Part shown: positions 1 to 64,000 of the stretch, piece by piece
Position numbering within the stretch: position 1 is the first letter of the stretch
Layout: the number at the start of each line of letters is the position of its first letter
Source: a bacterium
Lineage (GTDB): Bacteria > Cyanobacteriota > Vampirovibrionia > Gastranaerophilales > Gastranaerophilaceae
Assembly (NCBI GenBank): GCA_017626055.1
Contig: JAGAJM010000004.1
Span: 248,001-312,000 of the forward strand
Direction of reading: 5' to 3'
Length of the DNA: 64,000 nt
The notes under the pieces: model-generated
The model's input: only the letters and a program-made list of their open reading frames with translations
Told to the model about the DNA's origin: nothing
Database searches by the model: none
Program-made: the position numbers and the translations under genes

Positions 1-171
1 ATTTAAAATTTTTGAATATAATTTGTGAACTTTTTGGCTAATTACAACAATATAATTTTTGTAATGAATTTCTTCAAGTATTGCATTTCTTAAATTTTCC
101 AAATCCACATTATTAATATGAATCGGATAATTTTTTTCTTTACCTTTTATATTTACTGAAAGTTCAATCAT
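1..171 (-). CDS. aroB: 3-dehydroquinate synthase, N-terminal part (truncated by window edge)
   Basis: Translation of the minus strand from an ATG at 171 gives 57 residues with no stop before the window edge. It starts MIELSVNIKGKEKNYPI and contains YIVVISQKVHKLY. This is the pattern of the AroB N-terminus: a short strand with a Tyr-Pro-Ile stretch, then the strand that opens the NAD-binding region and ends in a Lys-Leu-Tyr type motif. AroB makes 3-dehydroquinate from DAHP in the shikimate pathway. Its start codon overlaps the aroK stop (TAATG, sharing base 171), so the two are translationally coupled. The aroK-aroB pairing is common in bacteria and supports the call. Only the first domain strand set is visible, so the assignment rests on a short match plus context. 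Confidence 0.72.
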   Translation of the reverse strand, partial: MIELSVNIKGKEKNYPIHINNVDLENLRNAILEEIHYKNYIVVISQKVHKLYSKILN

Positions 172-674
172 TATAAAACTCCTATAATTTCTTCAGCTAT
201 TTGGTTTGGTGTTTTATTATCTGTTGTAATTGTTATAGTTGCAGATTGATAATTCGCTTCTCTTTTTTCTAGAATTTCTGTAATTTTTTCTACTGACATA
301 TTATCACAAAGTAGTGGTCTAGATGTATTATTTTTAATTCTTTCATAAATTATTTTTGGGGAAGTTTTTAAATAAATTACTGTTGAATTATCTAATAAAA
401 ATTCTCTAGTTTCTGGATTTTCTAACGCACCACCACCTAAAGAGATTACTAAATTTTCAGGTTTGGGGGTAAATATATTTCTTATTGTTTCTTTTTCAAT
501 TTTTCTAAAATATTCTTCCCCTTTATTTGAAAAAATTTCAGATATTTTTTCTCCCTCATTTTGTTCAATGAGAGTATCAATATCGATTGATTTTATATTT
601 AATTTTTTCCCTAAAATGTGAGCTATTGTTGTTTTCCCAGCTCCCATCATTCCTGTTAAAATTATTGTTTTCAT
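171..674 (-). CDS. aroK: Shikimate kinase
   Basis: A protein of 167 residues, the usual size for shikimate kinase. It phosphorylates shikimate with ATP in the cytoplasm. Visible motifs are the Walker A loop GMMGAGKTT (residues 8-16), the DID acid pair near residue 32 that binds Mg and shikimate, an arginine in the EEYFRKIE segment (shikimate binding), the GGGA loop near residue 81, and the lid arginines around SRPLL. It is the first gene of an operon with aroB, with overlapping stop and start codons. There is no Shine-Dalgarno sequence before its ATG; instead a -10-like hexamer lies 7 nt upstream, so the message may be leaderless. Confidence 0.95.
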   Translation of the reverse strand: MKTIILTGMMGAGKTTIAHILGKKLNIKSIDIDTLIEQNEGEKISEIFSNKGEEYFRKIEKETIRNIFTPKPENLVISLGGGALENPETREFLLDNSTVIYLKTSPKIIYERIKNNTSRPLLCDNMSVEKITEILEKREANYQSATITITTDNKTPNQIAEEIIGVL

Positions 675-681
675 GGATTTT

Positions 682-709
682 ATAATAGCTTAATTTTAAA
701 AATTTTCAA
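682..709 (-). promoter_or_regulatory. Promoter of aroK, leaderless type
   Basis: On the minus strand TTGAAA (709-704), a 16-nt spacer and TATTAT (687-682) are followed by 7 nt and then the aroK ATG. Initiation would fall on or next to the start codon. No Shine-Dalgarno sequence is present in the 7 nt. Confidence 0.5.
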
Positions 710-779
710 GTTTATTAACAACTTTTACCTCTTTGACTTGTTCTAAAATTGGGGTATTATTAGAAAAAGAGGAAAAATT

Positions 780-1568
780 ATGGTTAAAAAGATAATTTCG
801 TTATTGTTATTAATGATGATTGTTTGTACAGGTTGTGGGAAAAAACAAAAAGAAGAGCAACTTGCAAATGATTTAGAAAATATTATAAAAAAAGATCAAA
901 TTGTTGTTGGGATAAAAACCGATACCTATCCGTTTGGTTATATTGATGAAAAAGGGCATTATGCAGGTTATGATGCTTCACTAGCTCGAATTATTGCTAG
1001 AGGAATTTTAGGTAGTGATAAGAAGGTTAAATTTGTTCCAGTAACATCTTCTGACAGAATGATGAAATTGTATTCAGAAGAAGTTGATATGTTAATTGCA
1101 ACAATGTCTATTACTTCAAAACGTCAAGAAATTATCGATTTTTCAAATCCATATCATATTGCAGGACAAGCTGTTTTGGTTAAAAAAGGTAGTTCTGTAA
1201 AATCAATAAGAGATTTGAGTGGAAAAACTGCGATTATCATTTTTGGTTCGACAAGTGAACAAAGCTTGCGAACTGCTATACCAAATCTAAAAGTTATTGG
1301 TTATAAAACTTATCCAGAAGCTCTTAATGCTTTAAAGACTGATAAGGCGGATGCGATAGTGTCTGACGATACAATTCTTTTGGGTATGCAATTGAAAGAT
1401 GATAGTGTAGTTTTACTTCCTAAGCGTTATACAAAGGAACCTTATGCAGTTGCATTTAGAAAAGGCATTGAATCTAGAGATTTAATTCGTGCAGTTAATA
1501 ATGTTATTGATATTGAAACTCGTAATGGTCAGTTAAAACAAATAAAATCAACGTTTGGAATTAAATAA
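780..1568 (+). CDS. Amino-acid-type ABC transporter substrate-binding lipoprotein
   Basis: A 262-residue family 3 solute-binding protein. The N-terminus is a lipoprotein signal: a lysine pair, a Leu-rich core, then a lipobox VCTGC with the modified Cys near residue 19. The mature part begins with the family signature IVVGIKTDTYPFGY, followed by GYDASLARIIA, MLIATMSIT and RQEIIDFSNPY, typical of glutamine, glutamate or cystine binding proteins. It should sit on the outer face of the membrane and deliver an amino acid to a permease. No permease or ATPase gene lies next to it, so its transporter partner must be encoded elsewhere. A good ribosome site (GAGGAAAA) precedes the ATG. Its last 8 nt overlap the convergent cca gene. 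Confidence 0.85.
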   Translation: MVKKIISLLLLMMIVCTGCGKKQKEEQLANDLENIIKKDQIVVGIKTDTYPFGYIDEKGHYAGYDASLARIIARGILGSDKKVKFVPVTSSDRMMKLYSEEVDMLIATMSITSKRQEIIDFSNPYHIAGQAVLVKKGSSVKSIRDLSGKTAIIIFGSTSEQSLRTAIPNLKVIGYKTYPEALNALKTDKADAIVSDDTILLGMQLKDDSVVLLPKRYTKEPYAVAFRKGIESRDLIRAVNNVIDIETRNGQLKQIKSTFGIK

Positions 1569-2658
1569 TGTTAAAGAAAGTTTTAGCAAGCTGAATTTCC
1601 TGAGCTTTATTAAGTTCAGGATTTTCTAATTTTTGAGCTAATATGTAATCAAAACATTCTTGATATTTTGGTGAGGGGTTCATGCCTAATTCGTGCAAAT
1701 CTTTACCTGTAATTTCAAGTTTTACATATTGTAAATTATCCAGATAATGAGTTACAAGTCCATAATTTTGAGTTGCATACATTAAAATAGATTCAATGTT
1801 TAATTCATTAAATGTTTTGTATATATCAAAATTTGAAGTAAGATTTGTATTACATATTTTTTTATAATTTTCAACGATAGTTTTTTCGACTTTTGTTAGC
1901 GGAAGATTTGAAATATCTGGCAAAAGTCCAACATAAATTAACCAAATATTTTCTGGATTATATTTGTTAATTAAATTTTCTAAATTTGTTTTTGGTAATT
2001 CAAATTCTTTTGGTGAGATTAGTTTATAAATCCCTTGTTCAACAAATCTTTTAAATGCTTCTGTTGAATTTAGGTTAAATGTTTCGATAAGTTCTTTTTT
2101 TAATCTTTTAAAAGACATATCGTAATTTATGTTTTTTAAATATTCATCTTGAAGTTTTTTTGTATGTTCATCCAATTCAAAACCAAAACGAATTGCAAAT
2201 TTCAAACCTCTAACAATTCTTGTTGGGTCATCAATAAAACTTTCATCATGTAAAACTCTTATGGTTTTATTTTTTATATCTTCAAGTCCATTTGTGTAGT
2301 CTATAATTTCACCTGTCAGAGTTGATTTTGCAAGAGCGTTGATTGTGAAATCTCGACGCAAAATGTCTTCTTTTAACAAACATCCGATATTTTGTACTTC
2401 TGGAAGATGCCCTTTTTGTGGATAAGATTCACTTCTGGTGGCAGCAATATCAATTTCTTCGTTGTTTAATTTTATTCTTACTGTTCCAAAAGGTTCGTTA
2501 ATTTGCACAATCTCAGCACCATCAATAGTTTTTGCAAATTCAATTGCATCGCCTTGATATGTTAAGTCGATGTCGAAACTTTCTTTGCCGAGTAGTTCAT
2601 CTCTGACTACCCCACCTATAAAAAATAAGTTTTTATCGTGTATATTGATGATGTCCAT
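1561..2658 (-). CDS. cca: CCA-adding enzyme / tRNA nucleotidyltransferase
   Basis: A 365-residue class II polynucleotide nucleotidyltransferase. It begins with the signature GGVVRDELLG (residues 15-24) followed by the metal-binding DIDLT, then RDFTINALA and the RIVRGLKFAIRFGF block of the neck region. It adds or repairs the CCA end of tRNAs, which fits the one tRNA gene in this window lacking an encoded CCA. Family members include poly(A) polymerases and split A- or CC-adding enzymes, so exact specificity is not certain. The ATG has no Shine-Dalgarno sequence; TAAAAT lies 6 nt upstream on the minus strand, suggesting a leaderless mRNA. It converges with the lipoprotein gene, overlapping by 8 nt. 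Confidence 0.88.
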   Translation of the reverse strand: MDIINIHDKNLFFIGGVVRDELLGKESFDIDLTYQGDAIEFAKTIDGAEIVQINEPFGTVRIKLNNEEIDIAATRSESYPQKGHLPEVQNIGCLLKEDILRRDFTINALAKSTLTGEIIDYTNGLEDIKNKTIRVLHDESFIDDPTRIVRGLKFAIRFGFELDEHTKKLQDEYLKNINYDMSFKRLKKELIETFNLNSTEAFKRFVEQGIYKLISPKEFELPKTNLENLINKYNPENIWLIYVGLLPDISNLPLTKVEKTIVENYKKICNTNLTSNFDIYKTFNELNIESILMYATQNYGLVTHYLDNLQYVKLEITGKDLHELGMNPSPKYQECFDYILAQKLENPELNKAQEIQLAKTFFNII

Positions 2659-2722
2659 ACATTGATTTTAGCGTAAAATAGTGTAAAATGAAAGATGTAT
2701 AATTTTTAAGAAGGTCAGTTTT

Positions 2723-5700
2723 ATGTTACAGGAAGCAACGAAAGCACTTAATTCAGCGTTTAATAATAGTTTTATCAAGAAATTGAGCTTATATTTGCAC
2801 GATTGTGTGAGAGAAGAAGTTAAAAGCTCAACTTTTAGAAATTTAAAAGGTGATAAAGATAATAAATGGATTTTCCTAAAAGAACAGGAAACTTTGTTAA
2901 CTCAAGGTTTAGATTATTTGAAACTTGATGGTTCAAATCCTAATTTAACTGAATTAATGTTGCAGGGCGTTGCTAGTGCTCGTGACAAGTATCTTATTTA
3001 TGGTTATATGTTTTTGGTTGGCCGCAATGGTAAATCAAAACGTCATAATGAATTCTTGACTCCATTGTTATATGTCCCTTGTAAATTGGAACGTAATGGG
3101 GTGAATATTAATTGTATGCTTCAAGATGAAGTGTTGTCATTAAACACTGGAGCGTTGGCTGCGTTACTTAAAAAAGGCGACGATGATGATGAAGTGGATT
3201 TATTCTTGGAAGGAATTTTGGATGTTGTTCCTGATCTTCCAATTACTAAAGAAAAAATGGATATTTTCTTAACTACTTTGAAATCATTAATTCCAGATTT
3301 AGAAATTGCAACAGATTCATCTGAAAACGTTGATGAGGATAACGTTTCAAAAGATGAAACTTCAGAAAAAGATTTGTCTGATGTTCAAATTACTGGCGAA
3401 AATTATGATGAAATTATAGAAGATGAAATTCAAGAACAAAAGCAAAAAGCAGCAGTTGGTGAAATTAAAAAATTAAGTGTAACTTATCAAAGTGCTATTA
3501 TTTTGACAAAACGTCCAGCTGTTACTGCTGGTGTCCTACATGAATTGACTCAAATTTCTGAAAAACCAAGTGGTGTATTTAGAGAAACAACTTTGAGTGT
3601 AATTAATGATGAATACACGCAATCTGTTGAAAAAGCGTTTCCATTGAAAGATGGTGAGGGTGAATTTTATCCGATTACGCCACTAGCATTAAGTGATTCT
3701 CAAGAAAGAGTAATTAAAAATATTGAGCATAATAAGTTAGTAGCAGTTCAAGGACCTCATGGAACAGGTAAATCTCAAACTATTGTAAACCTTGTTGCAC
3801 ACTTGATTGCAAATGGTAAAACTGTTCTTGTTGCATCACGTATGGACAAGGCGGTTGACGTTGTTGCAGATAGATTGAATGACTTAGGTGCACCTTATTT
3901 AGCACTTCGTGCAGGTAGAATGAATTACCAAAAACAATTAAGTCACCAGTTGCAAGAATTAACTTCTGGTAAATTTGCGCTGGATGATGATGTTGAAGAT
4001 TTTATCTTTGCGGATGTGAAAGATATGCGTCAACATCTTGATTGTTTGCGAGAAACTGAAGAAAAATGTGAACATATTCTGAAGTTAGAAAAAGAGTGGT
4101 ATGACCTTAGAAATGAAATTAAGGAACAAACTTCTGTTGTTGGAGAAATGGAGTATATTCGTCGTCCACTTAAAAAATCTGAAATTGATAATATTAATGA
4201 TGTGATTAGATCATTAACGGAAAATATGGAAAAATCTGGATTTTTTGCAGGGATTGCGAATATGTCTAGCTTAAGACAATTGAAAAAAATTCTTGATATA
4301 AAAGATTTTGAAGTTGAACCAGAAAATCTTGATAGATTAAAAGTTGAACTTGATTTTATGACTCAAAAATGGAGATTGCGTAAGATTGAATCTGATATTC
4401 AAAAAACTGGAAATCTTCATGTTATGAGTGAACAAATTCGTCAAATGAAACGTAAACAAGGACCTTTGGCGGTTAATATTTTAAAAAGTACAAGACGTGA
4501 AGCATTAAAAGCTTTATTACGTGATGCGAAAAAAGTTAGAAGAATTAAAGTTCATTCTCTTTCTCTTGTTGAACGTAAGAAGAAAAAATCTAATCAAATT
4601 ATGGAAGAAGAAGATTTTAGACCATTGTTAGATGCATTCCCTTGCTGGTGTGTAACAACTTATGCAGTATCTGATTCACTTCCATTAAAGCCTGGTATGT
4701 TTGATGTTGCGATTATTGATGAGGCTTCACAATGTGATATTGCAAGTTGTTTCCCAATTATGTATCGTGCGAAAAAGACAGTTGTAGTTGGTGACGATAA
4801 ACAGCTTCCTCACTTGTCATTCTTAGAAAAAGCTAAAGAACAATCATTCTTAAGTCAATATGGTATTCCTGATAAATATCAATTGATGTGGAGATTTAGA
4901 ACTAATTCAATGTTTGATTTAGCAGATTATTATTCAATGAATTCTGTTATGTTAGACGAACATTTTAGGAGTTTACCTCCAATTATTGATTTTTCAAATA
5001 AAGAATTTTACAACGATAGAATTCGTATCATGAAAAAAGATACATCTGAAGATATGGCAATTGATATTATTAATGTTCCTGATGGTAAGGTTGATTCTGA
5101 TGCGACAAGAAACTTACCTGAAATCGAAGCATTGGTAAAAACTTTACACGAAATTATTATCGAAGATGAAAGAAATAATCCAGATAAACCTGTAAGTATT
5201 GGTATTATTTCACCATTTAGGGCTCAAGTTGAGCAGTTAAAAATATCTGTTCCAAAAGTTCTATCAGATTATATGATTAAAAAACACCAAATCGAAATCG
5301 GTACAGCTCATACATTCCAAGGGGATGAAAGAGATATTATTTTAATGTCTTGGGCATTTGCAAATAATTCTTATCCGCAGAGTATTACTTTCTTGCAAAA
5401 ACCAAATCTGTTTAACGTAGCAATCACTCGTGCAAGAAGTAAATGTATAAACTTTGTATCTCACGATTTGGATACAATGCCAGATGGACATTTTAGGCAT
5501 TATGTTTCATATTTAAAACAGTATAAAGATAGAAAAGAAGCGTTAAAAAATAATGAAATAGATGAAAATATCTACAAAAATGCTCTAGAGCGTGAAATTG
5601 CTCAAGCAATCAGAGAACTTGATCATAAAGTTGATGCAGGTGTAGAAATTGCTGGCTTAAGTGCAGACTTAGTTGTAGATGATAAATTTATTGTTGAAAT

Positions 5701-5857
5701 TGATGGTATGGATGATAACAAAAAACTTCACCATATGTCTAATATGAAAAAACAAGCAATTCTTGAACGTTGTGGATTTAAGGTTAAACGTATAACATTT
5801 AGAGAATGGCAATATTCATCTAAGGCTTGTTTAGATAGAATTTTAAATATTGATTAA
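2723..5857 (+). CDS. SF1 (Upf1-like) helicase with C-terminal restriction-endonuclease-like domain
   Basis: A 1044-residue protein. The N-terminal 330 residues have no motif I recognise and contain an acidic linker around residues 200-250. Then come SF1 helicase motifs: a Q-motif-like LSDSQERVI, Walker A GPHGTGKS (about 345-352), DEASQCD (about 664), GDDKQLPH, a DEHFRS segment, GTAHTFQGDERD and NVAITRARS. The final 90 residues (from about 950) resemble the MTES_1575/Vsr-like nuclease fold seen at the end of DUF4011-type helicases, with ADLVVDDKFIVEIDG carrying the acidic residues. It should act on nucleic acids, in repair or defence. It stands alone with its own ribosome site (AAGAAGGT) and has codon use like its housekeeping neighbours. 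A bidirectional terminator follows. Confidence 0.82.
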   Translation: MLQEATKALNSAFNNSFIKKLSLYLHDCVREEVKSSTFRNLKGDKDNKWIFLKEQETLLTQGLDYLKLDGSNPNLTELMLQGVASARDKYLIYGYMFLVGRNGKSKRHNEFLTPLLYVPCKLERNGVNINCMLQDEVLSLNTGALAALLKKGDDDDEVDLFLEGILDVVPDLPITKEKMDIFLTTLKSLIPDLEIATDSSENVDEDNVSKDETSEKDLSDVQITGENYDEIIEDEIQEQKQKAAVGEIKKLSVTYQSAIILTKRPAVTAGVLHELTQISEKPSGVFRETTLSVINDEYTQSVEKAFPLKDGEGEFYPITPLALSDSQERVIKNIEHNKLVAVQGPHGTGKSQTIVNLVAHLIANGKTVLVASRMDKAVDVVADRLNDLGAPYLALRAGRMNYQKQLSHQLQELTSGKFALDDDVEDFIFADVKDMRQHLDCLRETEEKCEHILKLEKEWYDLRNEIKEQTSVVGEMEYIRRPLKKSEIDNINDVIRSLTENMEKSGFFAGIANMSSLRQLKKILDIKDFEVEPENLDRLKVELDFMTQKWRLRKIESDIQKTGNLHVMSEQIRQMKRKQGPLAVNILKSTRREALKALLRDAKKVRRIKVHSLSLVERKKKKSNQIMEEEDFRPLLDAFPCWCVTTYAVSDSLPLKPGMFDVAIIDEASQCDIASCFPIMYRAKKTVVVGDDKQLPHLSFLEKAKEQSFLSQYGIPDKYQLMWRFRTNSMFDLADYYSMNSVMLDEHFRSLPPIIDFSNKEFYNDRIRIMKKDTSEDMAIDIINVPDGKVDSDATRNLPEIEALVKTLHEIIIEDERNNPDKPVSIGIISPFRAQVEQLKISVPKVLSDYMIKKHQIEIGTAHTFQGDERDIILMSWAFANNSYPQSITFLQKPNLFNVAITRARSKCINFVSHDLDTMPDGHFRHYVSYLKQYKDRKEALKNNEIDENIYKNALEREIAQAIRELDHKVDAGVEIAGLSADLVVDDKFIVEIDGMDDNKKLHHMSNMKKQAILERCGFKVKRITFREWQYSSKACLDRILNID

Positions 5858-5860
5858 AAA

Positions 5861-5888
5861 AAGAAGCTGGTTTAATGACCAGCTTCTT
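5861..5888. terminator. Bidirectional rho-independent terminator
   Basis: A perfect 10-bp stem (5861-5870 with 5879-5888) closes an 8-nt loop and is flanked by A and T runs. It serves the helicase gene on the plus strand and overlaps the last codons of the convergent UPF0489-like gene. Confidence 0.85.
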
Positions 5889-6858
5889 CATATTCTTCGA
5901 CATATCTGTTTTTGTATTTATCAATCATATCAAATTTGTTTGCAGTAAGAGTTATATATTTAAAAGTAATATCAACAAATGATTGGTATTGTTTAGGTAA
6001 GTATCTTGGTGATAAAGAAAGCGAAATAATTGTTGGTTTGATTTCTTTTTTCTTTAAGGTATCAAAGATTGAATAAAATGTTGCATTGATTTCGTGTTCA
6101 TTTCGTTTAAAGAATTTAAAATCATTGTAAGTATCAAATCCAGAATTGCTTATATAATCAGCGTCAATACTTAAAAATACATCTTGACCTTTTAGGTTTG
6201 GAAGTGTGTTTTCTGTGCAAGTAATAACTTCGATTTTTCTTAAATTTGATTCATCTGTGTTGAACAATTTTTTTAGGTTTTCTTTTTTTGCAGGAATTTC
6301 GTTCATTTTTCCTGTTTTTGGATCAAAGTAAAATTCTTGTTTGTATGCTTTTTTGTATAGAGGCTTAAACAAGAATGTGAATTCGTTTGTCTTTTTATCA
6401 GAGATATTGCCAAAAAGAATAAAGGCTTCTTCATCAGGAAGTTCCCCGCCATATGCTCCAAATATTGTCATTAAATCAATATTTTTGGCTTCTTCCATTG
6501 GCATAACCCAATATACAGTATTGATTTGAGGATTGCTTGCCAAAAGATTATTTATCCAACTGCTGACATCTGATTCTTTATATTTAAGTATGTCTGCGTT
6601 GACAAAAATATCACTATGAGTATCAAAGTTAATTAATATTTTAGGAACTTTAATGTTCTTTCTTTTGGCATAATCTATTACGTCTAATGCTTGGTTATGA
6701 TCAAGGTTCATATCTATTAATTTTGAATTTTGAGTTACTTCTTTTACATTGGAAGTTATATCTAATTTTTCAAGTTTTTTTTGTTTGATTACAACAGAAA
6801 AAATTGCTGCTATAACAAGTGTGAATACAATTATAATAGTTGCTAATCTATGATTCAT
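5872..6858 (-). CDS. UPF0489-like protein with arginase/deacetylase-type metal motifs, membrane anchored
   Basis: A 328-residue protein with an N-terminal membrane segment (about residues 7-24) and no cleavage site I trust, so the bulk probably lies outside the cytoplasmic membrane. Two metal-ligand-like motifs stand out: NFDTHSDI near residue 98 and LSIDADYIS near residue 229. The pair DTHSD plus DADY is what the UPF0489 family, related to the arginase/histone-deacetylase fold, shows. WVMP and RYLP motifs lie between and after them. The substrate is unknown. It has a ribosome site just upstream (AAGGGGGC) and stands alone, convergent with the helicase gene. The family assignment is from memory of motif order, so confidence is moderate. 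Confidence 0.6.
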   Translation of the reverse strand: MNHRLATIIIVFTLVIAAIFSVVIKQKKLEKLDITSNVKEVTQNSKLIDMNLDHNQALDVIDYAKRKNIKVPKILINFDTHSDIFVNADILKYKESDVSSWINNLLASNPQINTVYWVMPMEEAKNIDLMTIFGAYGGELPDEEAFILFGNISDKKTNEFTFLFKPLYKKAYKQEFYFDPKTGKMNEIPAKKENLKKLFNTDESNLRKIEVITCTENTLPNLKGQDVFLSIDADYISNSGFDTYNDFKFFKRNEHEINATFYSIFDTLKKKEIKPTIISLSLSPRYLPKQYQSFVDITFKYITLTANKFDMIDKYKNRYVEEYEEAGH

Positions 6859-6982
6859 ATTTGCCCCCTTAGTTATGATAATTATATTATTTATTTTTCT
6901 GAGGTCAAATACGTATCATTTTACAAACAATATTTTTCAGATAATATAAAAGTACATTAGTCGAAATAAGAGGTATGAAATA

Positions 6983-8308
6983 ATGAAAAAAGTCTATATA
7001 GAAACAATGGGTTGCCAAATGAATAAATCAGATACTGAACGTATGTTTGGTATGTTGTCTAGCTTTGGGTATGAAGAAACTAAGATTCCAAAAGAAGCTG
7101 ATTTATTGATGGTAAACACTTGCTCTATTAGACAATTATCAGAAGATAAAGCGTATAGTTTGATTGGGACTTGGGGAAAATGGAAAAAATCAAGACCAGA
7201 ATTGAAAATTGGTTTTTGCGGTTGTGTTGCTCAACAAAAAGCTGAACAAATTTTCAAACGTGCGCATTATGTAGATTTTGTTTTGGGAACTCATAAAATT
7301 TATTCATTACCTGAAATTATCAAAACAATTGAAGCTGGTGAAAAAGTTTGTGTATGCGAAGAAACTCACAAAAACGAAGATGATAAAGCTATTCAATATC
7401 AGATTAATCGTGTAAAATCTGTTAATGCTTGGATTCCGATTACTGAGGGTTGTAATAATTTCTGTACATATTGTATTGTTCCATACACTCGTGGTAGAGA
7501 ACGTTCAAGGTTACCTGAAACTATTTTAAAAGAAGTAAAAGATGCCTTAAATGATGGTTTTAAAGAAATTACATTGTTAGGTCAAAATGTTGACAGTTAT
7601 GGAAAAGATTTTAAAGATAGAGAATATCGTTTGGCGGATTTGTTGCGTGAAGTTAATGCAATAGAGGGTAAATTCAGAATTCGATTTGTAACATCTTATC
7701 CAACAGATATTACTGATAATTTAATTGAAACAGTTGTTGAATTAGATAAGGTGTGCGAATATTTCCATATTCCAATGCAATCAGGTAGCAGTGAAGTTTT
7801 GAAAAAGATGAATCGTCGTTATGATAGAGAAACTTATTTCAAAATTGCGAATAAAGTTCGTGCAATGGTTCCAGATGTTACTATTACAAGTGATTTTATT
7901 GCAGGCTTCCCTGGGGAAACTGAGGAACAATTTATTGAAACTTTGACTGCGATGGAAGAAATAGGTTTGGATTATTCAAATACTGCTGCTTATTCTCCTC
8001 GTGAAAAGACAGTTGCCGCAAAATGGGTTGATAAATACATTGATGAAGATACAAAATTTGAGCGTTTAGCTAGACTTAATGAGCAAAATAGAAAATGTTG
8101 TTTAGCTTCAAATAAAAAATTCTTAGGTCGTGAGATGGAAGTTCTTGTTGAAAACTTTGAAAATCACAAAGGTAAAAATGTGATTACAGGTAGAACAAGA
8201 AATAATAAAATTGTTCACATTCCTTGTGATAAGGATTTGACTGGTGAATTTATAAACGTTAAAATTACTGGTGTAAAAACTTGGTACTTAAATGGTGAGA
8301 TTATCTAA
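6983..8308 (+). CDS. miaB: tRNA-2-methylthio-N6-dimethylallyladenosine synthase
   Basis: A 441-residue radical-SAM methylthiotransferase of the usual length. The N-terminal UPF0004 domain has the three cluster cysteines (TMGCQMNKSD, NTCSIR, GCVAQ). The radical SAM core has CNNFCTYC around residues 157-164 followed by VPYTRGRERSR, and the C-terminal 65 residues form a TRAM domain. It adds the methylthio group to i6A37 of tRNAs reading UNN codons. The ATG follows an AAGAGGT ribosome site. The next gene, an M48 protease, starts immediately after its stop, so the two are probably cotranscribed. RimO and MtaB are alternatives in this family, but the RGRERSR and TSYPTD motifs fit MiaB. Confidence 0.93.
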   Translation: MKKVYIETMGCQMNKSDTERMFGMLSSFGYEETKIPKEADLLMVNTCSIRQLSEDKAYSLIGTWGKWKKSRPELKIGFCGCVAQQKAEQIFKRAHYVDFVLGTHKIYSLPEIIKTIEAGEKVCVCEETHKNEDDKAIQYQINRVKSVNAWIPITEGCNNFCTYCIVPYTRGRERSRLPETILKEVKDALNDGFKEITLLGQNVDSYGKDFKDREYRLADLLREVNAIEGKFRIRFVTSYPTDITDNLIETVVELDKVCEYFHIPMQSGSSEVLKKMNRRYDRETYFKIANKVRAMVPDVTITSDFIAGFPGETEEQFIETLTAMEEIGLDYSNTAAYSPREKTVAAKWVDKYIDEDTKFERLARLNEQNRKCCLASNKKFLGREMEVLVENFENHKGKNVITGRTRNNKIVHIPCDKDLTGEFINVKITGVKTWYLNGEII

Positions 8309-9097
8309 TTGGTAATTAAGAAATTAATAGCGATATTATTAATATTATTCATGTCAACTTGTTGTTTTGCAATTGAAACAACTTTGCCAAATGATGTTTT
8401 GCAAGGTTCTGTTTCTGTGCAGATAAAACCTTATTATGATAATTGGTCATCAAATGAAGCGTTTAATAAAATTAATCGAATTGGAACAAAATTAGTTTTA
8501 GCAAATGGTATTGAAGAAGATATAGTTTTTGTTGTGACTGATAAAGATGAGGCAAATGCTTCTACAAATATTCACGATAGAATTTCAATTTATAGTGGCT
8601 TATTAAAATATGTTGAAACAGAAGATGAACTGGCTTTTGTTATTGGTCATGAGATGGGACATGTTACCAAAAATCATGTCAAAAAAAGTTTAGCAAGAAG
8701 AGTTGTAACTGGTATAACTGGTGCAACAGGAACTGTTTTATCTGTTTTAGGGCTTGTAAAAGATTCATCAAGTTTAACTAAAGCTGGTGCAATTTTAGCT
8801 GGGACAACAGTTGTTGGGGGAGTTGCAAATAAAAAATTTTCTCGTAATCAAGAAATAAAGGCAGATAGAGAAAGTATTGATTACATGGTAAAGGCTGGTT
8901 ATAATCCACTTGCTACAATTTCAATTTTAAATAAAATCTCTGGTAATTATTTTGATTTCTTTTCGTCTCATCCGTCTGGTGAAAAAAGAATTAAAAAAGC
9001 GTACGAATACATTGAAGATGAGTATCCCCAATATATTGAACAAGGTTACGATACAACTTCCTACGAAAGAGCTTTGAAAATAATTAATGAGGACTAA
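8309..9097 (+). CDS. M48-family metalloprotease, secreted
   Basis: A 262-residue protein with a signal peptide that requires the TTG start at 8309 (MVIKK, hydrophobic core, cleavage near CCFA-IET). Starting at the internal ATG at 8351 would remove most of that signal. The zinc motif is VIGHEMGHVTKNH near residue 112, with a glycine-rich hydrophobic stretch after it and the distal EIKADRESIDYM helix supplying the third ligand. SSHPSGEKRI near residue 217 is the usual M48 terminal signature. It resembles LoiP/YcaL-type envelope quality-control proteases. It follows miaB with no gap, and its last 4 nt overlap the convergent pheA gene. Confidence 0.85.
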   Translation: MVIKKLIAILLILFMSTCCFAIETTLPNDVLQGSVSVQIKPYYDNWSSNEAFNKINRIGTKLVLANGIEEDIVFVVTDKDEANASTNIHDRISIYSGLLKYVETEDELAFVIGHEMGHVTKNHVKKSLARRVVTGITGATGTVLSVLGLVKDSSSLTKAGAILAGTTVVGGVANKKFSRNQEIKADRESIDYMVKAGYNPLATISILNKISGNYFDFFSSHPSGEKRIKKAYEYIEDEYPQYIEQGYDTTSYERALKIINED

Positions 9098-9957
9098 TCA
9101 ACAGTCGTTCCAATTTTGTATGAACCTAGGTATCTAAAGAATGATGTCTTAGGTTTAATTTCGTTGATTGCTTTTAGCATCTTTGAACCTTTAATATGTC
9201 CGTCAAAATTTACGATGAAAATATATTCATTTGGTTCAACTTTTGATGGGCGGGATGAAATATATGATAAGTTTATATTATTTTCTAAAAATATTTTCAA
9301 AATTTCTAACAAAGCACCAGGAGTGTTGTTAGTTCTAAATGCAACTGTAGTCTTATCTTTGCCTGTTGGTCTTGTTTCAATATCTCCGATTAAAACATAT
9401 CTGGTTTTATTATTTTTATCATCGTGAATATTTTCTTTTAGAATATTTAGCATACAAGTATCTGCAATTTTTCTATTACCGATTGATGCGTAAGTTAAAT
9501 TATGATTTCTTAAATCATATGCTGATTCTAACATTGATGGAGCTTCGATAATATCTAAGCTGAAAGGCATTTCATTTTTGATAAAATCTTGGCATTTTCC
9601 GATTAATCTAGGTGCACCGATTAAGCCTGTAATACTATAAAATTCTGTTGTTCTTGACAGTAAGCAATATTCAATTGGCATAACTAATTCTGAGATAATT
9701 CTAATATTAGGATTTTTAGAAAGAATTAAACTATCTAAAGATTCTCTAATTGTTCCATCTAATGTATTTTCAACAGGAAGAACCCCAGCTGTATCTGGGT
9801 TTTCACAAACATATTCTACAATTTGTTTGATTGTAGTTAATGGTGTGGAATAACAATTCAATCCTAATTGATGACAGAATTCATCTTTAGCCATCTCAGA
9901 GAACGAATTTTGAGGTTCTAAGTAGGCGATGTTTTTAATCGATGAAAAATTAGACAT
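9094..9957 (-). CDS. pheA: Prephenate dehydratase
   Basis: A 287-residue monofunctional prephenate dehydratase that converts prephenate to phenylpyruvate in phenylalanine synthesis. The catalytic domain shows AYLEPQNSFSE at the N-terminus (family GPxGTFS region, here changed to EPQNSFS), VLPVENTLDGTIRESLD near residue 80, and a TRYVLIGD segment near residue 183. The C-terminal ACT domain has NTPGALLEIL and YISSRPSK, matching the GALV and ESRP phenylalanine-binding motifs, so feedback inhibition is likely. No chorismate mutase domain is attached. The ATG has a GGAG ribosome site and a TATAAT upstream. The gene is divergent from the phosphohexomutase gene. Confidence 0.92.
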   Translation of the reverse strand: MSNFSSIKNIAYLEPQNSFSEMAKDEFCHQLGLNCYSTPLTTIKQIVEYVCENPDTAGVLPVENTLDGTIRESLDSLILSKNPNIRIISELVMPIEYCLLSRTTEFYSITGLIGAPRLIGKCQDFIKNEMPFSLDIIEAPSMLESAYDLRNHNLTYASIGNRKIADTCMLNILKENIHDDKNNKTRYVLIGDIETRPTGKDKTTVAFRTNNTPGALLEILKIFLENNINLSYISSRPSKVEPNEYIFIVNFDGHIKGSKMLKAINEIKPKTSFFRYLGSYKIGTTVD

Positions 9958-10020
9958 TTACTTAACTCCATATTTCTAGTAAGATTATAACAGAATCCGT
10001 AGAAAATTTAAAGGTTTAAT

Positions 10021-11400
10021 ATGAGTAAAATAAAATTTGGAACTGATGGTTGGAGAGCAGTTGTAGGAAAAGATTTTAACGAAGAAAATGTAGCAATTGT
10101 ATCAAAAGCGATTGGTAAATATGTTTTCGATAATTATGGAATTTATAAAACCATAATTGTTGGTTATGACCCTAGAAATATGGCAAAAGAATTTTCTATG
10201 CAATGTGCTGAAATTCTGAAAAATGTCGGTTTCAAAGTTTTATATAGTGATAAAGTTCTACCAACACCTGTTTTGGCTTTTAATGCTAAAAAATTAGATG
10301 CTTGTGCAGTTATGTTTACCGCATCACATAACCCGCCAGAATACTTGGGGATTAAATTTATTCCAGATTATGCAGGTCCTGCAACAAGTGAAATTACAGA
10401 TGAAATTGTTGCAAATTTTGGCAAAGATGTTCCATCTTGTGTTAAAGGAAAATTAATTTATACAGATTTTTCTAACGCATATTTTAAACATATAAAAGAG
10501 ATTATTGATTTTGAAAAAATTAAAGATAATTTGGATAAATCTCACATAATTTTTGATGGATTGTATGCGGCAAGTATTGGATATTTTGATAAATTATTGA
10601 ATGAAAAAAATATAAAATTTGATAGTATAAGAATGTATCATGATCCAAATTTTGGTGGTGGTATGCCAGAACCAAAACCTCAATTTATGGGTGAAATGAT
10701 TGATTATATTAAAGCTCACAAAAATTATATTGGTTTTGCAAATGACGGGGATTCAGATAGATTTGGTGTAGTGAATGAAAATGGTGAATATGTTACACCA
10801 AATGAAATTATTGCTATTCTTTTGAAACACTTAAAGAAAAATAAAAAGATGTCTGGTTGTTTGGTTAAAACAGTTGGCGCTAGTTTAATGCTTGATATCG
10901 TTGCTGAAAAATTAGGTGTTGAAGTTGTAGAAACTCCAGTAGGGTTTAAGCATGTTGGTGAAGCAATGAGAGAATATGACCCAATAATTGCTGGGGAAGA
11001 ATCGGGGGGATTGAGTATTCAAGGACACATTCCAGAAAAAGATGGTATTTTGGCAAATCTTTTGGTTCTTGAAGCAATGGCTTATGAAGGTAAATCTTTA
11101 GTTCAACTTCAAAAAGAATTGAAAAAATTTGCGGGTTGTGAATTTATAAACACCCGTGTAGATAAAAAATTAGAAAAAGTTTCTGAAGTTAAACCAGTGT
11201 TAGAAAAATTTGGGATAATGGATGAAGTTATTGGGCAAAAAGTTTCTAAAAAAGATTTCAAAGACGGTGTAAAACTTTATCTTGAAGATGGTACGACTTG
11301 GATTTTAGTTCGTCCATCTGGAACAGAACCTTTGTTGAGAATATATATTGAAAGTGATTCTCAGGATAAAATCGATTCTATTGTAAATTTTGTTAAGTAG
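10021..11400 (+). CDS. Phosphoglucomutase/phosphomannomutase family enzyme
   Basis: A 459-residue alpha-D-phosphohexomutase. The N-terminal FGTDGWRAVVG, phosphoserine loop TASHNPPEYLG (about residues 100-110), metal loop DGDSDRFGVV (about 243-252), sugar loop GEESGGLS and phosphate loop RPSGTEPLLR (near residue 439) are all intact and in order. It interconverts hexose 1- and 6-phosphates; glucose versus mannose specificity cannot be read from the sequence. Its ribosome site is AAAGGTT. In this window it could supply glucose 1-phosphate to the nucleotidyltransferase-like protein at 41245 and the GH77-like enzyme at 59657, but that link is inference. Confidence 0.92.
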   Translation: MSKIKFGTDGWRAVVGKDFNEENVAIVSKAIGKYVFDNYGIYKTIIVGYDPRNMAKEFSMQCAEILKNVGFKVLYSDKVLPTPVLAFNAKKLDACAVMFTASHNPPEYLGIKFIPDYAGPATSEITDEIVANFGKDVPSCVKGKLIYTDFSNAYFKHIKEIIDFEKIKDNLDKSHIIFDGLYAASIGYFDKLLNEKNIKFDSIRMYHDPNFGGGMPEPKPQFMGEMIDYIKAHKNYIGFANDGDSDRFGVVNENGEYVTPNEIIAILLKHLKKNKKMSGCLVKTVGASLMLDIVAEKLGVEVVETPVGFKHVGEAMREYDPIIAGEESGGLSIQGHIPEKDGILANLLVLEAMAYEGKSLVQLQKELKKFAGCEFINTRVDKKLEKVSEVKPVLEKFGIMDEVIGQKVSKKDFKDGVKLYLEDGTTWILVRPSGTEPLLRIYIESDSQDKIDSIVNFVK

Positions 11401-11477
11401 TATTTTTATAAAATAGCAATTTTTTCTTTTATGCACGTTTGTATTTCCAGTTTAAAGTGTAGAAAGGAAAATTTAAC

Positions 11478-12101
11478 ATGGAAATTAGAAACATTACCCC
11501 AATGAATACTACCCCAGCGTTTGGTATGGCGTTTAAAGCTCCTGATGAAAAAGATATGGAAAGATTAGTTGATTATCTTTTGGATTATGGAATGACTGCC
11601 AAGGAAGCTAGAAAAGCATTAGTAAAAATGCAAAAAGCTCACGCTGGTGATACTCATTTTGATTTTAAATATATTCACGAAAATGGTGTTGATACATTTG
11701 TCGTTGCTCCTAAAACAAAAAAAGCGGCAGAAATGATGGATCAAAAAGCTATTACTTTTGATACTGGTGTTGCAGTTGATATGGATGGTGTAAAAATTTA
11801 TAGTCGTGCTGATGCTTGTGAATTTAGATGCGAAAAAAGACTTCAAGGCAAAAAAGGTATCAGAAAATTCTTTGCTCAAGTTGCTAATTTCTTTGATAAA
11901 AAAATGTTAGCATTTGATAGAATGACTGATCCTACAACAGCTTTACCTGCTAGCTTGAGACAAGCATCTGCTAATGTGAAAAATGCTGAAGCTAAAGTAA
12001 ACAGAAGAATTGCTGATGAAGCGACAATTAAAGGTGCGTTTGCTCCAGAATTAAAACCTGTTGGCAAATCAATAGAAGAAGTTGACGGAGTTGCCAACTA
12101 A
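11478..12101 (+). CDS. FG-motif protein of unknown function, paralogue 1
   Basis: A 207-residue protein I cannot assign to a known family. After MEIRN there is a Phe-Gly-Met motif (AFGMAF, residues 14-19), then a mostly helical, Lys-rich body without a signal peptide or membrane segment. It is a clear paralogue of the next gene: both start MEIRN, place FGMAF at residues 15-19, contain HFDF in the middle, a VxPKT segment, and a LRQAS near the C-terminal third. The gene has a good ribosome site (AAAGGAAA) and lies 15 nt before its paralogue, so the two form an operon ending at the terminator at 12661. The motif recurs in at least seven other proteins of the window. Confidence 0.8.
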   Translation: MEIRNITPMNTTPAFGMAFKAPDEKDMERLVDYLLDYGMTAKEARKALVKMQKAHAGDTHFDFKYIHENGVDTFVVAPKTKKAAEMMDQKAITFDTGVAVDMDGVKIYSRADACEFRCEKRLQGKKGIRKFFAQVANFFDKKMLAFDRMTDPTTALPASLRQASANVKNAEAKVNRRIADEATIKGAFAPELKPVGKSIEEVDGVAN

Positions 12102-12116
12102 TAAGGTAAGTGCTTA

Positions 12117-12644
12117 ATGGAAATTAGAAACAATCAACAATACTATAATCGACAAAATTTCGGGATGGCATTTAGACTTCCTGAAAAGAAACCTGCCCAA
12201 GATGCATTTGCAAATCTTGTGTCAAATTATGGTGAGAAACCATACAATGTTGTTGAGCGTAGTTTGACTTCTTTGATTGAAAAACACGCAAATGATAAAC
12301 ATTTTGATTTTACATTTGATGGTGAAAAGTTTGTTATTGAACCAAAAACATACCTAGCGCTAGAAATGTATGCTGATGGAATTCAATTAAGTAATAAACC
12401 CCTTAAAGGTACTTGGGAAAAATTTCTGACAAATTATGGAGATTACGATGAAGTTGTTGAAAACTTAAAAGGGTTTAATAGATTTTGTTACGAAGCAAAA
12501 TATGTTGGATCTCTTTTAAAATCTTCAATCGCAGCTTTTATAAAGCCTTTTGATACTTTGCCAGTAGAATTAAGACAAGCCTCAAGAGATGTTTCTGAAT
12601 TGGAAGAAATTGTTTCTAAACGTGTTTCAAAATCCATGGATTAA
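12117..12644 (+). CDS. FG-motif protein of unknown function, paralogue 2
   Basis: A 175-residue paralogue of the preceding gene, shorter mainly in the middle. Shared landmarks are MEIRN at the start, NFGMAF at residues 14-19, KHFDF, EPKT, and a C-terminal LPVELRQASRDV that matches LPASLRQASANV in the neighbour. It has no signal peptide, no membrane segment and no catalytic motif I recognise. The spacing of 15 nt contains an AAGGTAAG ribosome site. Tandem duplication followed by divergence is the simplest origin. The two genes occupy the spot immediately upstream of the S10 operon, where translation-factor genes often sit in other bacteria. Confidence 0.8.
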   Translation: MEIRNNQQYYNRQNFGMAFRLPEKKPAQDAFANLVSNYGEKPYNVVERSLTSLIEKHANDKHFDFTFDGEKFVIEPKTYLALEMYADGIQLSNKPLKGTWEKFLTNYGDYDEVVENLKGFNRFCYEAKYVGSLLKSSIAAFIKPFDTLPVELRQASRDVSELEEIVSKRVSKSMD

Positions 12645-12660
12645 TTTATAAAAAATGAAC

Positions 12661-12692
12661 AAAAAAGATTGGTTGAAAAATCAATCTTTTTT
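12661..12692 (+). terminator. Rho-independent terminator after the FG-motif pair
   Basis: An A/T-rich stem AAAAAAGATTG pairs with CAATCTTTTTT around a 10-nt loop and runs into a T tract, 17 nt after the stop codon. Confidence 0.75.
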
Positions 12693-12739
12693 TATTTATT
12701 ACATTGTTAACAAATCTAAACAAACATGTAAAATCAAGG

Positions 12740-12768
12740 TTGACAGCCTATTTTGTTTGTTTTAAGAT
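12740..12768 (+). promoter_or_regulatory. Promoter of the S10 ribosomal protein operon
   Basis: TTGACA (12740-12745), a 17-nt spacer and TAAGAT (12763-12768) give a near-consensus sigma-70 promoter. The predicted leader of about 100 nt to rpsJ contains a small hairpin (12820-12841, GACAAG with TTTGTC), which could be part of an autoregulatory leader. Confidence 0.7.
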
Positions 12769-12877
12769 GATTATGCTTGAAGTATAGTGACCGAAATATA
12801 TAGCGAAAACTTTAAGTATGACAAGGTTTCAAGACTTTGTCAAAAGTAGTACATAGAAAAAAGAAAAAGGAATGCAA

Positions 12878-13195
12878 ATGGCAACTAGCACAAAGAAAAA
12901 CAGAATCAGAGTTTGTTTGAAAGCTTATGATCACAAACTAATTGATTTATCTGCTGAAAAAATCGTAGAAACAGCAAAAAGAACAGACGCTAAAGTAGCT
13001 GGACCTATTCCTTTACCTACAAAAAGACGTATTTATTGTGTATTGCGTTCACCACACGTAGATAAAAAATCTCGTGAACACTTCGAAATGAGAACACACA
13101 AACGCATTATCGATATTTACGAACCAACTCAAGCCACTATGGAAGAGTTACGTAGATTAGATTTACCGGCTGGTGTAGATATCGAAGCAAGATAG
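12878..13195 (+). CDS. rpsJ: 30S ribosomal protein S10
   Basis: A 105-residue S10 (uS10) that opens the cluster. [15 protein letters not shown] and the loop [20 protein letters not shown] are typical; the same protein acts as NusE in antitermination. An ATG also exists at 12872, but the AAGGA ribosome site ends one base before it. The ATG at 12878 sits 6 nt from that site and gives the usual N-terminus MATSTKKN, so I use it. The gene has its own strong promoter and is followed by a 223-nt structured spacer before rplC, which is much longer than in most bacteria. Confidence 0.95.
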
Positions 13196-13418
13196 TTGCG
13201 ACGATTCCAGTCTTTGAAAATTGAATAAGCATTATGCATAGATAATGTGATCTACTACCCGCCCGAGTCAAGTTCTAGGCGAAGAGGCGGTGGAAGGTGA
13301 AAGTCCTTCAATGAGGTAAAGAACAAGTAAGCAAAAGTAGCGCTCGCAAGAGAAAATGCAAACCTGAAATGGGGCGGAATGTGTTCGCACCAAGTAGGGC
13401 AAGCAGGAAAGGTAAAAT
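13196..13418 (+). other. Structured spacer between rpsJ and rplC
   Basis: A 223-nt spacer, visibly richer in G and C than the surroundings. Hairpins that can be drawn by eye: CCGCC (13259-13263) with GGCGG (13286-13290); GAAGG (13293-13297) with CCTTC (13305-13309); CTC-GCAA-GAG (13343-13352), a GNRA tetraloop; and GTG-TTCG-CAC (13381-13390), a UUCG tetraloop. GGTGAAAGTCC (13296-13306) resembles a phrase common near the 5' end of bacterial group II introns, but I see no domain V. It ends with an AGGAAAGG ribosome site for rplC. It could be an r-protein-binding leader, a degenerate ribozyme or another RNA element. Confidence 0.5.
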
Positions 13419-14054
13419 ATGACACTAGGTGTAATAGGAAAAAAAGTTGGAATGACTCAAATCTTTGACGAACAAGGTTTGGCTATTCCTGTAACAGTTA
13501 TCAAAGTTGACGAAACTGTTGTTACTCAAGTTAAAACAGTTGAAACAGATGGTTACAACGCTATCCAAGTTGGTACAGTTGCAGCGAAAGAAAAACACTT
13601 GACAAAAGCTCAATTGGGACACTTCAAGAAAAATAACTTATCAAACTACAGACATCTTCAAGAATTCAGAGTTGACAACCCACAAGACTACAAAGTAGGC
13701 GACAAGGTTGAGCTTTCTGTATTAGAAAATGTTGAAAAAGTAGATGTAACAGGTAAATCTATTGGTAAAGGTTTCCAAGGTACAGTAAAAAGATGGAACT
13801 TTGGACGTGGACCAATGGCTCATGGTTCTAAAAACCACAGAGAACCTGGTTCAATCGGTGCAGGTACAACTCCTTCTCGTGTTATCAAAGGTAAAAGAAT
13901 GGCTGGTAACATGGGTAACGAAAGAGTTACTATTACTAAATTAAAATTAGTTAAAGTTGATTCAGCTAATGGTTTAGTATTAGTTAAAGGTTCAGTACCT
14001 GGATGCGAAGGTAGATTAGTTACAATCGTTCCTACAAGAACAAAATGGAACTAA
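13419..14054 (+). CDS. rplC: 50S ribosomal protein L3
   Basis: A 211-residue L3 (uL3) of normal length. The N-terminal LGVIGKKVGMTQIFDEQG and the central GRGPMAHGSKNHREPGSIG (around residues 127-145, including the loop that reaches the peptidyl transferase centre) are intact, as is the C-terminal basic segment. L3 binds the 3' domain of 23S rRNA early in 50S assembly. It lies between two unusually long structured spacers (223 nt before, 236 nt after), so it may be controlled separately from its neighbours. Confidence 0.97.
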   Translation: MTLGVIGKKVGMTQIFDEQGLAIPVTVIKVDETVVTQVKTVETDGYNAIQVGTVAAKEKHLTKAQLGHFKKNNLSNYRHLQEFRVDNPQDYKVGDKVELSVLENVEKVDVTGKSIGKGFQGTVKRWNFGRGPMAHGSKNHREPGSIGAGTTPSRVIKGKRMAGNMGNERVTITKLKLVKVDSANGLVLVKGSVPGCEGRLVTIVPTRTKWN

Positions 14055-14290
14055 GATGCGTAAGCCGGTGTGAAGCCGGAGTCGGGTTGCGATAAGCAAA
14101 CCGAGTAGGGCGAAACACAATATGACCGCCGTTGTGAATGTAGCGAAAGCGAAATGAACGTACAAATCTCAGATTTGTCAGGCGGGAATAAAGCAAAAAC
14201 AGACAAGTTTTAAAAATCCCGAGTTGCCATATAAAACGGAATTTCCGAAAGGGGTAACAGGCAAGTAGTAGAAATAAAGGAAAAAAGAAA
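14055..14290 (+). other. Structured spacer between rplC and rplD
   Basis: A 236-nt spacer, G/C-richer than the flanking genes. It opens with ATGCGTAAGC (14056-14065), whose GC-GTAA-GC core is a GNRA-type hairpin. Next is an 8-bp hairpin with one G-A mismatch and a GATAA loop (14082-14104). A multibranch element follows, closed by CCGCC (14126-14130) with GGCGG (14181-14185) and holding a 7-bp hairpin at 14162-14178. The first 20 nt (14056-14075) match 17 of 20 positions just after the rpsH stop (22024-22043). There is no convincing ORF on the plus strand; a minus-strand ORF here runs through rplD and is a shadow. Confidence 0.5.
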
Positions 14291-14917
14291 ATGTCAAAAG
14301 AAATATTAAGTACAAACGGTGAAAAATTAGGTGAAATTACATTAGCGAAAGAAGTTTTCGGTGTAGAACCTAACATCCATGTAATGCACTTAGCATTAAG
14401 AAGACAATTAAACAACGCTAGACAAGGTACAGCTTGTGCAAAAACAAGAGCTGAAGTAGCTGGCGGTGGAAGAAAACCATGGAAACAAAAAGGTACTGGT
14501 AGAGCAAGAGCTGGTTCTCTTCGTTCACCATTATTCGCAGGCGGTGGTGTAATCTTCGGACCAAAACCAAGAAGCTTTGCGTTCAATATGCCTCAAAAAG
14601 CTAGACAATTAGCTCTTAAATCAGCATTGTCAGCTAGAGAAGCTCAAATCGTTGTAGTTAAAGATTTCTCAACAATCGCTGAACCAAAAACAAAATTAAT
14701 GGTTAGTGCTTTGAAATCTCTTAACGTAAGCGGAAAAGTTTTAATCGTTGCAAATACAAAAGCTGATGAAAATGCTAACTTAGAATTATCAGCAAGAAAT
14801 ATTCCAAGCGTAAAACTTTTATTACCAACAAACTTAAATGTGAAAGATTTATTGGAAGCTGATTTTGTTGTTATGACTGAATCTGCTGTAAATGAAATTA
14901 CAGAAAGGTTACAATAA
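14291..14917 (+). CDS. rplD: 50S ribosomal protein L4
   Basis: A 208-residue L4 (uL4). The conserved tunnel loop GGGRKPWKQKGTGRARAGS and the following RSPLFAGGGVIFGP (about residues 56-88) are clear. L4 binds 23S domain I and in proteobacteria represses the S10 operon through its leader RNA. Whether the structured spacers here play that role is open. The stop codon overlaps the rplW start (TAATG sharing base 14917), so L23 translation is coupled. Confidence 0.97.
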   Translation: MSKEILSTNGEKLGEITLAKEVFGVEPNIHVMHLALRRQLNNARQGTACAKTRAEVAGGGRKPWKQKGTGRARAGSLRSPLFAGGGVIFGPKPRSFAFNMPQKARQLALKSALSAREAQIVVVKDFSTIAEPKTKLMVSALKSLNVSGKVLIVANTKADENANLELSARNIPSVKLLLPTNLNVKDLLEADFVVMTESAVNEITERLQ

Positions 14918-15213
14918 TGAGTAAAGAAACAGAAAGACTATATGACGTAATTAAAAAATCATTAATTACAGAAAAATCAGTGGCAGCAACAGAAAATGCA
15001 CAATATACTTTCGAAGTAAGAAAAGATGCAACTAAAATTGAAATTGCTAAAGCTGTTGAATTAGCTTTTCCAGGCAGAAAAGTTACAAAAGTAAGAACAA
15101 TTTATATGCCATCTCACGAAAAAAGAATGGGCTACAAATTCGGTAGAACTGATTCATCTAAAAAAGCAGTTGTAACTATCGAAGGCGAACCAATCGAATT
15201 CATGGGAATTTAA
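14917..15213 (+). CDS. rplW: 50S ribosomal protein L23
   Basis: A 98-residue L23 (uL23), with IKKSLITEKSVAATENAQYTF near the start and KVTKVRTIYMP in the second half. It lies at the exit tunnel and docks trigger factor and SRP. Its ATG overlaps the rplD stop and the GAAAGG ribosome site lies inside rplD. A 44-nt spacer ending in AGGAGA leads to rplB. Confidence 0.96.
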   Translation: MSKETERLYDVIKKSLITEKSVAATENAQYTFEVRKDATKIEIAKAVELAFPGRKVTKVRTIYMPSHEKRMGYKFGRTDSSKKAVVTIEGEPIEFMGI

Positions 15214-15257
15214 TTAAAGTAAGTACAAAAGCCAAGTAAATAGTAGGAGAAAATAAA

Positions 15258-16085
15258 ATGGCTATTAAAAAAATTAATCCGACGTCTCCGGGACAAAGAG
15301 GCATGACAAGAAGTGATTATCAAGAAATCACTACTTCAACTCCTGAAAAATCTTTATTAAGATCATTGAAAAAAACAGCAGGAAGAAATAACACTGGTAG
15401 AATTACATGTCGTCACAAAGGCGGCGGTGTAAAAAAATCATATCGTGTAATTGACTTTAAAAGAGATAAATTTGGCGTACCAGCAACAGTTAAAACTATT
15501 GAGTATGATCCAAACAGAAACGTAAGAATTTCACTATGTTTCTATGCTGATGGTGAAAAAAGATATATCTTAACTCCAGAAGGCTTAAACATAGGCGATG
15601 TAATCGTTAGTGGTCCAGAAGCTCCAGTTCAAACTGGTAACGCTCTTCCACTAGAATTGATTCCGTTAGGTTCTATCGTTCACAACGTTGAATTGAACCC
15701 AGGTCGCGGCGGAGTTATGGTTAGATCAGCTGGTAACTCAGCTCAAGTAATGGCTAAAGAAGGTAACTATGTAACAATTAAATTACCTTCAGGCGAAATG
15801 AGAATGGTAAGAAAAGAATGTATGGCTACTATTGGTACATTAGGTAACTCAGAATTCAAAAACTTATCAATCGGTAAAGCTGGTAGAAAACGTTACATGG
15901 GTATCAGACCAACTGTACGTGGTGTAACAATGAACCCTTGCGATCACCCTCACGGTGGTGGTGAAGGTAAAACTGGTCCTGGTGGACACCCTAAAACACC
16001 TTGGGGTAAACCAGCTCTAGGTTACAAAACTCGTAAAAAAGGTAAAGCTTCTGATAAATTAATCGTTAGAAGACGCAAAAAGTAA
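15258..16085 (+). CDS. rplB: 50S ribosomal protein L2
   Basis: A 275-residue L2 (uL2), full length. The internal RNA-binding region ([17 protein letters not shown]) and the C-terminal [15 protein letters not shown] segment near residue 219, which includes the conserved histidine near the peptidyl transferase centre, are both present. It ends in a basic tail of Arg and Lys. Unusually, a hairpin with a T tract follows its stop codon by 13 nt, before rpsS. Confidence 0.97.
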
Positions 16086-16098
16086 CAAATAATTAAAT

Positions 16099-16133
16099 AG
16101 GGCTTTAAGCCAACAAGATTTAAAGCCCTTTTT
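16099..16133 (+). terminator. Terminator-like hairpin inside the S10 cluster (rplB-rpsS)
   Basis: AGGGCTTTAA (16099-16108) pairs with the complementary arm ending AAAGCCCT (to 16129), followed by a run of T. This has the form of an intrinsic terminator between two co-oriented ribosomal protein genes. It may act as a partial terminator or attenuator, lowering expression of the distal genes. No clear new promoter is visible in the 30 nt left before rpsS. Confidence 0.65.
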
Positions 16134-16164
16134 AAAATAACAATAAACAATAAAGGAGAAATAA

Positions 16165-16443
16165 ATGGCACGTTCATTAAAAAAAGGTGCATATGTAGAA
16201 GAAGCTCTACAAAAGAAAATCGATAAAATGAATGCAAATTCAGAAAAGAAAGTTATCAAAACTTGGTCAAGAGCATCAATGATTGTACCTGATATGTTAA
16301 ACCATACAATTGCTGTTCACAATGGTAAAACTCACGTACCAGTATATGTAACAGAACAAATGGTAGGACATAAATTGGGCGAATTTGCACCTACAAGATT
16401 ATTCAAAGGTCACGCTGGTGCAGATAAAGCGAAAAAGAGATAA
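16165..16443 (+). CDS. rpsS: 30S ribosomal protein S19
   Basis: A 92-residue S19 (uS19). [15 protein letters not shown] opens the protein and [17 protein letters not shown] closes the conserved core; both are diagnostic. It sits on the 30S head and contacts the A-site finger. It has an AAGGAGA ribosome site. It is the first gene after the terminator-like hairpin at 16099. Confidence 0.97.
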
Positions 16444-16486
16444 GAATCTCAAAAAGTGATATCTATATTAAATAAAGGATAAAAAA

Positions 16487-16825
16487 ATGGAAGCAAAAGC
16501 AAGACAAACAGACATAAAAATGACAGCAAGAAAACTTCGTAGAGTAATCAACGAAGTAAGAGGTAAAGCTGTTATTGAAGCTCAAGATATGTTACGTTTT
16601 ATGCCTTACTTTGCAGCTAGAGTAGTTGAAAAGAACTTAAAAGCTGCAGTTGCAAACGCTCGTGAGCAATATGGCGTAGCTCCAGAATCATTAAAGATTT
16701 CTCAAATCTTTGCTGATGAGAGTGTTACTTACAAACGTGCAAGAACAAGAGCACAAGGTCGTATGTATTCAAGAATGAAACGTACATCACACCTTACATT
16801 AGTAGTTAGTGATACAACAAAATAG
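16487..16825 (+). CDS. rplV: 50S ribosomal protein L22
   Basis: A 112-residue L22 (uL22). The beginning TDIKMTARKLRRVINEVRGK and the C-terminal tunnel loop (RAQGRMYSRMKRTSHLT, about residues 87-103) are characteristic; this loop lines the exit tunnel near the macrolide site. Spacing to rpsC is only 12 nt, with GGAAAG overlapping the stop region as ribosome site. Confidence 0.96.
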   Translation: MEAKARQTDIKMTARKLRRVINEVRGKAVIEAQDMLRFMPYFAARVVEKNLKAAVANAREQYGVAPESLKISQIFADESVTYKRARTRAQGRMYSRMKRTSHLTLVVSDTTK

Positions 16826-16837
16826 GAAAGTAATAAA

Positions 16838-17572
16838 ATGGGACAAAAAACACATCCAACCGGATTTAGAGTAGGTATAATTCAACCTTGGGCAAGCACA
16901 TGGTTTGCAAAGGTTAGAGACTACGCAGTATTCGTAGCAGAAGATGCTAAAATCAGAAAATTCGTTAAGAAAAAACTATATGCAGCTGGCGTATCAAGAA
17001 TCTTGATTGCTAGAAAAGCACAAAATACAACAATCACAGTTGTAACAGCAAAACCTGGTATAGTTGTTGGTCGTGGTGGTCAAGGTATCGATGAACTTCG
17101 TCAAGAAGTAACAAAATACATCGGCAGACCTGTTATCATCAACGTTGTAGAAGTTGCAAGAATTGATGCAGATGCTCAATTAGTTGCAGAATCTATCGCT
17201 CAACAATTAGAAAAACGTATTGCGTTCAGAAGAGCTATGAAACAAGCTATGCAAAGAACAATGCGTTCAGGCGTACAAGGTATCAAAGTTATGGTATCTG
17301 GCCGTTTAGGTGGTGCAGAAATCGCTCGTTCAGAATGGGCTAAAGAAGGAAGAATTCCTCTTCAAACATTAAGAGCAGACGTTGATTTCGGTTTCACTGA
17401 AGCTGATACAATTATGGGTAAAATTGGTGTTAAAGTTTGGATTTTCAAAGGCAACTTAATGCCTGGTGAAATGGCAGATCAAAACATCAAAGTTAAAAGT
17501 GGTAAGGACAACGCTGACAAAGGCGGCAGACGTCCAAGACGTAGCAGAAATGCTGAATCAGCACAAAGCTAA
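16838..17572 (+). CDS. rpsC: 30S ribosomal protein S3
   Basis: A 244-residue S3 (uS3). It begins [18 protein letters not shown], holds a type II KH domain with the [11 protein letters not shown]-type loop near residue 72, and continues with the C-terminal GVKVWIFKG block. The last 25 residues are a basic tail. S3 lines the mRNA entry channel. It is followed by a 31-nt spacer and rplP. Confidence 0.97.
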
Positions 17573-17603
17573 TAAGGTATAAAAATAATAGGAGCAAAAT
17601 ATA

Positions 17604-18023
17604 ATGTTACAGCCTAAAAAGACTAAATACCGCAAAATGATGAAAGGCAGAATGAAAGGTACTGAAACTAGAGGTACAAAACTTGAATTCGGTCAATACG
17701 CTCTACAAGCAGTTGAGCCAGGTTGGATTACCAGCCGTCAAATCGAGGCAGCACGTCGTGCAATGACTCGTGAAATCAAACGTGGCGGTAACGTTTGGAT
17801 TAAAATTTTCCCAGATAAACCAATTACAGCAAAACCAGCTGAAACTCGTATGGGTTCTGGTAAAGGTAACGTGGAATACTGGGTTGCAGTTGTTAAACCA
17901 AATAGATTATTATTTGAACTTGATTACTTCGATAGAAACATTGCAGTTCATGCATTAGAACTTGCAGCACAAAAACTTCCTATCAAAGTTAAAATCGTTG
18001 AACAACCAAGAGAACAAGCATAA
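17604..18023 (+). CDS. rplP: 50S ribosomal protein L16
   Basis: A 139-residue L16 (uL16). [19 protein letters not shown], the [19 protein letters not shown] helix and [16 protein letters not shown] are intact. It binds near the A site and is a late assembly protein. The AGGAGC ribosome site is good. A hairpin-containing 77-nt spacer separates it from rpmC. Confidence 0.97.
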
Positions 18024-18034
18024 CAATAATCCAC

Positions 18035-18073
18035 ATCTTAACAAGAAGTTAATTCTTCGGGTCGGATAAGATG
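18035..18073 (+). other. Hairpin in the rplP-rpmC spacer
   Basis: CATCTTA (18035-18041) pairs with TAAGATG (18067-18073), with an inner AAGAA/TTCTT stem (18044-18048 with 18054-18058). It has no T tract. It lies just upstream of the rpmC ribosome site and covers an ATG at 18071 that could otherwise be mistaken for the rpmC start. Confidence 0.45.
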
Positions 18074-18100
18074 AGGAACAAGATAAAGGAAAAAAGTAAA

Positions 18101-18298
18101 ATGAAATTAAGTGAAATGCGTGAAAAAACAGTAGATGAGTTACAAAATGCTATTGTTGATTGGAAGAAACAGCTACTTGAAGCTAGATTACAACTTTCAA
18201 CTCACAAATTAGAAAATACAGCAAGTATTTCTAAAACTAAAAAACTTATCGCTCAAGCAAAAACAATAATAACAGAGAAAGGTGTACAAAATGCCTAA
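18101..18298 (+). CDS. rpmC: 50S ribosomal protein L29
   Basis: A 65-residue L29 (uL29), beginning [18 protein letters not shown]. The reading frame is open from an ATG at 18071, but that codon lies in a hairpin arm and lacks a ribosome site. The ATG at 18101 follows AAAGGA and gives the family N-terminus, so I use it. L29 is a two-helix protein near the tunnel exit. Its last 8 nt overlap the start of rpsQ. Confidence 0.93.
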
Positions 18299-18536
18299 AA
18301 AAGAAAAACAAGGAATAGTAGTAAGTAGCAAAATGGACAAAACAGTTGTTGTAAAAGTAGCTTCTTACGATCCACATCCAAAATACAAAAAAATTATGGA
18401 ATCAAATAAAAACTACAAAGCTCACGATGAACAAAACGCTTGTGGTGAAGGCGATATCGTAAGAATCGTTGAATCAAAACCTATCTCAGGTAGCAAACGT
18501 TGGACAGTTGCTGAAATCGTAGAAAAAGCTAGATAG
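18291..18536 (+). CDS. rpsQ: 30S ribosomal protein S17
   Basis: An 81-residue S17 (uS17), an OB-fold protein binding 16S helix 11. [18 protein letters not shown] and [18 protein letters not shown] are the standard signatures. A GTG at 18282 would extend it by three residues, but the ATG at 18291 lies 6 nt after AAAGGTG, so I use it. It overlaps rpmC by 8 nt and should be translationally coupled. Confidence 0.95.
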
Positions 18537-18561
18537 TTTTTAAGCGAGACATAAAAAGTAG

Positions 18562-18595
18562 GTTGCAACATTACCACAGAGTAATGAGAGGCAAC
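18562..18595 (+). other. Two-tier hairpin in the rpsQ-rplN spacer
   Basis: Outer stem GTTGC (18562-18566) with GCAAC (18591-18595); inner stem CATTAC (18569-18574) with GTAATG (18581-18586). No T tract follows, so it is not a standard terminator. It lies about 30 nt upstream of the rplN ribosome site. Confidence 0.45.
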
Positions 18596-18631
18596 GAAAG
18601 TAGTAAATTAAAATACTAAAAGGAAAGAAAA

Positions 18632-19000
18632 ATGATACAACAAGAAACAAGACTAGAAGTAGCAGATAACATAGGTGCAAAACAATTGTTATGTATCCGT
18701 GTTATGGGAAGCTCAAATAAAAAATTTGCAGCAGTTGGCGATGAAATCGTTGCTTCTGTAAAAGATGCGACTCCAAATATGGCTGTGAAAAAAGGTGAAG
18801 TTGTTAAAGCTGTTATTGTAAGAACAAAAGCAGACATCAAACGTAATGATGGTTCAGTAATCAGATTTGATGAAAATGCAGCTGTTATCATTAACAAAGA
18901 TGGCAACCCAAGAGGTACTCGTGTTTTCGGACCTGTTGCTCGTGAATTACGTGACAAAGGTTATATGAAAATAGTTTCTCTTGCACCAGAAGTTATCTAA
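18632..19000 (+). CDS. rplN: 50S ribosomal protein L14
   Basis: A 122-residue L14 (uL14) of exact family length. [32 protein letters not shown] and the C-terminal [20 protein letters not shown] are diagnostic. It sits on the 50S interface and contacts the factor RsfS. The ribosome site is AAAGGAAAG. It is bracketed by hairpin-bearing spacers of 95 and 74 nt. Confidence 0.97.
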
Positions 19001-19012
19001 TATACACAAGAC

Positions 19013-19051
19013 CATGTAATAGACTTAGCTTACGAGTTAAGTCAGTCCATG
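19013..19051 (+). other. Hairpin in the rplN-rplX spacer
   Basis: A 9-bp stem, GACTTAGCT (19022-19030) with AGTTAAGTC (19035-19043), is capped by a TACG loop and enclosed by CATG (19013-19016) and CATG (19048-19051). No T tract follows. It ends about 15 nt before the AGGAGA ribosome site of rplX. Confidence 0.5.
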
Positions 19052-19074
19052 AAAGATAAAACCAGGAGAAAAAA

Positions 19075-19413
19075 ATGACAAACAAAGATAAAAAAAGCTT
19101 ACATGTAAAAACAAGTGACAGAGTCGTTGTTATTGCAGGTAAAGACAAAGGAAAAATCGGTAACGTAAAAAAAGTTGACCTTGAAAAAGGCAGAGTAATC
19201 GTTGAAGGTGCTAATATGGTAACTAAAGCACAAAAACCTCAACCTGCTGCTGGTATCCAAGGTGGTTTAATCAAACTTGAAGCTCCAATCGATTCTTCAA
19301 ATGTTATGATTATTTGCCCAGCTTGTGAAAAAGCTACAAGAGTTGAAATGAAAGTTATCGATAGTAAAAAAGTTCGCGTTTGTAAAAAATGCGGTGAACA
19401 GCTAGATGCTTAA
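19075..19413 (+). CDS. rplX: 50S ribosomal protein L24
   Basis: A 112-residue L24 (uL24). The KOW motif region DRVVVIAGKDKGKIGNV and VEGANMVTKAQKP are standard. The C-terminus has two CxxC pairs (CPAC and CKKC), a zinc-ribbon-like tail found in many bacterial L24 proteins. It is an assembly initiator. The ATGTGTAAGC sequence at its stop codon resembles the elements after rplC and rpsH. Confidence 0.96.
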   Translation: MTNKDKKSLHVKTSDRVVVIAGKDKGKIGNVKKVDLEKGRVIVEGANMVTKAQKPQPAAGIQGGLIKLEAPIDSSNVMIICPACEKATRVEMKVIDSKKVRVCKKCGEQLDA

Positions 19414-19460
19414 TGTGTAAGCAATTACGACATTAATACCAATAGTAAAGGAAAAGAAAA

Positions 19461-20009
19461 ATGACAGTAACAAAAAATTTAAGAACTAAATATCAAGAAG
19501 ATGTAGTTCCAGCTATGAAAGAAAAGTTTGGCTACACAAATGATCACCAAGTACCAAAATTAGTTAAGATTGTTCTTAACATGGGTGTTGGTGAAGCTTC
19601 TCACAACTCAAAGATTGCAGAAGCTATTGAAGCTCAATTAACTAAAATTGCTGGTCAAAAAGCAGTAGTTACAAAAGCTAAAAAATCAATCGCTTCATAC
19701 AAATTGAGAGAAGGTATGCCGGTTGGAGCAATGGCAACATTGCGTGGCGAAAGAATGTATGATTTCTTACAAAAACTTATTTGTGTTGTACTACCAAGAA
19801 TTCGTGACTTCCGCGGTATCAGCGCTAAAAGTTTTGATGGTCGAGGAAACTATACACTAGGCTTGAAAGAACAAGCTCTATTCCCTGAAATCACTTATGA
19901 AGAAGTAGATTTAGTTAAGGGTATGAACGTTTCAGTTATCACAACTGCTGGAACAGATGAAGAGGCAAGAGAGTTGTTAAGACTCTTAGGAATGCCTTTC
20001 AAAAAGTAG
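19461..20009 (+). CDS. rplE: 50S ribosomal protein L5
   Basis: A 182-residue L5 (uL5) binding 5S r[19 protein letters not shown], the [21 protein letters not shown] segment and [11 protein letters not shown] are present in order, with [10 protein letters not shown] and FPEITYE near the end. Ribosome site AAAGGAAAAG. Spacing of 30 nt to rpsN. Confidence 0.97.
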
Positions 20010-20039
20010 TAATTATTAAGGACAGCAAAGGAGAAATTC

Positions 20040-20246
20040 ATGGCTAAGAAAGCGATGATTAACAAAGAACTTAAACGTCAAAAACTTGCTGCTGCAGGAA
20101 AATACCCAACAGTAAGACTACACAACAGATGCTCTATCTGTGGTAGACCTCACGGTTTTCATAGAGATTTCGGTTTGTGCAGAATTTGTTTAAGAAAAAT
20201 GGCTCACCAAGGTTTATTACCAGGTGTTACAAAAGCAAGCTGGTAA
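20040..20246 (+). CDS. rpsN: 30S ribosomal protein S14, zinc-binding form
   Basis: A 68-residue zinc-type S14 (uS14). [16 protein letters not shown] opens it; [20 protein letters not shown] (residues 31-50) carries two CxxC pairs for zinc. The ATG follows AAAGGAGA. It is the last gene of the first transcription block: a strong terminator follows at 20275, and the usual next gene rpsH is about 1.4 kb away beyond an opposite-strand gene. Confidence 0.96.
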
Positions 20247-20274
20247 TTTAGCAGAGCTATTATCTAAGTTAATA

Positions 20275-20304
20275 AAAAAGAGCGACTATTAAGTCGCTCT
20301 TTTT
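20275..20304. terminator. Bidirectional terminator after rpsN
   Basis: A perfect 13-bp stem (AAAAAGAGCGACT with its complement) with an ATTA loop and T runs on both strands. It ends the S10-S14 block and also serves the convergent gene at 20321. Confidence 0.9.
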
Positions 20305-20320
20305 GTAATTTGTTTTTTAT

Positions 20321-21373
20321 TTAAAATACACATTTAGCTTTTTCAATTAGAGTTTGAAGTAATGATAAAGCTGCATCATAGTTTGCATTTTGATTATCTC
20401 TAGGAATTTTTGATAGCAAATCTATTTGTTCTTTTGTGAGATTAGTTACATCTAGCTCCATTAAGTCTTTTTGAGCCTTGGTGAATTCTGTTGAACCTTT
20501 TTTGCCAAATAGTGTTAATCCAAAAGGTGGTCCATTATAAGATTCGCCATATGTAATTGTAACGTAAGTTCTTCCTTCGTAATTACCTGAGGTGATTTTA
20601 GGAAGTCCATCTGTTAATTTTGCAGAACTATGCCCAGGTGCAGTGCAACCAGATGTTAGTCCTTCTGCTGCCTTGTGATTTAGAGGACTTGCGATGTTGT
20701 TATCTTTGTTAACTATTCTGATTTGGAATCCGCCACCACCAGTATTATCACTCATTACAACTAAATCAACATCATCTGAGTATGTATGAGGTTTTATGCC
20801 AGAGTTTTTACCAAATACATTTTCGATTGATTCTTCTATTGTTTTTCCTGCAGTTTTTGACTTTGCAAATAAGGAGTCACAATATTCAATGTATAATTTT
20901 GTGGCAGTGATTTGGTCTTTATTTGCAATAGCTTCTTGGATATTTTGAGGAAGTTTTTCGATGTCTGTTCCATGTTGTAATTTTAATGCGAAACCTCTAT
21001 CGTAATTAAGTTTTTGAATTTCTTGTAACTTTGCCAATCTATCCTTTTTCTTTGGTAATTTGAGTGCATCATTGATATGTTGTGTAACTTTTTCTATATC
21101 AAAAAGTTCTCCCATTTTTTCATCAAGATATGAGCTTTCATATTTGTTTTTGATATTTTTGGCTAATTTATCAATTTCTTTTGATAAAGTTCTACCTTTT
21201 GAATATAAGATACCTCCAACAGTAGCTGCAGTTAAGCCAATAGCCGCAGTGGTTCCAATTACTACCTTCTGATTTGTTGATAATCCTTGTTTTTCCTTTG
21301 GTTGTTCTTCTGATTGTGGATATGGATTAGTAATTGGATGTGGTGGTGTTTTTACTACAATTTTATCAATCAT
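20321..21373 (-). CDS. Unknown membrane-anchored protein interrupting the r-protein cluster
   Basis: A 350-residue protein I do not recognise. The first 34 residues are Pro-rich, followed by one hydrophobic segment (about residues 35-58, with an alternating Ala-Gly-Thr pattern) and a long Lys-rich helical part, then a region with a TGGGGFQI motif and several Gly- and Thr-rich turns. It has no signal cleavage site and no catalytic motif I can name. It has its own ribosome site (AAGGAAG). It lies on the minus strand between rpsN and rpsH, where nearly all bacteria have the two genes adjacent, and it is bounded by the terminator at 20275 and the rpsH promoter region. Confidence 0.75.
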   Translation of the reverse strand: MIDKIVVKTPPHPITNPYPQSEEQPKEKQGLSTNQKVVIGTTAAIGLTAATVGGILYSKGRTLSKEIDKLAKNIKNKYESSYLDEKMGELFDIEKVTQHINDALKLPKKKDRLAKLQEIQKLNYDRGFALKLQHGTDIEKLPQNIQEAIANKDQITATKLYIEYCDSLFAKSKTAGKTIEESIENVFGKNSGIKPHTYSDDVDLVVMSDNTGGGGFQIRIVNKDNNIASPLNHKAAEGLTSGCTAPGHSSAKLTDGLPKITSGNYEGRTYVTITYGESYNGPPFGLTLFGKKGSTEFTKAQKDLMELDVTNLTKEQIDLLSKIPRDNQNANYDAALSLLQTLIEKAKCVF

Positions 21374-21471
21374 AAAACTTCCTTTTATTTTATACCTAAT
21401 TCTATAAAAGCTTATTATAAATAAATTTTGATAGTTTTATAATTTATGTGAATAAATATTAATTAGCACGC

Positions 21472-21500
21472 TTGTAATCTGTAAATCTTCATGATAGTAT
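21472..21500 (+). promoter_or_regulatory. Promoter of the rpsH-rplF-rplR block
   Basis: TTGTAA (21472-21477), a 17-nt spacer and TAGTAT (21495-21500). The predicted leader runs about 120 nt to rpsH, has mixed purine-rich stretches and possible short stems, and ends in a strong GGAGG ribosome site. A new promoter is needed here because the upstream block ends in a terminator and an opposite-strand gene intervenes. Confidence 0.5.
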
Positions 21501-21628
21501 GATTGTACAGTTCCAGACTGCCAGGACAAGCTAAGAGGTAACTCACAAAGCAACGTTAACTTGGTAAGTGGTGTAATAGTTAATAGGATACTGCTCTATA
21601 ACTGTGGAGTAAGTCCGGAGGAATTCTA

Positions 21629-22024
21629 ATGAATACAGATCCAATAGCAGATATGCTAACAAGAATCAGAAATGCTAACATGGTTTCACACGCAACAGTT
21701 GAAGTTCCATCTTCAAAATTAAAAGTTCAATTAGCAAAACTTTTAAAAGAAGAAGGTTTCATCGCTGATTATGAAGTGAAAGAAGAAGGCAAATTCAAAG
21801 TTATCGTTATCACATTGAAATATGAAGCTAACGGTAAACCAGTTATTACAAAATTACAACGTGTTTCTAAACCTGGTTTAAGACACTACTCAAAAGCTAA
21901 AAACTTAGAAAAAGTTTTAGGTGGTATGGGTATTGCTGTTGTTTCAACTCCAAAAGGTTTGTTGACAGACAGAAAAGCTAGAAAAGAAAACGTTGGTGGT
22001 GAAGTTCTTTGCTACGTTTACTAA
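21629..22024 (+). CDS. rpsH: 30S ribosomal protein S8
   Basis: A 131-residue S8 (uS8). [17 protein letters not shown] and the C-terminal [24 protein letters not shown] region are diagnostic. S8 binds 16S helix 21 and in E. coli represses the spc operon. Here it starts a separate transcription unit with its own promoter and long leader. The stop codon overlaps an ATGCGTAAGC element also found after rplC. Confidence 0.97.
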
Positions 22025-22128
22025 TGCGTAAGCTGATGTGTAGAACAAAGTCACAAAGTAAAACGTCAGGTGCAATTGGTAGAAAAGCCTGATATATTGT
22101 AGAAATATACCACAAGGAGAAATTAAAA
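22024..22128 (+). other. Structured spacer between rpsH and rplF
   Basis: The first 20 nt (22024-22043) match the start of the rplC-rplD spacer in 17 of 20 positions, including ATGCGTAAGC. Further hairpin potential is weaker: a TATT/AATA stem lies near 22097-22111. It ends with an AAGGAGA ribosome site for rplF. Confidence 0.4.
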
Positions 22129-22668
22129 ATGTCAAGAATTGGTAAAAAACCTATCGAAGTTCCTCAAGGTGTTGAGGTATCATTCGTAGATAACGTTTTT
22201 ACAGCTAAAGGACCTTTAGGTACTGAAGTTGTAAATGTTCGTCCTGAAATCAATGTTGCTATTGAAGGCAACCAAGTTGTTTTAACTAAAGCAGTTGATA
22301 CTCGTGAAGCTGGTGCTTTATATGGTTTATCAAGAACTTTAGTTGCAAACGCAGTTACTGGTGTAAAAGATGGTTTCACTAAAAAATTAGAAATCGTTGG
22401 TGTAGGTTATCGTGCTAACATGGAAGGTTCTAACTTAAACATGGCTCTAGGTTACTCACACCCAGTTATCATCGTTCCACCTGCAGGTATTACAATTTCT
22501 GTTGAAGCTAACACAAAAATCACTGTTAAAGGTTCTAACAAACAAACAGTTGGTGATGTTGCAGCTTTAATTAGATCAAAACGTAAACCTGAAGTTTATA
22601 AAGGAAAAGGTGTTAAATACGAAGGCGAATACATCAGACGTAAAGCTGGTAAAGCTGGTAAAAAATAA
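22129..22668 (+). CDS. rplF: 50S ribosomal protein L6
   Basis: A 179-residue L6 (uL6). MSRIGKKPIEVPQGV opens it and the C-terminal PEVYKGKGVKYEGEYIRRKAG is diagnostic. The two halves are homologous, as in all L6 proteins. It lies near the GTPase-associated centre. A 205-nt palindrome-rich spacer separates it from rplR, where most bacteria have a few bases. Confidence 0.97.
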   Translation: MSRIGKKPIEVPQGVEVSFVDNVFTAKGPLGTEVVNVRPEINVAIEGNQVVLTKAVDTREAGALYGLSRTLVANAVTGVKDGFTKKLEIVGVGYRANMEGSNLNMALGYSHPVIIVPPAGITISVEANTKITVKGSNKQTVGDVAALIRSKRKPEVYKGKGVKYEGEYIRRKAGKAGKK

Positions 22669-22708
22669 GATAGATGTTGTTTTGTATTGCAAAACTTACA
22701 TATATCTT

Positions 22709-22746
22709 ATCCTGAACTTGATTCAGGATCTCATTATTACAATGAG
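22709..22746 (+). repeat. Twin palindromes in the rplF-rplR spacer
   Basis: A perfect 8-bp palindrome ATCCTGAA-CTTGA-TTCAGGAT (22709-22729) is followed directly by a 6-bp one, CTCATT/AATGAG (22730-22746). The CCTGAACTTGATTCAGG core is like short dispersed palindromes known from several bacterial genomes. A third weaker pair (CCTGT with ACAGG) lies near 22764-22790. No T tract follows. Confidence 0.5.
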
Positions 22747-22873
22747 ATTAAACTACGAAAACCCCTGTCAGTGTTAAGACTTGCACAGGTAGCATAAATA
22801 GTAAAACAAAAGCCCACATAAACCCTTGAAGTGGTTTTTCAAGAAGGTTTGGGTAACGAAAGGAAAAATAAAA

Positions 22874-23242
22874 ATGATTAAACAAAAAGAAAGAAAACCA
22901 TTAGTTCAAAAAAGACACAGATCAATCAGAGTAAAAATTTCTGGTACAGCTGAATTCCCAAGACTAGCTGTTTACAGAAGTACAAAACACATCTATGCTC
23001 AATTGATCGATGACGTTAACCATGTAACATTAGCAGCAGCTTCTTCAAATGACAAAGATTTGAAAGAAAAATTAGCTCATGGTGGTAACATCGAAGCAGC
23101 TAAAGTTGTTGGTGAAGCTATTGCTCAAAAAGCTAAAAAAGCTGGTGTTGAATGTGTTGTATTCGATCGTGGCGGTTTCTTATACCATGGTAGAATTGCA
23201 GCATTAGCAGAAGCAGCTAGAGAAGCTGGTTTAATGTTCTAA
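22874..23242 (+). CDS. rplR: 50S ribosomal protein L18
   Basis: A 122-residue L18 (uL18) binding 5S r[26 protein letters not shown] and the C-terminal [21 protein letters not shown] are diagnostic. The frame is open from 22826, but the added residues do not resemble L18 and the ATG at 22874 follows a clear GAAAGGAAA site, so I use it. It is the last r-protein gene of the cluster. The expected rpsE, rpmD, rplO and secY do not follow. Confidence 0.96.
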
Positions 23243-23268
23243 TCTTTGAACAAAGGTTATAGAAATTT

Positions 23269-23299
23269 GGCGGCGGGTTTGATTTTCAAACCCGCCGCC
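23269..23299 (+). terminator. Terminator after rplR
   Basis: A 14-bp GC-rich stem (23269-23282 with 23286-23299) with a 3-nt loop, followed by a T/A-rich stretch. It ends the S8-L6-L18 block just before the convergent trmFO gene. Confidence 0.85.
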
Positions 23300-23306
23300 T
23301 TAATTA

Positions 23307-24614
23307 TTATTTGTTCAAATATTGTTTAAGAGATTCTAAAGCTCTATTAGACATCAATTCGCCTTTTAGCTTTTTATTTTTACGTTCTTTTTTAGGTAAC
23401 TCAACAGGTGGAACGATACCCCAGTTAGAGTTTATTGGTTGGAAGTTATCGTGTTCTGGGTTTGTAATATAGTGGGTTAAAGCTCCTAGCATTGTATCTA
23501 GTGGTAGTTCTAATAATGGCTCATCTTTTAGTAGTTTAGCCATATTTATACCAGCTAGAAGTCCAGATGCGATAGATTCGGTATATCCTTCAGTTCCTGT
23601 AATTTGACCAGCAAAGAATAAGTCTTCTCTTTCTCTAGTTTGTAATGTTGGGTTAAGAAGTGTTGGAGAGTTAATGAATGTATTTCTATGCATAACTCCA
23701 TATCGAACGATATTTACGTTTTCTAATCCTGGAATTGCTTGTAGTAATTCTTTTTGGGCACCCCATTTTAGGTTTGTTTGGAAACCTACTAAATTAAACA
23801 AAGTTTTTGCTGAATTATCTTGTCTAAGTTGGACTACTGCGTAATTCTTTTCATTTGTTCTTTTATCGATAAGTCCAACAGGTTTCATAGGTCCAAAACG
23901 TAATGTATCAACCCCACGAGAAGCTAAAACTTCGATTGGTAAGCAACTTTCAAAGAATTTTGCGCCTTTCTCAAAATCGTGTTGTTCAATACGAGGTGCG
24001 TTTGTTAAAATATTATAAAAATTTTCGTATTGTTCTTTGTTCATTGGGCAATTAATGTAAGATGCTTCACCTTTGTCGTAACGGCTTGCCCAAAATGCGA
24101 TATCAAAGTTTATGCTATCTTTTTCTACAATTGGTGCAATTGCATCGAAAAAGTGTAAGTATTCGCTTTTTGTAAATTCTTTAATTGCGTCTGTAAATTT
24201 TGAACTTGTAAGAGGTCCTGAAGCTATAATTGTAGGGCCTTGAGGAATTTGAGTAACTTCTTCTCTAATTAAATTAATATTCGGATTTTGTTTAATTTTT
24301 TCTGTTACAGTTTGAGAGAATTTGTGTCTGTCGATTGCAAGTGCATTACCTGCTGGAACTTGGCATGCTTTCGCTATTTCGATAAGTTCTCCACCAAGGA
24401 GTTCCATTTCGTGTTTTAAAAGACCACTTCCATTTGTAATATCATATGAGCCTAAACTATTTGAACATACAAATTCTGCGCAATCTTCAGTTGTGTGAGC
24501 ACCAGTTTTCTGTACTGGTCGCATTTCATATAAATTAACTTTAAACCCTTGTTTTGCTAGTTGTAGAGCGGCTTCTGAGCCTGCTAAACCAGCACCAATA
24601 ACATTTACTTCCAT
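23307..24614 (-). CDS. trmFO: Methylenetetrahydrofolate-tRNA-(uracil-54-C5)-methyltransferase
   Basis: A 435-residue FAD-dependent tRNA methyltransferase making m5U54 with folate as carbon donor. The N-terminal dinucleotide-binding VIGAGLAGSEAA, EMRP, the SNSLGS motif with FVCSNS, and GPLTSS are hallmarks, as is FAGQITGTEGY near residue 336. The frame is open upstream to a TTG at 24656, but that region is exactly a TTGACA/TACACT promoter, and the ATG at 24614 gives the standard MEVNVIGAG start. No Shine-Dalgarno sequence precedes the ATG; the promoter predicts a transcript starting at the ATG. Confidence 0.95.
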   Translation of the reverse strand: MEVNVIGAGLAGSEAALQLAKQGFKVNLYEMRPVQKTGAHTTEDCAEFVCSNSLGSYDITNGSGLLKHEMELLGGELIEIAKACQVPAGNALAIDRHKFSQTVTEKIKQNPNINLIREEVTQIPQGPTIIASGPLTSSKFTDAIKEFTKSEYLHFFDAIAPIVEKDSINFDIAFWASRYDKGEASYINCPMNKEQYENFYNILTNAPRIEQHDFEKGAKFFESCLPIEVLASRGVDTLRFGPMKPVGLIDKRTNEKNYAVVQLRQDNSAKTLFNLVGFQTNLKWGAQKELLQAIPGLENVNIVRYGVMHRNTFINSPTLLNPTLQTREREDLFFAGQITGTEGYTESIASGLLAGINMAKLLKDEPLLELPLDTMLGALTHYITNPEHDNFQPINSNWGIVPPVELPKKERKNKKLKGELMSNRALESLKQYLNK

Positions 24615-24620
24615 TCTTGT

Positions 24621-24649
24621 AGTGTATCTAAGATATGAAACCCTGTCAA
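24621..24649 (-). promoter_or_regulatory. trmFO promoter, predicted leaderless start
   Basis: On the minus strand TTGACA (24649-24644), a 17-nt spacer, TACACT (24626-24621), then 6 nt and the trmFO ATG. This is a consensus -35 at ideal spacing, and it places the start site on the start codon. Confidence 0.7.
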
Positions 24650-24863
24650 ACGCCAATTGTATAGTAATGTTACAATAGTGTTATAATTGTAGTAAAAGGT
24701 ATTGCCAATTATGTATGGATTAAGTATAATAAGTACACTTGTTTTCAAAATTCGGCAAAGTTTTTGTAAACGTTTTGAAACATTACCCGAAAAAATAGCA
24801 ATTAAAGGTGGATTGTTGTTTTTTTAACTGTGTAGAAGTATATATATTTAATTAGTAGGGATT

Positions 24864-26909
24864 ATGTCATTAAAACCAATTATACCAAGTATAGACTCAA
24901 ATAATAAAAAAGTGCCACAACAGAATAAAGTTCAAACCCCAGTATTGGCACAATATACTCAAGTATCTTCATCAGTACCAACAACAACTGTGTCGTTTAC
25001 TGGTGCAGGTGGATTTAACCCAATTGTTTCATTGATGGATTTCATTGAAGCTGGTGGTTATGCTGCTTCATTTATCATTCAAGATGGTATTGGTTTTATC
25101 GCTCCACGTGTTGGTAAAGGTTTATTGCGTGGTGGCGAAGAGAAAAAAGATGAAAATGGTAACGTTATTTTAGATAAAAATGGCGAACCAAAACGTAATT
25201 TAAACTGGGCATATGCTCGAAAAGAAGGTATTCGTGAGATTGTTACTGGACCAAGTGCTTTCTTGATTCCTATGGCAATGTTGCATTTCATCAATAAATA
25301 TGCAGGAACAGGTAATAACGTTAAATTGAATTATATTGATGGTTTCCAAAAACCATTCACAGCATTTGTTCAAAATAATTTGTCAGAAGTAATGTCAGGT
25401 ACAACTTCAAAACAATCATTCTATCAAAGTGTATTTGAAGATGTAATTGAACGTAGTGTAAATGGTCAACTTCCAGATGCTGAAAAAATGTCAGCTGAAG
25501 AAATTAAACGTTTAGCTACTGAATTTGCAGAAAAACAAATTAAAGTTGAAAATATCAACGCTGATAAATCATTGAAGAAAAAAGCACGTGCAGCTAAATT
25601 GGCTGAAGTTGGTTCAGTTGAAGATGACTTTATGAAGTTAATGAAGAAAAGAGTTGGTGGAACAGTTAACGAAATGGCTGCTCATTACTCAGCTTCAAAT
25701 GGTACAGTTAAGGCTGGCGGTATTGGTGAATTATTAAAAGCTATGAAAGATTACTTCGGTGATGCAGTTAATAGCACTAAAAAAGTGTTAACAGAAGGTG
25801 TTTCATCTGATCAAGTTGAAACTATTGTTAAAAACTTCACTAACAAAAGAATGGGTTCAAGAGTTCTTACTAATTTAGGTATTTTCGGAACTGTTGCATT
25901 GTTCTATACTCAAATCCCTAAATTATATAACTGGGGCTTGAAGGGTAACCCTGCTTTAGCTGGTAATACTGAAGTTCAAGCAGATAAACCTGAAGATAAA
26001 ACATCTAAAAAAGATGTATCATTTACTGGTATGGGAACAGTTTTAGAAAAAACTGGTAATAAATTCTTTAATGGTAAATGGGCAAAAGGCGTTTCTGATA
26101 TGTTCGAATTGAATGGACCAATTATTTCTGGTACTGCAATGCCTGTCTTGTTATACGGATTCTGTATTCCACCAAGACTTGTTCAAGCACAAGATAAATA
26201 TGATTACCAAGAAATCATGGTTCGTGATATGACTGCGTTCACAGCATTGTTATTTGGAGCTAAAGCTCTTGCAAGATTGTTCTCAGATGGCTTTACTAAG
26301 TTAACTGGTCTTGCATTGAATAACAAAAATATGGAAGGCAGAAACGTATTCCAAAAAGTTATCGATTACTTGAATCCAAACGATACAAGACACTCTGTAT
26401 TGTCAAGTAAACAACTTGATTCTAAATATACAAATATCGATGAATACAGAAATGGTGTTTCTGGATTTATGGAATTCATCGAAGGTAGTGGCGGTAATGT
26501 GAAGAAAGCGTTCTCCCGTGATAAAGATGTACAAGCTGCTGTTGATGGCATCTTGAAGAAATTCAATGGTAAGTCATTCAAAGACGCTACTGTGGATGAA
26601 ATCAAAGCTGCATTAAAATCAGCTGATTCAGCTAAAGATGAATTGATTGAAAACTTCTATAAGCTATTCAAAGGTGATAACGGCTTGTTAAGAGCAGCTA
26701 AAACTTGCAACAGTACATTTGGATTCTTATCAACATTAGTTCTTGTTCCTGGTTTGATTATCTGGTTAACTGATGTATGTCAAAAAATGACAGAAAAACG
26801 CTTGGCAGAAGAATCTGCAGCAAAAAAACAAGCAGTGCCAGTAGCAGCTCCAGCAATGCATACTAATGCCCCAACAATGGCAGGATTTATTGCTCAAGGT
26901 GCGAAGTAA
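24864..26909 (+). CDS. Large FT-motif protein of unknown function, probably membrane associated
   Basis: A 681-residue protein that I cannot match to a family. A low-complexity N-terminus of about 40 residues leads to VSFTGAGGF (residues 43-51); the same motif returns as VSFTGMG near residue 387. Hydrophobic stretches lie around residues 55-75, 130-150, 335-352, near 430-445 and at 620-640 (STLVLVPGLIIWLTD), so it may cross the membrane several times. Between them are Lys-rich helical segments. The C-terminal 40 residues are Ala/Pro-rich. It has a TAGGGA ribosome site, is monocistronic, and ends at a strong terminator. Codon use resembles the ribosomal proteins, so it may be highly expressed. 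Confidence 0.75.
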   Translation: MSLKPIIPSIDSNNKKVPQQNKVQTPVLAQYTQVSSSVPTTTVSFTGAGGFNPIVSLMDFIEAGGYAASFIIQDGIGFIAPRVGKGLLRGGEEKKDENGNVILDKNGEPKRNLNWAYARKEGIREIVTGPSAFLIPMAMLHFINKYAGTGNNVKLNYIDGFQKPFTAFVQNNLSEVMSGTTSKQSFYQSVFEDVIERSVNGQLPDAEKMSAEEIKRLATEFAEKQIKVENINADKSLKKKARAAKLAEVGSVEDDFMKLMKKRVGGTVNEMAAHYSASNGTVKAGGIGELLKAMKDYFGDAVNSTKKVLTEGVSSDQVETIVKNFTNKRMGSRVLTNLGIFGTVALFYTQIPKLYNWGLKGNPALAGNTEVQADKPEDKTSKKDVSFTGMGTVLEKTGNKFFNGKWAKGVSDMFELNGPIISGTAMPVLLYGFCIPPRLVQAQDKYDYQEIMVRDMTAFTALLFGAKALARLFSDGFTKLTGLALNNKNMEGRNVFQKVIDYLNPNDTRHSVLSSKQLDSKYTNIDEYRNGVSGFMEFIEGSGGNVKKAFSRDKDVQAAVDGILKKFNGKSFKDATVDEIKAALKSADSAKDELIENFYKLFKGDNGLLRAAKTCNSTFGFLSTLVLVPGLIIWLTDVCQKMTEKRLAEESAAKKQAVPVAAPAMHTNAPTMAGFIAQGAK

Positions 26910-26924
26910 AAATTTAAACAAACT

Positions 26925-26958
26925 AAAAAAGGCTTACTCATCTGAGTAAGCCTTTTTT
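26925..26958. terminator. Bidirectional terminator
   Basis: A 16-bp complementary pair of arms (26925-26940 with 26943-26958) reading AAAAAAGGCTTACTCA and its complement, ending in T runs on both strands. It lies between the FT-motif gene and the convergent DUF1858 gene. Confidence 0.9.
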
Positions 26959-26971
26959 ATCGAAAAATTTA

Positions 26972-27184
26972 TTAACCTTCAACCGCTTCAATTAAAGCGT
27001 TGATATCAGCTACCATTTCATCTGGATCGTATCCATGAACTTTAGCACCTGCTTCTAAGTTTTCGTATCTAGCAGCGGCACAACCAAGACAACCTAAGCC
27101 GTATCTGTGGAAAACTTCGATAGCTTCTGGGTGTTTTTGTGCGATTTCTAGGATGTTCATATCTTTTGTAACTTTTTCTGCCAT
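26972..27184 (-). CDS. DUF1858 domain protein
   Basis: A 70-residue protein that consists only of the DUF1858 domain found at the N-terminus of ScdA/Ric-type iron-sulfur repair proteins and alone in anaerobes. VTKDMNILEIAQKHPEAIEVFHRYGLGC is not quoted in full here, but the key residues are the ILEIAQKHP helix and the CLGCAAA motif near residues 33-39, a probable redox or cluster-binding pair of cysteines. The ATG has a GGAGAT ribosome site. It stands alone. Confidence 0.85.
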   Translation of the reverse strand: MAEKVTKDMNILEIAQKHPEAIEVFHRYGLGCLGCAAARYENLEAGAKVHGYDPDEMVADINALIEAVEG

Positions 27185-27256
27185 AATATAATCTCCTTTG
27201 ACTTTTTTCTAAATTTCCTTAAAAACATTATACACAAAAAAAGAAGGATGTGTATT

Positions 27257-27418
27257 ATGGAATTGATTAAATTTTTTTTCAAAGATGAAGTCCCAGCAGT
27301 TGGTTTAACGAAGTTTAAAGATAAGAAAGATTACGCTCCGACTTATAAAATCCCAACTATAAATTTTAATAAGCAAATTTTCAAACCGAATTATAAAAAT
27401 AATTTCTTTTTAATGTAG
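27257..27418 (+). CDS. Small hypothetical protein (53 residues)
   Basis: An ATG at 27257, preceded by an AAGAAGGATG purine-rich site, opens a 53-residue frame that ends with TAG at 27416. The product begins MELIKFFFKDE, is rich in Lys and Phe, and has a Tyr-Ala-Pro-Thr-Tyr segment in the middle. There is no membrane segment. It lies between two other small genes. I cannot tell whether it is translated; the ribosome site and the absence of a longer competing frame are the only support. Confidence 0.4.
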   Translation: MELIKFFFKDEVPAVGLTKFKDKKDYAPTYKIPTINFNKQIFKPNYKNNFFLM

Positions 27419-27511
27419 TTTGTAACAGAATGTTACAAGTATATAAAAAGCTAGACAATTTTTTCCTAAAATTATACTTTATTTATATATAGGGAAAAAT
27501 TGGGGACAACT

Positions 27512-27754
27512 ATGGCAGTTACATTTGGTAATTTATTAACTGGATATGTACATACAGGGGCGGTTTCAACACCTGTCATTCGTCCTTCTGTAAATACTGA
27601 ATTTAAAAAAGCTGCTTATACTGCAATTCCATACGAAAGAGCTCCTCAGCAAGGTGATACAGTTCCAACTGTTGATAAGAATGGTCAGCCTCTATTACCT
27701 GGATACGAGCCAGCTGGTAGAGTTTTTGATAGTAATAAATGGCTTGGAATTTAA
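27512..27754 (+). CDS. Small FG-motif protein
   Basis: An 80-residue protein starting at the ATG at 27512, which lies 6 nt after TTGGGGA. A TTG at 27500 in the same frame would destroy that spacing. It begins MAVTFGNLLTG, so the Phe-Gly motif seen in other proteins of the window is at residues 5-6. The remainder is Pro- and Gly-rich and probably extended: TPVIRPS, YERAPQQGD and LPGYEPAGR. A TATACT-like -10 (near 27474) and an upstream A/T tract suggest its own promoter. Function unknown. Confidence 0.65.
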   Translation: MAVTFGNLLTGYVHTGAVSTPVIRPSVNTEFKKAAYTAIPYERAPQQGDTVPTVDKNGQPLLPGYEPAGRVFDSNKWLGI

Positions 27755-27860
27755 TCCTTTTATAAGTTTTTGTACGATTTTGTAACCAAAGTTTTTGCAT
27801 TTTGGCTTTCTCTGTAATAAAATTTTCTTGGAAATTCATTGACAAGAAAGTGTATTTATT

Positions 27861-28832
27861 ATGCTAAAAGATTTATTAGAATCAAAAAAGTGTTTTAAAC
27901 TTGTGTGTGGTGCAGGTAATGAGGATGCTATTGAAGTTGAAAAACTTGTTACTATATATTCAAAAGCGGGTTGTAATTTCTTTGACGTGTGCGCAAAACC
28001 TCAAATTGTGGATGCTGCAAAAAGAGGGATTGCAAACGCAGGGATATCAGAAGATAGATACTTGTGTGTAAGTGTTGGGATTGATGGTGATCCACATATT
28101 ACTAAGGCTATTATCGATCAAGAAAAATGTGTCAAATGTGGTAAATGTAAAATTACTTGTCCACATGATGCCATAATTGAGCTTGATAAGTACAAAGTAA
28201 AAAAAGAAAGATGTATTGGTTGTACATTGTGCGCCAAAAACTGTCCTAAAAATGCGATTTCTATGGAATCTCAATTGATGGATTATAAAGATGCATTGCC
28301 AAAGTTAATAGAAAAAGGAATTGATTGTATTGAATTTCACGCAATTTCTGATGATGAATTTGAAGTTGCTGAAAAATGGGAAATCATAAATGAACTCTTT
28401 GATGGAATGTTGTGTATTTCATTAGATAGATCAGGTTTAGGTGATAAAAAACTTTTAGCAAGAGTGGAAAGAATGTTAAAGGATCGTGAACCATATTCAA
28501 CAATTATTCAAGCTGATGGGGTTGCAATGAGTGGTAATGATGATGAATACGGCACAACGTTACAAGCTGTTGCAACTGCTCAACTATTCCAAAATGCTAA
28601 ACTACCATTATATATTATGATGTCTGGTGGTACAAATACAAAATCAACAGAACTTGCAAAACTTTGTGGGGTACGTCCTCACTGTTTGGCGGTTGGGTCT
28701 TATGCCAGAAAAATTGTTAAAGAATATCTGATGTTGGATGATATTTTAACAAATGAGGTAAAGATGGCTGAAGCCGTATCGATTGCAAAATCATTAATTG
28801 ATATATCTTTGGAGAATATGAAAGATGATTAG
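27861..28832 (+). CDS. LdpA-like iron-sulfur protein (cyanobacterial light-dependent period protein family)
   Basis: A 323-residue protein. The N-terminus FKLVCGAGNEDAIEVEKL, then a TIM-barrel-like AGCNFFDVCAKPQIV segment, is like the opening of cyanobacterial LdpA. Two [4Fe-4S] motifs follow: CVKCGKCKITCP (about residues 90-101) and CIGCTLCAKNCP (about 118-129). The C-terminal 180 residues include ADGVAMSGNDDEYGT and MSGGTNTKSTELA, matching the LdpA C-terminal domain as I recall it. In cyanobacteria LdpA senses redox and tunes the circadian clock. This organism is probably non-photosynthetic, so the role here would be a different redox function. Its last 8 nt overlap the HAD gene. Confidence 0.72.
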   Translation: MLKDLLESKKCFKLVCGAGNEDAIEVEKLVTIYSKAGCNFFDVCAKPQIVDAAKRGIANAGISEDRYLCVSVGIDGDPHITKAIIDQEKCVKCGKCKITCPHDAIIELDKYKVKKERCIGCTLCAKNCPKNAISMESQLMDYKDALPKLIEKGIDCIEFHAISDDEFEVAEKWEIINELFDGMLCISLDRSGLGDKKLLARVERMLKDREPYSTIIQADGVAMSGNDDEYGTTLQAVATAQLFQNAKLPLYIMMSGGTNTKSTELAKLCGVRPHCLAVGSYARKIVKEYLMLDDILTNEVKMAEAVSIAKSLIDISLENMKDD

Positions 28833-29580
28833 TCTGAAAACTAAAAATTGGCAAATTGACGATATCAAAACTGTTTTACTCGATAAAGATGGCACGTTTA
28901 TTGATTTGCATTATTTTTGGGGCAAAATGACAGAACTCAGAGTTAAAGAAATTATCAAACGATTCAATCTTGAAGCTGGTAATTTTAGAAAACTTTGCTT
29001 GCACTTAGGGTATGATATAAATACTGGAAAGATGCTATCTAATGGGATTACAGCACTTTATTCCCGATCAAAAATTATTGAGATATTTAGGGGGAATTTA
29101 GAAGAATTTGATGTTTTTACAACTGATGAAGAATTGGCTGAAATTTTTGATTATGTAAGTGAAATTTTTTATCAAGATATGGTGAAATATACAAAACCGA
29201 TAGAGTCTGCGGTTGAGTTTATTAAGGTTTTATCTCAAAAAGGGGTGAAACTTGGGGTTGTAACTTCTGATTCTGTTGTATCTACTGAATTAACTTTGAA
29301 AAACTTTGGTTGGGAAGATTTGTTTGAAGTTGTTGTTGGTAGAGAAACTTCAAATGAAACCAAAGAAAGTGGAGCTTTAACTAAAATTGCGTTAGAAAAG
29401 TTGGGTGCAAATCCTCAAGCAACGATTATGATTGGGGATGCACCAATGGATTATATTTCAGCAAAAAATGCAGGAATTGAAAACACAATTCTTGTTGCAA
29501 CAGGTCAAATCAGGGCAGAAGAACTGCAACAAACGTCAAGCTTTGTTGTTGGTAGTTTATCTGAGATAGAAATAGTTTAA
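28825..29580 (+). CDS. HAD-superfamily hydrolase (phosphatase-like)
   Basis: A 251-residue HAD hydrolase. Motif I is LLDKDGTFID near residue 19 (the usual DxDGT with the nucleophile Asp and Lys in place of the common second position), motif II is VTSDS near residue 149, and motif IV is MIGDAPMDYISAKNAG near residue 211. A helical cap lies between motifs I and II, as in phosphoglycolate-phosphatase-like enzymes. The substrate cannot be inferred. It overlaps the LdpA-like gene by 8 nt, so the two are cotranslated. It ends directly against the convergent bifunctional-nuclease gene. Confidence 0.85.
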   Translation: MISLKTKNWQIDDIKTVLLDKDGTFIDLHYFWGKMTELRVKEIIKRFNLEAGNFRKLCLHLGYDINTGKMLSNGITALYSRSKIIEIFRGNLEEFDVFTTDEELAEIFDYVSEIFYQDMVKYTKPIESAVEFIKVLSQKGVKLGVVTSDSVVSTELTLKNFGWEDLFEVVVGRETSNETKESGALTKIALEKLGANPQATIMIGDAPMDYISAKNAGIENTILVATGQIRAEELQQTSSFVVGSLSEIEIV

Positions 29581-30096
29581 TTATTGATCGCTTTCGTGAT
29601 GGTCGCTATCTTTCATCAAGCGAGCAAAGTCTGAAGGTTTGATACTTTGAACGAAGTTTTTAAATTCTTCAGCTTCTTCAGCGTCTTTAGCACTATCAGT
29701 TGAAACAGAACCATTTGAAAGAACATTAGCAGTTACATAGATTGGAGCTTCAATTCTGATTGCAACAGCAATAGCATCAGATGGACGAGAATCAATTTCG
29801 ATTTCGTTACCTTCTTTATCTTCAAGGAAAATTGTTGCGAAATAGGTTTCTTTTTCAACGTCATTGATTTCAACTTTGGTTAGTTTGTAACCTGTTTTTT
29901 CAATGATAGAAATGATAAGGTCGTGAGTCATAGGACGAGTTACAGAAAGATTTTCAATTTTTCTGATGATAGAACTAGCTTCAGCAGAACCAATCCAAAT
30001 TGGAAGAGCTCGTCTGTTGTCGATATCGTGAAGAACAACGATAGGCGAACCTGTTCTAGTGTCTAATGCAATACCCATAACTTTCATTTCAATCAT
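29581..30096 (-). CDS. Bifunctional nuclease (DUF151/BFN) family protein
   Basis: A 171-residue protein beginning MIEMKVMGIALD. The core RALPIWIGSAEASSI, MTHDLI and DSRPSDAIAVAIR match the BFN/DUF151 family, known from plants and bacteria and common in Thermotoga, actinobacteria and cyanobacteria. A proposed C-terminal UVR-like segment is missing; instead there is an acidic tail. The frame is open upstream to 30159, but GAGAGG lies 6 nt before the ATG at 30096, so I use that start. Members are proposed to act as RNA/DNA nucleases; the biological substrate is not known. Confidence 0.85.
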   Translation of the reverse strand: MIEMKVMGIALDTRTGSPIVVLHDIDNRRALPIWIGSAEASSIIRKIENLSVTRPMTHDLIISIIEKTGYKLTKVEINDVEKETYFATIFLEDKEGNEIEIDSRPSDAIAVAIRIEAPIYVTANVLSNGSVSTDSAKDAEEAEEFKNFVQSIKPSDFARLMKDSDHHESDQ

Positions 30097-30218
30097 AATA
30101 TACCTCTCTTGTTTAGTAATATTATACTTACAAAAAATTTTTTTTAAATAGCTTTTCAAAAAAAGATGTTTATGATATAGTGGATTATGTAATCGAATAG
30201 AGGTTACAGTCGCCGAAT

Positions 30219-30307
30219 GGAGAAATGGCCGAGTGGCTTAAGGCGGCACCCTGCTAAGGTGTTGTATGGGGTTACCTGTACCGTGGGTTCAAATCCCACT
30301 TTCTCCG
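30219..30307 (+). tRNA. tRNA-Ser (anticodon GCU)
   Basis: An 89-nt class II tRNA. The acceptor GGAGAAA (30219-30225) pairs with TTTCTCC (30300-30306), followed by discriminator G. The anticodon loop contains GCT at 30253-30255. A long variable arm follows, and the T loop reads GGTTCAAATCC. No CCA is encoded, consistent with the cca gene at 1561. It lies at the edge of the accessory island that begins at 30481. I did not find a copy of its 3' end on the island's far side. Confidence 0.95.
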
Positions 30308-30350
30308 AATTTAAGTCGAAACTTAGAGAATAAGTGAAGATAGAATTTAC

Positions 30351-30377
30351 AAAAACCGCCTCAATAGGGCGGTTTTT
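30351..30377. terminator. Bidirectional terminator between tRNA-Ser and the island
   Basis: AAAAACCGCC (30351-30360) pairs with GGCGGTTTTT (30368-30377) around a short loop. It ends the tRNA transcript and the convergent coiled-coil gene transcript. Confidence 0.85.
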
Positions 30378-30480
30378 AGCATGTGATTTTATTTAGAGAA
30401 TTTTTATTGCTAAATTTTGGTTTATTTTTATCAAATATTCTTCAAAATTCTCTTTTTCAAATTTTCAATGTGCAGATTAT

Positions 30481-30954
30481 TTATACAAAGAAAAATTTAT
30501 AAGTAATAATCCCCAATATTAGTATATTTATAATTGATATTATAATTAACCATATTTTTACATTTGAAAGAGTATTCGTGATTTCTTCTAATTTGTGTGA
30601 AATTGTTTTGACTATTTGCAAATTTTGGACTTCAAGTTCTTTTATTAATTTATTTTCGGTTTTTTCTAAGTTCTTTTTATTTTTATCTTCAATATCAATT
30701 AACTGTTCTGGAAATTTTAATGCTGTTTCTTTTAATTCAATAATGTTTGTTCGAATTGAGTTATTTAAATCTGAAAATTCTTCATTGTATTCATTCAAAT
30801 GATTTATATTTTCTTTAAATGCATCATTTATTTCCAAATGTTTTTTTCCAATTGTTCTAAGAGTTTGAAAAATCTCAGAAATTTTACCGATTGAATTAGC
30901 ACTTGTTTTTAGTTTTTCAATTTCTTGTAATAAGCTATCATTGTAGTTTTCCAT
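30481..30954 (-). CDS. Coiled-coil protein with C-terminal membrane anchor, partner of the RecQ-DUF559 gene
   Basis: A 157-residue protein. Residues 1-130 are one long, highly charged helix with heptad-like spacing (LLQEIEKLKTSAN, LNNSIRTNIIELK, NLEKTENKLIKEL). Residues 134-156 are a single hydrophobic segment rich in Ile at the very C-terminus, so it is probably tail-anchored with the coiled coil in the cytoplasm. It starts 7 nt after the TGA of the RecQ-like gene and its GAGGT ribosome site overlaps that stop region, so translation is coupled. It matches no defence component I know. It could tether the helicase or act as a membrane effector; that is inference. Confidence 0.8.
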   Translation of the reverse strand: MENYNDSLLQEIEKLKTSANSIGKISEIFQTLRTIGKKHLEINDAFKENINHLNEYNEEFSDLNNSIRTNIIELKETALKFPEQLIDIEDKNKKNLEKTENKLIKELEVQNLQIVKTISHKLEEITNTLSNVKIWLIIISIINILILGIITYKFFFV

Positions 30955-30961
30955 ATTTACC

Positions 30962-33900
30962 TCATTTCAAAATATTTTCTATTATATTGTTAATTGATTT
31001 ATTTGCATAACTCATTAATAAATAATTTGTATATGAGTCGTTTAAAAATTTATTTATTGTAATAATATATTTATTCTTATCAAAGTATTTAAAGATACAT
31101 TTTGCAAGTAAAACTCTATTTTTATCACTTTGTTGTATCTTGCCAATTTTTAAAATATTTATGATTATTGCTTGTTTTAGGCTTTCATTTTCAATTTTAG
31201 AGATTTGATTTAATGCTTTTTCAAATCTTGTTTGACCATCTGAATCTTTAAATTCATCTAATAAGTATCTTGCCAAGCCAGATACCAAATTTAGGGCTGT
31301 ATTATTAGGAAATTCCTCTAATAGACGCATTAATATATTTTTTAATTCAATAATTCCATCATCATTTTTTAATTTTTCGGTTATTCTATTAGATGAATCA
31401 TATATGTAAAATAATTCAAATGCTTTTCCGAGTTCGAAAGGATGTTCAGATAAATATACTAATTTATGAGTTGCTTCATTTACAGTGAAATAACTCTCTA
31501 TGTTTTTTTTGAATTTCGCTGATACTAATTTTTCATCAACACCATCTGAAATTTCTAAAATATATTTATCACAGGCCTCATAAACATTTTTTAATGATTG
31601 CCTACGGTATCCAACAAATTTGTCAAAACTCCATTCAAGAAGAATTTTTATGTACTTATCAAGTTCTGAAATATTTTCATGCATTATTGACTTGTATTGT
31701 TTATATTCATCATTTGTTTCTATGTTTTCAAATGAAAAATCTTTGTCATATTTAGAAATTTGTTTTTGGCATGCAAGTCTAATATTTTCAATTTTAATAT
31801 TATCTTTGAAATCGGTTTCCAAATTTTCAGAATTATAATCTATTGTCCAATCTGTTATAATTCCAAGTTGGTATAATCTGTACAATATTTTTTCAATATA
31901 TTTAATATCTGTTTTGAGAAATTCACTTTTGGGCAAATTCCTGCAATTAATATTTTTAGATATAGATGAACTTAATTCATAATATATATTTTTAATTTCT
32001 TGTAATTGTTTATCAATAGGAGTAAAATTGTCTTGTAAAAAATATAATTGTCTTTTTACATCTTGATTTAAGAGGTTTTTACTTTCTGATAGTTTTAATA
32101 ACTCTATTCTAGAAGTATTTAAATCCCAAACTTTTTCGAGTTGTGTTTTATCTGTTTCTTTTGAAAATAGAATATAGCATTTTGCTTTATTTTGAATAAA
32201 TAATCTTTTTGCTCGTCCAGCCCTTCCAGCTTCTTGGTACAAAGACTCTAGGGAACCAGGAATTCCATAATGGAAGGTATATTTTATGTTTCCTTTATTT
32301 ACCCCCATTCCAAAAGACTTCGTTGCAATTAAAATTTTAAATTCATTATTTTTAAATCCATTTTGCACATTTTCTTTCTGGTGATTAGAAATTTTACCTG
32401 AATAATATTTTATATCTGTGTCAGAAAATTGAATATTTAAATCATTGCTAATTTTTGCACATCCGAATTTGCTATCTTCTGAAGCGTATGGTGTAAAAAC
32501 TATTGTTGCAAAATTTTCATTTGAATCTATTATACTTTTTAATTTTTCTTGTAGCGTCTTGAAAGTTTTATTTGTTGCATCAATTACAAAAAATTCTAAT
32601 TCTTCTCTCGCATAGTTAATGGGAGTTTTTACATTTTCATCATTTGTAATGTTAAATGCCAATTTTAAATCTTTTAGTACTGATAATGATGCTGTTGCGG
32701 TAAGTGCAATCAGTGAAATATCAGCATTACAATGTGTTCGGATAGTATTCACTAAGGTAAGATATGATGTTCTAAAATCATGCCCCCATTCTGATAAACA
32801 ATGAGCTTCATCAACAACAGCATAAGCGATTTTGGGAAGTTTTTTTAACTTTGTTCTAAATTTTTTATCTTGAAATCTTTCAGGTGATATAAAAATAAAA
32901 AAGCATTTTTTATTTGAAAAATCTTCTAAAACTTCAGATTTTTCAATTGTATTTTTATTACTGTTTATACTTTCTGTTCTCGAAAAATAAAAGTTGTTAA
33001 GTTCTGTTATTTGATCATCCATTAAAGATATAATCGGAGAAATAATAAAACTTGGTGCTGGTTGAAGAATGCCTGCCAATTGATAGCATATAGATTTTCC
33101 AGAACCAGTTGGTAATAATCCAATTGTATCTTTTCTGGATAAAACATTTTTGATTATTTCTAGTTGCCCTTCTCTGAATGCCAAAGATTTAAAATCTAAA
33201 GTTTCATCTGTTTGTAAAAATAAATTCCAGAGAAGATATTTAAGAATTTTATTCTTTGTAGATTTTGTTTTTTTATCATTAAAGTTATATTTAATAAGAT
33301 TGGCAATTTCAACTTGATAGTAATCAACTTGTTTTATTGCATAGCTATCAAGTGTTGTTGAATTACAACTTTTAAATTGTTTATACGTATCAATATAATC
33401 TGTTCTTATAAAATAAATATTTGGATATCTTTGATTAATATCAGAATATCTTTTCAATAAGCTAAAATCTATTTTGACATTTCGTTCTCTTGAAAATTGT
33501 TCTAAAGTTCGAATTTTTGTAATTTTTACTTTGGGTTTTATAAATTCTATATCTTGTAACTTAAATAAACAAGCAAACCAAATAAATAAATCCGATATTG
33601 CTAATTTAAGTAATCTTTCTGTGTTCTCATCATTATCAAATAATTCAAATTCCCAAGTTTTGTTTTCAAAAGAAATTTTATTATACTTTAATAGTTCAAG
33701 TATAAAGATTTGATAACGCATTATTATTGTTGATTCAAATATAGGATTAGATAAATCATAGATTTCATTGAATGCATCTTTATACAGTGTTAATATTTTA
33801 TGCTTAGAAATATATTCTCTAAGTTCTTTTTTTACTGTTTCAAATGATTTACTTTTAATTTCATCTGTCGTTAATCTGACTGTTTTAATCCCATGATCGT

Positions 33901-34432
33901 TAAGGTATTTATCTCTTTTAATATCCAGAATATGTTGATTTTGTTCTTGATGTTGAGAACCATCTATTTCAATAACTAAATAAGCTTGAGGTAAATAAAA
34001 ATCAACTTGTTGATTTTTAAACTCTTTTTTATTTTCTTGTGTAATGTCAGATATTAAAACCTCTGGGAGAAGTAAATTCTTTACAAATTTACATTCTTCT
34101 CCAAGAATGTTATCAATAATTTTTTGATAAAAATATTGAGCAGGATTGTATAATGAATCACTTGAACCCTTAATTAATCTTTCCCAAATATTAATATCTT
34201 TTGAAATTAAAACTTTATGCTTTTTAAATTCTGAGGATGTTTGAATACTCCCAATCCGTTTTTGCAGATAGGTAGACATTAAGGTGGGTTTCCCTCTTTG
34301 TAATATATTTTTAACTACACAAATACTCTGATAGTATTTATTGTTAATATTAGCGTTACCATCTAAATTTTGAATTACAAAATTGTGGTTAGTATTTGAA
34401 TAGTTTGCACTATATTGCTTAAGTTTTTTCAA
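30962..34432 (-). CDS. DUF559-type nuclease fused to RecQ-like SF2 helicase
   Basis: An 1156-residue protein. Residues about 105-215 look like the DUF559/Vsr-like endonuclease fold: VDFYLPQAYLVIEIDGSQH with Asp144, Glu155 and Asp157, then DIKRDKYLNDHGIKTVRL. Residues about 420-760 are a RecQ-type helicase: FREGQLEII, Walker A PTGSGKS (441-447), DEAHCLSEWGHDFR (541 on), TATA, GMGVNKGN and YQEAGRAGRA. The last 380 residues are helical and lack the usual RecQ zinc-binding Cys set and HRDC. The gene starts with TTG (ribosome site GAGAGG about 10 nt upstream). It is more AT-rich than the flanking chromosome. Its partner gene is at 30481. A role in invader DNA cleavage is likely but unproven. Confidence 0.85.
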   Translation of the reverse strand: MKKLKQYSANYSNTNHNFVIQNLDGNANINNKYYQSICVVKNILQRGKPTLMSTYLQKRIGSIQTSSEFKKHKVLISKDINIWERLIKGSSDSLYNPAQYFYQKIIDNILGEECKFVKNLLLPEVLISDITQENKKEFKNQQVDFYLPQAYLVIEIDGSQHQEQNQHILDIKRDKYLNDHGIKTVRLTTDEIKSKSFETVKKELREYISKHKILTLYKDAFNEIYDLSNPIFESTIIMRYQIFILELLKYNKISFENKTWEFELFDNDENTERLLKLAISDLFIWFACLFKLQDIEFIKPKVKITKIRTLEQFSRERNVKIDFSLLKRYSDINQRYPNIYFIRTDYIDTYKQFKSCNSTTLDSYAIKQVDYYQVEIANLIKYNFNDKKTKSTKNKILKYLLWNLFLQTDETLDFKSLAFREGQLEIIKNVLSRKDTIGLLPTGSGKSICYQLAGILQPAPSFIISPIISLMDDQITELNNFYFSRTESINSNKNTIEKSEVLEDFSNKKCFFIFISPERFQDKKFRTKLKKLPKIAYAVVDEAHCLSEWGHDFRTSYLTLVNTIRTHCNADISLIALTATASLSVLKDLKLAFNITNDENVKTPINYAREELEFFVIDATNKTFKTLQEKLKSIIDSNENFATIVFTPYASEDSKFGCAKISNDLNIQFSDTDIKYYSGKISNHQKENVQNGFKNNEFKILIATKSFGMGVNKGNIKYTFHYGIPGSLESLYQEAGRAGRAKRLFIQNKAKCYILFSKETDKTQLEKVWDLNTSRIELLKLSESKNLLNQDVKRQLYFLQDNFTPIDKQLQEIKNIYYELSSSISKNINCRNLPKSEFLKTDIKYIEKILYRLYQLGIITDWTIDYNSENLETDFKDNIKIENIRLACQKQISKYDKDFSFENIETNDEYKQYKSIMHENISELDKYIKILLEWSFDKFVGYRRQSLKNVYEACDKYILEISDGVDEKLVSAKFKKNIESYFTVNEATHKLVYLSEHPFELGKAFELFYIYDSSNRITEKLKNDDGIIELKNILMRLLEEFPNNTALNLVSGLARYLLDEFKDSDGQTRFEKALNQISKIENESLKQAIIINILKIGKIQQSDKNRVLLAKCIFKYFDKNKYIITINKFLNDSYTNYLLMSYANKSINNIIENILK

Positions 34433-34530
34433 CAGAACATAACCTCTCTTACATATGGTTGTAATCGACTATGTTATAGAAAAACTTTAAATATTTTCCA
34501 TGTTTCTTAACAATATTTAACAAATATTAA

Positions 34531-34545
34531 AATAACAGGGAATTT
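34531..34545 (+). repeat. Left arm of a 15-bp inverted repeat around the DnaB-like gene
   Basis: AATAACAGGGAATTT here is perfectly complementary to 35559-35573. The two arms enclose about 1 kb holding only the ATPase gene and its structured flanks. Confidence 0.6.
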
Positions 34546-34566
34546 GTAACAGAGTCTTTTGCTCTT

Positions 34567-34587
34567 TGGACTTTAATATTATGAATT
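34567..34587 (+). repeat. Left copy of a 20-bp direct repeat around the DnaB-like gene
   Basis: TGGACTTTAATATTATGAAT and on to 34587 matches 35659-35678 with one mismatch and one gap. Both copies lie in non-coding DNA on the two sides of the ATPase gene. Confidence 0.5.
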
Positions 34588-34600
34588 GAAAACGAAGTGA

Positions 34601-34687
34601 ACCTACACAAAGCGAAAGTTTTGTTTTAATACATCGTTCTAAGTAAGCGATGTATTGTTGTGTGCTATGTCCAGAATTGACGTAGGT
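34601..34687 (+). ncRNA. Structured leader or RNA element upstream of the DnaB-like ATPase gene
   Basis: An outer stem ACCTAC (34601-34606) with GTAGGT (34682-34687) encloses two hairpins: ACAAA/TTTGT (34607-34624) and a perfect 9-bp AATACATCG/CGATGTATT (34628-34656) with an 11-nt loop. This is a three-way-junction-like fold drawn by eye. It lies 40 nt upstream of the ATG, so it could be a regulatory leader or a separate small RNA. I know no riboswitch with this layout. Confidence 0.4.
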
Positions 34688-34727
34688 GAATGTCATAATA
34701 AAGTTATGATTAACAAAAGGAGGTTTT

Positions 34728-35534
34728 ATGAGTAATGAAAAAGTGTTAGAAAATATTTTAAAAGACATTAAAGAACCTAAGGAGCAAATTCTTAAAACAG
34801 GTTTTGAAGAATTAGATTCTATTTTGACGGAAGTAGAAAATTCTTCAATTATAACAATTTCGGGACGACCATCCATGGGAAAAACAGCATTTGCACTTAC
34901 TTTATTAAAGAATTTTTGCAAGCAAAATAAAAAATGCTTGTATTTAAGCTCAAGAGAATCAGAAAAATTATTATTAAAGCGTATGCTAATACAAAATGCA
35001 GAAATACCTTTTTACAAAATTAATGGATCAAAATTTAGAAAGGAAGAAATAAAAAAATTAGAATTAGCTAAAAATGAAATTAGTAGTTGGGATTTTAAAA
35101 TAGAATATCTTTCAAGCCTTGAACTTACCGATATTGAAAATGTGCTAGCAGAATTAAAACTGAATTATGTTTTTATCGAAGATATACAATTATTTATGTA
35201 TGATAAAGATTGGATTTTAAAAGAATTAAAAAATTTAGCACATAGATATGACTTGATAATATTCATCACATCGTCACTATCTAGAAAATTAGAAAAAAGA
35301 ACTGATAAACGTCCGTTTTTGTACGATTTAAAACAAACTGCTACGATTGAAGACATATCAGATATTGTTATGATGATTTACAGGGAAGATTACTATAATT
35401 ATAAATTTGATTTAGAAAATAATGCGGAAATTATTATTGCTAAAAACAACTTTGGTGGAGTTTATACTTTTTATTTAAATTTTGATCCAAAATTTGCAAA
35501 ATTTTCTGAAGTGACAAAAAATTATGATTTTTAA
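34728..35534 (+). CDS. Stand-alone DnaB-like (RecA-fold) ATPase
   Basis: A 268-residue protein that aligns with the C-terminal helicase domain of replicative DnaB. TGFEELDSIL, Walker A GRPSMGKTAFAL (about residues 46-57), FIEDIQLF (Walker B region, usually IDYLQL), SSLSRKLEKRTDKRP and ATIEDISDIVMMIYRED, then EIIIAKNNFGG, follow the DnaB order. The N-terminal primase-interacting domain is missing and several motifs are altered, so it is unlikely to be the main replicative helicase. A strong AAAGGAGG ribosome site precedes the ATG. It is the only plus-strand gene in this island and is enclosed by inverted and direct repeats. It may come from a phage or plasmid, or serve defence. Confidence 0.82.
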   Translation: MSNEKVLENILKDIKEPKEQILKTGFEELDSILTEVENSSIITISGRPSMGKTAFALTLLKNFCKQNKKCLYLSSRESEKLLLKRMLIQNAEIPFYKINGSKFRKEEIKKLELAKNEISSWDFKIEYLSSLELTDIENVLAELKLNYVFIEDIQLFMYDKDWILKELKNLAHRYDLIIFITSSLSRKLEKRTDKRPFLYDLKQTATIEDISDIVMMIYREDYYNYKFDLENNAEIIIAKNNFGGVYTFYLNFDPKFAKFSEVTKNYDF

Positions 35535-35556
35535 ATTTTTAATATTCAAATTCTCT

Positions 35557-35589
35557 GAAAATTCCCTGTTATTAATTTAGGGAATTTTC
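35557..35589 (+). terminator. Terminator of the DnaB-like gene
   Basis: A perfect 11-bp stem GAAAATTCCCT/AGGGAATTTTC with an 11-nt loop, followed by TTTTG. Its left arm overlaps the right inverted-repeat arm at 35559-35573. Confidence 0.75.
35559..35573 (-). repeat. Right arm of the 15-bp inverted repeat
   Basis: AAATTCCCTGTTATT is the exact complement of 34531-34545, in inverted orientation on the other side of the ATPase gene. Confidence 0.6.
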
Positions 35590-35599
35590 TTTTGCGTTT

Positions 35600-35678
35600 A
35601 TTCAATAGGCGTTAGCTTAGATTCGCTATTTGAATTAAAGCCCGATAACTAATGTTTCTGGACTTTAATTTTATAATT
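35600..35678. other. Two further hairpins and right direct-repeat copy downstream of the ATPase gene
   Basis: ATTCAATAGGCG (35600-35611) pairs with CGCTATTTGAAT (35624-35635) with two bulges. AATTAAAG (35633-35640) pairs with CTTTAATT (35663-35670), with CC/GG continuing inward after one mismatch. The direct repeat copy TGGACTTTAATTTTATAATT occupies 35659-35678. No ORF is present. Confidence 0.4.
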
Positions 35679-35699
35679 TATTAACCTATGTGGATATAA

Positions 35700-36935
35700 C
35701 TATTTTAAGATTTCTGCAAGTTCATCTTTTATAGTTGTTAGATTTGATTTTAAATCTGTATGTTTTAGGTTAATTGTTTTGAAATTTATTTCATATTTTT
35801 CAGTAATTTCTTCATCTGTATTTAAGAAATAGTTATCAATATTTGGTCGAGTGTTATCCCATTGAGGGTATAATAGAATTGCTTTGTGTGCATTATGAAG
35901 TAAGCAATATGTTGAAACTTGGAATACATCAGCATTTGAAAAGTCGTTTGCATTTCGGAATTTTTTATATTTTGTGTCTAGAACAATTTTTTCATTACCC
36001 TTTTTCACCATTATATCAACGTAGGTGTTACGTTTTTTGTTATGGTCACCACGCAAAAGTTTTCGTCCTTTTTGAGATTTTACTTCGCATTTAAAATCGT
36101 CTTTGTATTTATTAATAAGCTCAAATACAAATTCTTCGAATAATTTGTTCATATCCCAGAGAAGTGTAATATTTTCAAATTTGTTTTTTGATAAATCAAC
36201 GCTTGTTTGTTCAATAAACATTTTTGCCAAATTTAATGGCTTTTTAAATAATTTCTGGTTGCGTGTTAGCTTTATTTTATTGGCTTTGAATTTATCAAAT
36301 CTGATAAATTTTATCTCAGAGTAATAATTCATTATGAACTTAAGAATTTTTTTGTTATAGCGGTCTTGAGAAATATTATATAGACAGGTTGAAACAAACA
36401 AGAATAATTGGTTCAGTTCGTTATTTTCTGAAAATTCATCAAATTCGCAATAAAATTTTGATTGGTTTGTACAATTATAACGAATGTTTTCTGAAAATTT
36501 GAGTTTACCTTTGAGAAAACTTAGGTTATCTTCTTCCCTAACATATTTTTTAGGTGTCAGACGTTTTAAGCAATCAAATAGTGAATTAGCAAATTCTCTA
36601 ATTAAGATTTCAATAAACGGATTTTTTGCTGAGGCAAGTTTAGCATCATTACTTGTTTTTATGTCTAATTTTTTTGTAAAAGAAAGCATAAAAATCAAGT
36701 TTTTTAGGATATTTTCATTGTTATTATCTTTATCACAAATTAGCTTTGGTAAAATTTGGATATGTGTTTTTTTGTATTTTATAACCCCAACCCAAGAGTT
36801 AGCTTTCACTCCTGTTGGTGTAACTTGTAGTGCGGAAGTCAGATTTTGACACTTGATGTAAGACTGTAATTTCGATAAATCACAGTCTTTTATATCGATT
36901 TCTTCGTATTCTTTCACATCAAAGGATTCTGTCAC
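35700..36935 (-). CDS. mcrC: McrC-type nuclease subunit of an McrBC restriction system
   Basis: A 411-residue McrC. The N-terminal half has the beta-rich ALQVTPTGVKANSWVGVIKYKKTHIQILPK segment (key residues G-W-V-G and L-P-K). The C-terminal PD-(D/E)xK nuclease is visible as LRGDHNKKRNTYVDIMVKKGNEKIVLDTKYKKF in outline: Asp of VDIM, then the DTKYK motif near residue 331. McrC supplies cleavage to the GTP-driven McrB ring. The GTG start shares its G with the mcrB stop (TAGTG), so the pair is tightly coupled. GC content is low and codon use AT-rich like the RecQ-like gene, consistent with an acquired cassette. Confidence 0.88.
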   Translation of the reverse strand: MTESFDVKEYEEIDIKDCDLSKLQSYIKCQNLTSALQVTPTGVKANSWVGVIKYKKTHIQILPKLICDKDNNNENILKNLIFMLSFTKKLDIKTSNDAKLASAKNPFIEILIREFANSLFDCLKRLTPKKYVREEDNLSFLKGKLKFSENIRYNCTNQSKFYCEFDEFSENNELNQLFLFVSTCLYNISQDRYNKKILKFIMNYYSEIKFIRFDKFKANKIKLTRNQKLFKKPLNLAKMFIEQTSVDLSKNKFENITLLWDMNKLFEEFVFELINKYKDDFKCEVKSQKGRKLLRGDHNKKRNTYVDIMVKKGNEKIVLDTKYKKFRNANDFSNADVFQVSTYCLLHNAHKAILLYPQWDNTRPNIDNYFLNTDEEITEKYEINFKTINLKHTDLKSNLTTIKDELAEILK

Positions 36936-38914
36936 TATTTTTCCTCTTGTTCATGTTTTTTTGTTTCAAAAGCATTTTTTAGAGCTTTTGAAAAATCAAT
37001 ATCTTTTTGAGGGGTGAAATCAAATGTTTCATCTTCATCACAAGTGTAATCAGTTGCAAATTTTACTTGTGACAGTTTCTTGATGAAAGATTCTCCATTA
37101 TCTTGAGCTTTACCTAATAGAGCTTGTAGTTTGTCCCAATCTCCATAAAAATATTCATTTAGAAGCGGTATAATGCAATCAAACCAAACCTGTTTGAAAT
37201 TGGTTTCAAGGTCTTTGTCAGCTTTTAAGTTCATAAAATAGCTGTGACCGATTTGGTGATCTCTATCTAAAAGAACAGATATTCTTTCGTTTAGTGTTTT
37301 GAAAATATCTTGGATATTTAAACCATGAACTTCTAATTCTTCATCAATTAGAGTTGAATCAGGCATCATCTCTTTGAATGTAAATCTACGGCGAAGAGCA
37401 ATATCAATAGATGCAATAGATCTGTCAGATGTGTTCATTGTGCCGATGATGTATAGGTTTTTGGGAACAGTGAATGGATCTTGGGAATAAGGTAATTTAA
37501 GTGATAAACTTTCACGTTTATCTTCTTCAATTAAAGTGATAAGTTCCCCAAAGATTTTTGAAATATTCCCTCTGTTAATTTCATCAATGATAAGAATGTA
37601 TTTGTTTGAGTTTTTAGTTGTCTGTATATTTAATTTGTAATGTTCGTTCAAGTAATCGAGAATTCCTTGAACATAACATTTTCTACCATTTTTAAATATT
37701 TCATTTTGCAAATAATCTTTGGTAATCACGCCAACGCTATTTCTATCAAAATTTTCGCCAGTGTATATTTTAAGATTATTCTTTTTGTTTGTTTTTATCC
37801 CAAATTCACTGCCATTAGGTGTTGTAAGTATTAGTAGTTTTTTTGAAGAGTTTAAATCTTTTATGAATTGATCATAAATTTGGTCAAAGTTCTTTTCAAT
37901 TTTGATAGTTGTTTGTGCGTTAGAACATATTTTTTTAAAAATTCCATCTTTCAATTCGTATGTTAATTTATCTTCACTATTCAAATCAGGTTTAATTCCT
38001 TCTACAAATTCTTCATAAGAATATGATTGGTGGAAAGTAACAAATTCAATTTGACCAAGTTGTTTTAATTCATTAAATCTTTCTTGTAGTTTTTCGTAAT
38101 TATCTTTGTGTTTATCATAAAAATCATTATCTGTAATTTTTAGTGCTTCAACAACTGTATTATAAGTTTTACCTGTTCCAGGTGGTCCGTATAGTATTTG
38201 GTTTAGTGGTTGGTCTGATTTTGTATTCATTTGTTCTGTCCCGTTTGGTATTTCTGTGTCTTGATTTACTAGCTTAGTGAGTATATATAGTATTTTTTCG
38301 ATTGCTTCATTTAGTGTTCGTTCTGAATTTATCCAATATTCTCCATTTAATTTCCAGCCATAAGAATCGGGTACTTTTTTGCAATTCTTTTTGAGTTTTT
38401 CATTTAGTTCTTCATATTGAATTAAAATTTTAAATTTTGCTGGTTTCTTTTGAACATAATGAACTTCAACTATATTATTGTTGTCAAATTTAAGAGCGGT
38501 ATATTGTTTGGGTTGCTCATTTACTGTTAAGCCTAAGGATATTGCATAATCTAATAAGTTTTGACGTAATGTATTAACAAAAATTTGTCCAGCTTCATTA
38601 TATGGTGTTGTAATAGTGATTTGTTGGGGATTAGGTATAAGCTCTAGTAATGCAGATGCTGCAGTCCAAGTATCCTCAGTATAAGATGTTTTTGGTCCGA
38701 TTTTTTTATCATTATTAAGAATTATATTGTTTGCAATTTCTAGAACATATTTTAATGGATATTGAACTTCTTTATATGTAATAAAGTGTGTGGAATAATC
38801 TCTGTGAGTGTTAGAGTTGTTTTTAATGTGTTCAATTGCTTGGATAATTATATTTTCGTTTATATTTTGACAAATATTTACTAAATCTTCTTTCAATATA
38901 TTTCCAAATGCCAT
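36935..38914 (-). CDS. mcrB: McrB-type AAA+ GTPase of an McrBC restriction system
   Basis: A 659-residue protein. The first 230 residues are a DNA-recognition region unlike E. coli McrB (no DUF3578 that I can see); a part around 160-215 with GWKLNGEYWINSERTLNEA resembles small DUF5655-like modules, low certainty. The AAA+ part has Walker A LYGPPGTGKT near residue 238, LIIDEINRGNISKIFGELITL (Walker B), and the McrB signature GTMNTSDRSIASIDIALRRRF. McrB binds modified or otherwise marked DNA and, with McrC, cleaves it. The ATG has an AAGGGG ribosome site. Target specificity cannot be inferred from the N-terminal domain. Confidence 0.9.
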   Translation of the reverse strand: MAFGNILKEDLVNICQNINENIIIQAIEHIKNNSNTHRDYSTHFITYKEVQYPLKYVLEIANNIILNNDKKIGPKTSYTEDTWTAASALLELIPNPQQITITTPYNEAGQIFVNTLRQNLLDYAISLGLTVNEQPKQYTALKFDNNNIVEVHYVQKKPAKFKILIQYEELNEKLKKNCKKVPDSYGWKLNGEYWINSERTLNEAIEKILYILTKLVNQDTEIPNGTEQMNTKSDQPLNQILYGPPGTGKTYNTVVEALKITDNDFYDKHKDNYEKLQERFNELKQLGQIEFVTFHQSYSYEEFVEGIKPDLNSEDKLTYELKDGIFKKICSNAQTTIKIEKNFDQIYDQFIKDLNSSKKLLILTTPNGSEFGIKTNKKNNLKIYTGENFDRNSVGVITKDYLQNEIFKNGRKCYVQGILDYLNEHYKLNIQTTKNSNKYILIIDEINRGNISKIFGELITLIEEDKRESLSLKLPYSQDPFTVPKNLYIIGTMNTSDRSIASIDIALRRRFTFKEMMPDSTLIDEELEVHGLNIQDIFKTLNERISVLLDRDHQIGHSYFMNLKADKDLETNFKQVWFDCIIPLLNEYFYGDWDKLQALLGKAQDNGESFIKKLSQVKFATDYTCDEDETFDFTPQKDIDFSKALKNAFETKKHEQEEK

Positions 38915-38987
38915 ACTTAACCCCTTTTCCTTTTAAATTAGCATAAAAATTTATTATTCAAAGTATTGTCAATAAAGTTTTCTTACC

Positions 38988-39098
38988 TTATAAAATTTGT
39001 CCAAATGGTTTCTTCTTTTCAAATTTAATCACAACGATTTCGGGTGGGCAGTTGAAACGAAGTGGCAAAATGCTTGTTCCAACTCCTGTTGATACTGT
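38988..39098 (-). pseudogene. C-terminal remnant of a calcineurin-like metallophosphoesterase (YkuE/YaeI type)
   Basis: A 36-codon stretch ending at TAA (38988-38990) reads TVSTGVGTSILPLRFNCPPE followed by IVVIKFEKK. This is the conserved tail of YkuE/YaeI-like phosphoesterases, where SRGIGTSxLPLRFxCPPEI is usual. None of the upstream metal-binding motifs (DxH, GNHD, GHTH) are present on either side. Directly upstream lies the end of a different frame, the 68-residue membrane ORF. The gene has lost its 5' portion, most likely when the adjacent island was inserted or rearranged. Confidence 0.7.
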
Positions 39099-39115
39099 TT
39101 TATTGTAGCACAAAT

Positions 39116-39322
39116 TTAGTTTGAGCATTCTGTTGCAATATAAAAAACAAGTAATGTAATTATAACGTGATAAACATTTTCAAAATAAGGTATTTTTAGA
39201 ACAAAAAATATTAGAGCTAAATTAAACAAAATCTTTATCAAAGCCAATCCAATTATGCTAAGTGGCAATGGGTTACGCATTGTTTGGGTTTCTTTTAAAT
39301 TATTTCTATAATTTGCGTACAT
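39116..39322 (-). CDS. Small two-segment membrane protein
   Basis: A 68-residue frame with two hydrophobic stretches (about residues 21-42 and 48-63) and a short charged N-terminus. The ATG is preceded by GAAAGGAT, a reasonable ribosome site. I recognise no family. It sits immediately upstream of the phosphoesterase remnant in another frame, so its C-terminal end may itself be a product of the rearrangement. It is divergent from the WYL regulator, sharing the region that contains the operator-like site at 39390. Confidence 0.5.
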   Translation of the reverse strand: MYANYRNNLKETQTMRNPLPLSIIGLALIKILFNLALIFFVLKIPYFENVYHVIITLLVFYIATECSN

Positions 39323-39389
39323 ATTAATATCCTTTCGGTATCAAGTGTATTTGCTTTCCTTTTATGTCTTTATAATATTTTGTTATTAC

Positions 39390-39426
39390 GTCAGATATGG
39401 ACATGGTGAAAAAAGTTTGTTATAAT
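39390..39426 (+). promoter_or_regulatory. WYL-gene promoter with overlapping operator-like site
   Basis: TGGACA (39398-39403), a 17-nt spacer and TATAAT (39421-39426). The -35 lies inside GTCAGATATGGACAT (39390-39404), which recurs inverted at 40416-40430 with 12 of 15 positions identical (GTCAGA-N3-GGACAT). Binding by the WYL protein to its own promoter is the natural reading. Confidence 0.55.
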
Positions 39427-39448
39427 TTACCCAAAAAGGAGTTGGAGT

Positions 39449-40411
39449 ATGGAAGATAAACCAAGATATTCACGAGTTTCGGATATTTTAGATTTGGCAA
39501 TTTTTATGTCATCTAAGATGCAAGGGGTTACAATAAACGAAATTGCTGAGCGTTATAACGTTTCACGTAGAACTGCTGAGCGTATGAGGGATAGTTTAAC
39601 TTGTATTTTCCCGCAAATCGATGAAATTGAAACTGATGATGTTCAAAAACATTGGGGTTTTAGTAATTATTCAATTAGTCAATTGATTTCGTTTACTCCA
39701 AAAGAGCTTGCGAATATTGAGCAACTTCAACGCAGAACAACTAACAGTGAAATGAAAGACGAATTAGGTAGAACTGTTGAGAAAATAAAATCTTTCAACC
39801 GCAAAAATATAAACTCTATTGAAAAAAATATTGAACTTATTATGCAAACTGAGGGGTATGCCGTTCGTCAAATGCCTCAATATAAAATTAGTTTAGAAAT
39901 GTTAGCGGTTGTTCGTGAGGCTGTTCAGTTTTCTAAGATGGTGACTGGGGTTTATCACGACAAAGAACGCTTGCTTGAACCTTTGGGTATGATTTATGGC
40001 GAAAAGATTTACCTTGTAGCAAGAGAAAAAGCTAAGGGTGAAGAGATTTATACGTATTTGTTGCACAAGTTTGAAAATCTAAAATTGACAGACAAAGTTT
40101 TTGATAAAGGTGATTTCAATTTACAAGAACACACAAATAAATCTTTTGGAGTTTTCCAAGGAGAAATTTTAGATGTGAAATTGTCATTTGCTCCAGAGTT
40201 AGCCCCAGAAGCAAGTCAGTACGATTTCCACCCAACTCAAAAGGGTAAATTGGAAGAAGATGGATCTTACACAGTAAAGTTCAAAGCTAGTGGAAGTAAA
40301 GAAATTATCTGGCATGTATTTAGGTGGGGAGCGGGGTGTAAAATCCTATCTCCAAAATCCTTACAAAAAGATTATAAAAAGTATCTACAAGATTGTTTGA
40401 ACAATATTTAA
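39449..40411 (+). CDS. WYL-domain transcriptional regulator
   Basis: A 320-residue protein. The N-terminal winged helix-turn-helix spans about residues 10-50 (GVTINEIAERYNVSRRTAERMRDSL in outline: NEIAE, NVSRRTAER). A WYL ligand-binding region follows at about 140-215 (VYHDKERLLEPLGMIYGEKIYLVAREK), then a WCX-type C-terminal extension ending with a Trp-rich IIWHVFRWGAGC. WYL regulators often control defence islands by sensing nucleic acids or metabolites. It sits at the island's edge, with a strong AAGGAGTTGGAG ribosome site and an operator-like site at its promoter. Confidence 0.88.
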   Translation: MEDKPRYSRVSDILDLAIFMSSKMQGVTINEIAERYNVSRRTAERMRDSLTCIFPQIDEIETDDVQKHWGFSNYSISQLISFTPKELANIEQLQRRTTNSEMKDELGRTVEKIKSFNRKNINSIEKNIELIMQTEGYAVRQMPQYKISLEMLAVVREAVQFSKMVTGVYHDKERLLEPLGMIYGEKIYLVAREKAKGEEIYTYLLHKFENLKLTDKVFDKGDFNLQEHTNKSFGVFQGEILDVKLSFAPELAPEASQYDFHPTQKGKLEEDGSYTVKFKASGSKEIIWHVFRWGAGCKILSPKSLQKDYKKYLQDCLNNI

Positions 40412-40415
40412 TCCT

Positions 40416-40430
40416 ATGTCCGTTTCTGAC
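40416..40430 (-). promoter_or_regulatory. Second operator-like site
   Basis: ATGTCCGTTTCTGAC is the inverted version of the site at 39390-39404 (12 of 15 matches). It overlaps a CTGACA -35 (40426-40431) with a TAAATA -10 18 nt downstream, leading to the small gene at 40474. Confidence 0.45.
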
Positions 40431-40473
40431 ACATATGTATTTTATTATGTAAATATAACGAAAGGAATAAATT

Positions 40474-40659
40474 ATGGGACTTTTTGATTTATTGTTTGGA
40501 AGTGATGACGAAGAAAAAAATAGACGTCATAAAAGACAAGAAATGTCAAATATGTATGAAATGGGTTGGGATGAACCTGAAGAATCAAAATACGATAATG
40601 AAGCTTTAGAGCGTGAAAAATTTGCTGATTACGAATACTCTGATGAAGAAGAGGAGTAA
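40474..40659 (+). CDS. Small acidic hypothetical protein
   Basis: A 61-residue protein starting MGLFDLLFGSDDEEK, with an amphipathic first 9 residues and a very acidic rest (DEPEE, YSDEEEE at the end). The ribosome site CGAAAGGAA is good. It shares an operator-like sequence with the upstream WYL gene, so it may be a regulon member. There is no conserved motif I know. It ends 1 nt before the stop of the convergent repeat-protein gene. Confidence 0.65.
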   Translation: MGLFDLLFGSDDEEKNRRHKRQEMSNMYEMGWDEPEESKYDNEALEREKFADYEYSDEEEE

Positions 40660-40660
40660 G

Positions 40661-41086
40661 TTATTTATAGCTACCGACTTTTCTGCCGTATTTGTCGTAT
40701 TCTGTAACTCTGCCTGAGGAATCTTTTTTGAATGAGCCAGTTTTTCTGCCGTATTGGTCATATTTTGTAGTTACACCATTAGAGCCTGTTTTGTAACTTC
40801 CGTTTTTTCTTCCATATTGGTCATAGGAGTTGTAACCGCTAGAAGTTTCTTTGAGTGAACCTGTTTTTCTCCCGTATTTGTCGTATTTGTTATATCCGTT
40901 TGAAGTTTCTCTATATGAACCAGTTTTTTGTCCATACTGATTGTAGGTATTGTAGCCAGAGCTTGTTTGTCGATATGAGCCAGTTTTTCTCCCATATTTG
41001 TCATAGGCGTTTGTAGTACTATAGCTTGGATTTGTGCCTAGAAAAATAATTCCAAATAATAATAAAATTGAAAAAAGTTTTTTCAT
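40661..41086 (-). CDS. Secreted protein made of six YD-type tandem repeats
   Basis: A 141-residue protein. A cleavable signal peptide (MKKLFSILLLFGIIFLG to about residue 23, PSYS) is followed almost only by 20-21-residue repeats of the form YDxYGRKTGSYRxTSSGYN: five complete copies and a final partial one. Tyr, Gly, Lys and Ser dominate. The pattern is like a single-strand version of RHS/YD or MORN-like beta hairpins. The DNA repeat is visible too (60-63 nt). It is probably an extracellular or surface protein. Number of copies may vary between strains. Confidence 0.75.
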   Translation of the reverse strand: MKKLFSILLLFGIIFLGTNPSYSTTNAYDKYGRKTGSYRQTSSGYNTYNQYGQKTGSYRETSNGYNKYDKYGRKTGSLKETSSGYNSYDQYGRKNGSYKTGSNGVTTKYDQYGRKTGSFKKDSSGRVTEYDKYGRKVGSYK

Positions 41087-41244
41087 TTTTACCTCCTACA
41101 AAATTATAACGAGTTTTGGTTTTATGTGTTCATTATGTATGGATTGTAACTTTTTTTTAAGTTGGTGGATAAAATTTTGTTTTTAATTTAAAATTATTAT
41201 CCAAATTATAAACATCAAGGGTTAAGTAAAAAAAGGAGTCAAAA

Positions 41245-42960
41245 ATGCAGGTCTCAAAAGTAGGTAGTCCCTCGTGGGTAGGCCATGGTTATGGTCTAAA
41301 AAATTCTAATGGTAGTGTTCAAAATGTTTCTAATCCAATTATAAATAGTAAATATAATTTAACAACGGATACGGTTTCTTTTACACAAAAACAAGTTATT
41401 GAAAATTTATTTATTGAAAATTTGAATAATTGTAATTATAGCGATAGTTATAAAGATTTTAGCGTCAAGCTTCAAGAAATGGTTGATAATACGCATATTA
41501 CTCAAATTGTAAAATCAGTTAATAAGCCAGATGAACCAACTTATGTTATTGAAAATGACAACATTGGCACAATGTATATTTCAAAAAATGCCAAACATAA
41601 AGACATCATTCCTGGTGTAATTGTTGGTAAAACTGGTTTGTATGCAACATTAGAAGTTCCAGGTAAAAAAGGAAACTTTGTGGTAATCGTTCCTTATGGC
41701 TCAATGTTAAGTACTGAATCTGGTTTGAAAGTTATGAATAAAAGAACTGATAAACAAGTAGCATTCACAGGTTCAACATGTACTGTTAATGCTTATTACA
41801 AGCCAGAAAAAACAATCAATAGTGTTAATCAGTTTATTCAAATGACAGAAACTTCACCTATTTTTGATGAAGTTAAGCGTTCAAATAAAGATTATTCTGA
41901 ATATTTTCACCCATATATTTTAGCGGGCGGTTTTGGTTCAAGGTTAGAGGCAATAAGCCATAATAGAGGTGATAATAAGCCTTCTACTGGTACACCAATC
42001 CCAAATTGGAATTTGATTAACTTTACGTTATTAAATTTGTACCAAGCAAATCTTTTACATAAAGGTACGAATATAGATTTTTGTGTGCAAAAGGAAGCAA
42101 ATAGTGCGGTAGGTTGTTTTGTAACGACATTAGGTTACAAAATCGATATGACACATAGAGGTTTAGACCTGGTAAAAGAAGGTGAATCAATTGTCCCACC
42201 TAATAAAAATGTAATTATCATGCCATCTGATAATATTACAGATGTTGATTTAACAGAAGCATTAGATGCGTTTTTAGCTAGACCAGATGCAGGCATGATG
42301 GTAGTTGCCGTCCCTGATTATAGATGTTATGGTGGTTTGATTTTACATAATGAAAAGAGTGAAATTAATACATTCATTACAAAACCTTCAAAAGAATTGT
42401 TAGCTACTGGCGTTGGTCATGTTATTAAAAATGGTAAGGTTCATAAAGATCCAGATGGTCAAGAAACTTCTTTAGGTAATGCGTTTATTTATATCATCAA
42501 ACCAGATGTGTTAGATACGATTACTGATATTTATAGAAACAAAATCAGATCATCTTACCAAGTTTTAATGGCTACTAAAGGTGATGATAAATCAATGACA
42601 AAAGAAGAATATTTAAGCGTTATTGAAAGTTTCTGGGATAGAGAGATTATTCCAGAACTTGTACATATGAGTAATGAAGGACGTTTAAAAGGTCGTGATG
42701 GTCAAGATTTGAAAGTTGTTTCTTATGACTCTTTAGATGCTGATTGGTCAGATGTTGGTGAATATTCTTCATACTATTCAACAATTAGAAATGTTGCAAA
42801 AGAAGATAGTTTTACAAAATTACCTAAACGTTTAAAACAGGCAGTAAGTGATAATATCGAAAAAAATGTTATTTTTAATGCTGATTTTAAAGATGATTTT
42901 AAAGAATTTTTAGGTAATGGCTATGTTTGCGGTAACGTTATTGTAGTTGCTAAAAACTAA
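41245..42960 (+). CDS. Sugar-nucleotidyltransferase-like (GlgC-type) protein with FT-motif extension
   Basis: A 571-residue protein. From about residue 223 it has a nucleotidyltransferase core: ILAGGFGSRLEAISHNRGDNKPS (the GGxGxRL...KP motif), IIMPSDNITDVD (a metal-binding Asp), GLILHNEKSEINTFITKPS and SLGNAFIYIIKPDVLD. This resembles ADP-glucose pyrophosphorylase and related NDP-sugar synthases. The first 220 residues are not part of the usual enzyme and hold VSFTQ (44-48) and VAFTG (near 172), the motif found elsewhere in the window. There is no C-terminal left-handed helix domain. Ribosome site AAAAGGAG. It may act in glycogen or glycan synthesis with the phosphohexomutase and GH77-like enzymes (inference). 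Confidence 0.72.
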   Translation: MQVSKVGSPSWVGHGYGLKNSNGSVQNVSNPIINSKYNLTTDTVSFTQKQVIENLFIENLNNCNYSDSYKDFSVKLQEMVDNTHITQIVKSVNKPDEPTYVIENDNIGTMYISKNAKHKDIIPGVIVGKTGLYATLEVPGKKGNFVVIVPYGSMLSTESGLKVMNKRTDKQVAFTGSTCTVNAYYKPEKTINSVNQFIQMTETSPIFDEVKRSNKDYSEYFHPYILAGGFGSRLEAISHNRGDNKPSTGTPIPNWNLINFTLLNLYQANLLHKGTNIDFCVQKEANSAVGCFVTTLGYKIDMTHRGLDLVKEGESIVPPNKNVIIMPSDNITDVDLTEALDAFLARPDAGMMVVAVPDYRCYGGLILHNEKSEINTFITKPSKELLATGVGHVIKNGKVHKDPDGQETSLGNAFIYIIKPDVLDTITDIYRNKIRSSYQVLMATKGDDKSMTKEEYLSVIESFWDREIIPELVHMSNEGRLKGRDGQDLKVVSYDSLDADWSDVGEYSSYYSTIRNVAKEDSFTKLPKRLKQAVSDNIEKNVIFNADFKDDFKEFLGNGYVCGNVIVVAKN

Positions 42961-42986
42961 GCCTTAAATATATAAAATAAATTTTT

Positions 42987-43025
42987 AAAAAAGTTTTGTT
43001 GTACTACTTGCAATAAAACTTTTTT
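42987..43025 (+). terminator. Terminator after the nucleotidyltransferase-like gene
   Basis: AAAAAAGTTTT (42987-42997) pairs with AAAACTTTTTT (43015-43025) around a 17-nt loop. It lies only 15 nt before the start of the next gene. Confidence 0.6.
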
Positions 43026-43040
43026 GTGCAAGAATAAGTT

Positions 43041-43736
43041 ATGGAGATTAAGTGTAAAACATACCCTATTAATTCAAGTAATTATCGAAGACCCCATCAG
43101 CAGGAGTTCACCTCAAGACGCGAGTGCGTGAAAATACAAAGTGCGAGTGTGGGTACAACAACGGATATATTTGTGACAAGACCGAATGCAGATAAAAGTG
43201 CGTTCGGTCTTTCAAGTTCTAAGGGGTTTTTTGCTCGTTGCAAAGATGCAGTTGTACAATATTGCAAAAATTATAAGAAAAATATTCAACATACGTATGA
43301 TCACAAAATAGTATTTGCATTGATTGAAAAAGAATTGTATGGTAAAAATTCTATCGATAGTATAACTCATGATGCAGATAAAATGATTATGTATTTGTTG
43401 GGATTCCCAAAATCTGTGGTATCTAAGGTGCATAGAAGTATTTCTGTACATCATCCAGAAAGTGGCAAGCAATTAAATTTGAGAAGTATGTTGTGTGATA
43501 ATATTGCATCTTCTCCTCAATTTAAACCTGAGAAAAAATATTCTCTACGTGAATATTATAATCTTTCAAAAGAATTGCAAGAAATTCCAGGGTTTGGGGA
43601 ATTGGTTAAAAAATATAATTTTGGAGATAATATTAATTTTTCTAGGATAAAGGCTTTAAAGCAATATAAGTATGATGGTTTTGCTGGATTGTGGTCAGTT
43701 GCATATAAATCATTACTGTTAGCATTTATTCATTAA
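43041..43736 (+). CDS. FG-motif protein of unknown function
   Basis: A 231-residue protein, basic and mostly helical, with no signal or membrane segment. The motif SAFGLSS lies at residues 53-59, after a poorly conserved Thr/Arg-rich N-terminus. I recognise no domain. There is no clear ribosome site before the ATG at 43041, and a terminator hairpin ends 15 nt upstream, so either the start is elsewhere or the message begins near the ATG. The frame is long and uninterrupted, which supports a real gene. Confidence 0.65.
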   Translation: MEIKCKTYPINSSNYRRPHQQEFTSRRECVKIQSASVGTTTDIFVTRPNADKSAFGLSSSKGFFARCKDAVVQYCKNYKKNIQHTYDHKIVFALIEKELYGKNSIDSITHDADKMIMYLLGFPKSVVSKVHRSISVHHPESGKQLNLRSMLCDNIASSPQFKPEKKYSLREYYNLSKELQEIPGFGELVKKYNFGDNINFSRIKALKQYKYDGFAGLWSVAYKSLLLAFIH

Positions 43737-43824
43737 TCTAATATTAATTTAATATTATCTTGAAATTATAGTATTCTCGTTGTATAAAAAAATCAGTAAT
43801 AGTCGAAATACAAGAGGAAGTTAG

Positions 43825-45180
<1,356 letters not shown>

Positions 45181-45207
45181 TAAAGTTTAATAGCAAAAAT
45201 ATTTTTT

Positions 45208-46578
45208 ATGGGTTTTCATGCTTATGCAATGAAAACCCAATTTATATCTGCGTATAATTATTATCCAAAATATAATCTCTCGCAAAAAGAACAACAAGCA
45301 AATATTCCAGTTACAAGACCTGTTTCAAATATTCAACCAAAAGCTCAGGTGAATTTTACGGGTAGTCGTACTGTCGATTTTTTGATTAGGAATTTGCATC
45401 TTGATCCTCTTTATCATTTTAGCAAATATTCAAAAGAAGAATATGCGAGATTATCTTTGCCAGAAATTGAGAAATTAAGAGCGAGAAGTCTTGAAGTAAT
45501 TAAAGATTCTAACTTTGATGCGTTAAATGCATTAGACGATATTCATACTATTGTTCCAATTGCGCTAAAAGATATGTTTGATAATTTTTTCGGCGCAGGA
45601 AAGTATGTTGTTATAACAATAGGTCGTTCTTTATCTACAATTGGTAAAGCTTTAGGGTATAGAATTGGTGAAGAAAATGTTGTTAATCTCCCAATGAGTT
45701 GGTCTAGAAGATTTATGCCTGATACAACTAGAGTTGGTGATCATTTCGAAATGTATAAAAATATTACTTCACATAATGAAGGGCTAGATAAATTTTTGGA
45801 GTATTTGGGAAAAATTGGGTTGAGTAAAGAGCAAGTTAAGAATTCTGGTAAAAGTTATGTTTTAATGGATTATTGTTGTTCTGGGGATTCATTAAAAGGT
45901 GCCGAGTTTCTGTTCAAATCAGATTATGTTTGGGGAGTAGGTGCTAAAACTTATGCGGTTGACATTTTGAGTGCTTTGGAAAAATATGACTTACCTCAGA
46001 CTAGATTATTTAAAAACTCTTCAGAGGTTGACGAACCGATAATGATTGATGGGCTTCCGTTATTGAGTAAAACTTTATGTGGAAGTCATTTAAAAACTTA
46101 TTCTGATGTTGGTCGAGTGCTTTCATTAGGTGAAACTGAAAAAGCGGTTTTGGCAAAACCTAGAAGGTTTGCTATTTTCCATAAAGAAAACGAGCTTGTA
46201 AAATTTAGAATTTTAGATGCAGTAATGAGATCTCAAAATGTTGAGGCTCCAAAATTAAAAGCGAATGTAGGTGATTTCCAACTTTCAGGACAGAGGGTTG
46301 CTCCTTGGAATGATTATTTATCTCAAACAGAGTCTGATATTAGAAATGATATTCAAAGAGTAAACTTTCAGCTTATAAAATTGGATGCTGCAGACATTTA
46401 TGGAACTTCTTTAAGACGAGATTTAGAGTGTTTACATAATAATTTGACTGATTATTACAATACATACAAAAGTAATCCATATACTATGATTACTTATTAT
46501 CAAACTAGAGGCAAAATGCAAAAAATGATTGAAAATGCAGAGGCTTCATTAATAGGAAAGGATATTTTTGCAAAATGA
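45208..46578 (+). CDS. FT-motif protein of unknown function
   Basis: A 456-residue protein. An extended N-terminus holds VNFTGSRTVDFL (residues 48-59). A central block YVVITIGRSLSTIGKAL (about residues 131-147) and SYVLMDYCCSGDSLKGAEFL (near residue 222) together resemble the hydrophobic strand plus Asp/Ser-rich loop of phosphoribosyltransferase-like folds, but I see no full PRPP motif. No membrane segments. No clear ribosome site precedes the ATG at 45208; another in-frame ATG follows at 45229. It overlaps the next gene by 4 nt (ATGA) and lies 27 nt after gdhA. Confidence 0.65.
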   Translation: MGFHAYAMKTQFISAYNYYPKYNLSQKEQQANIPVTRPVSNIQPKAQVNFTGSRTVDFLIRNLHLDPLYHFSKYSKEEYARLSLPEIEKLRARSLEVIKDSNFDALNALDDIHTIVPIALKDMFDNFFGAGKYVVITIGRSLSTIGKALGYRIGEENVVNLPMSWSRRFMPDTTRVGDHFEMYKNITSHNEGLDKFLEYLGKIGLSKEQVKNSGKSYVLMDYCCSGDSLKGAEFLFKSDYVWGVGAKTYAVDILSALEKYDLPQTRLFKNSSEVDEPIMIDGLPLLSKTLCGSHLKTYSDVGRVLSLGETEKAVLAKPRRFAIFHKENELVKFRILDAVMRSQNVEAPKLKANVGDFQLSGQRVAPWNDYLSQTESDIRNDIQRVNFQLIKLDAADIYGTSLRRDLECLHNNLTDYYNTYKSNPYTMITYYQTRGKMQKMIENAEASLIGKDIFAK

Positions 46579-47264
46579 TAAAGATTATAAATTCTTCACC
46601 CGAAGTTTTAAATAGTAAATTTAATCAATTTAGCAGGATGATGATTCGTGGTCAGCATCGAGATTCTACTTATGTAATTTCTCAAATGAAACAATATGAG
46701 AAACAATATAAAAAGATAGGAATGTTGGATGTATTCTGTGATCAAACTTCAAAATTAGCAGACGCTTTGCATCATAGAGGTTTGGATGATTTTGCTGGAA
46801 TTTTATATAGTAATTTGGTGAAACTTCCTAATATTTCTCCAAAACAAAGAGAAATTTTTGCACAAAGAGCTTTGGAAGTTGCCCAAAATCAAGGGGATTT
46901 ATTGCATACTTTAGCCAGAATTGTTGATTTGAAAAAGGTTTACCAAACTAATGGAAGAAGGCGTCAAGTGATTGATACTTTATTTTTGGAAGAAAAGCAA
47001 TTAATGGCTATTATAAAAGATTTTGAAAAAACGAAAAAATCTTATAGAACGTATAATAGAGGTGTTAGTTCGCTTGAAACATACCAATTACGTTTAGCAA
47101 TGGCAAGAGTTGATATTGCAAAAGGTTTGTTAAATTCTAATCCTGAAGCGGCTGAGCGTAAAATTCTTTTGGCAATGCCAACATTTGAAGACTTTGGTAA
47201 AGAAAAAGAACTTAATTTTGCTCAAAATATATTAAATCAGATTTATCAAAAATTATCTCGTTAA
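46575..47264 (+). CDS. Helical protein of unknown function coupled to the upstream FT-motif gene
   Basis: A 229-residue all-helical protein with paired-helix periodicity resembling degenerate TPRs (e.g. LADALHHRGLDDFAGILYSNL, AQRALEVAQNQGDLLHTLARI). There is no signal peptide or membrane segment. Its ATG overlaps the preceding gene's TGA, so it is translationally coupled and probably works with that product. It ends 4 nt inside the convergent histidine kinase gene. I cannot suggest a specific function. Confidence 0.65.
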   Translation: MIKIINSSPEVLNSKFNQFSRMMIRGQHRDSTYVISQMKQYEKQYKKIGMLDVFCDQTSKLADALHHRGLDDFAGILYSNLVKLPNISPKQREIFAQRALEVAQNQGDLLHTLARIVDLKKVYQTNGRRRQVIDTLFLEEKQLMAIIKDFEKTKKSYRTYNRGVSSLETYQLRLAMARVDIAKGLLNSNPEAAERKILLAMPTFEDFGKEKELNFAQNILNQIYQKLSR

Positions 47265-48070
47265 GCGCTTACTAATTCGGTATTATCAAGGTTTACAGGG
47301 ATATTAAAACCAAAGACACAAGTGCCATCTTCAAAACTTTTGGCATAAATTTTACCTTTATGAAGCTCGATTATTCTTTTTGATAAATAAAGTCCAAGAC
47401 CATTCCCAGTTTTGTTGTATTTTGCATATTGTGTTTTCTTATATCTATCAAAGATGGTGGATAATTCTTTTTCTGGAATTTGTTTGCTAATATTTTTTAT
47501 AAAAAGTTCTAAGTTATTGTTTTGTAATTTTAGGTTTATCGTAATTATTGTATTATCATAACCATATGTAATTGCATTGGTTAGTAAATTTGCGAGAACT
47601 CTTTTTATTTGTAATTTGTCGGCTTTAATAATGCAAGTTGATGTATCTTTTCTGATTTCGATTTCTTGGTTATTGTGTATATATAAACTTTTTAATTCAT
47701 CTTTAATTTCTTCTATTAAATCGACAATGTCAAATTCAGTTTGTTTTAATTGAACTTCACCATTGTCGTAAGTATAAGTATCCATAATTGTTCCGATTAA
47801 ATCCGACATATACTTACAAGATTCGTGAGTAAGTGTAATCATTTCGTGTTGTTCGGGATTTAATGCTCCAAAAGTTTCGTTGTTTAACATTTTTAGAGTG
47901 TTAAGCTGAGCGTTCGTTGGGGTTTTTAAATCGTGGACAAGATTAGCTAAAAATGATTGTTTCAGTTTTTCTTGTTCTTTTTTGGTTTTTATATTTATAC
48001 TTAACTTAATATTTTTTATCGTTAAATAAATAATAATACCAGATAATATTACTACTATTATAAAATTCAC
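47261..48070 (-). CDS. Orphan sensor histidine kinase
   Basis: A 269-residue kinase starting at GTG (48070), preceded by AAGAGGG. One N-terminal membrane segment (residues 2-18) leads straight into a HisKA domain: FLANLVHDLKTPTNAQL, with His at about residue 46. The HATPase_c part shows an N-box NLLTNAITYGYDNT, then TGNGLGLYLSKRIIELH (G box). There is no extracellular sensor loop and no adjacent response regulator. It is therefore an orphan, membrane-anchored kinase sensing from the cytoplasm or the membrane. Confidence 0.88.
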   Translation of the reverse strand: MNFIIVVILSGIIIYLTIKNIKLSINIKTKKEQEKLKQSFLANLVHDLKTPTNAQLNTLKMLNNETFGALNPEQHEMITLTHESCKYMSDLIGTIMDTYTYDNGEVQLKQTEFDIVDLIEEIKDELKSLYIHNNQEIEIRKDTSTCIIKADKLQIKRVLANLLTNAITYGYDNTIITINLKLQNNNLELFIKNISKQIPEKELSTIFDRYKKTQYAKYNKTGNGLGLYLSKRIIELHKGKIYAKSFEDGTCVFGFNIPVNLDNTELVSA

Positions 48071-48171
48071 GTGAACCCTCTTGTTTCTTTCCGTCTTATA
48101 TTTAAGCCTAGATATCTAAGTTTTACATTACCCAGTCGAGTAATGTTTTTCACCGAAAAATTCACAAAAAT

Positions 48172-48197
48172 ATATCCTTTCTAAAAAGAAAGGATAT
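48172..48197 (-). terminator. Hairpin downstream of the FG-motif gene at 48290
   Basis: A perfect 11-bp stem ATATCCTTTCT/AGAAAGGATAT with an AAAA loop (48172-48197). On the minus strand it is followed by ATTTTTG, so it may terminate the gene at 48290, about 90 nt beyond its stop. A second 7-bp hairpin (GAAAAGA/TCTTTTC) lies at 48260-48279. Confidence 0.5.
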
Positions 48198-48289
48198 GTT
48201 TTAAATATTTAACCTTCGCAATCGGGGTAAGCTTGCATAGGTCATAGTTTGGGGTAAATGAAAAGAGTTAAGTCTTTTCTAATTCTCCA

Positions 48290-48589
48290 CTATGCCATGT
48301 AAGGTAAGTGGATGTATGTTGATTCGGTTTGGGTTGTACGTCTTTTTGGCGTACATAGTATATTATAAGCCTTTACAATGTTGTAACCTAGAGCTTTGAT
48401 AGGGTTTGTTTGAACCATATCAGCTTTTTTAGTTTCGTGTAAGTCTTTTTCAAAGTTGATTCTAGCGTTAGCATTCTTGTCGATAGACATAACACCAACT
48501 TTAGAATTACGATTGTTCACTTGTTGTTGTTTATTACCAAATGAAATATTTTTATATGTGTTTAATTTTACTGCGCTAATTGTTAACAT
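48290..48589 (-). CDS. Small FG-motif protein
   Basis: A 99-residue protein starting at the ATG at 48589, which lies 7 nt after a perfect AAAGGAGGT site. An upstream ATG in frame (48673) lacks such a site and adds residues unlike the family start. It begins MLTISAVKLNTYKNISFG, with the motif NISFGNK at residues 14-20; the rest is Lys/Asn-rich with no known domain. The strong ribosome site suggests good expression. Confidence 0.65.
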   Translation of the reverse strand: MLTISAVKLNTYKNISFGNKQQQVNNRNSKVGVMSIDKNANARINFEKDLHETKKADMVQTNPIKALGYNIVKAYNILCTPKRRTTQTESTYIHLPYMA

Positions 48590-49156
48590 TTGAGTTACCT
48601 CCTTTGTTATTAAGTGTTCGTTTAACACTTCATCTAACACTTTCACTATAAACCATAGAATTTTTTTTGTCAACCCCTATTGTGAACTTTTGTAAACAAG
48701 TCTGTAAATCAACAAATTCAATACTTTAAGCATAAAGTGTAAAAAATGCACTTATTGTTATATTTCAGGGGTATTGATAAATTTTTAATCTCTGAAAAAT
48801 TTTTATTGTTAAGTGTTATAAAATCCCCCAAGTGGTTGAGTATATTGAACAGTTGGAGAATTGTAGCATGCTTTTTAATATTCTTTAATATAAGAAAATC
48901 TTTTTCATACTTCCAGCTATTCTTAATTCCAACGAGGACGATTAGTCCTCTTTTTTTTTGTGAAAATGCTCTGAAATGTTTAAATTTCGTACTTTTGTGT
49001 ATAAAGATAAAGAAAATATAAAGATTGTAAACAATACACTTGATTTCAATTAATATTTAAAGTACAATGTAATTGTGAAAAATTTCACAAATTATACAAA
49101 AGGTATTTATATAAGATAATTATAAGAAATGCTGTGTTATAAAAAGGAGAAAAAAT
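48590..49156. other. Long intergenic region upstream of adhE
   Basis: About 570 nt without a convincing gene. It contains the promoter side of the FG-motif gene, a strong terminator at 48934-48959 with no ORF directly before it, and the adhE leader. The plus-strand ORF at 48746-49021 has no ribosome site, poor composition and spans that terminator, so I reject it. A small RNA ending at the terminator is possible. Confidence 0.4.
48934..48959 (+). terminator. Orphan terminator upstream of adhE
   Basis: GAGGAC/GTCCTC (48934-48950) with a 5-nt loop followed by nine T residues. No gene on the plus strand ends nearby. It may end a small RNA or act as an attenuator of adhE transcription. Confidence 0.8.
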
Positions 49157-51841
49157 ATGACAACAAAAAGCAAAAAGAACGTTGAAAATTTAGAAAAGGC
49201 TTTAACAAAGTCTACTCTAGTTGACAGCGCTGAGCAATTAGAATTACTTATTGAAAGAGTAAAAAAAGCTCAAAAACTTTATTCAACTTTCTCTCAAGAA
49301 AAAGTTGATGCAATTTTCAAAGCTGCTGCAACTGCTGCAGACAAAGCTCGTATCCCTCTAGCTAGAATGGCTGTTGAAGAAACTGGCATGGGTATTTTAG
49401 AAGATAAAATCATTAAAAACCACTATGCTTCTGAATACATTTACAACAAACACAAAAATGCTAAAACTTGTGGAATCATTAAAGAAGATAAAACAAATGG
49501 TACAAAAATTGTTGCTGAACCTTTGGGTATTTTGGCAGGTATTATTCCTACAACAAACCCAACTTCAACTGCAATTTTCAAATCATTGATTGCTTTAAAA
49601 ACAAGAAACGCAATTATCTTCTCACCACACCCAAGAGCTATGAAATGTACAATTGCTGCTGCTAGATTAGTTTTAGAAGCTGCAGTTAAAGCTGGTGCTC
49701 CAGAAGATATCATTGGTTGGATCGATGTTCCATCTATCGAATTATCAAGCCAATTGATGAAACACCCTAACATTGACTGTATCTTGGCAACAGGTGGTCC
49801 TGGTATGGTTAAAGCAGCATACTCATCAGGTAACCCAGCATTAGGTGTTGGTCCTGGTAACACTTCAGTAGTTATTGATGAAACAGCTGATATTAAAATG
49901 GCAGTTTCTTCAATTCTTATGTCAAAAACTTTTGACAATGGTATGATTTGTGCTTCTGAACAAGCAGTTATCATTGTTGATAGTATTTATGAAGAAGTTA
50001 AAAAAGAATTTGAATACAGAGGTGCATATTTAGTATCTAAAGCTGAACAACAAAAAATGATCGATCTTCCATTTATCGATCCAAAACGTGGTACAGCTCA
50101 CCCTGATATCGTAGGTCAAACAGCTCATACAATCGCTAAACTTTCTGGTTTTGATGTTCCAGAAAATGCAAAAGTTCTTTTAGCTGAAAGACCATGTGTA
50201 GATTGGGAAGATCCATTCTCAAGAGAAAAATTATCTCCAATTCTTTCTATGTACAGAGCTAAAAACTATGAAGAAGCTACTGATATGGCTTATGAAATGG
50301 TTTCAAAAGGTGGCGCAGGTCACACTTCAGTTCTTTACACAGATGCAAGAACTCAAGAAAGAATCAACCACTTCTCAGAAAAAATGCCAGCATGTAGAGT
50401 TTTAATTAACTCTCCATCATCACAAGGTGGTATTGGTGATTTATACAACTTCAAGTTAGAACCATCATTAACTTTAGGTTGCGGTTCTTGGGGTAAAAAC
50501 GCAGTTTCTGGTAACGTAGGCGTTGAAAACTTATTAAACTACAAAACAGTAGCTGAAAGGAGAGAAAACATGTTATGGTTTAAGGTTCCTCAAAAAATCT
50601 ACTTCAAACGTGGCGCTATTGATTTAGCTCTTCGTGAATTAGAAGGTAAAAAACGTGCATTTATCGTAACAGACAGATTCCTATTCAACTCTGGTGCGGT
50701 TTATAGCGTAACAAATATTTTGGATGAAATTGGTATTGATTATCAAATCTTCTTTGATGTTAAACCAGATCCAACTCTATCTACAATTAACCAAGCTATG
50801 GAAATTATCAGACCATACGAACCTGATGTTATCATTTCATTAGGTGGTGGTTCTCCAATGGACGCAGCTAAAATTATGTGGTTAATGTACGAACAACCTG
50901 AAACAAACTTCGAAGATATCTCTATGAGATTTATGGATATCAGAAAAAGAATTTGTAGAATTCCTGATCTTGGTAAAAAAGCTACAATGGTTGCTATTCC
51001 AACAACTTCAGGTACAGGTTCAGAAGTTACTCCATTCGCAATTATTACAGATGATGAAACTCACGTAAAATATGCGATTGCAGATTATGCTCTAACACCA
51101 AATATGGCTATTGTTGACCCTAACTTTGTTGATGGTATGCCAAAAGGTTTAACAGCAGCATCAGGTATTGATGCTTTAGTTCACTCAATTGAAGCATATG
51201 TATCTTGTATGGCTACTAACTTCACAAACTCAAATGCTTTAGAAGCAACTAAGTTAGTATTCAGATACTTAGAAAGATCATACTCTGAAGGTGCTAACGA
51301 TCCTATCGCTAGAGAAAAAATGCATTATGCAGCAACTATCGCTGGTATGGCATTTGCTAACTCATTCTTAGGATTATGCCACTCTATGGCTCACAAATTA
51401 GGTGCAATGTTTAATGTACCTCACGGTGTTGCTAACGCATTATTAATCAGACAAGTAATCAAATACAACGCAACTGATTGTCCTAAAAAACAAGCAACAT
51501 TCCCTCAATACAAGTTCCCTAACGCTAAGGCTAAATATGGCCAAATCGCTGACAACTTAGGATTGGGTGGAAAATCTGATGATGAAAAAGTTGAATTGTT
51601 AATTTCAGCAGTTGATGAATTAATGAAGAAATTAAATCTTCCAAATTCTATCAAAGACTTCGGTGTAACTGAAGAACAATTCAATGCTAAATTGGATGAA
51701 ATGGTTGAATTGGCATTTGACGACCAATGTACAGGTGCTAACCCAGCATACCCAATTATGTCTGATATGAAACAAATCTATATCGACGCATTTGAAGGTG
51801 TTGTAAGAGATTACCATTCAACAGCTAAAAAATCAAAATAG
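49157..51841 (+). CDS. adhE: Bifunctional aldehyde-alcohol dehydrogenase
   Basis: An 894-residue AdhE, full length. The N-terminal aldehyde dehydrogenase half has IIPTTNPTSTAIFKSLIALKTRN, GGPGMVKAAYSSGNPALGVG and the catalytic Cys in DNGMICASEQ near residue 255. The C-terminal half is an iron alcohol dehydrogenase: SLGGGSPMDAAK, GTGSEVTPFA, AIVDPNFV and metal ligands in SLCHSMAHKLGAMFNVPHG (near residue 736, given here as LCHSMAHK). It reduces acetyl-CoA to ethanol and reoxidises NADH in fermentation, and AdhE forms spirosome filaments. A strong AAAAAGGAGA ribosome site precedes it, with codon use like highly expressed genes. Confidence 0.97.
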   Translation: MTTKSKKNVENLEKALTKSTLVDSAEQLELLIERVKKAQKLYSTFSQEKVDAIFKAAATAADKARIPLARMAVEETGMGILEDKIIKNHYASEYIYNKHKNAKTCGIIKEDKTNGTKIVAEPLGILAGIIPTTNPTSTAIFKSLIALKTRNAIIFSPHPRAMKCTIAAARLVLEAAVKAGAPEDIIGWIDVPSIELSSQLMKHPNIDCILATGGPGMVKAAYSSGNPALGVGPGNTSVVIDETADIKMAVSSILMSKTFDNGMICASEQAVIIVDSIYEEVKKEFEYRGAYLVSKAEQQKMIDLPFIDPKRGTAHPDIVGQTAHTIAKLSGFDVPENAKVLLAERPCVDWEDPFSREKLSPILSMYRAKNYEEATDMAYEMVSKGGAGHTSVLYTDARTQERINHFSEKMPACRVLINSPSSQGGIGDLYNFKLEPSLTLGCGSWGKNAVSGNVGVENLLNYKTVAERRENMLWFKVPQKIYFKRGAIDLALRELEGKKRAFIVTDRFLFNSGAVYSVTNILDEIGIDYQIFFDVKPDPTLSTINQAMEIIRPYEPDVIISLGGGSPMDAAKIMWLMYEQPETNFEDISMRFMDIRKRICRIPDLGKKATMVAIPTTSGTGSEVTPFAIITDDETHVKYAIADYALTPNMAIVDPNFVDGMPKGLTAASGIDALVHSIEAYVSCMATNFTNSNALEATKLVFRYLERSYSEGANDPIAREKMHYAATIAGMAFANSFLGLCHSMAHKLGAMFNVPHGVANALLIRQVIKYNATDCPKKQATFPQYKFPNAKAKYGQIADNLGLGGKSDDEKVELLISAVDELMKKLNLPNSIKDFGVTEEQFNAKLDEMVELAFDDQCTGANPAYPIMSDMKQIYIDAFEGVVRDYHSTAKKSK

Positions 51842-51857
51842 TTTTTGATTATAAATG

Positions 51858-51887
51858 AAAAAGACTGGTAGAAATACCAGTCTTTTT
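51858..51887. terminator. Terminator after adhE
   Basis: AAAAAGACTGGTA pairs with its complement around a GAAA tetraloop (51858-51887) with T runs. It also faces the convergent repeat-protein gene. Confidence 0.9.
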
Positions 51888-54800
51888 TTATGCTTTACCA
51901 CCAGAAGCGGCAGATATAGCTTGAACTTTTTTCATTTTCTTCTTAGATTCGATAATACTTTCAGTGTTGAATCTTGAAAGTTTTCTATCAGCTTTGTCGT
52001 CTGTTAAAGTTGTTTCTGTAACGTTTGCATTGGCTGATGCTGAAGCTGAAAGTTGTGTAATTGATGCTAAGAATTCATTATCCTCGGTATTTTCTACATT
52101 TTCTTTTGGAAGATTTTCGATTTCTGTATCATCTGTTGAATTAGTTTCTTCTGTTGTTTCTGGTTCTTCAGAAAGTTCTTTTGAACTTTCTCCAGCTTTT
52201 TTCTCTAATTCATTATTTTGTGCATTAGCAACTTTTAATGTTTCATCTGAATCTTTAGAAGTTGCGTTTGCTATTGCGTTTGTGATTACGCCAGTTGTAC
52301 CTGTTGCAGTTGCAACTGTACCTGAAGCCACTTCTGCTAAGCCTTTTGCTGTAACGATTTCACCAGCAATAACTTGTGCAACGCCGATACTATAAGTAAA
52401 TGGATTAGACATCAATGTTAGACCTGAAAGCATTAATCCAGCGCCTAAGTGAGTATTTACAACACCAACAGATGTTGTGCCTATACCAACTGCGGTTGTT
52501 TTTATAGATGTATCTAATTGATTTGAAATAGTTTTGTCTAATGCTGATAAATCTTTATTCATTGTTTGGGTATTATTTCTGAATTTTGCTAATTGTTGAA
52601 CGCTATTTGAAATAGTTTTATCAGCTGCGAATGTTGTTTCTTCATCTTTGCTTGCAGTTGCATCTAGTTGAGTTGATAAATTTGTCATCTTTGCTTGAGC
52701 AGCTAATGCTTGTTCTTGAGTTTGTGCAGTTTCCATTTCAGTTTGTGCAGCTGCATGCTGATTAGAGATTACTTGTGAATCTGCTAAGTTTGCATCATGT
52801 TTAGTCACTGCTTTAGCGGTTTCTGAGTCGATATTTTTAATTAGAGTTTCGCTTTGTCTAGTTTGTGAACGAACGATGTGAGTAAGTCTATTCATATCTC
52901 GTTCGTCTTTAACCATATTCGCTGTTGATTTTATTGTTGTAGCGGTTGCATCAATTGCGTTTTGGGTACTGAATTCCATGCTTACAGAAGGTTCTTTACC
53001 TTGTTGTTTTTGTTCATTAGCTTGAGCTGGTTGAGCATCTTGGTTTTCTTCTGTTTGAGTTTGTTCAGTTGTTTGGGCTGGTTGTTCTTCCTCTGTTGCA
53101 GGTTGAGCTTCAGTTGGTGTTTCAGATGTTTGATTTTCTCCAGATGTATTAGTCTCACCTGTTCCATCAGTTGAATTTTGAGCATCTGTTTGAGCTGATT
53201 GCTCATCTGAGCCTGAGATTTCATCAGCATCTTTAATTTCTTGATTATTTGTTTTAAATATTTGGTTTGCTTCTTTAATTGTTCCGTCAGCATCTTTATT
53301 TGTATCTGAGGCTGTTTTTGTAGCAAGAAGTCCCATAGAACCTGTGCCCATTGCAATTGCACCAAATAATAATTCTTTTTCACCTTGTTGGAATAAGGTT
53401 GTACCTAGAATAAATAACATTGCACCTTCTGAGAAAGTGAATGGATTTGACATCAAGGTTGAACCAATACTTTGTAATCCTGTTCCAACTGCAGTATCAA
53501 CAAAGCCTTTAGTAACAGTTCCAGCTCCAACTACTTGAGTGTTTTCTGCAACTTTTTCTGCGTTAGTGTTACGAGATTCTAAATTGTCATTTCTGCCTAT
53601 TAAAGCTTTTGTTAGGCTTTCACCTTTTGAGGTAGATTCTGTACTTTTTACTGTTGATTTTTTTACTAAGTCTTTAAGTGATTTACTTTCATCTTGTTTT
53701 TCAGTAATTTGTGCAGTTAGAGTTTGTTTTTGAGCGTTATTTTCAGCTGCTTTTGTTGTGTCTTGAGCATTTGTTGGTTGAGATTCATTTTGAATTGTTT
53801 CTAATTCTGATAAAAATTCGTCTTCTTGAGTTTGAGTTTTCTCAAGTTTTGTTTGTGATGTTGCAGCATCTTTTGATAGATTTGTAGCATCTTTTTGCGC
53901 TCTTTTTAGTTCTTGTTGTAAACGCTTATCATTACGTTCAACACTTTTATCTCTTGCAAGTAGGTCAGTTGTTGAAACTAGAGTTGTTGCGGTTGCTAAA
54001 ATTGAATTTTGATAAGAAATATTTGTTGAAACTTTATAATCTAGTGGTTTATTTTGTTTATTTTCTTTATCTTTAGCAGCATTTTCTTTTGAATTGAATT
54101 GGTCACCCATTACATTTTCAGTTTCATTTTCTGTTTTTGTTGCAAGTTCTGTGTATTCGTTAGCGAATTTTGCCAATTCAGTATTTTCAGAATTTTTAAT
54201 TTCTGATAGGGTGTCATTTGATGTTACATCTAATTCAGTACCTTTTTCGATTGCTAATTCTGAGATATCTTCGCTACTTTTTACGCCATACAAAGGATCA
54301 GAGCTTTTTCCGTTACCATCAATTACGATACCTGTTGTAGCTTGAGGTAATTGAGCAGAGTAGTAATTCTTTTCGTATTCGCCTAATTCTTTACCTGCTT
54401 TTATTGTATCTTGAGCAAGAGTCAAGTTGTCTGCAATATCTACATTTAAGTCATCTAATGTTTCTAAGAATGAATCTAAATCTGTGTGGTCAATTTGGAT
54501 TTCTTTCATCAAAGAGCCATCAGAGCCGTTTAATTGTTTAGAAAGGTGTTTATATTTCCTTTCTTCTGTTCTTGTTAGTTTGCCAGATTTTTTCTTTTCA
54601 TCAAGTTGTTTCCATTCTTCTGTTTTAGAAGAAATTTCGTTCATTGTATCTTTATAAGTATCTTCTTTTTTCTCTTTAATTTTTTTAGCTTTATCTGCTA
54701 TTTCGTTATATTTTTCGATATCTTTAGCTGCTTCTTCTAGAGCTTTATCTGATTTTGTAATATTTTGTTGAGCTTTCTTTTTAAGGTTATCAAGCTCATT

Positions 54801-55259
54801 GTTTGTTGTGCCAGTTGAACTTGTAGTGTTATCCTCAACTGCAGTTGCATCAGAAACCATAACATAATCAGTTACGTCTGCTTCTTGTTGTGCGTGAGCC
54901 CATTGCAAAACATCTTCTGGGATTTTATAACCCTCAGTTTCCATTGCAAGTATTTCTTCATAAGAATATGCTGCCCATTCCATATCCTTAATAGGACAAC
55001 CTGCAAGTCTATTGTTATGGATTTCTCTGTTTGCACCAATTAGTTCTTGTAATACTAAACTTTTACCCATGTTAAGGTAGTATTCATCTGAAAATTTTGC
55101 GCCGTGTTTAGCTTTTAGTTGTTTAGCTTTTACGATGGCATCTTCAGAATATCTTTTGCATAAATCTTCATCAAGAACAGTTGAAACAGTATTCACAATT
55201 GAATACTCTCCATTCGCTTCTTGTTGAGTTATTTTAAATACAAAATCACTATTAGCCAT
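51888..55259 (-). CDS. Large repetitive protein with duplicated coiled-coil/hydrophobic modules
   Basis: An 1123-residue protein, rich in Thr, Ser, Glu, Gln and Lys. The first 110 residues look globular (KQLKAKHGAKFSDEYYLNMGK). Residues 150-270 are coiled coil. A module then occurs twice, about 350 residues apart: a strand-helix start (QNSILATATT near 413; QNAIDATATT near 763), a coiled coil, and a glycine-rich hydrophobic stretch that opens MSNPFTFS (near 600) and MSNPFTYS (near 950). A Gln/Glu/Thr-rich linker separates the copies. There is no signal peptide. The layout suggests a protein that inserts hairpins into a membrane or forms fibres; no family recognised. Monocistronic. Confidence 0.7.
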   Translation of the reverse strand: MANSDFVFKITQQEANGEYSIVNTVSTVLDEDLCKRYSEDAIVKAKQLKAKHGAKFSDEYYLNMGKSLVLQELIGANREIHNNRLAGCPIKDMEWAAYSYEEILAMETEGYKIPEDVLQWAHAQQEADVTDYVMVSDATAVEDNTTSSTGTTNNELDNLKKKAQQNITKSDKALEEAAKDIEKYNEIADKAKKIKEKKEDTYKDTMNEISSKTEEWKQLDEKKKSGKLTRTEERKYKHLSKQLNGSDGSLMKEIQIDHTDLDSFLETLDDLNVDIADNLTLAQDTIKAGKELGEYEKNYYSAQLPQATTGIVIDGNGKSSDPLYGVKSSEDISELAIEKGTELDVTSNDTLSEIKNSENTELAKFANEYTELATKTENETENVMGDQFNSKENAAKDKENKQNKPLDYKVSTNISYQNSILATATTLVSTTDLLARDKSVERNDKRLQQELKRAQKDATNLSKDAATSQTKLEKTQTQEDEFLSELETIQNESQPTNAQDTTKAAENNAQKQTLTAQITEKQDESKSLKDLVKKSTVKSTESTSKGESLTKALIGRNDNLESRNTNAEKVAENTQVVGAGTVTKGFVDTAVGTGLQSIGSTLMSNPFTFSEGAMLFILGTTLFQQGEKELLFGAIAMGTGSMGLLATKTASDTNKDADGTIKEANQIFKTNNQEIKDADEISGSDEQSAQTDAQNSTDGTGETNTSGENQTSETPTEAQPATEEEQPAQTTEQTQTEENQDAQPAQANEQKQQGKEPSVSMEFSTQNAIDATATTIKSTANMVKDERDMNRLTHIVRSQTRQSETLIKNIDSETAKAVTKHDANLADSQVISNQHAAAQTEMETAQTQEQALAAQAKMTNLSTQLDATASKDEETTFAADKTISNSVQQLAKFRNNTQTMNKDLSALDKTISNQLDTSIKTTAVGIGTTSVGVVNTHLGAGLMLSGLTLMSNPFTYSIGVAQVIAGEIVTAKGLAEVASGTVATATGTTGVITNAIANATSKDSDETLKVANAQNNELEKKAGESSKELSEEPETTEETNSTDDTEIENLPKENVENTEDNEFLASITQLSASASANANVTETTLTDDKADRKLSRFNTESIIESKKKMKKVQAISAASGGKA

Positions 55260-55404
55260 CTTAAACCTTTATCCTTTTGATTTAATTCACATGTTTTATC
55301 GGTTTTTTTCTGTAAAACTTTAGGTATTTTGAGGATATAAGAGGTTATATTTACAAATCGTTACAATATGGTTGTGCCTTAAAAATTACGTATTGACGCT
55401 ATTT

Positions 55405-55431
55405 TTGACATTCAGTTGTGTTTGGTATAAT
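55405..55431 (+). promoter_or_regulatory. Promoter of the TPR protein gene
   Basis: TTGACA (55405-55410), a 15-nt spacer and TATAAT (55426-55431) preceded by TGG, an extended -10. The short spacer is compensated by the TGn motif. Confidence 0.55.
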
Positions 55432-55475
55432 CTTTTAATACGTTGTGATTTTAATTGCAACTTTGGAAATTGGTT

Positions 55476-56681
55476 ATGACAAAGAAACTTTTTACAACTG
55501 CAATAATAATGGGACTTTTGGGAATTTGTTTTATCCCAGAGGTTTGTGCTGCGGAAAAATTAACTAGAAAACAGAAAAAAGAAATTTCTTTGCTAAATAA
55601 TGCTAAGGTGAATTTTGATAATAAACAGTATGATATAGCGATTGATTTTTATACAAAAGCTATTATGGTGAATCCAGAAAATCCAGAGTCTTATGCAAAA
55701 CGTGGTAATTCCAGATTTTTAATGGGTAATTATAAGGATGCTGTTGTTGATTATACAAAAGCAATTGAATTGGATCCGAAAAGAGAAAATCTTTATTATA
55801 ATCGTGGGATTGCAAAAGCAAATTTGAATTTATACGAAGATGTGGTTGATGATTACACAAAAGAACTTGAACTAAACCCTGTGAATGTTAATGCGTATTT
55901 AAATAGGGGTTCAACTCAAGTAATTATGAAACGATATGATGAGGCTATTAAAGATTTTTCGATTGCTATTGGTTTAGATTCTAAAAATGAGTTAGCTTAT
56001 TATAATCGTGGGATTGCAAAACGTAATAAGGGTGACTATAAAGGTGCAATTGAAGATTACTCAAAAGTTATTGAATTGGATTCTGCTAATGTGGATGCAT
56101 ATAATAATCGTGGTGTTGCAAAGTATTATTTAAAAGATTATGTGGGTGCAATTGCTGATTATACAAAAGTTTTAGAATTGGATAGTTTCTTTAAACAAGC
56201 TCATTATAATCGAGGGATTGCAAAGTTAGGGTTGCAGAAATATGAGGATGCAATTACAGATTTTAATAAGGAATTAGAAATTAATCCAAAATCTGATTTG
56301 GCATATTACGAAATTGGAATTGCTGAATCACGATTAGATCATCATACATCAGCGATTGATGCGTTCACAAAAGCTATTGAACTAAACCCTAATAATGCTG
56401 AATATTATGCTCAGCGTGGGGCGTTGATTAGTAGAACTGATGGGGATTTGAAAAAAGCTAAAGAAGATTTAATAAAGGCTATTGATTTCGATCCTAATGA
56501 TTCTGAAAAATATCTAACTCGTGCGATAATTTTTTGCAAGTTAGATATGTATTTACCAGCAATTGATGATTTGAATGTAGTTATTAAAATGGATGAAAAA
56601 AATACTCAAGCATATGACTTACGTTCTTATGCGATTGGTTCAATGAATTCTGAACAACAAAAAGCTAATTCTGTTAGATAA
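55476..56681 (+). CDS. Secreted TPR-repeat protein
   Basis: A 401-residue protein starting at the ATG at 55476; the frame opens earlier at a TTG (55455) but the ATG gives a compact signal peptide (MTKKLFTTAIIMGLLGICFI, cleavage near VCAA). About ten tetratricopeptide repeats follow, with the canonical pattern of AYxxRGxAKxxLxxYxxAIxDYTKAIELDP. The repeats resemble those of chromosomally encoded scaffold proteins in gut bacteria. It probably lies outside the cytoplasmic membrane and mediates protein contacts. No enzymatic domain is present. Confidence 0.85.
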   Translation: MTKKLFTTAIIMGLLGICFIPEVCAAEKLTRKQKKEISLLNNAKVNFDNKQYDIAIDFYTKAIMVNPENPESYAKRGNSRFLMGNYKDAVVDYTKAIELDPKRENLYYNRGIAKANLNLYEDVVDDYTKELELNPVNVNAYLNRGSTQVIMKRYDEAIKDFSIAIGLDSKNELAYYNRGIAKRNKGDYKGAIEDYSKVIELDSANVDAYNNRGVAKYYLKDYVGAIADYTKVLELDSFFKQAHYNRGIAKLGLQKYEDAITDFNKELEINPKSDLAYYEIGIAESRLDHHTSAIDAFTKAIELNPNNAEYYAQRGALISRTDGDLKKAKEDLIKAIDFDPNDSEKYLTRAIIFCKLDMYLPAIDDLNVVIKMDEKNTQAYDLRSYAIGSMNSEQQKANSVR

Positions 56682-56749
56682 TTCAACTACTCGCACTATT
56701 TCAACTTTTTTAATTAATGCTATAATGAACCCGAAAAGGAGAGTTTATT

Positions 56750-58144
56750 ATGGAAATTAAAGTTGTTGAAAATGCAAAAGACATTGAGTGTGATGTTCTT
56801 GTTGTAAATAAATTTGAGGATGAATTGACCTCTAATCCGTTAGTTAACAAGTATGCTCCAGAAACTTTCAAAGGTAAAGCTGGAGAAACTTTTGTAATTC
56901 ACACAAGAGGAGAATTACCTTCTATGTATGTTTTAGCAGTTGGTCTAGGTAAAGAACAAGATTTAAACAATACTGTGATTAGAGAAAACATCGCAAAAGC
57001 TGTGAAAAAATGTGCAGAGTTGAAAGCAAAAACTATTGCATTAGATATTGATGCAAAATTCCCATTCGGAGTTCAATCTGTTATTGGTGCCGAGATTGCA
57101 AACTATCATTTTGATAAATATAAAACTAAAAAAGAACACAGAATATCTGAGTTATTCATTTCGAAGGTATCTGATGATGTGAAAGTTGGTGAGTATTTAG
57201 CTGAAGGTATGAAATTGGCTCGTAATTTAGCTAATGAACCTGCAGCATTTGCTAATCCTGCAAAATTGGCAGAAATTGCTCAGGGTTTTGAGGGCGTTGA
57301 AACTACAATTTATGATGAAGCGCAAATCCGTGAAATGGGTATGGGTGCATATTTAGCCGTGGCTCAAGGTAGTGTAAACCCTCCTAAATTTATTCATATT
57401 AAATATATTCCACAAAATCCAAAACGTAGAGTTGCGATTGTTGGTAAAGGTTTATGTTTCGATAGTGGTGGTTTAGATATTAAACCTGCTGCTTCAATGT
57501 TGAATATGAAAGATGATATGTCAGGGGCAGCTTGTGTTCTTGGTATTATGAAGGTTATTTCTAAACTTCAGCCAAGTGTAGAAGTTCACGCAATTATTGC
57601 GGCTTGTGAAAATATGCCATCAGGTTCTGCGTATAAACCAGGTGATATTTTAACAGCTAAAAATGGCAAAACTATTGAAGTTGATAATACAGATGCTGAA
57701 GGTCGTTTAACTTTAGCAGATGCTTTATGTTATGCTTGCGAACTTAATGTTGATGATGTAATTGATATTGCAACATTAACAGGTGCTTGTATGGTTGCAT
57801 TAGGTTCAGCTGCATCTGGTATTATGGGTAATAATGATGAGTTTGTAAATGAACTTATAAAAATTGGTGCTGATGCTGGTGAGAAATTCTGGCAGCTTCC
57901 AATGTGGCAAGAATATCGTGATAATTTAAAAAGTGATGTTGCCGATATGAGAAATACTGGAGCTCGTTATGGTGGGGCTTCATCTGCTGGCATGTTCTTG
58001 AAAGAATTTGTGTCAGGTGATGTTCGTTGGGCTCACTTAGATGTTGCAGGTACAGCCTTCTTAGATAAGCCTCAGCATGAGTTTTCTAAAGGTGCAACTG
58101 GTATCGGAGTAAGAACAATTTTGAATTATTTATTGTCTTATTAA
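56750..58144 (+). CDS. pepA: Leucyl aminopeptidase (M17 family)
   Basis: A 464-residue M17 aminopeptidase. The catalytic C-terminal domain shows VGKGLCFDSGGLDIKP (near residue 231), MKDDMSGAACVLG, the metal-ligand signature NTDAEGRLTLADAL (near residue 310) and an arginine-containing loop. The N-terminal domain is about 160 residues as in PepA. It removes N-terminal residues from peptides in the cytoplasm, and some homologues bind DNA. Ribosome site AAAAGGAGAG. It ends at a stem-loop at 58164. Confidence 0.95.
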   Translation: MEIKVVENAKDIECDVLVVNKFEDELTSNPLVNKYAPETFKGKAGETFVIHTRGELPSMYVLAVGLGKEQDLNNTVIRENIAKAVKKCAELKAKTIALDIDAKFPFGVQSVIGAEIANYHFDKYKTKKEHRISELFISKVSDDVKVGEYLAEGMKLARNLANEPAAFANPAKLAEIAQGFEGVETTIYDEAQIREMGMGAYLAVAQGSVNPPKFIHIKYIPQNPKRRVAIVGKGLCFDSGGLDIKPAASMLNMKDDMSGAACVLGIMKVISKLQPSVEVHAIIAACENMPSGSAYKPGDILTAKNGKTIEVDNTDAEGRLTLADALCYACELNVDDVIDIATLTGACMVALGSAASGIMGNNDEFVNELIKIGADAGEKFWQLPMWQEYRDNLKSDVADMRNTGARYGGASSAGMFLKEFVSGDVRWAHLDVAGTAFLDKPQHEFSKGATGIGVRTILNYLLSY

Positions 58145-58163
58145 ATTTCGATTTTATGTTGAG

Positions 58164-58185
58164 TGGGAGCTTTTATAAGCTCCCA
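58164..58185 (+). terminator. Stem-loop after pepA
   Basis: TGGGAGCTT-TTAT-AAGCTCCCA, a perfect 9-bp stem 20 nt after the pepA stop. The T tract after it is short (TTTCTC), so it is a weak intrinsic terminator or a processing signal. Confidence 0.65.
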
Positions 58186-58227
58186 TTTCTCATATATTTG
58201 GATGTGTGAAATTCGCAAAAGCTAATT

Positions 58228-58233
58228 TATAAT
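58228..58233 (+). promoter_or_regulatory. -10 element 6 nt before the next start codon
   Basis: A consensus TATAAT ends at 58233, followed by CCTTGT and then ATG at 58240. No Shine-Dalgarno sequence is possible in that space. The -35 is weak. This fits a leaderless transcript. Confidence 0.5.
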
Positions 58234-58239
58234 CCTTGT

Positions 58240-58944
58240 ATGATGGATTTATTTAAACAGATTAAATATTTTTTCTTAGCTTTAAAAGAAAAAGATTTGC
58301 AAGAAAAATTACAAAAAACAACAAAAAGAAGTTTTACCAATAAAACCTCTAAACATGTATTAGGTACTGCGGCTGATTTAACCCTTAATAGTCAGACTCT
58401 TAAGACGATTGAAGATGTGAAAGAAAATGTTTTGGCTATTATCAAACAAACTAATTGTGACCCAGACAAACTTTTAGATTACATAAAAGCTGCAAAAACT
58501 CCAGTTTATAAAATCAATAATGCTGATAAAATTTTAAACTTATTAAAAGAAGAAGAAGGTTTAATTTGTGAAAAACGTGGTCTTGAAGCGTTTATTTTAG
58601 GACTTGCGACAGGACAAGGTTTGAAATTTAAAACTCAACCAATGTTTGTTTTGAGATCTGGTGTTATAGATAAGTATTATATGTTGCATCATTTTTATCG
58701 TTGGTATTCGTTAAAAGCTGACTTACCTGGGTTTGATTATGAAACCCAAAAAAGGTTTAAATCTTATCTTTTTGAAAATAATGATAATGTAAAAGGTTTA
58801 TCAATGGAAGCGATTATTAGTTTACAAGAGGCTGTTGCTCGAGATCAAGAAGCAACTGAGTTTGTTTTAGATTATACAAATTCAATTGAAGGGTCAAAAC
58901 AAGTCATTGAAAAGATAAAAAATGATGGCTCTGCAAATGTGTAG
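58240..58944 (+). CDS. Hypothetical helical protein
   Basis: A 234-residue protein beginning MMDLFKQIKYFFLALKEKD (two adjacent ATG codons; the first lies 6 nt after TATAAT). It is Lys-rich and helical, without signal peptide, membrane segment or known motif; ILGLATGQGLKF and FYRWYSLKADLPGF are the most distinctive stretches. It follows pepA after a stem-loop and is probably transcribed alone as a leaderless mRNA. No function can be suggested. Confidence 0.65.
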   Translation: MMDLFKQIKYFFLALKEKDLQEKLQKTTKRSFTNKTSKHVLGTAADLTLNSQTLKTIEDVKENVLAIIKQTNCDPDKLLDYIKAAKTPVYKINNADKILNLLKEEEGLICEKRGLEAFILGLATGQGLKFKTQPMFVLRSGVIDKYYMLHHFYRWYSLKADLPGFDYETQKRFKSYLFENNDNVKGLSMEAIISLQEAVARDQEATEFVLDYTNSIEGSKQVIEKIKNDGSANV

Positions 58945-59067
58945 TTATGTAACAATAATGCTTTTTAGAAAAAATGGTAATAATTACCACTTTACAAATT
59001 AAATTTAATTTGCTATAATTAGTCATGTAAGAAATGAGAAAATGATTTTTAATGAAAGGCGGTAATC

Positions 59068-59604
59068 ATGAAATACGTATGTACAGTTTGTGGATGGTCA
59101 ACAGAAGCTGATAAAGCTCCAGAAAGATGCCCATTATGTGGAGCTACAACTTTTAAAGAAGTTGGTGGTGGTGAAAAAACATATGCTTGTGAACATAAAG
59201 TTGGTGATGGTGTTGTTGCGGATGCTCAAGTTATGGAAGGTCTAAGAGCACACTTCAATGGTGAATGTACAGAAGTTGGTATGTATTTGGCAATGTCTAG
59301 AGTAGCTGAAAGAGAAGGTTACCCAGAAGTTGCTGAAGCATTTAAAAGATATGCATTTGAAGAAGCTGAGCACGCTGCAAAATTTGCTGAATTACTAGGT
59401 GAAGTTGTTACTGATTCAACTAAGAAAAACTTAGAATTGAGAGCTGAAGCAGAACATGGTGCTTGCGATGGCAAATTAGCAATTGCAATCAGAGCTAAAG
59501 AATTAGGTTATGACGCAATTCACGATACAGTTCACGAAATGGCTAAAGACGAAGCTCGTCATGGCAAAGGTTTCGATGGACTATTAAAAAGATATTTTGG
59601 TTAA
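59068..59604 (+). CDS. Reverse rubrerythrin
   Basis: A 178-residue protein with the domain order of reverse rubrerythrin: an N-terminal rubredoxin-like FeS4 domain (CTVCGW near residue 5, CPLCG near residue 21), then a ferritin-like di-iron domain with [28 protein letters not shown] and [13 protein letters not shown] supplying the Glu and His ligands. Such proteins reduce peroxide in anaerobes. Its promoter carries TATAAT near 59013 and it has an AAAGGCGG ribosome site. It fits the anaerobic gene set of the window. Confidence 0.92.
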
Positions 59605-59627
59605 TTTACTTTCTACACACAACCAAA

Positions 59628-59652
59628 AAAGCCGACCATTATGGTCGGCTTT
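59628..59652. terminator. Bidirectional terminator after rubrerythrin
   Basis: AAAGCCGACC (59628-59637) pairs with GGTCGGCTTT (59643-59652), with A and T runs on both sides. It also ends the convergent GH77-like gene. Confidence 0.9.
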
Positions 59653-59656
59653 AATT

Positions 59657-61543
59657 TTATGCTTTTTTATCAAGATTTGAATTTTTAGTTTTTTTAGAAT
59701 GTTGAATTCCTAATGCCGTTCCGACACCTGTTAGAGTTACGGCTCCAGCTATAATCCAAGGTGCTTTTGATTTTTTTGCAATAGTTTTAACTTCTTGTGG
59801 AGTTGTTACTTCTTCAATAATTTCAGCAGATTTTTCAAGTAAAATATCTTTGAATTTTACGATTTTTGCAAATAATTCAGGATGAGATTCGTTTAATTTT
59901 TTTACTTTGAATATTTTTTCTAAGCTATCCATTATATTAAATCCGTAGCCTTCTTCTACTGCAGAGTGATAAGCTGATTTGTAATCTGCAGGAATTTTAT
60001 ATGCATAGTTTCTATGAGCGGATAAATTTCTAGCTGGATCATTTACGCAGTTTAGATTTTGCATATCAAAACGCTCTTCTCTACCTAAAACATCCATATA
60101 AAACATTTCGTTATGTCTTGCCATCATTGGTTCTGCCCATTTTGCTTTTGCAAATTCAATTGGGTCTGCCAAAATATGTTCTGGAATACCTAAAATCCTT
60201 GAAAGTGGTGGTATTGCATCGTATTTGTGAGGTCTTAAATCTTCCATTGAAGTATCTGGCATGTTGTGTGCGATTTGACGTAATGGTTGTGGATCATGGT
60301 TCCCAACCCCAAACACAAGATAATCTGGATCCCAACCTCGTCTTATGAATGCATCATTTGAACCCCACAAATCACCATCTCTTTCGTGCATATGTGTTGA
60401 GCCGAAAATTTTGGTACGTTGTTTTACTTCGTCCATTAGTTCTGGGGAATTCGGTTTAAAAATATCTCCACCTTCAAATTCGTAGATTAAATTACGTAAA
60501 TCAAAATCTTCACCTTTAACTTCTCTTACTGCATCTTCAATGAACTTGAGAACTTTATCTCCTAGATATTGTTGATAGGTGTGATTACCTGCTTCGTTAG
60601 TCATTCTAGGGTTTAAGTATGCCCAGCCAACATCAAACCTAATCATATCGTATCGTTTTGCAAATAATTGAACTTTTGTTTTTAATAATTTTGCAGCATC
60701 ACTTGTTGGGTCTTGTAGGGCATCATAATCAAGTGCTCTTAAATCCCAAGTTCTATCACCGATGAAATAACCTTGTTTAAATGCTTTAGGATACGCTGCG
60801 ATTTCATCCGCAGAAAATCCGATTAAACAATCACCACAAAGTTTTACACCCTCTTTGTTTAGTGCTTCTTTTCCTATTCTTAAGTGTTCATCTGCTAAGA
60901 ATTGTCTAAATCTGAAATAGTCTTGATCTTTTTCGAATGACCGAGGAATATCCAACCAATATGAGTTTTCTTGAATATAACGATTGTATTTTTGTTTTAA
61001 TGGTGAATTTTCATCAAGAGCTAAAAATCTTTCGTGTGCGATTTTTAACATTTTATTTTGTTCACCTTGATAAGACATTACATTATCATAGTTTGCGATA
61101 GTTTCTTTATCAGGTTTGACATTTGCGTGGACAATTTTTTGATATTCTTCTGGTTTTAAAATTCTGCCAAATTCTTCTGTTGTTAAAAGTTCAGGGTCAA
61201 TTTGGTGGTTTCCCAGAGATAATGCAGTACCACTATATGCACAATACAAACCAGAACCTTTTGAATTTGCAACTTGTCCTTGTGGTAGAACTTCAACAAT
61301 ATTAAAACCTAATAATGGGCGCATAAATTTGAAAAATTCTTGAGATTCTTTTGCTGCTAAATTCGAAACCCCTGTATTTCTAGAGGCAGATTGAGGCAGA
61401 CAAGCATCGTGTACTATAAAAATAGATTTGCCTGTCTGACCTACTAATTGTTTTGCTTCTTTTTGGACTTGTTCAAATTCTTGAGTTTCTTGTTGTGTTA
61501 AACGTCGTCCGAAGCTTATATTATTAACTGCAGAAACTTTCAT
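59657..61543 (-). CDS. GH77-like 4-alpha-glucanotransferase with FG motif and C-terminal membrane segment
   Basis: A 628-residue protein. It opens MKVSAVNNISFGRRL (motif at residues 9-13). After an ASRNTGVSNL/EFFKFMRPLLGFNIVEVLP block comes a MalQ-like core: a CLIGF strand, MIRFDVGWAY (catalytic Asp near residue 302, usually RIDHFRG), LIYEFEGGD (Glu, MalQ has AEDLG) and VGNHDPQPL. The order matches GH77 amylomaltases, but the motifs are divergent. The C-terminus ends with a hydrophobic helix (about residues 595-615) and a Lys-rich tail, suggesting a membrane anchor. It lies 32 nt after trxA on the same strand, so it may be cotranscribed. Activity on glycogen or maltodextrin is inferred. Confidence 0.7.
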   Translation of the reverse strand: MKVSAVNNISFGRRLTQQETQEFEQVQKEAKQLVGQTGKSIFIVHDACLPQSASRNTGVSNLAAKESQEFFKFMRPLLGFNIVEVLPQGQVANSKGSGLYCAYSGTALSLGNHQIDPELLTTEEFGRILKPEEYQKIVHANVKPDKETIANYDNVMSYQGEQNKMLKIAHERFLALDENSPLKQKYNRYIQENSYWLDIPRSFEKDQDYFRFRQFLADEHLRIGKEALNKEGVKLCGDCLIGFSADEIAAYPKAFKQGYFIGDRTWDLRALDYDALQDPTSDAAKLLKTKVQLFAKRYDMIRFDVGWAYLNPRMTNEAGNHTYQQYLGDKVLKFIEDAVREVKGEDFDLRNLIYEFEGGDIFKPNSPELMDEVKQRTKIFGSTHMHERDGDLWGSNDAFIRRGWDPDYLVFGVGNHDPQPLRQIAHNMPDTSMEDLRPHKYDAIPPLSRILGIPEHILADPIEFAKAKWAEPMMARHNEMFYMDVLGREERFDMQNLNCVNDPARNLSAHRNYAYKIPADYKSAYHSAVEEGYGFNIMDSLEKIFKVKKLNESHPELFAKIVKFKDILLEKSAEIIEEVTTPQEVKTIAKKSKAPWIIAGAVTLTGVGTALGIQHSKKTKNSNLDKKA

Positions 61544-61575
61544 ACTTATCTTAAAGACCTAAATAAAAATTTTTG

Positions 61576-61899
61576 TTATAAATGTTTTTCAATGTTTGAA
61601 ATGATTGTTGATTTTGGCATTAAACCAGCCATACGTTCAACAGCTTCCCCATTTTTGAATACTAACAAACTTGGTAAACCACTGATTGAATATTTTTTAG
61701 CAGTTTCAAGTGATTCTTCAACATTTATTTTTACAAATTTAACTTTGCCGTCATAAGCTTCAGCGATTTCATCAACAACTGGGCCAAGTTTTCTGCAAGG
61801 TCCACACCAAGTTGCCCAAAAATCAACCAATACTGGAGTTGATGAATTTACAACTTCAGCTTCAAAAGTTGAATCATTAAGTTCTAACACATTTCCCAT
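61576..61899 (-). CDS. trxA: Thioredoxin
   Basis: A 107-residue classical thioredoxin with the redox site WATWCGPCRK near residues 28-37, the cis-Pro loop ISGLPSLLVF near residue 73, and KINVEES. It reduces disulfides in the cytoplasm with thioredoxin reductase. An AAATGGGG ribosome region precedes the ATG. The GH77-like gene follows 32 nt downstream. Confidence 0.96.
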   Translation of the reverse strand: MGNVLELNDSTFEAEVVNSSTPVLVDFWATWCGPCRKLGPVVDEIAEAYDGKVKFVKINVEESLETAKKYSISGLPSLLVFKNGEAVERMAGLMPKSTIISNIEKHL

Positions 61900-61994
61900 G
61901 ATTTTTACCCCATTTCTTAACTATTACTTCACAATAATAACATGGAAAAAACTTTTGTGCTATTATCTATATGAGAACTACGTAGGATAAAAAA

Positions 61995-62912
61995 ATGGCT
62001 AGAAAAAAAATAGTTGAAATTGTTTTAGATACTGAAACAACGGGATTAGATTATACTAGGGAGAAGATGGTTGAATTTGCCGCAGTAAGACTTGAAAATG
62101 GCAAAATTAAAGATGAGTTTCAAACATTAATTAACCCTGAACAACACATCAGAAAATCAAGTATTGCTATTCATGGCATTACAGAAGAAATGGTAGCTGA
62201 AGCTCCAACTGAAGCTGAAATTATGCCAAAAATTTTAGAGTTTATTGGAGAATATCCGATTGTTGCACATAATGCAATTTTTGATTATTCATTTTTAAAC
62301 GAAGCTTCTAAAAGAGTTACTGGCGAAGAACTTAAAAATGAAAGAATTGATACTCAACAAATGTTCAAAGAAGTTTATCCAGATTTGGAAGCTCATGGTT
62401 TGAACGCTTTGACTGAAAAATTTAATGTTGAGTTAAAAGACCACCATAGAGCTATGGGTGATACTATGGGATTGGCGTTAGCTTATCCAAAATTGAAAAA
62501 ATTATATGTTCAAAAATATGATTGGGAAAGTAAGCAATTAGAAAATGTTGATTATCTTTTTGAAAGATTTTTAAGACTTCAACAAACTGTTACTACTTTG
62601 CAGTCTGAAATGCAGGATTTGAAATCAGTATTCAAATTGTATTTTGAACAAGGGGGCGCTCCAATTATTTCTCAAGAAGGTGATATGTTAGTTTATAACT
62701 CAAAACAATCTTTTGGGTATGATTTTAATGCGATTAAGCCTGTATTAGAAGAAGTTGGTGCTTTAGAAAAAGCTGTAAAAATTAACACTGGCTTTGTAGA
62801 TAGATTGGTTAATGGTAGAAGTCTTGATGATGAGAAAAAAGAAATTATCAAAAATGCAAGACAAGAATTAACTGAAACAAGAAATATTCAAGTAATTAAG
62901 AATAATAAGTAG
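61995..62912 (+). CDS. DnaQ-like 3'-5' exonuclease (DNA polymerase III epsilon family)
   Basis: A 305-residue protein with an N-terminal DEDDh exonuclease: VLDTETTGLDYTREKMVEFA (ExoI), a NAIFDYSFLN (ExoII) and LKDHHRAMGDTMGLA (ExoIII with His) at residues 12-160. The last 130 residues, with SEMQDLKSVFKLYFEQGG and a DDEKKEIIKNARQELTE tail, are not part of the usual epsilon subunit. It may be the proofreading subunit or a related repair exonuclease. The next gene, a transporter, starts 14 nt after its stop; its ribosome site overlaps the dnaQ-like stop codon. Confidence 0.85.
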   Translation: MARKKIVEIVLDTETTGLDYTREKMVEFAAVRLENGKIKDEFQTLINPEQHIRKSSIAIHGITEEMVAEAPTEAEIMPKILEFIGEYPIVAHNAIFDYSFLNEASKRVTGEELKNERIDTQQMFKEVYPDLEAHGLNALTEKFNVELKDHHRAMGDTMGLALAYPKLKKLYVQKYDWESKQLENVDYLFERFLRLQQTVTTLQSEMQDLKSVFKLYFEQGGAPIISQEGDMLVYNSKQSFGYDFNAIKPVLEEVGALEKAVKINTGFVDRLVNGRSLDDEKKEIIKNARQELTETRNIQVIKNNK

Positions 62913-62926
62913 GAGAAAAAGAAATT

Positions 62927-64000
62927 ATGTTGAAAAAATTAGGGGATTTCTTTAATTTTAAGGAACCACCTGTTGCAGAACCTATTCAAGATTCTGACAA
63001 AGTGGCTTCTATGTATAAACATTGGCGTATAAGAATTTTCTATTCTTGCTTTATTGGTTATACAATTTTTTATCTATGTAAGAAAAATATTGCAGTTGCG
63101 CTACCTGGAATTATGCAAGAGTTCAATTACACTGCAACAGAACTTGGTTTGTTAGGTAGTTCATTATATTTAACTTATGGTATCGGTAAGTTTGTAAATG
63201 GTGTGTTGGCAGATGGTTCTGATGTTAGAAAATTCTTTCCAACTGCACTTTTAATGACTGCATTAGCTAATATTCTATTCGCATTAGCACCAAGTGGGGT
63301 TGGTTTGTTAGGCTTAAGCCCACAGATGTCTGGTGTTGTTTTACTTTGGGTATTAGCTTTCTTGTGGGGTGTTAGTGGTTGGTTCCAATCAGCAGGTTTC
63401 CCTGCAGTTGCAAAAAGTTTAACATACTGGTATTCAAATTCTGAACGTGGAACAAAATGGTCATTATGGTCTTGTTCTCACCAAACTGGGACTTTCTTAA
63501 GTTTCATTTTAGCAGGTCATATTGCAGCTCACTTTGGTTGGAGAGCAGCATTCTTTGTCCCTGGTATGTTGGCTTTAGTAACAGCTTTATGGTTGTTTGA
63601 AAGATTAAGAGACAGACCTCAATCTTTAGGGCTTCCTGATGTTGAAATTTATCGTAATGAGCCTGTTAAAAAGCAAGAAGAAGGTACAAAGTCAGCTGAA
63701 GATGATATGACTTATGTTCAAATCTTCAAAAAACACGTTTTGTGCAATAAAACACTTTGGTTGTTAGCAATTGCTTATGTATTTGTTTACATTATCAGAT
63801 TCGGTGCAGAAGACTGGATGATTATGTATTTGAAAAATGCTAAAGGTATTGAGCTTACAGATGCTACAAATATGATCGCATCATTACCTCTTGTGGGTAT
63901 TTGTGGTACTGTTTGTGCAGGTTTAATTTCTGATAAATTGTTCAAAGGTAAAAGAGCTCCAGTTAACCTAATTTATTTAGTAGGTGTAATTCTAGCAATT
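62927..64000 (+). CDS. Organophosphate:phosphate antiporter-family (GlpT/UhpT-like) transporter, truncated by window edge
   Basis: 358 residues in frame to the window edge with no stop. The MFS organophosphate-antiporter pattern is clear: a Met-Tyr-Lys-His-Trp-Arg start to TM1, FYLCKKNIAVALP, GKFVNGVLAD between TM2 and TM3, and ANILFALAP. The family signature around ERGTKWSLWSCSHQTG (near residue 170) and LERLRDRPQSLGLP follows. It likely imports glycerol 3-phosphate or a hexose phosphate in exchange for phosphate. Its AGGAGA ribosome site overlaps the upstream stop, so it is coupled to the exonuclease gene. Substrate is not certain. Confidence 0.85.
   Translation, partial: MLKKLGDFFNFKEPPVAEPIQDSDKVASMYKHWRIRIFYSCFIGYTIFYLCKKNIAVALPGIMQEFNYTATELGLLGSSLYLTYGIGKFVNGVLADGSDVRKFFPTALLMTALANILFALAPSGVGLLGLSPQMSGVVLLWVLAFLWGVSGWFQSAGFPAVAKSLTYWYSNSERGTKWSLWSCSHQTGTFLSFILAGHIAAHFGWRAAFFVPGMLALVTALWLFERLRDRPQSLGLPDVEIYRNEPVKKQEEGTKSAEDDMTYVQIFKKHVLCNKTLWLLAIAYVFVYIIRFGAEDWMIMYLKNAKGIELTDATNMIASLPLVGICGTVCAGLISDKLFKGKRAPVNLIYLVGVILAI

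Follow-up and report, generated by a model that had tools for sequence, protein, structure and literature searches.

An RT-less member of a retron-linked family of DnaB-like ATPases behind a tRNA-Ser gene in a Gastranaerophilaceae defence island

Retron reverse transcriptases (RTs) carry the motifs NAxxH, YxDD and VTG. Further marks of a retron are a structured non-coding RNA beside the RT, flanked by a1/a2 inverted repeats, and msDNA whose reverse transcription is primed from a branching G. In the accessible part of a 2022 review, msr, msd and RT are described as sharing one transcript (PMC8867640). Retrons are grouped by their effectors, with a 2025 PLoS Biology paper distinguishing 13 retron types in a main text that contains neither "DnaB" nor "helicase" (PMC12548924), and a 2026 preprint counting sixteen retron subtypes with no "DnaB" in its accessible text (PMC13405049). 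Across the literature searched, as far as its accessible text extends, no retron with a DnaB-type partner is described.

Here we examine a gene for a 268-aa DnaB-like ATPase (34728..35534, plus strand; identified by Pfam and trees) within a window of 64,000 nucleotides, which is positions 248,001 to 312,000 of contig JAGAJM010000004.1 (GCA_017626055.1, Gastranaerophilaceae). Sequence comparison places this gene as an RT-less member of a small family of DnaB-like ATPases that mostly form the first gene of an ATPase-RT operon. A first-pass annotation had seen the gene as enclosed by an inverted and a direct repeat, and had offered a small mobile cassette, a regulatory RNA pair or a relic of a phage replication module as explanations. 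The account that we consider probable as a whole instead joins a retron-linked ATPase that lacks its RT, flanking repeats that derive from terminators, a retron-like parent cassette, and a solo gene that works as a helicase mimic.

Repeats, terminators and the tRNA-Ser insertion site

Both repeats were confirmed. The 15-bp inverted repeat has 34531-34545 as the exact inverse of 35559-35573, and the direct repeat aligns 34567-34587 with 35659-35679 at 86% match without gaps. A search for the repeats elsewhere, which the annotation had proposed, found the exact 15-mer at these two places only in the whole genome, plus one site with one mismatch. Inverted repeats of at least 15 exact bases with arms more than 200 bases apart arose in 3 of 300 dinucleotide shuffles of the 1,270-base region; the repeat is unusual but not beyond chance.

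Comparison with the near relative L052, a locus of the sheep-rectum genome RGIG6412 whose ATPase protein is 85% identical to that of the window, revealed how these repeats are composed. There, tRNA-Ser is directly followed by a hairpin, GAATTAAAGTCC...GGACTTTA, then by the gene and by a second terminator copy, such that the two copies (36/44 identical) form direct repeats at both gene ends. In the window, tRNA-Ser (GCT; 30218..30308, plus strand, by ARAGORN) anchors the same hotspot, and the left terminator copy is truncated, being interrupted by a 4.2-kb module that L052 lacks (L052 4830 and 4840 match window 30323 and 34568 in the alignment around it). The left direct-repeat copy (34567..34587, plus strand) is the 3' part of the terminator copy that is whole in L052, and the right one lies within a displaced copy at 35632..35675 (plus strand). 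Judged from these alignments, both members of the direct repeat stem from copies of the tRNA-Ser terminator.

The arms of the inverted repeat belong to different things. Its left arm (34531..34545, plus strand) sits within the neighbouring module and probably does not belong to the cassette; because this arm is missing in L052, the inverted repeat is not a unit end. Its right arm is the 5' stem of the intrinsic terminator of the ATPase gene (35558..35593, plus strand; also in L052), which we read as AAAATTCCCT-loop-AGGGAATTTT at 35558-35588 followed by CTTTT, and which the terminator scan missed because the hairpin loop is 11 bases long. A regulatory RNA pair, as had been suggested, does not hold in that form, since the right arm is a terminator stem. 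Together, the two repeats are ordinary transcription-stop signals and insertion-site scars, not the ends of a mobile unit.

The surrounding defence island consists of modules placed in series behind tRNA-Ser. Between the tRNA and the cassette lies the 4.2-kb module (30309..34566), with a 157-aa ORF and a RecQ/DpdF-like helicase that bears a DUF559 nuclease-like domain, both on the minus strand (30962-34432). Beyond the cassette, profile scans identified McrC and McrB-like genes as the next defence module (35700..38914, minus strand) and a WYL-domain regulator as a candidate controller (39449..40411, plus strand). The ATPase gene is, as first noted, the sole plus-strand gene of this stretch; in 30481-38914 the other plus-strand ORFs of at least 80 aa (83 and 121 aa) are antisense within McrC. 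Between McrB and WYL (window 38980-39100), L052 carries an FMN reductase and a metallophosphoesterase, and the window retains only a remnant of the latter (39011-39096).

We searched the tRNA-Ser region in 46 genomes of the genus, of which 44 matched; the stretch behind the tRNA was taken from 37, and the tRNA itself located in 36. Sequence behind the tRNA was diverse, with 32 different 40-mers in the 35 loci that have at least 40 bases there and a few genomes sharing theirs. The window-type ATPase gene with McrBC occurred at 1 of the 36 loci (that of the L052 genome itself) and the RecQ-like gene at none, absence being informative for 27 loci only, as 9 end less than 500 bases behind the tRNA. 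The 3' end of tRNA-Ser is an insertion hotspot within the defence island, and serial insertion fits because two copies of its terminator flank the gene in L052. The contigs that stop early (L099, L101, L104, L106, L107, L113 and L116-L118) hint at repeated sequence at the hotspot. Near tRNA-Ser in L097, L099, L101, L107, L116 and others, a stretch like ATAGTTTAACAGGACATTT recurs, perhaps an insertion sequence end.

These observations leave it somewhat unlikely that the gene is a small mobile cassette which a site-specific recombinase moves in trans, with the terminator copies as attachment sites. The original suggestion of a cassette stood in part, as the gene does lie in a tRNA-Ser hotspot and has terminator copies on both sides in L052; the inverted repeat as an end of the unit did not. 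The flanking copies, the variety of sequence behind tRNA-Ser, the presence of the gene at a single genus locus and the absence of the adjacent module from L052 all speak for mobility. Against it, the unit is a single DnaB-like gene with no recombinase or integrase, and there is no clear duplication of the tRNA 3' end beside the gene. The precise empty site that the annotation had hoped for, lacking only 34531-35678, was not present among the 36 loci (9 of them with less than 500 bases), and what differs in presence between the window and L052 is the neighbouring helicase module. A DNA-level search for the unit in relatives returned short matches only, mostly chance-like.

ATPase-RT operons, their RNA and their operator

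Homologues of similar size in the genus are followed by an RT in three genomes (G014, G025, G008) and not in two (G002, G038). With the three RTs as queries, 382 genomes of the class yielded 25 RT matches (E <1e-70) in 22 genomes, and the ATPase stood directly in front of all 25. No such ATPase was found within the available flank of the eight next-best RT loci (L151-L158) or of six weaker ones (L123-L128, where L123 is the L151 locus), and no RT match in G000 or around the window gene. All eight RTs scanned with PADLOC best matched retron RT families, and for three RTs the best NCBIfam model was St85, below its curated cut-off. AxxH and [YF]xDD were present in 23/23 RTs, with VLG or LLG replacing VTG in 22/23. 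The ATPase partner gave in PADLOC a weak match to mad8 only. RT relatives on plasmids and phages were less than 60% identical (25-32% among the matches listed).

The sampled cassette loci are neighboured by WYL regulators, PDC-S26 nucleases, UzuA, an IetA-like ATPase and AbiE-like genes, with the AbiE-like and most WYL labels read from translations and one WYL confirmed. The family of ATPase-RT gene pairs is probably an anti-virus system. Directly before the pair, G008 (L032:431-1471) and G340 (L268:5135-6172) carry a 346-aa gene that reads as WG-repeat-like. G340 also has a second, full-length DnaB (L272:17321-18703; a 461-aa frame with the N-terminal domain) near an ATPase-RT cassette.

Behind the RT lies a conserved element (about 120 bases) of a 5' hairpin, a variable hairpin and a terminator. 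Its T-run and a -10-like TATAAT suggest that the transcript runs on the strand opposite to the RT. An alignment of 17 distinct sequences has 95% of its cells paired and changes on both sides at 9 of 19 pairs, values that 0 of 500 shuffles reach, and which are to be read with the structure having been predicted from the same alignment and related rows inflating pair counts. Pair counts exceeded all 500 shuffles on four of five measures, with slid controls 35-50% paired; the number of pair types was not above shuffles (224 of 500).

A covariance model placed this RNA behind the RT in 23 of 26 loci, 18 from its training set and 5 outside. The five held-out loci (the second copy in L267, L268, L135, L150 and L269) matched in the same place with E from 5e-19 to 0.002, two of them weakly at E 0.002. 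The RNA was missed at L140, L147 and L149, the last cut by a contig end. The model gave no score at 11 other RT loci (L151-L158, L123-L125) or at L036, L261 and L052. Six of eight further RT loci had the RNA, in L312 past an intervening ORF. Since matches of E about 1e-5 to 1e-2 also occur in many genomes without such an RT, we counted only those beside a family RT or ATPase.

At the window locus the covariance model found no significant match, and the best score at the corresponding place in L052 was 5.9 bits (E 0.23). A hairpin-rich stretch lies before the window promoter (34590..34660, by fold z), with a fold z of -2.1 for window 34531-34727 and of -4.3 for L052 4860-5000; we are unsure whether it is a terminator, an insulator or a decayed RNA. 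These hairpins 5' of the gene had been considered as retron RNA, for which the covariance model gave no support, and an Rfam scan produced no match above gathering score.

Upstream signals tie the window gene to its RT-linked relatives. By motif comparison, it shares with them a palindromic operator with a GTC-N7-GAC core (34664..34686), followed at the same distance of 15 bases after the second half-site by a -10 element, CATAAT (34694..34699), and then by a ribosome binding site, AAGGAGG (34717..34723; all plus strand). The combination of a G[T/A]C-N7-G[A/T]C core and a -10 hexamer 15 bases on was present before 21 of 26 ATPase genes, the window and L052 included, in a scan that required at least 4 of 6 hexamer positions and allowed offsets of 14 to 16, all being found at exactly 15. 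It was present at 0 of 44 other, hand-chosen gene starts of the window. Of 22 loci whose sequence extends past the RT region, 17 also have a site with the same core behind it (an uncontrolled count). No operator was seen in G474, an RT-less relative from another genus. A GTC-N7-GAC site precedes the window WYL start by 59 bases, without a -10 at the 15-base spacing; that a WYL-family protein controls the candidate operator is a guess from neighbourhood.

The RT-less branch and its possible origins

Trees separated this family from other DnaB-like proteins. In a 64-row tree, built after eight long rows had been excluded (one of them L261, which is RT-less and fell within the family in an earlier quick tree), 26 RT-linked ATPases together with the window, L052 and L036 split from 35 replicative, phage and other DnaB rows with support of 100/100. 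Adding further loci from a search of 383 family genomes gave a 52-row tree, in which 44 family rows split from 8 (100/100), and in which an RT-less branch unites G474 with the window and L052 (100/99). The label "no RT", carried by 10 of these rows, requires at least 6 changes on supported branches.

Relatives also show RTs at various stages of disappearance. Next to an intact ATPase, RT fragments remain in G403 (38 residues), G116 (79 residues in two frames) and G257 (a 93-aa open frame), and in G236 and G493 the RT is gone except for a stretch overlapping the ATPase end. A truncated RT had been considered for the latter two and was discarded, the 22-codon match lying almost wholly in that overlap (query start codon at residue 17). 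Both G236 and G493 keep the RNA 40 bases downstream of the ATPase frame (101 and 106 bits). Loss of the RT from between a kept ATPase and a kept RNA is recorded in two genomes, at L318:3634-3753 and L319:3234-3353. Among the other five RT-less loci searched with the RNA model, L314, L316 and L320 gave no RNA match, and L325 and L321 gave weak ones (21.8 bits, and 19 bits or less). In G002 (L036:444-2301), the RT-less ATPase overlaps a WYL-like gene and lies near an integrase-like frame, to which the family scan gave no name.

Such fragments and missing RTs beside intact ATPases show that an ATPase can outlast its RT, and for the window gene we favour this history, which is not proven. The unlikely alternative that these trees bear on is a DnaB-like defence gene of independent origin, which would be sister to the retron-linked family and would never have been joined to an RT. 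A clade of RT-linked rows excluding the window, L052 and L036 was rejected (p-AU 0.0058), and the best trees nest the window inside RT-linked rows. With L036 removed, however, an RT-linked clade with the window outside was not rejected (p-AU 0.228), so that a sister-group origin may still hold; solo members in two genera would also fit it, and the branch to the window pair is long. Against such an origin stand the operator and spacing, which are the same as in RT-linked relatives, and the losses of the RT seen elsewhere in the family.

The domain assignment first made for the ATPase held, as Pfam DnaB_C covers residues 22-260 (E 8e-49) and there is no DnaB N-terminal domain. The predicted fold (pLDDT 87) has 4esv, DnaB with DNA, as its best structural match, such that the ATPase would have a DnaB fold by prediction. 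At 4 of 7 checked catalytic positions the window and L052 (K T R E S K N) differ from DnaB (K T E D Q K R): the catalytic glutamate is replaced by R, the Walker B aspartate by E, the glutamine by S and the arginine finger by N, with these residue roles presumed from the DnaB literature. Of 26 RT-linked ATPase rows, 3 retain the arginine finger and 14 the catalytic glutamate, compared with 35/35 full-length DnaB rows for each; the Walker A lysine (26/26), Walker B aspartate (26/26) and sensor glutamine (25/26) are nearly always present. The G474 ATPase has E to R and Q to S as in the window, with the Walker B aspartate kept.

Between the window and L052, dN/dS of the ATPase is 0.066/0.218, about 0.30 over 268 codons, as against 0.011/0.109 for McrC; from these values the ATPase evolves faster than McrC yet is constrained, and its codons indicate purifying selection. 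A decaying relic, in which RT and RNA are gone, the catalytic positions are drifting and the ATPase no longer functions, would account for the catalytic positions unlike DnaB and would accord with the RT fragments of other genomes, where the cassette does decay. We judge it quite unlikely, in view of that constraint, of a frame, operator, ribosome site and terminator that are all intact, and of a third member from another genus with the same E to R and Q to S changes.

That the gene is a relic of a phage replication module, as had been proposed, is highly improbable: it would suit the DnaB_C domain, the phage DnaB profile matches and the match of the neighbouring helicase to phrog_33220, but the trees set the window ATPase apart from the phage DnaB rows used with 100/100 (20 viral rows in the starting set, fewer in the trees), the viral rows aligned are all at most 36% identical, and the other neighbours match no PHROGs family or weakly match one of unknown function. 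PHROGs matches of the ATPase itself were DnaB-like and nothing finer, and no relative turned up when viral contigs were scanned with peptide patterns from the window protein. The 157-aa partner and McrC had no PHROGs match, and McrB and WYL had the weak ones. For the whole island, a link to phages is conceivable, since the neighbouring RecQ-like helicase matches phrog_33220, a phage family of unknown function, over nearly its full length (E 2.5e-200).

A proposed mechanism and comparison with known systems

Returning to the RT-less, retron-linked ATPase as our preferred account, the parent cassette would be retron-like, in that a complex of RT, RNA and cDNA may restrain the ATPase effector or sense for it, as in known retrons. 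The ATPase itself would be a DnaB mimic that probably does not unwind DNA, because the family has mostly lost the arginine finger. It would not be able to fire like a normal hexamer, and during phage attack it may block replication by associating with the replicative helicase or loader, or by drawing one of these away. The solo copy of the window could then act alone as a helicase mimic or decoy under transcriptional control, perhaps by a WYL-family regulator.

Relative to the literature searched, we tentatively propose, with more doubt than confidence, an unreported retron type with a DnaB-mimic effector, a separate, convergent template RNA under the same operator, and an effector that repeatedly outlives its RT as a stand-alone replication blocker. 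A retron effector derived from a helicase would suggest a direct way of stopping replication. Because members range from complete cassettes, through loci that lost the RT but kept the RNA, to solo effectors, whether a retron effector needs its RT becomes directly testable within one family. One operator before the ATPase genes, and in many loci also behind the RNA, presents a candidate regulon in gut bacteria.

Compared with described systems, the window ATPase family resembles the C-terminal domain of DnaB in its fold, Walker A and its DKRP and DL motifs. It departs from replicative DnaB in that the window ATPase lacks the N-terminal domain and the family has mostly lost the arginine finger, to which the window ATPase adds replacements of the catalytic glutamate (by R), the Walker B aspartate (by E) and the glutamine (by S). 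The locus is like tRNA-gene insertion hotspots in having modules behind a tRNA gene and repeated terminator copies, and unlike them in that no integrase was found in the window unit. As far as accessible descriptions of WYL-regulated phage defence islands (BrxR type) go, WYL-like genes beside many cassettes and in the window, and a palindromic operator common to cassettes, are points of likeness, whereas the link here between WYL and the cassette operator is one of neighbourhood and a candidate site. To retrons (RT types II-A, III-A and X; St85-like) the cassettes correspond through an RT that Pfam, NCBIfam and PADLOC call retron-type in the RTs scanned, a partner gene in the operon, a structured RNA alongside and defence-type neighbours in sampled loci. 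They differ from retrons in their DnaB-like ATPase partner, in VLG for VTG, in a window copy that has no RT, and in an RNA behind the RT that is probably encoded on the opposite strand, where it would have a promoter and a terminator to itself. In contrast to the retrons of PMC8867640, which as described in its accessible part are single transcripts, the proposed cassette would make its RNA separately, from the opposite strand.
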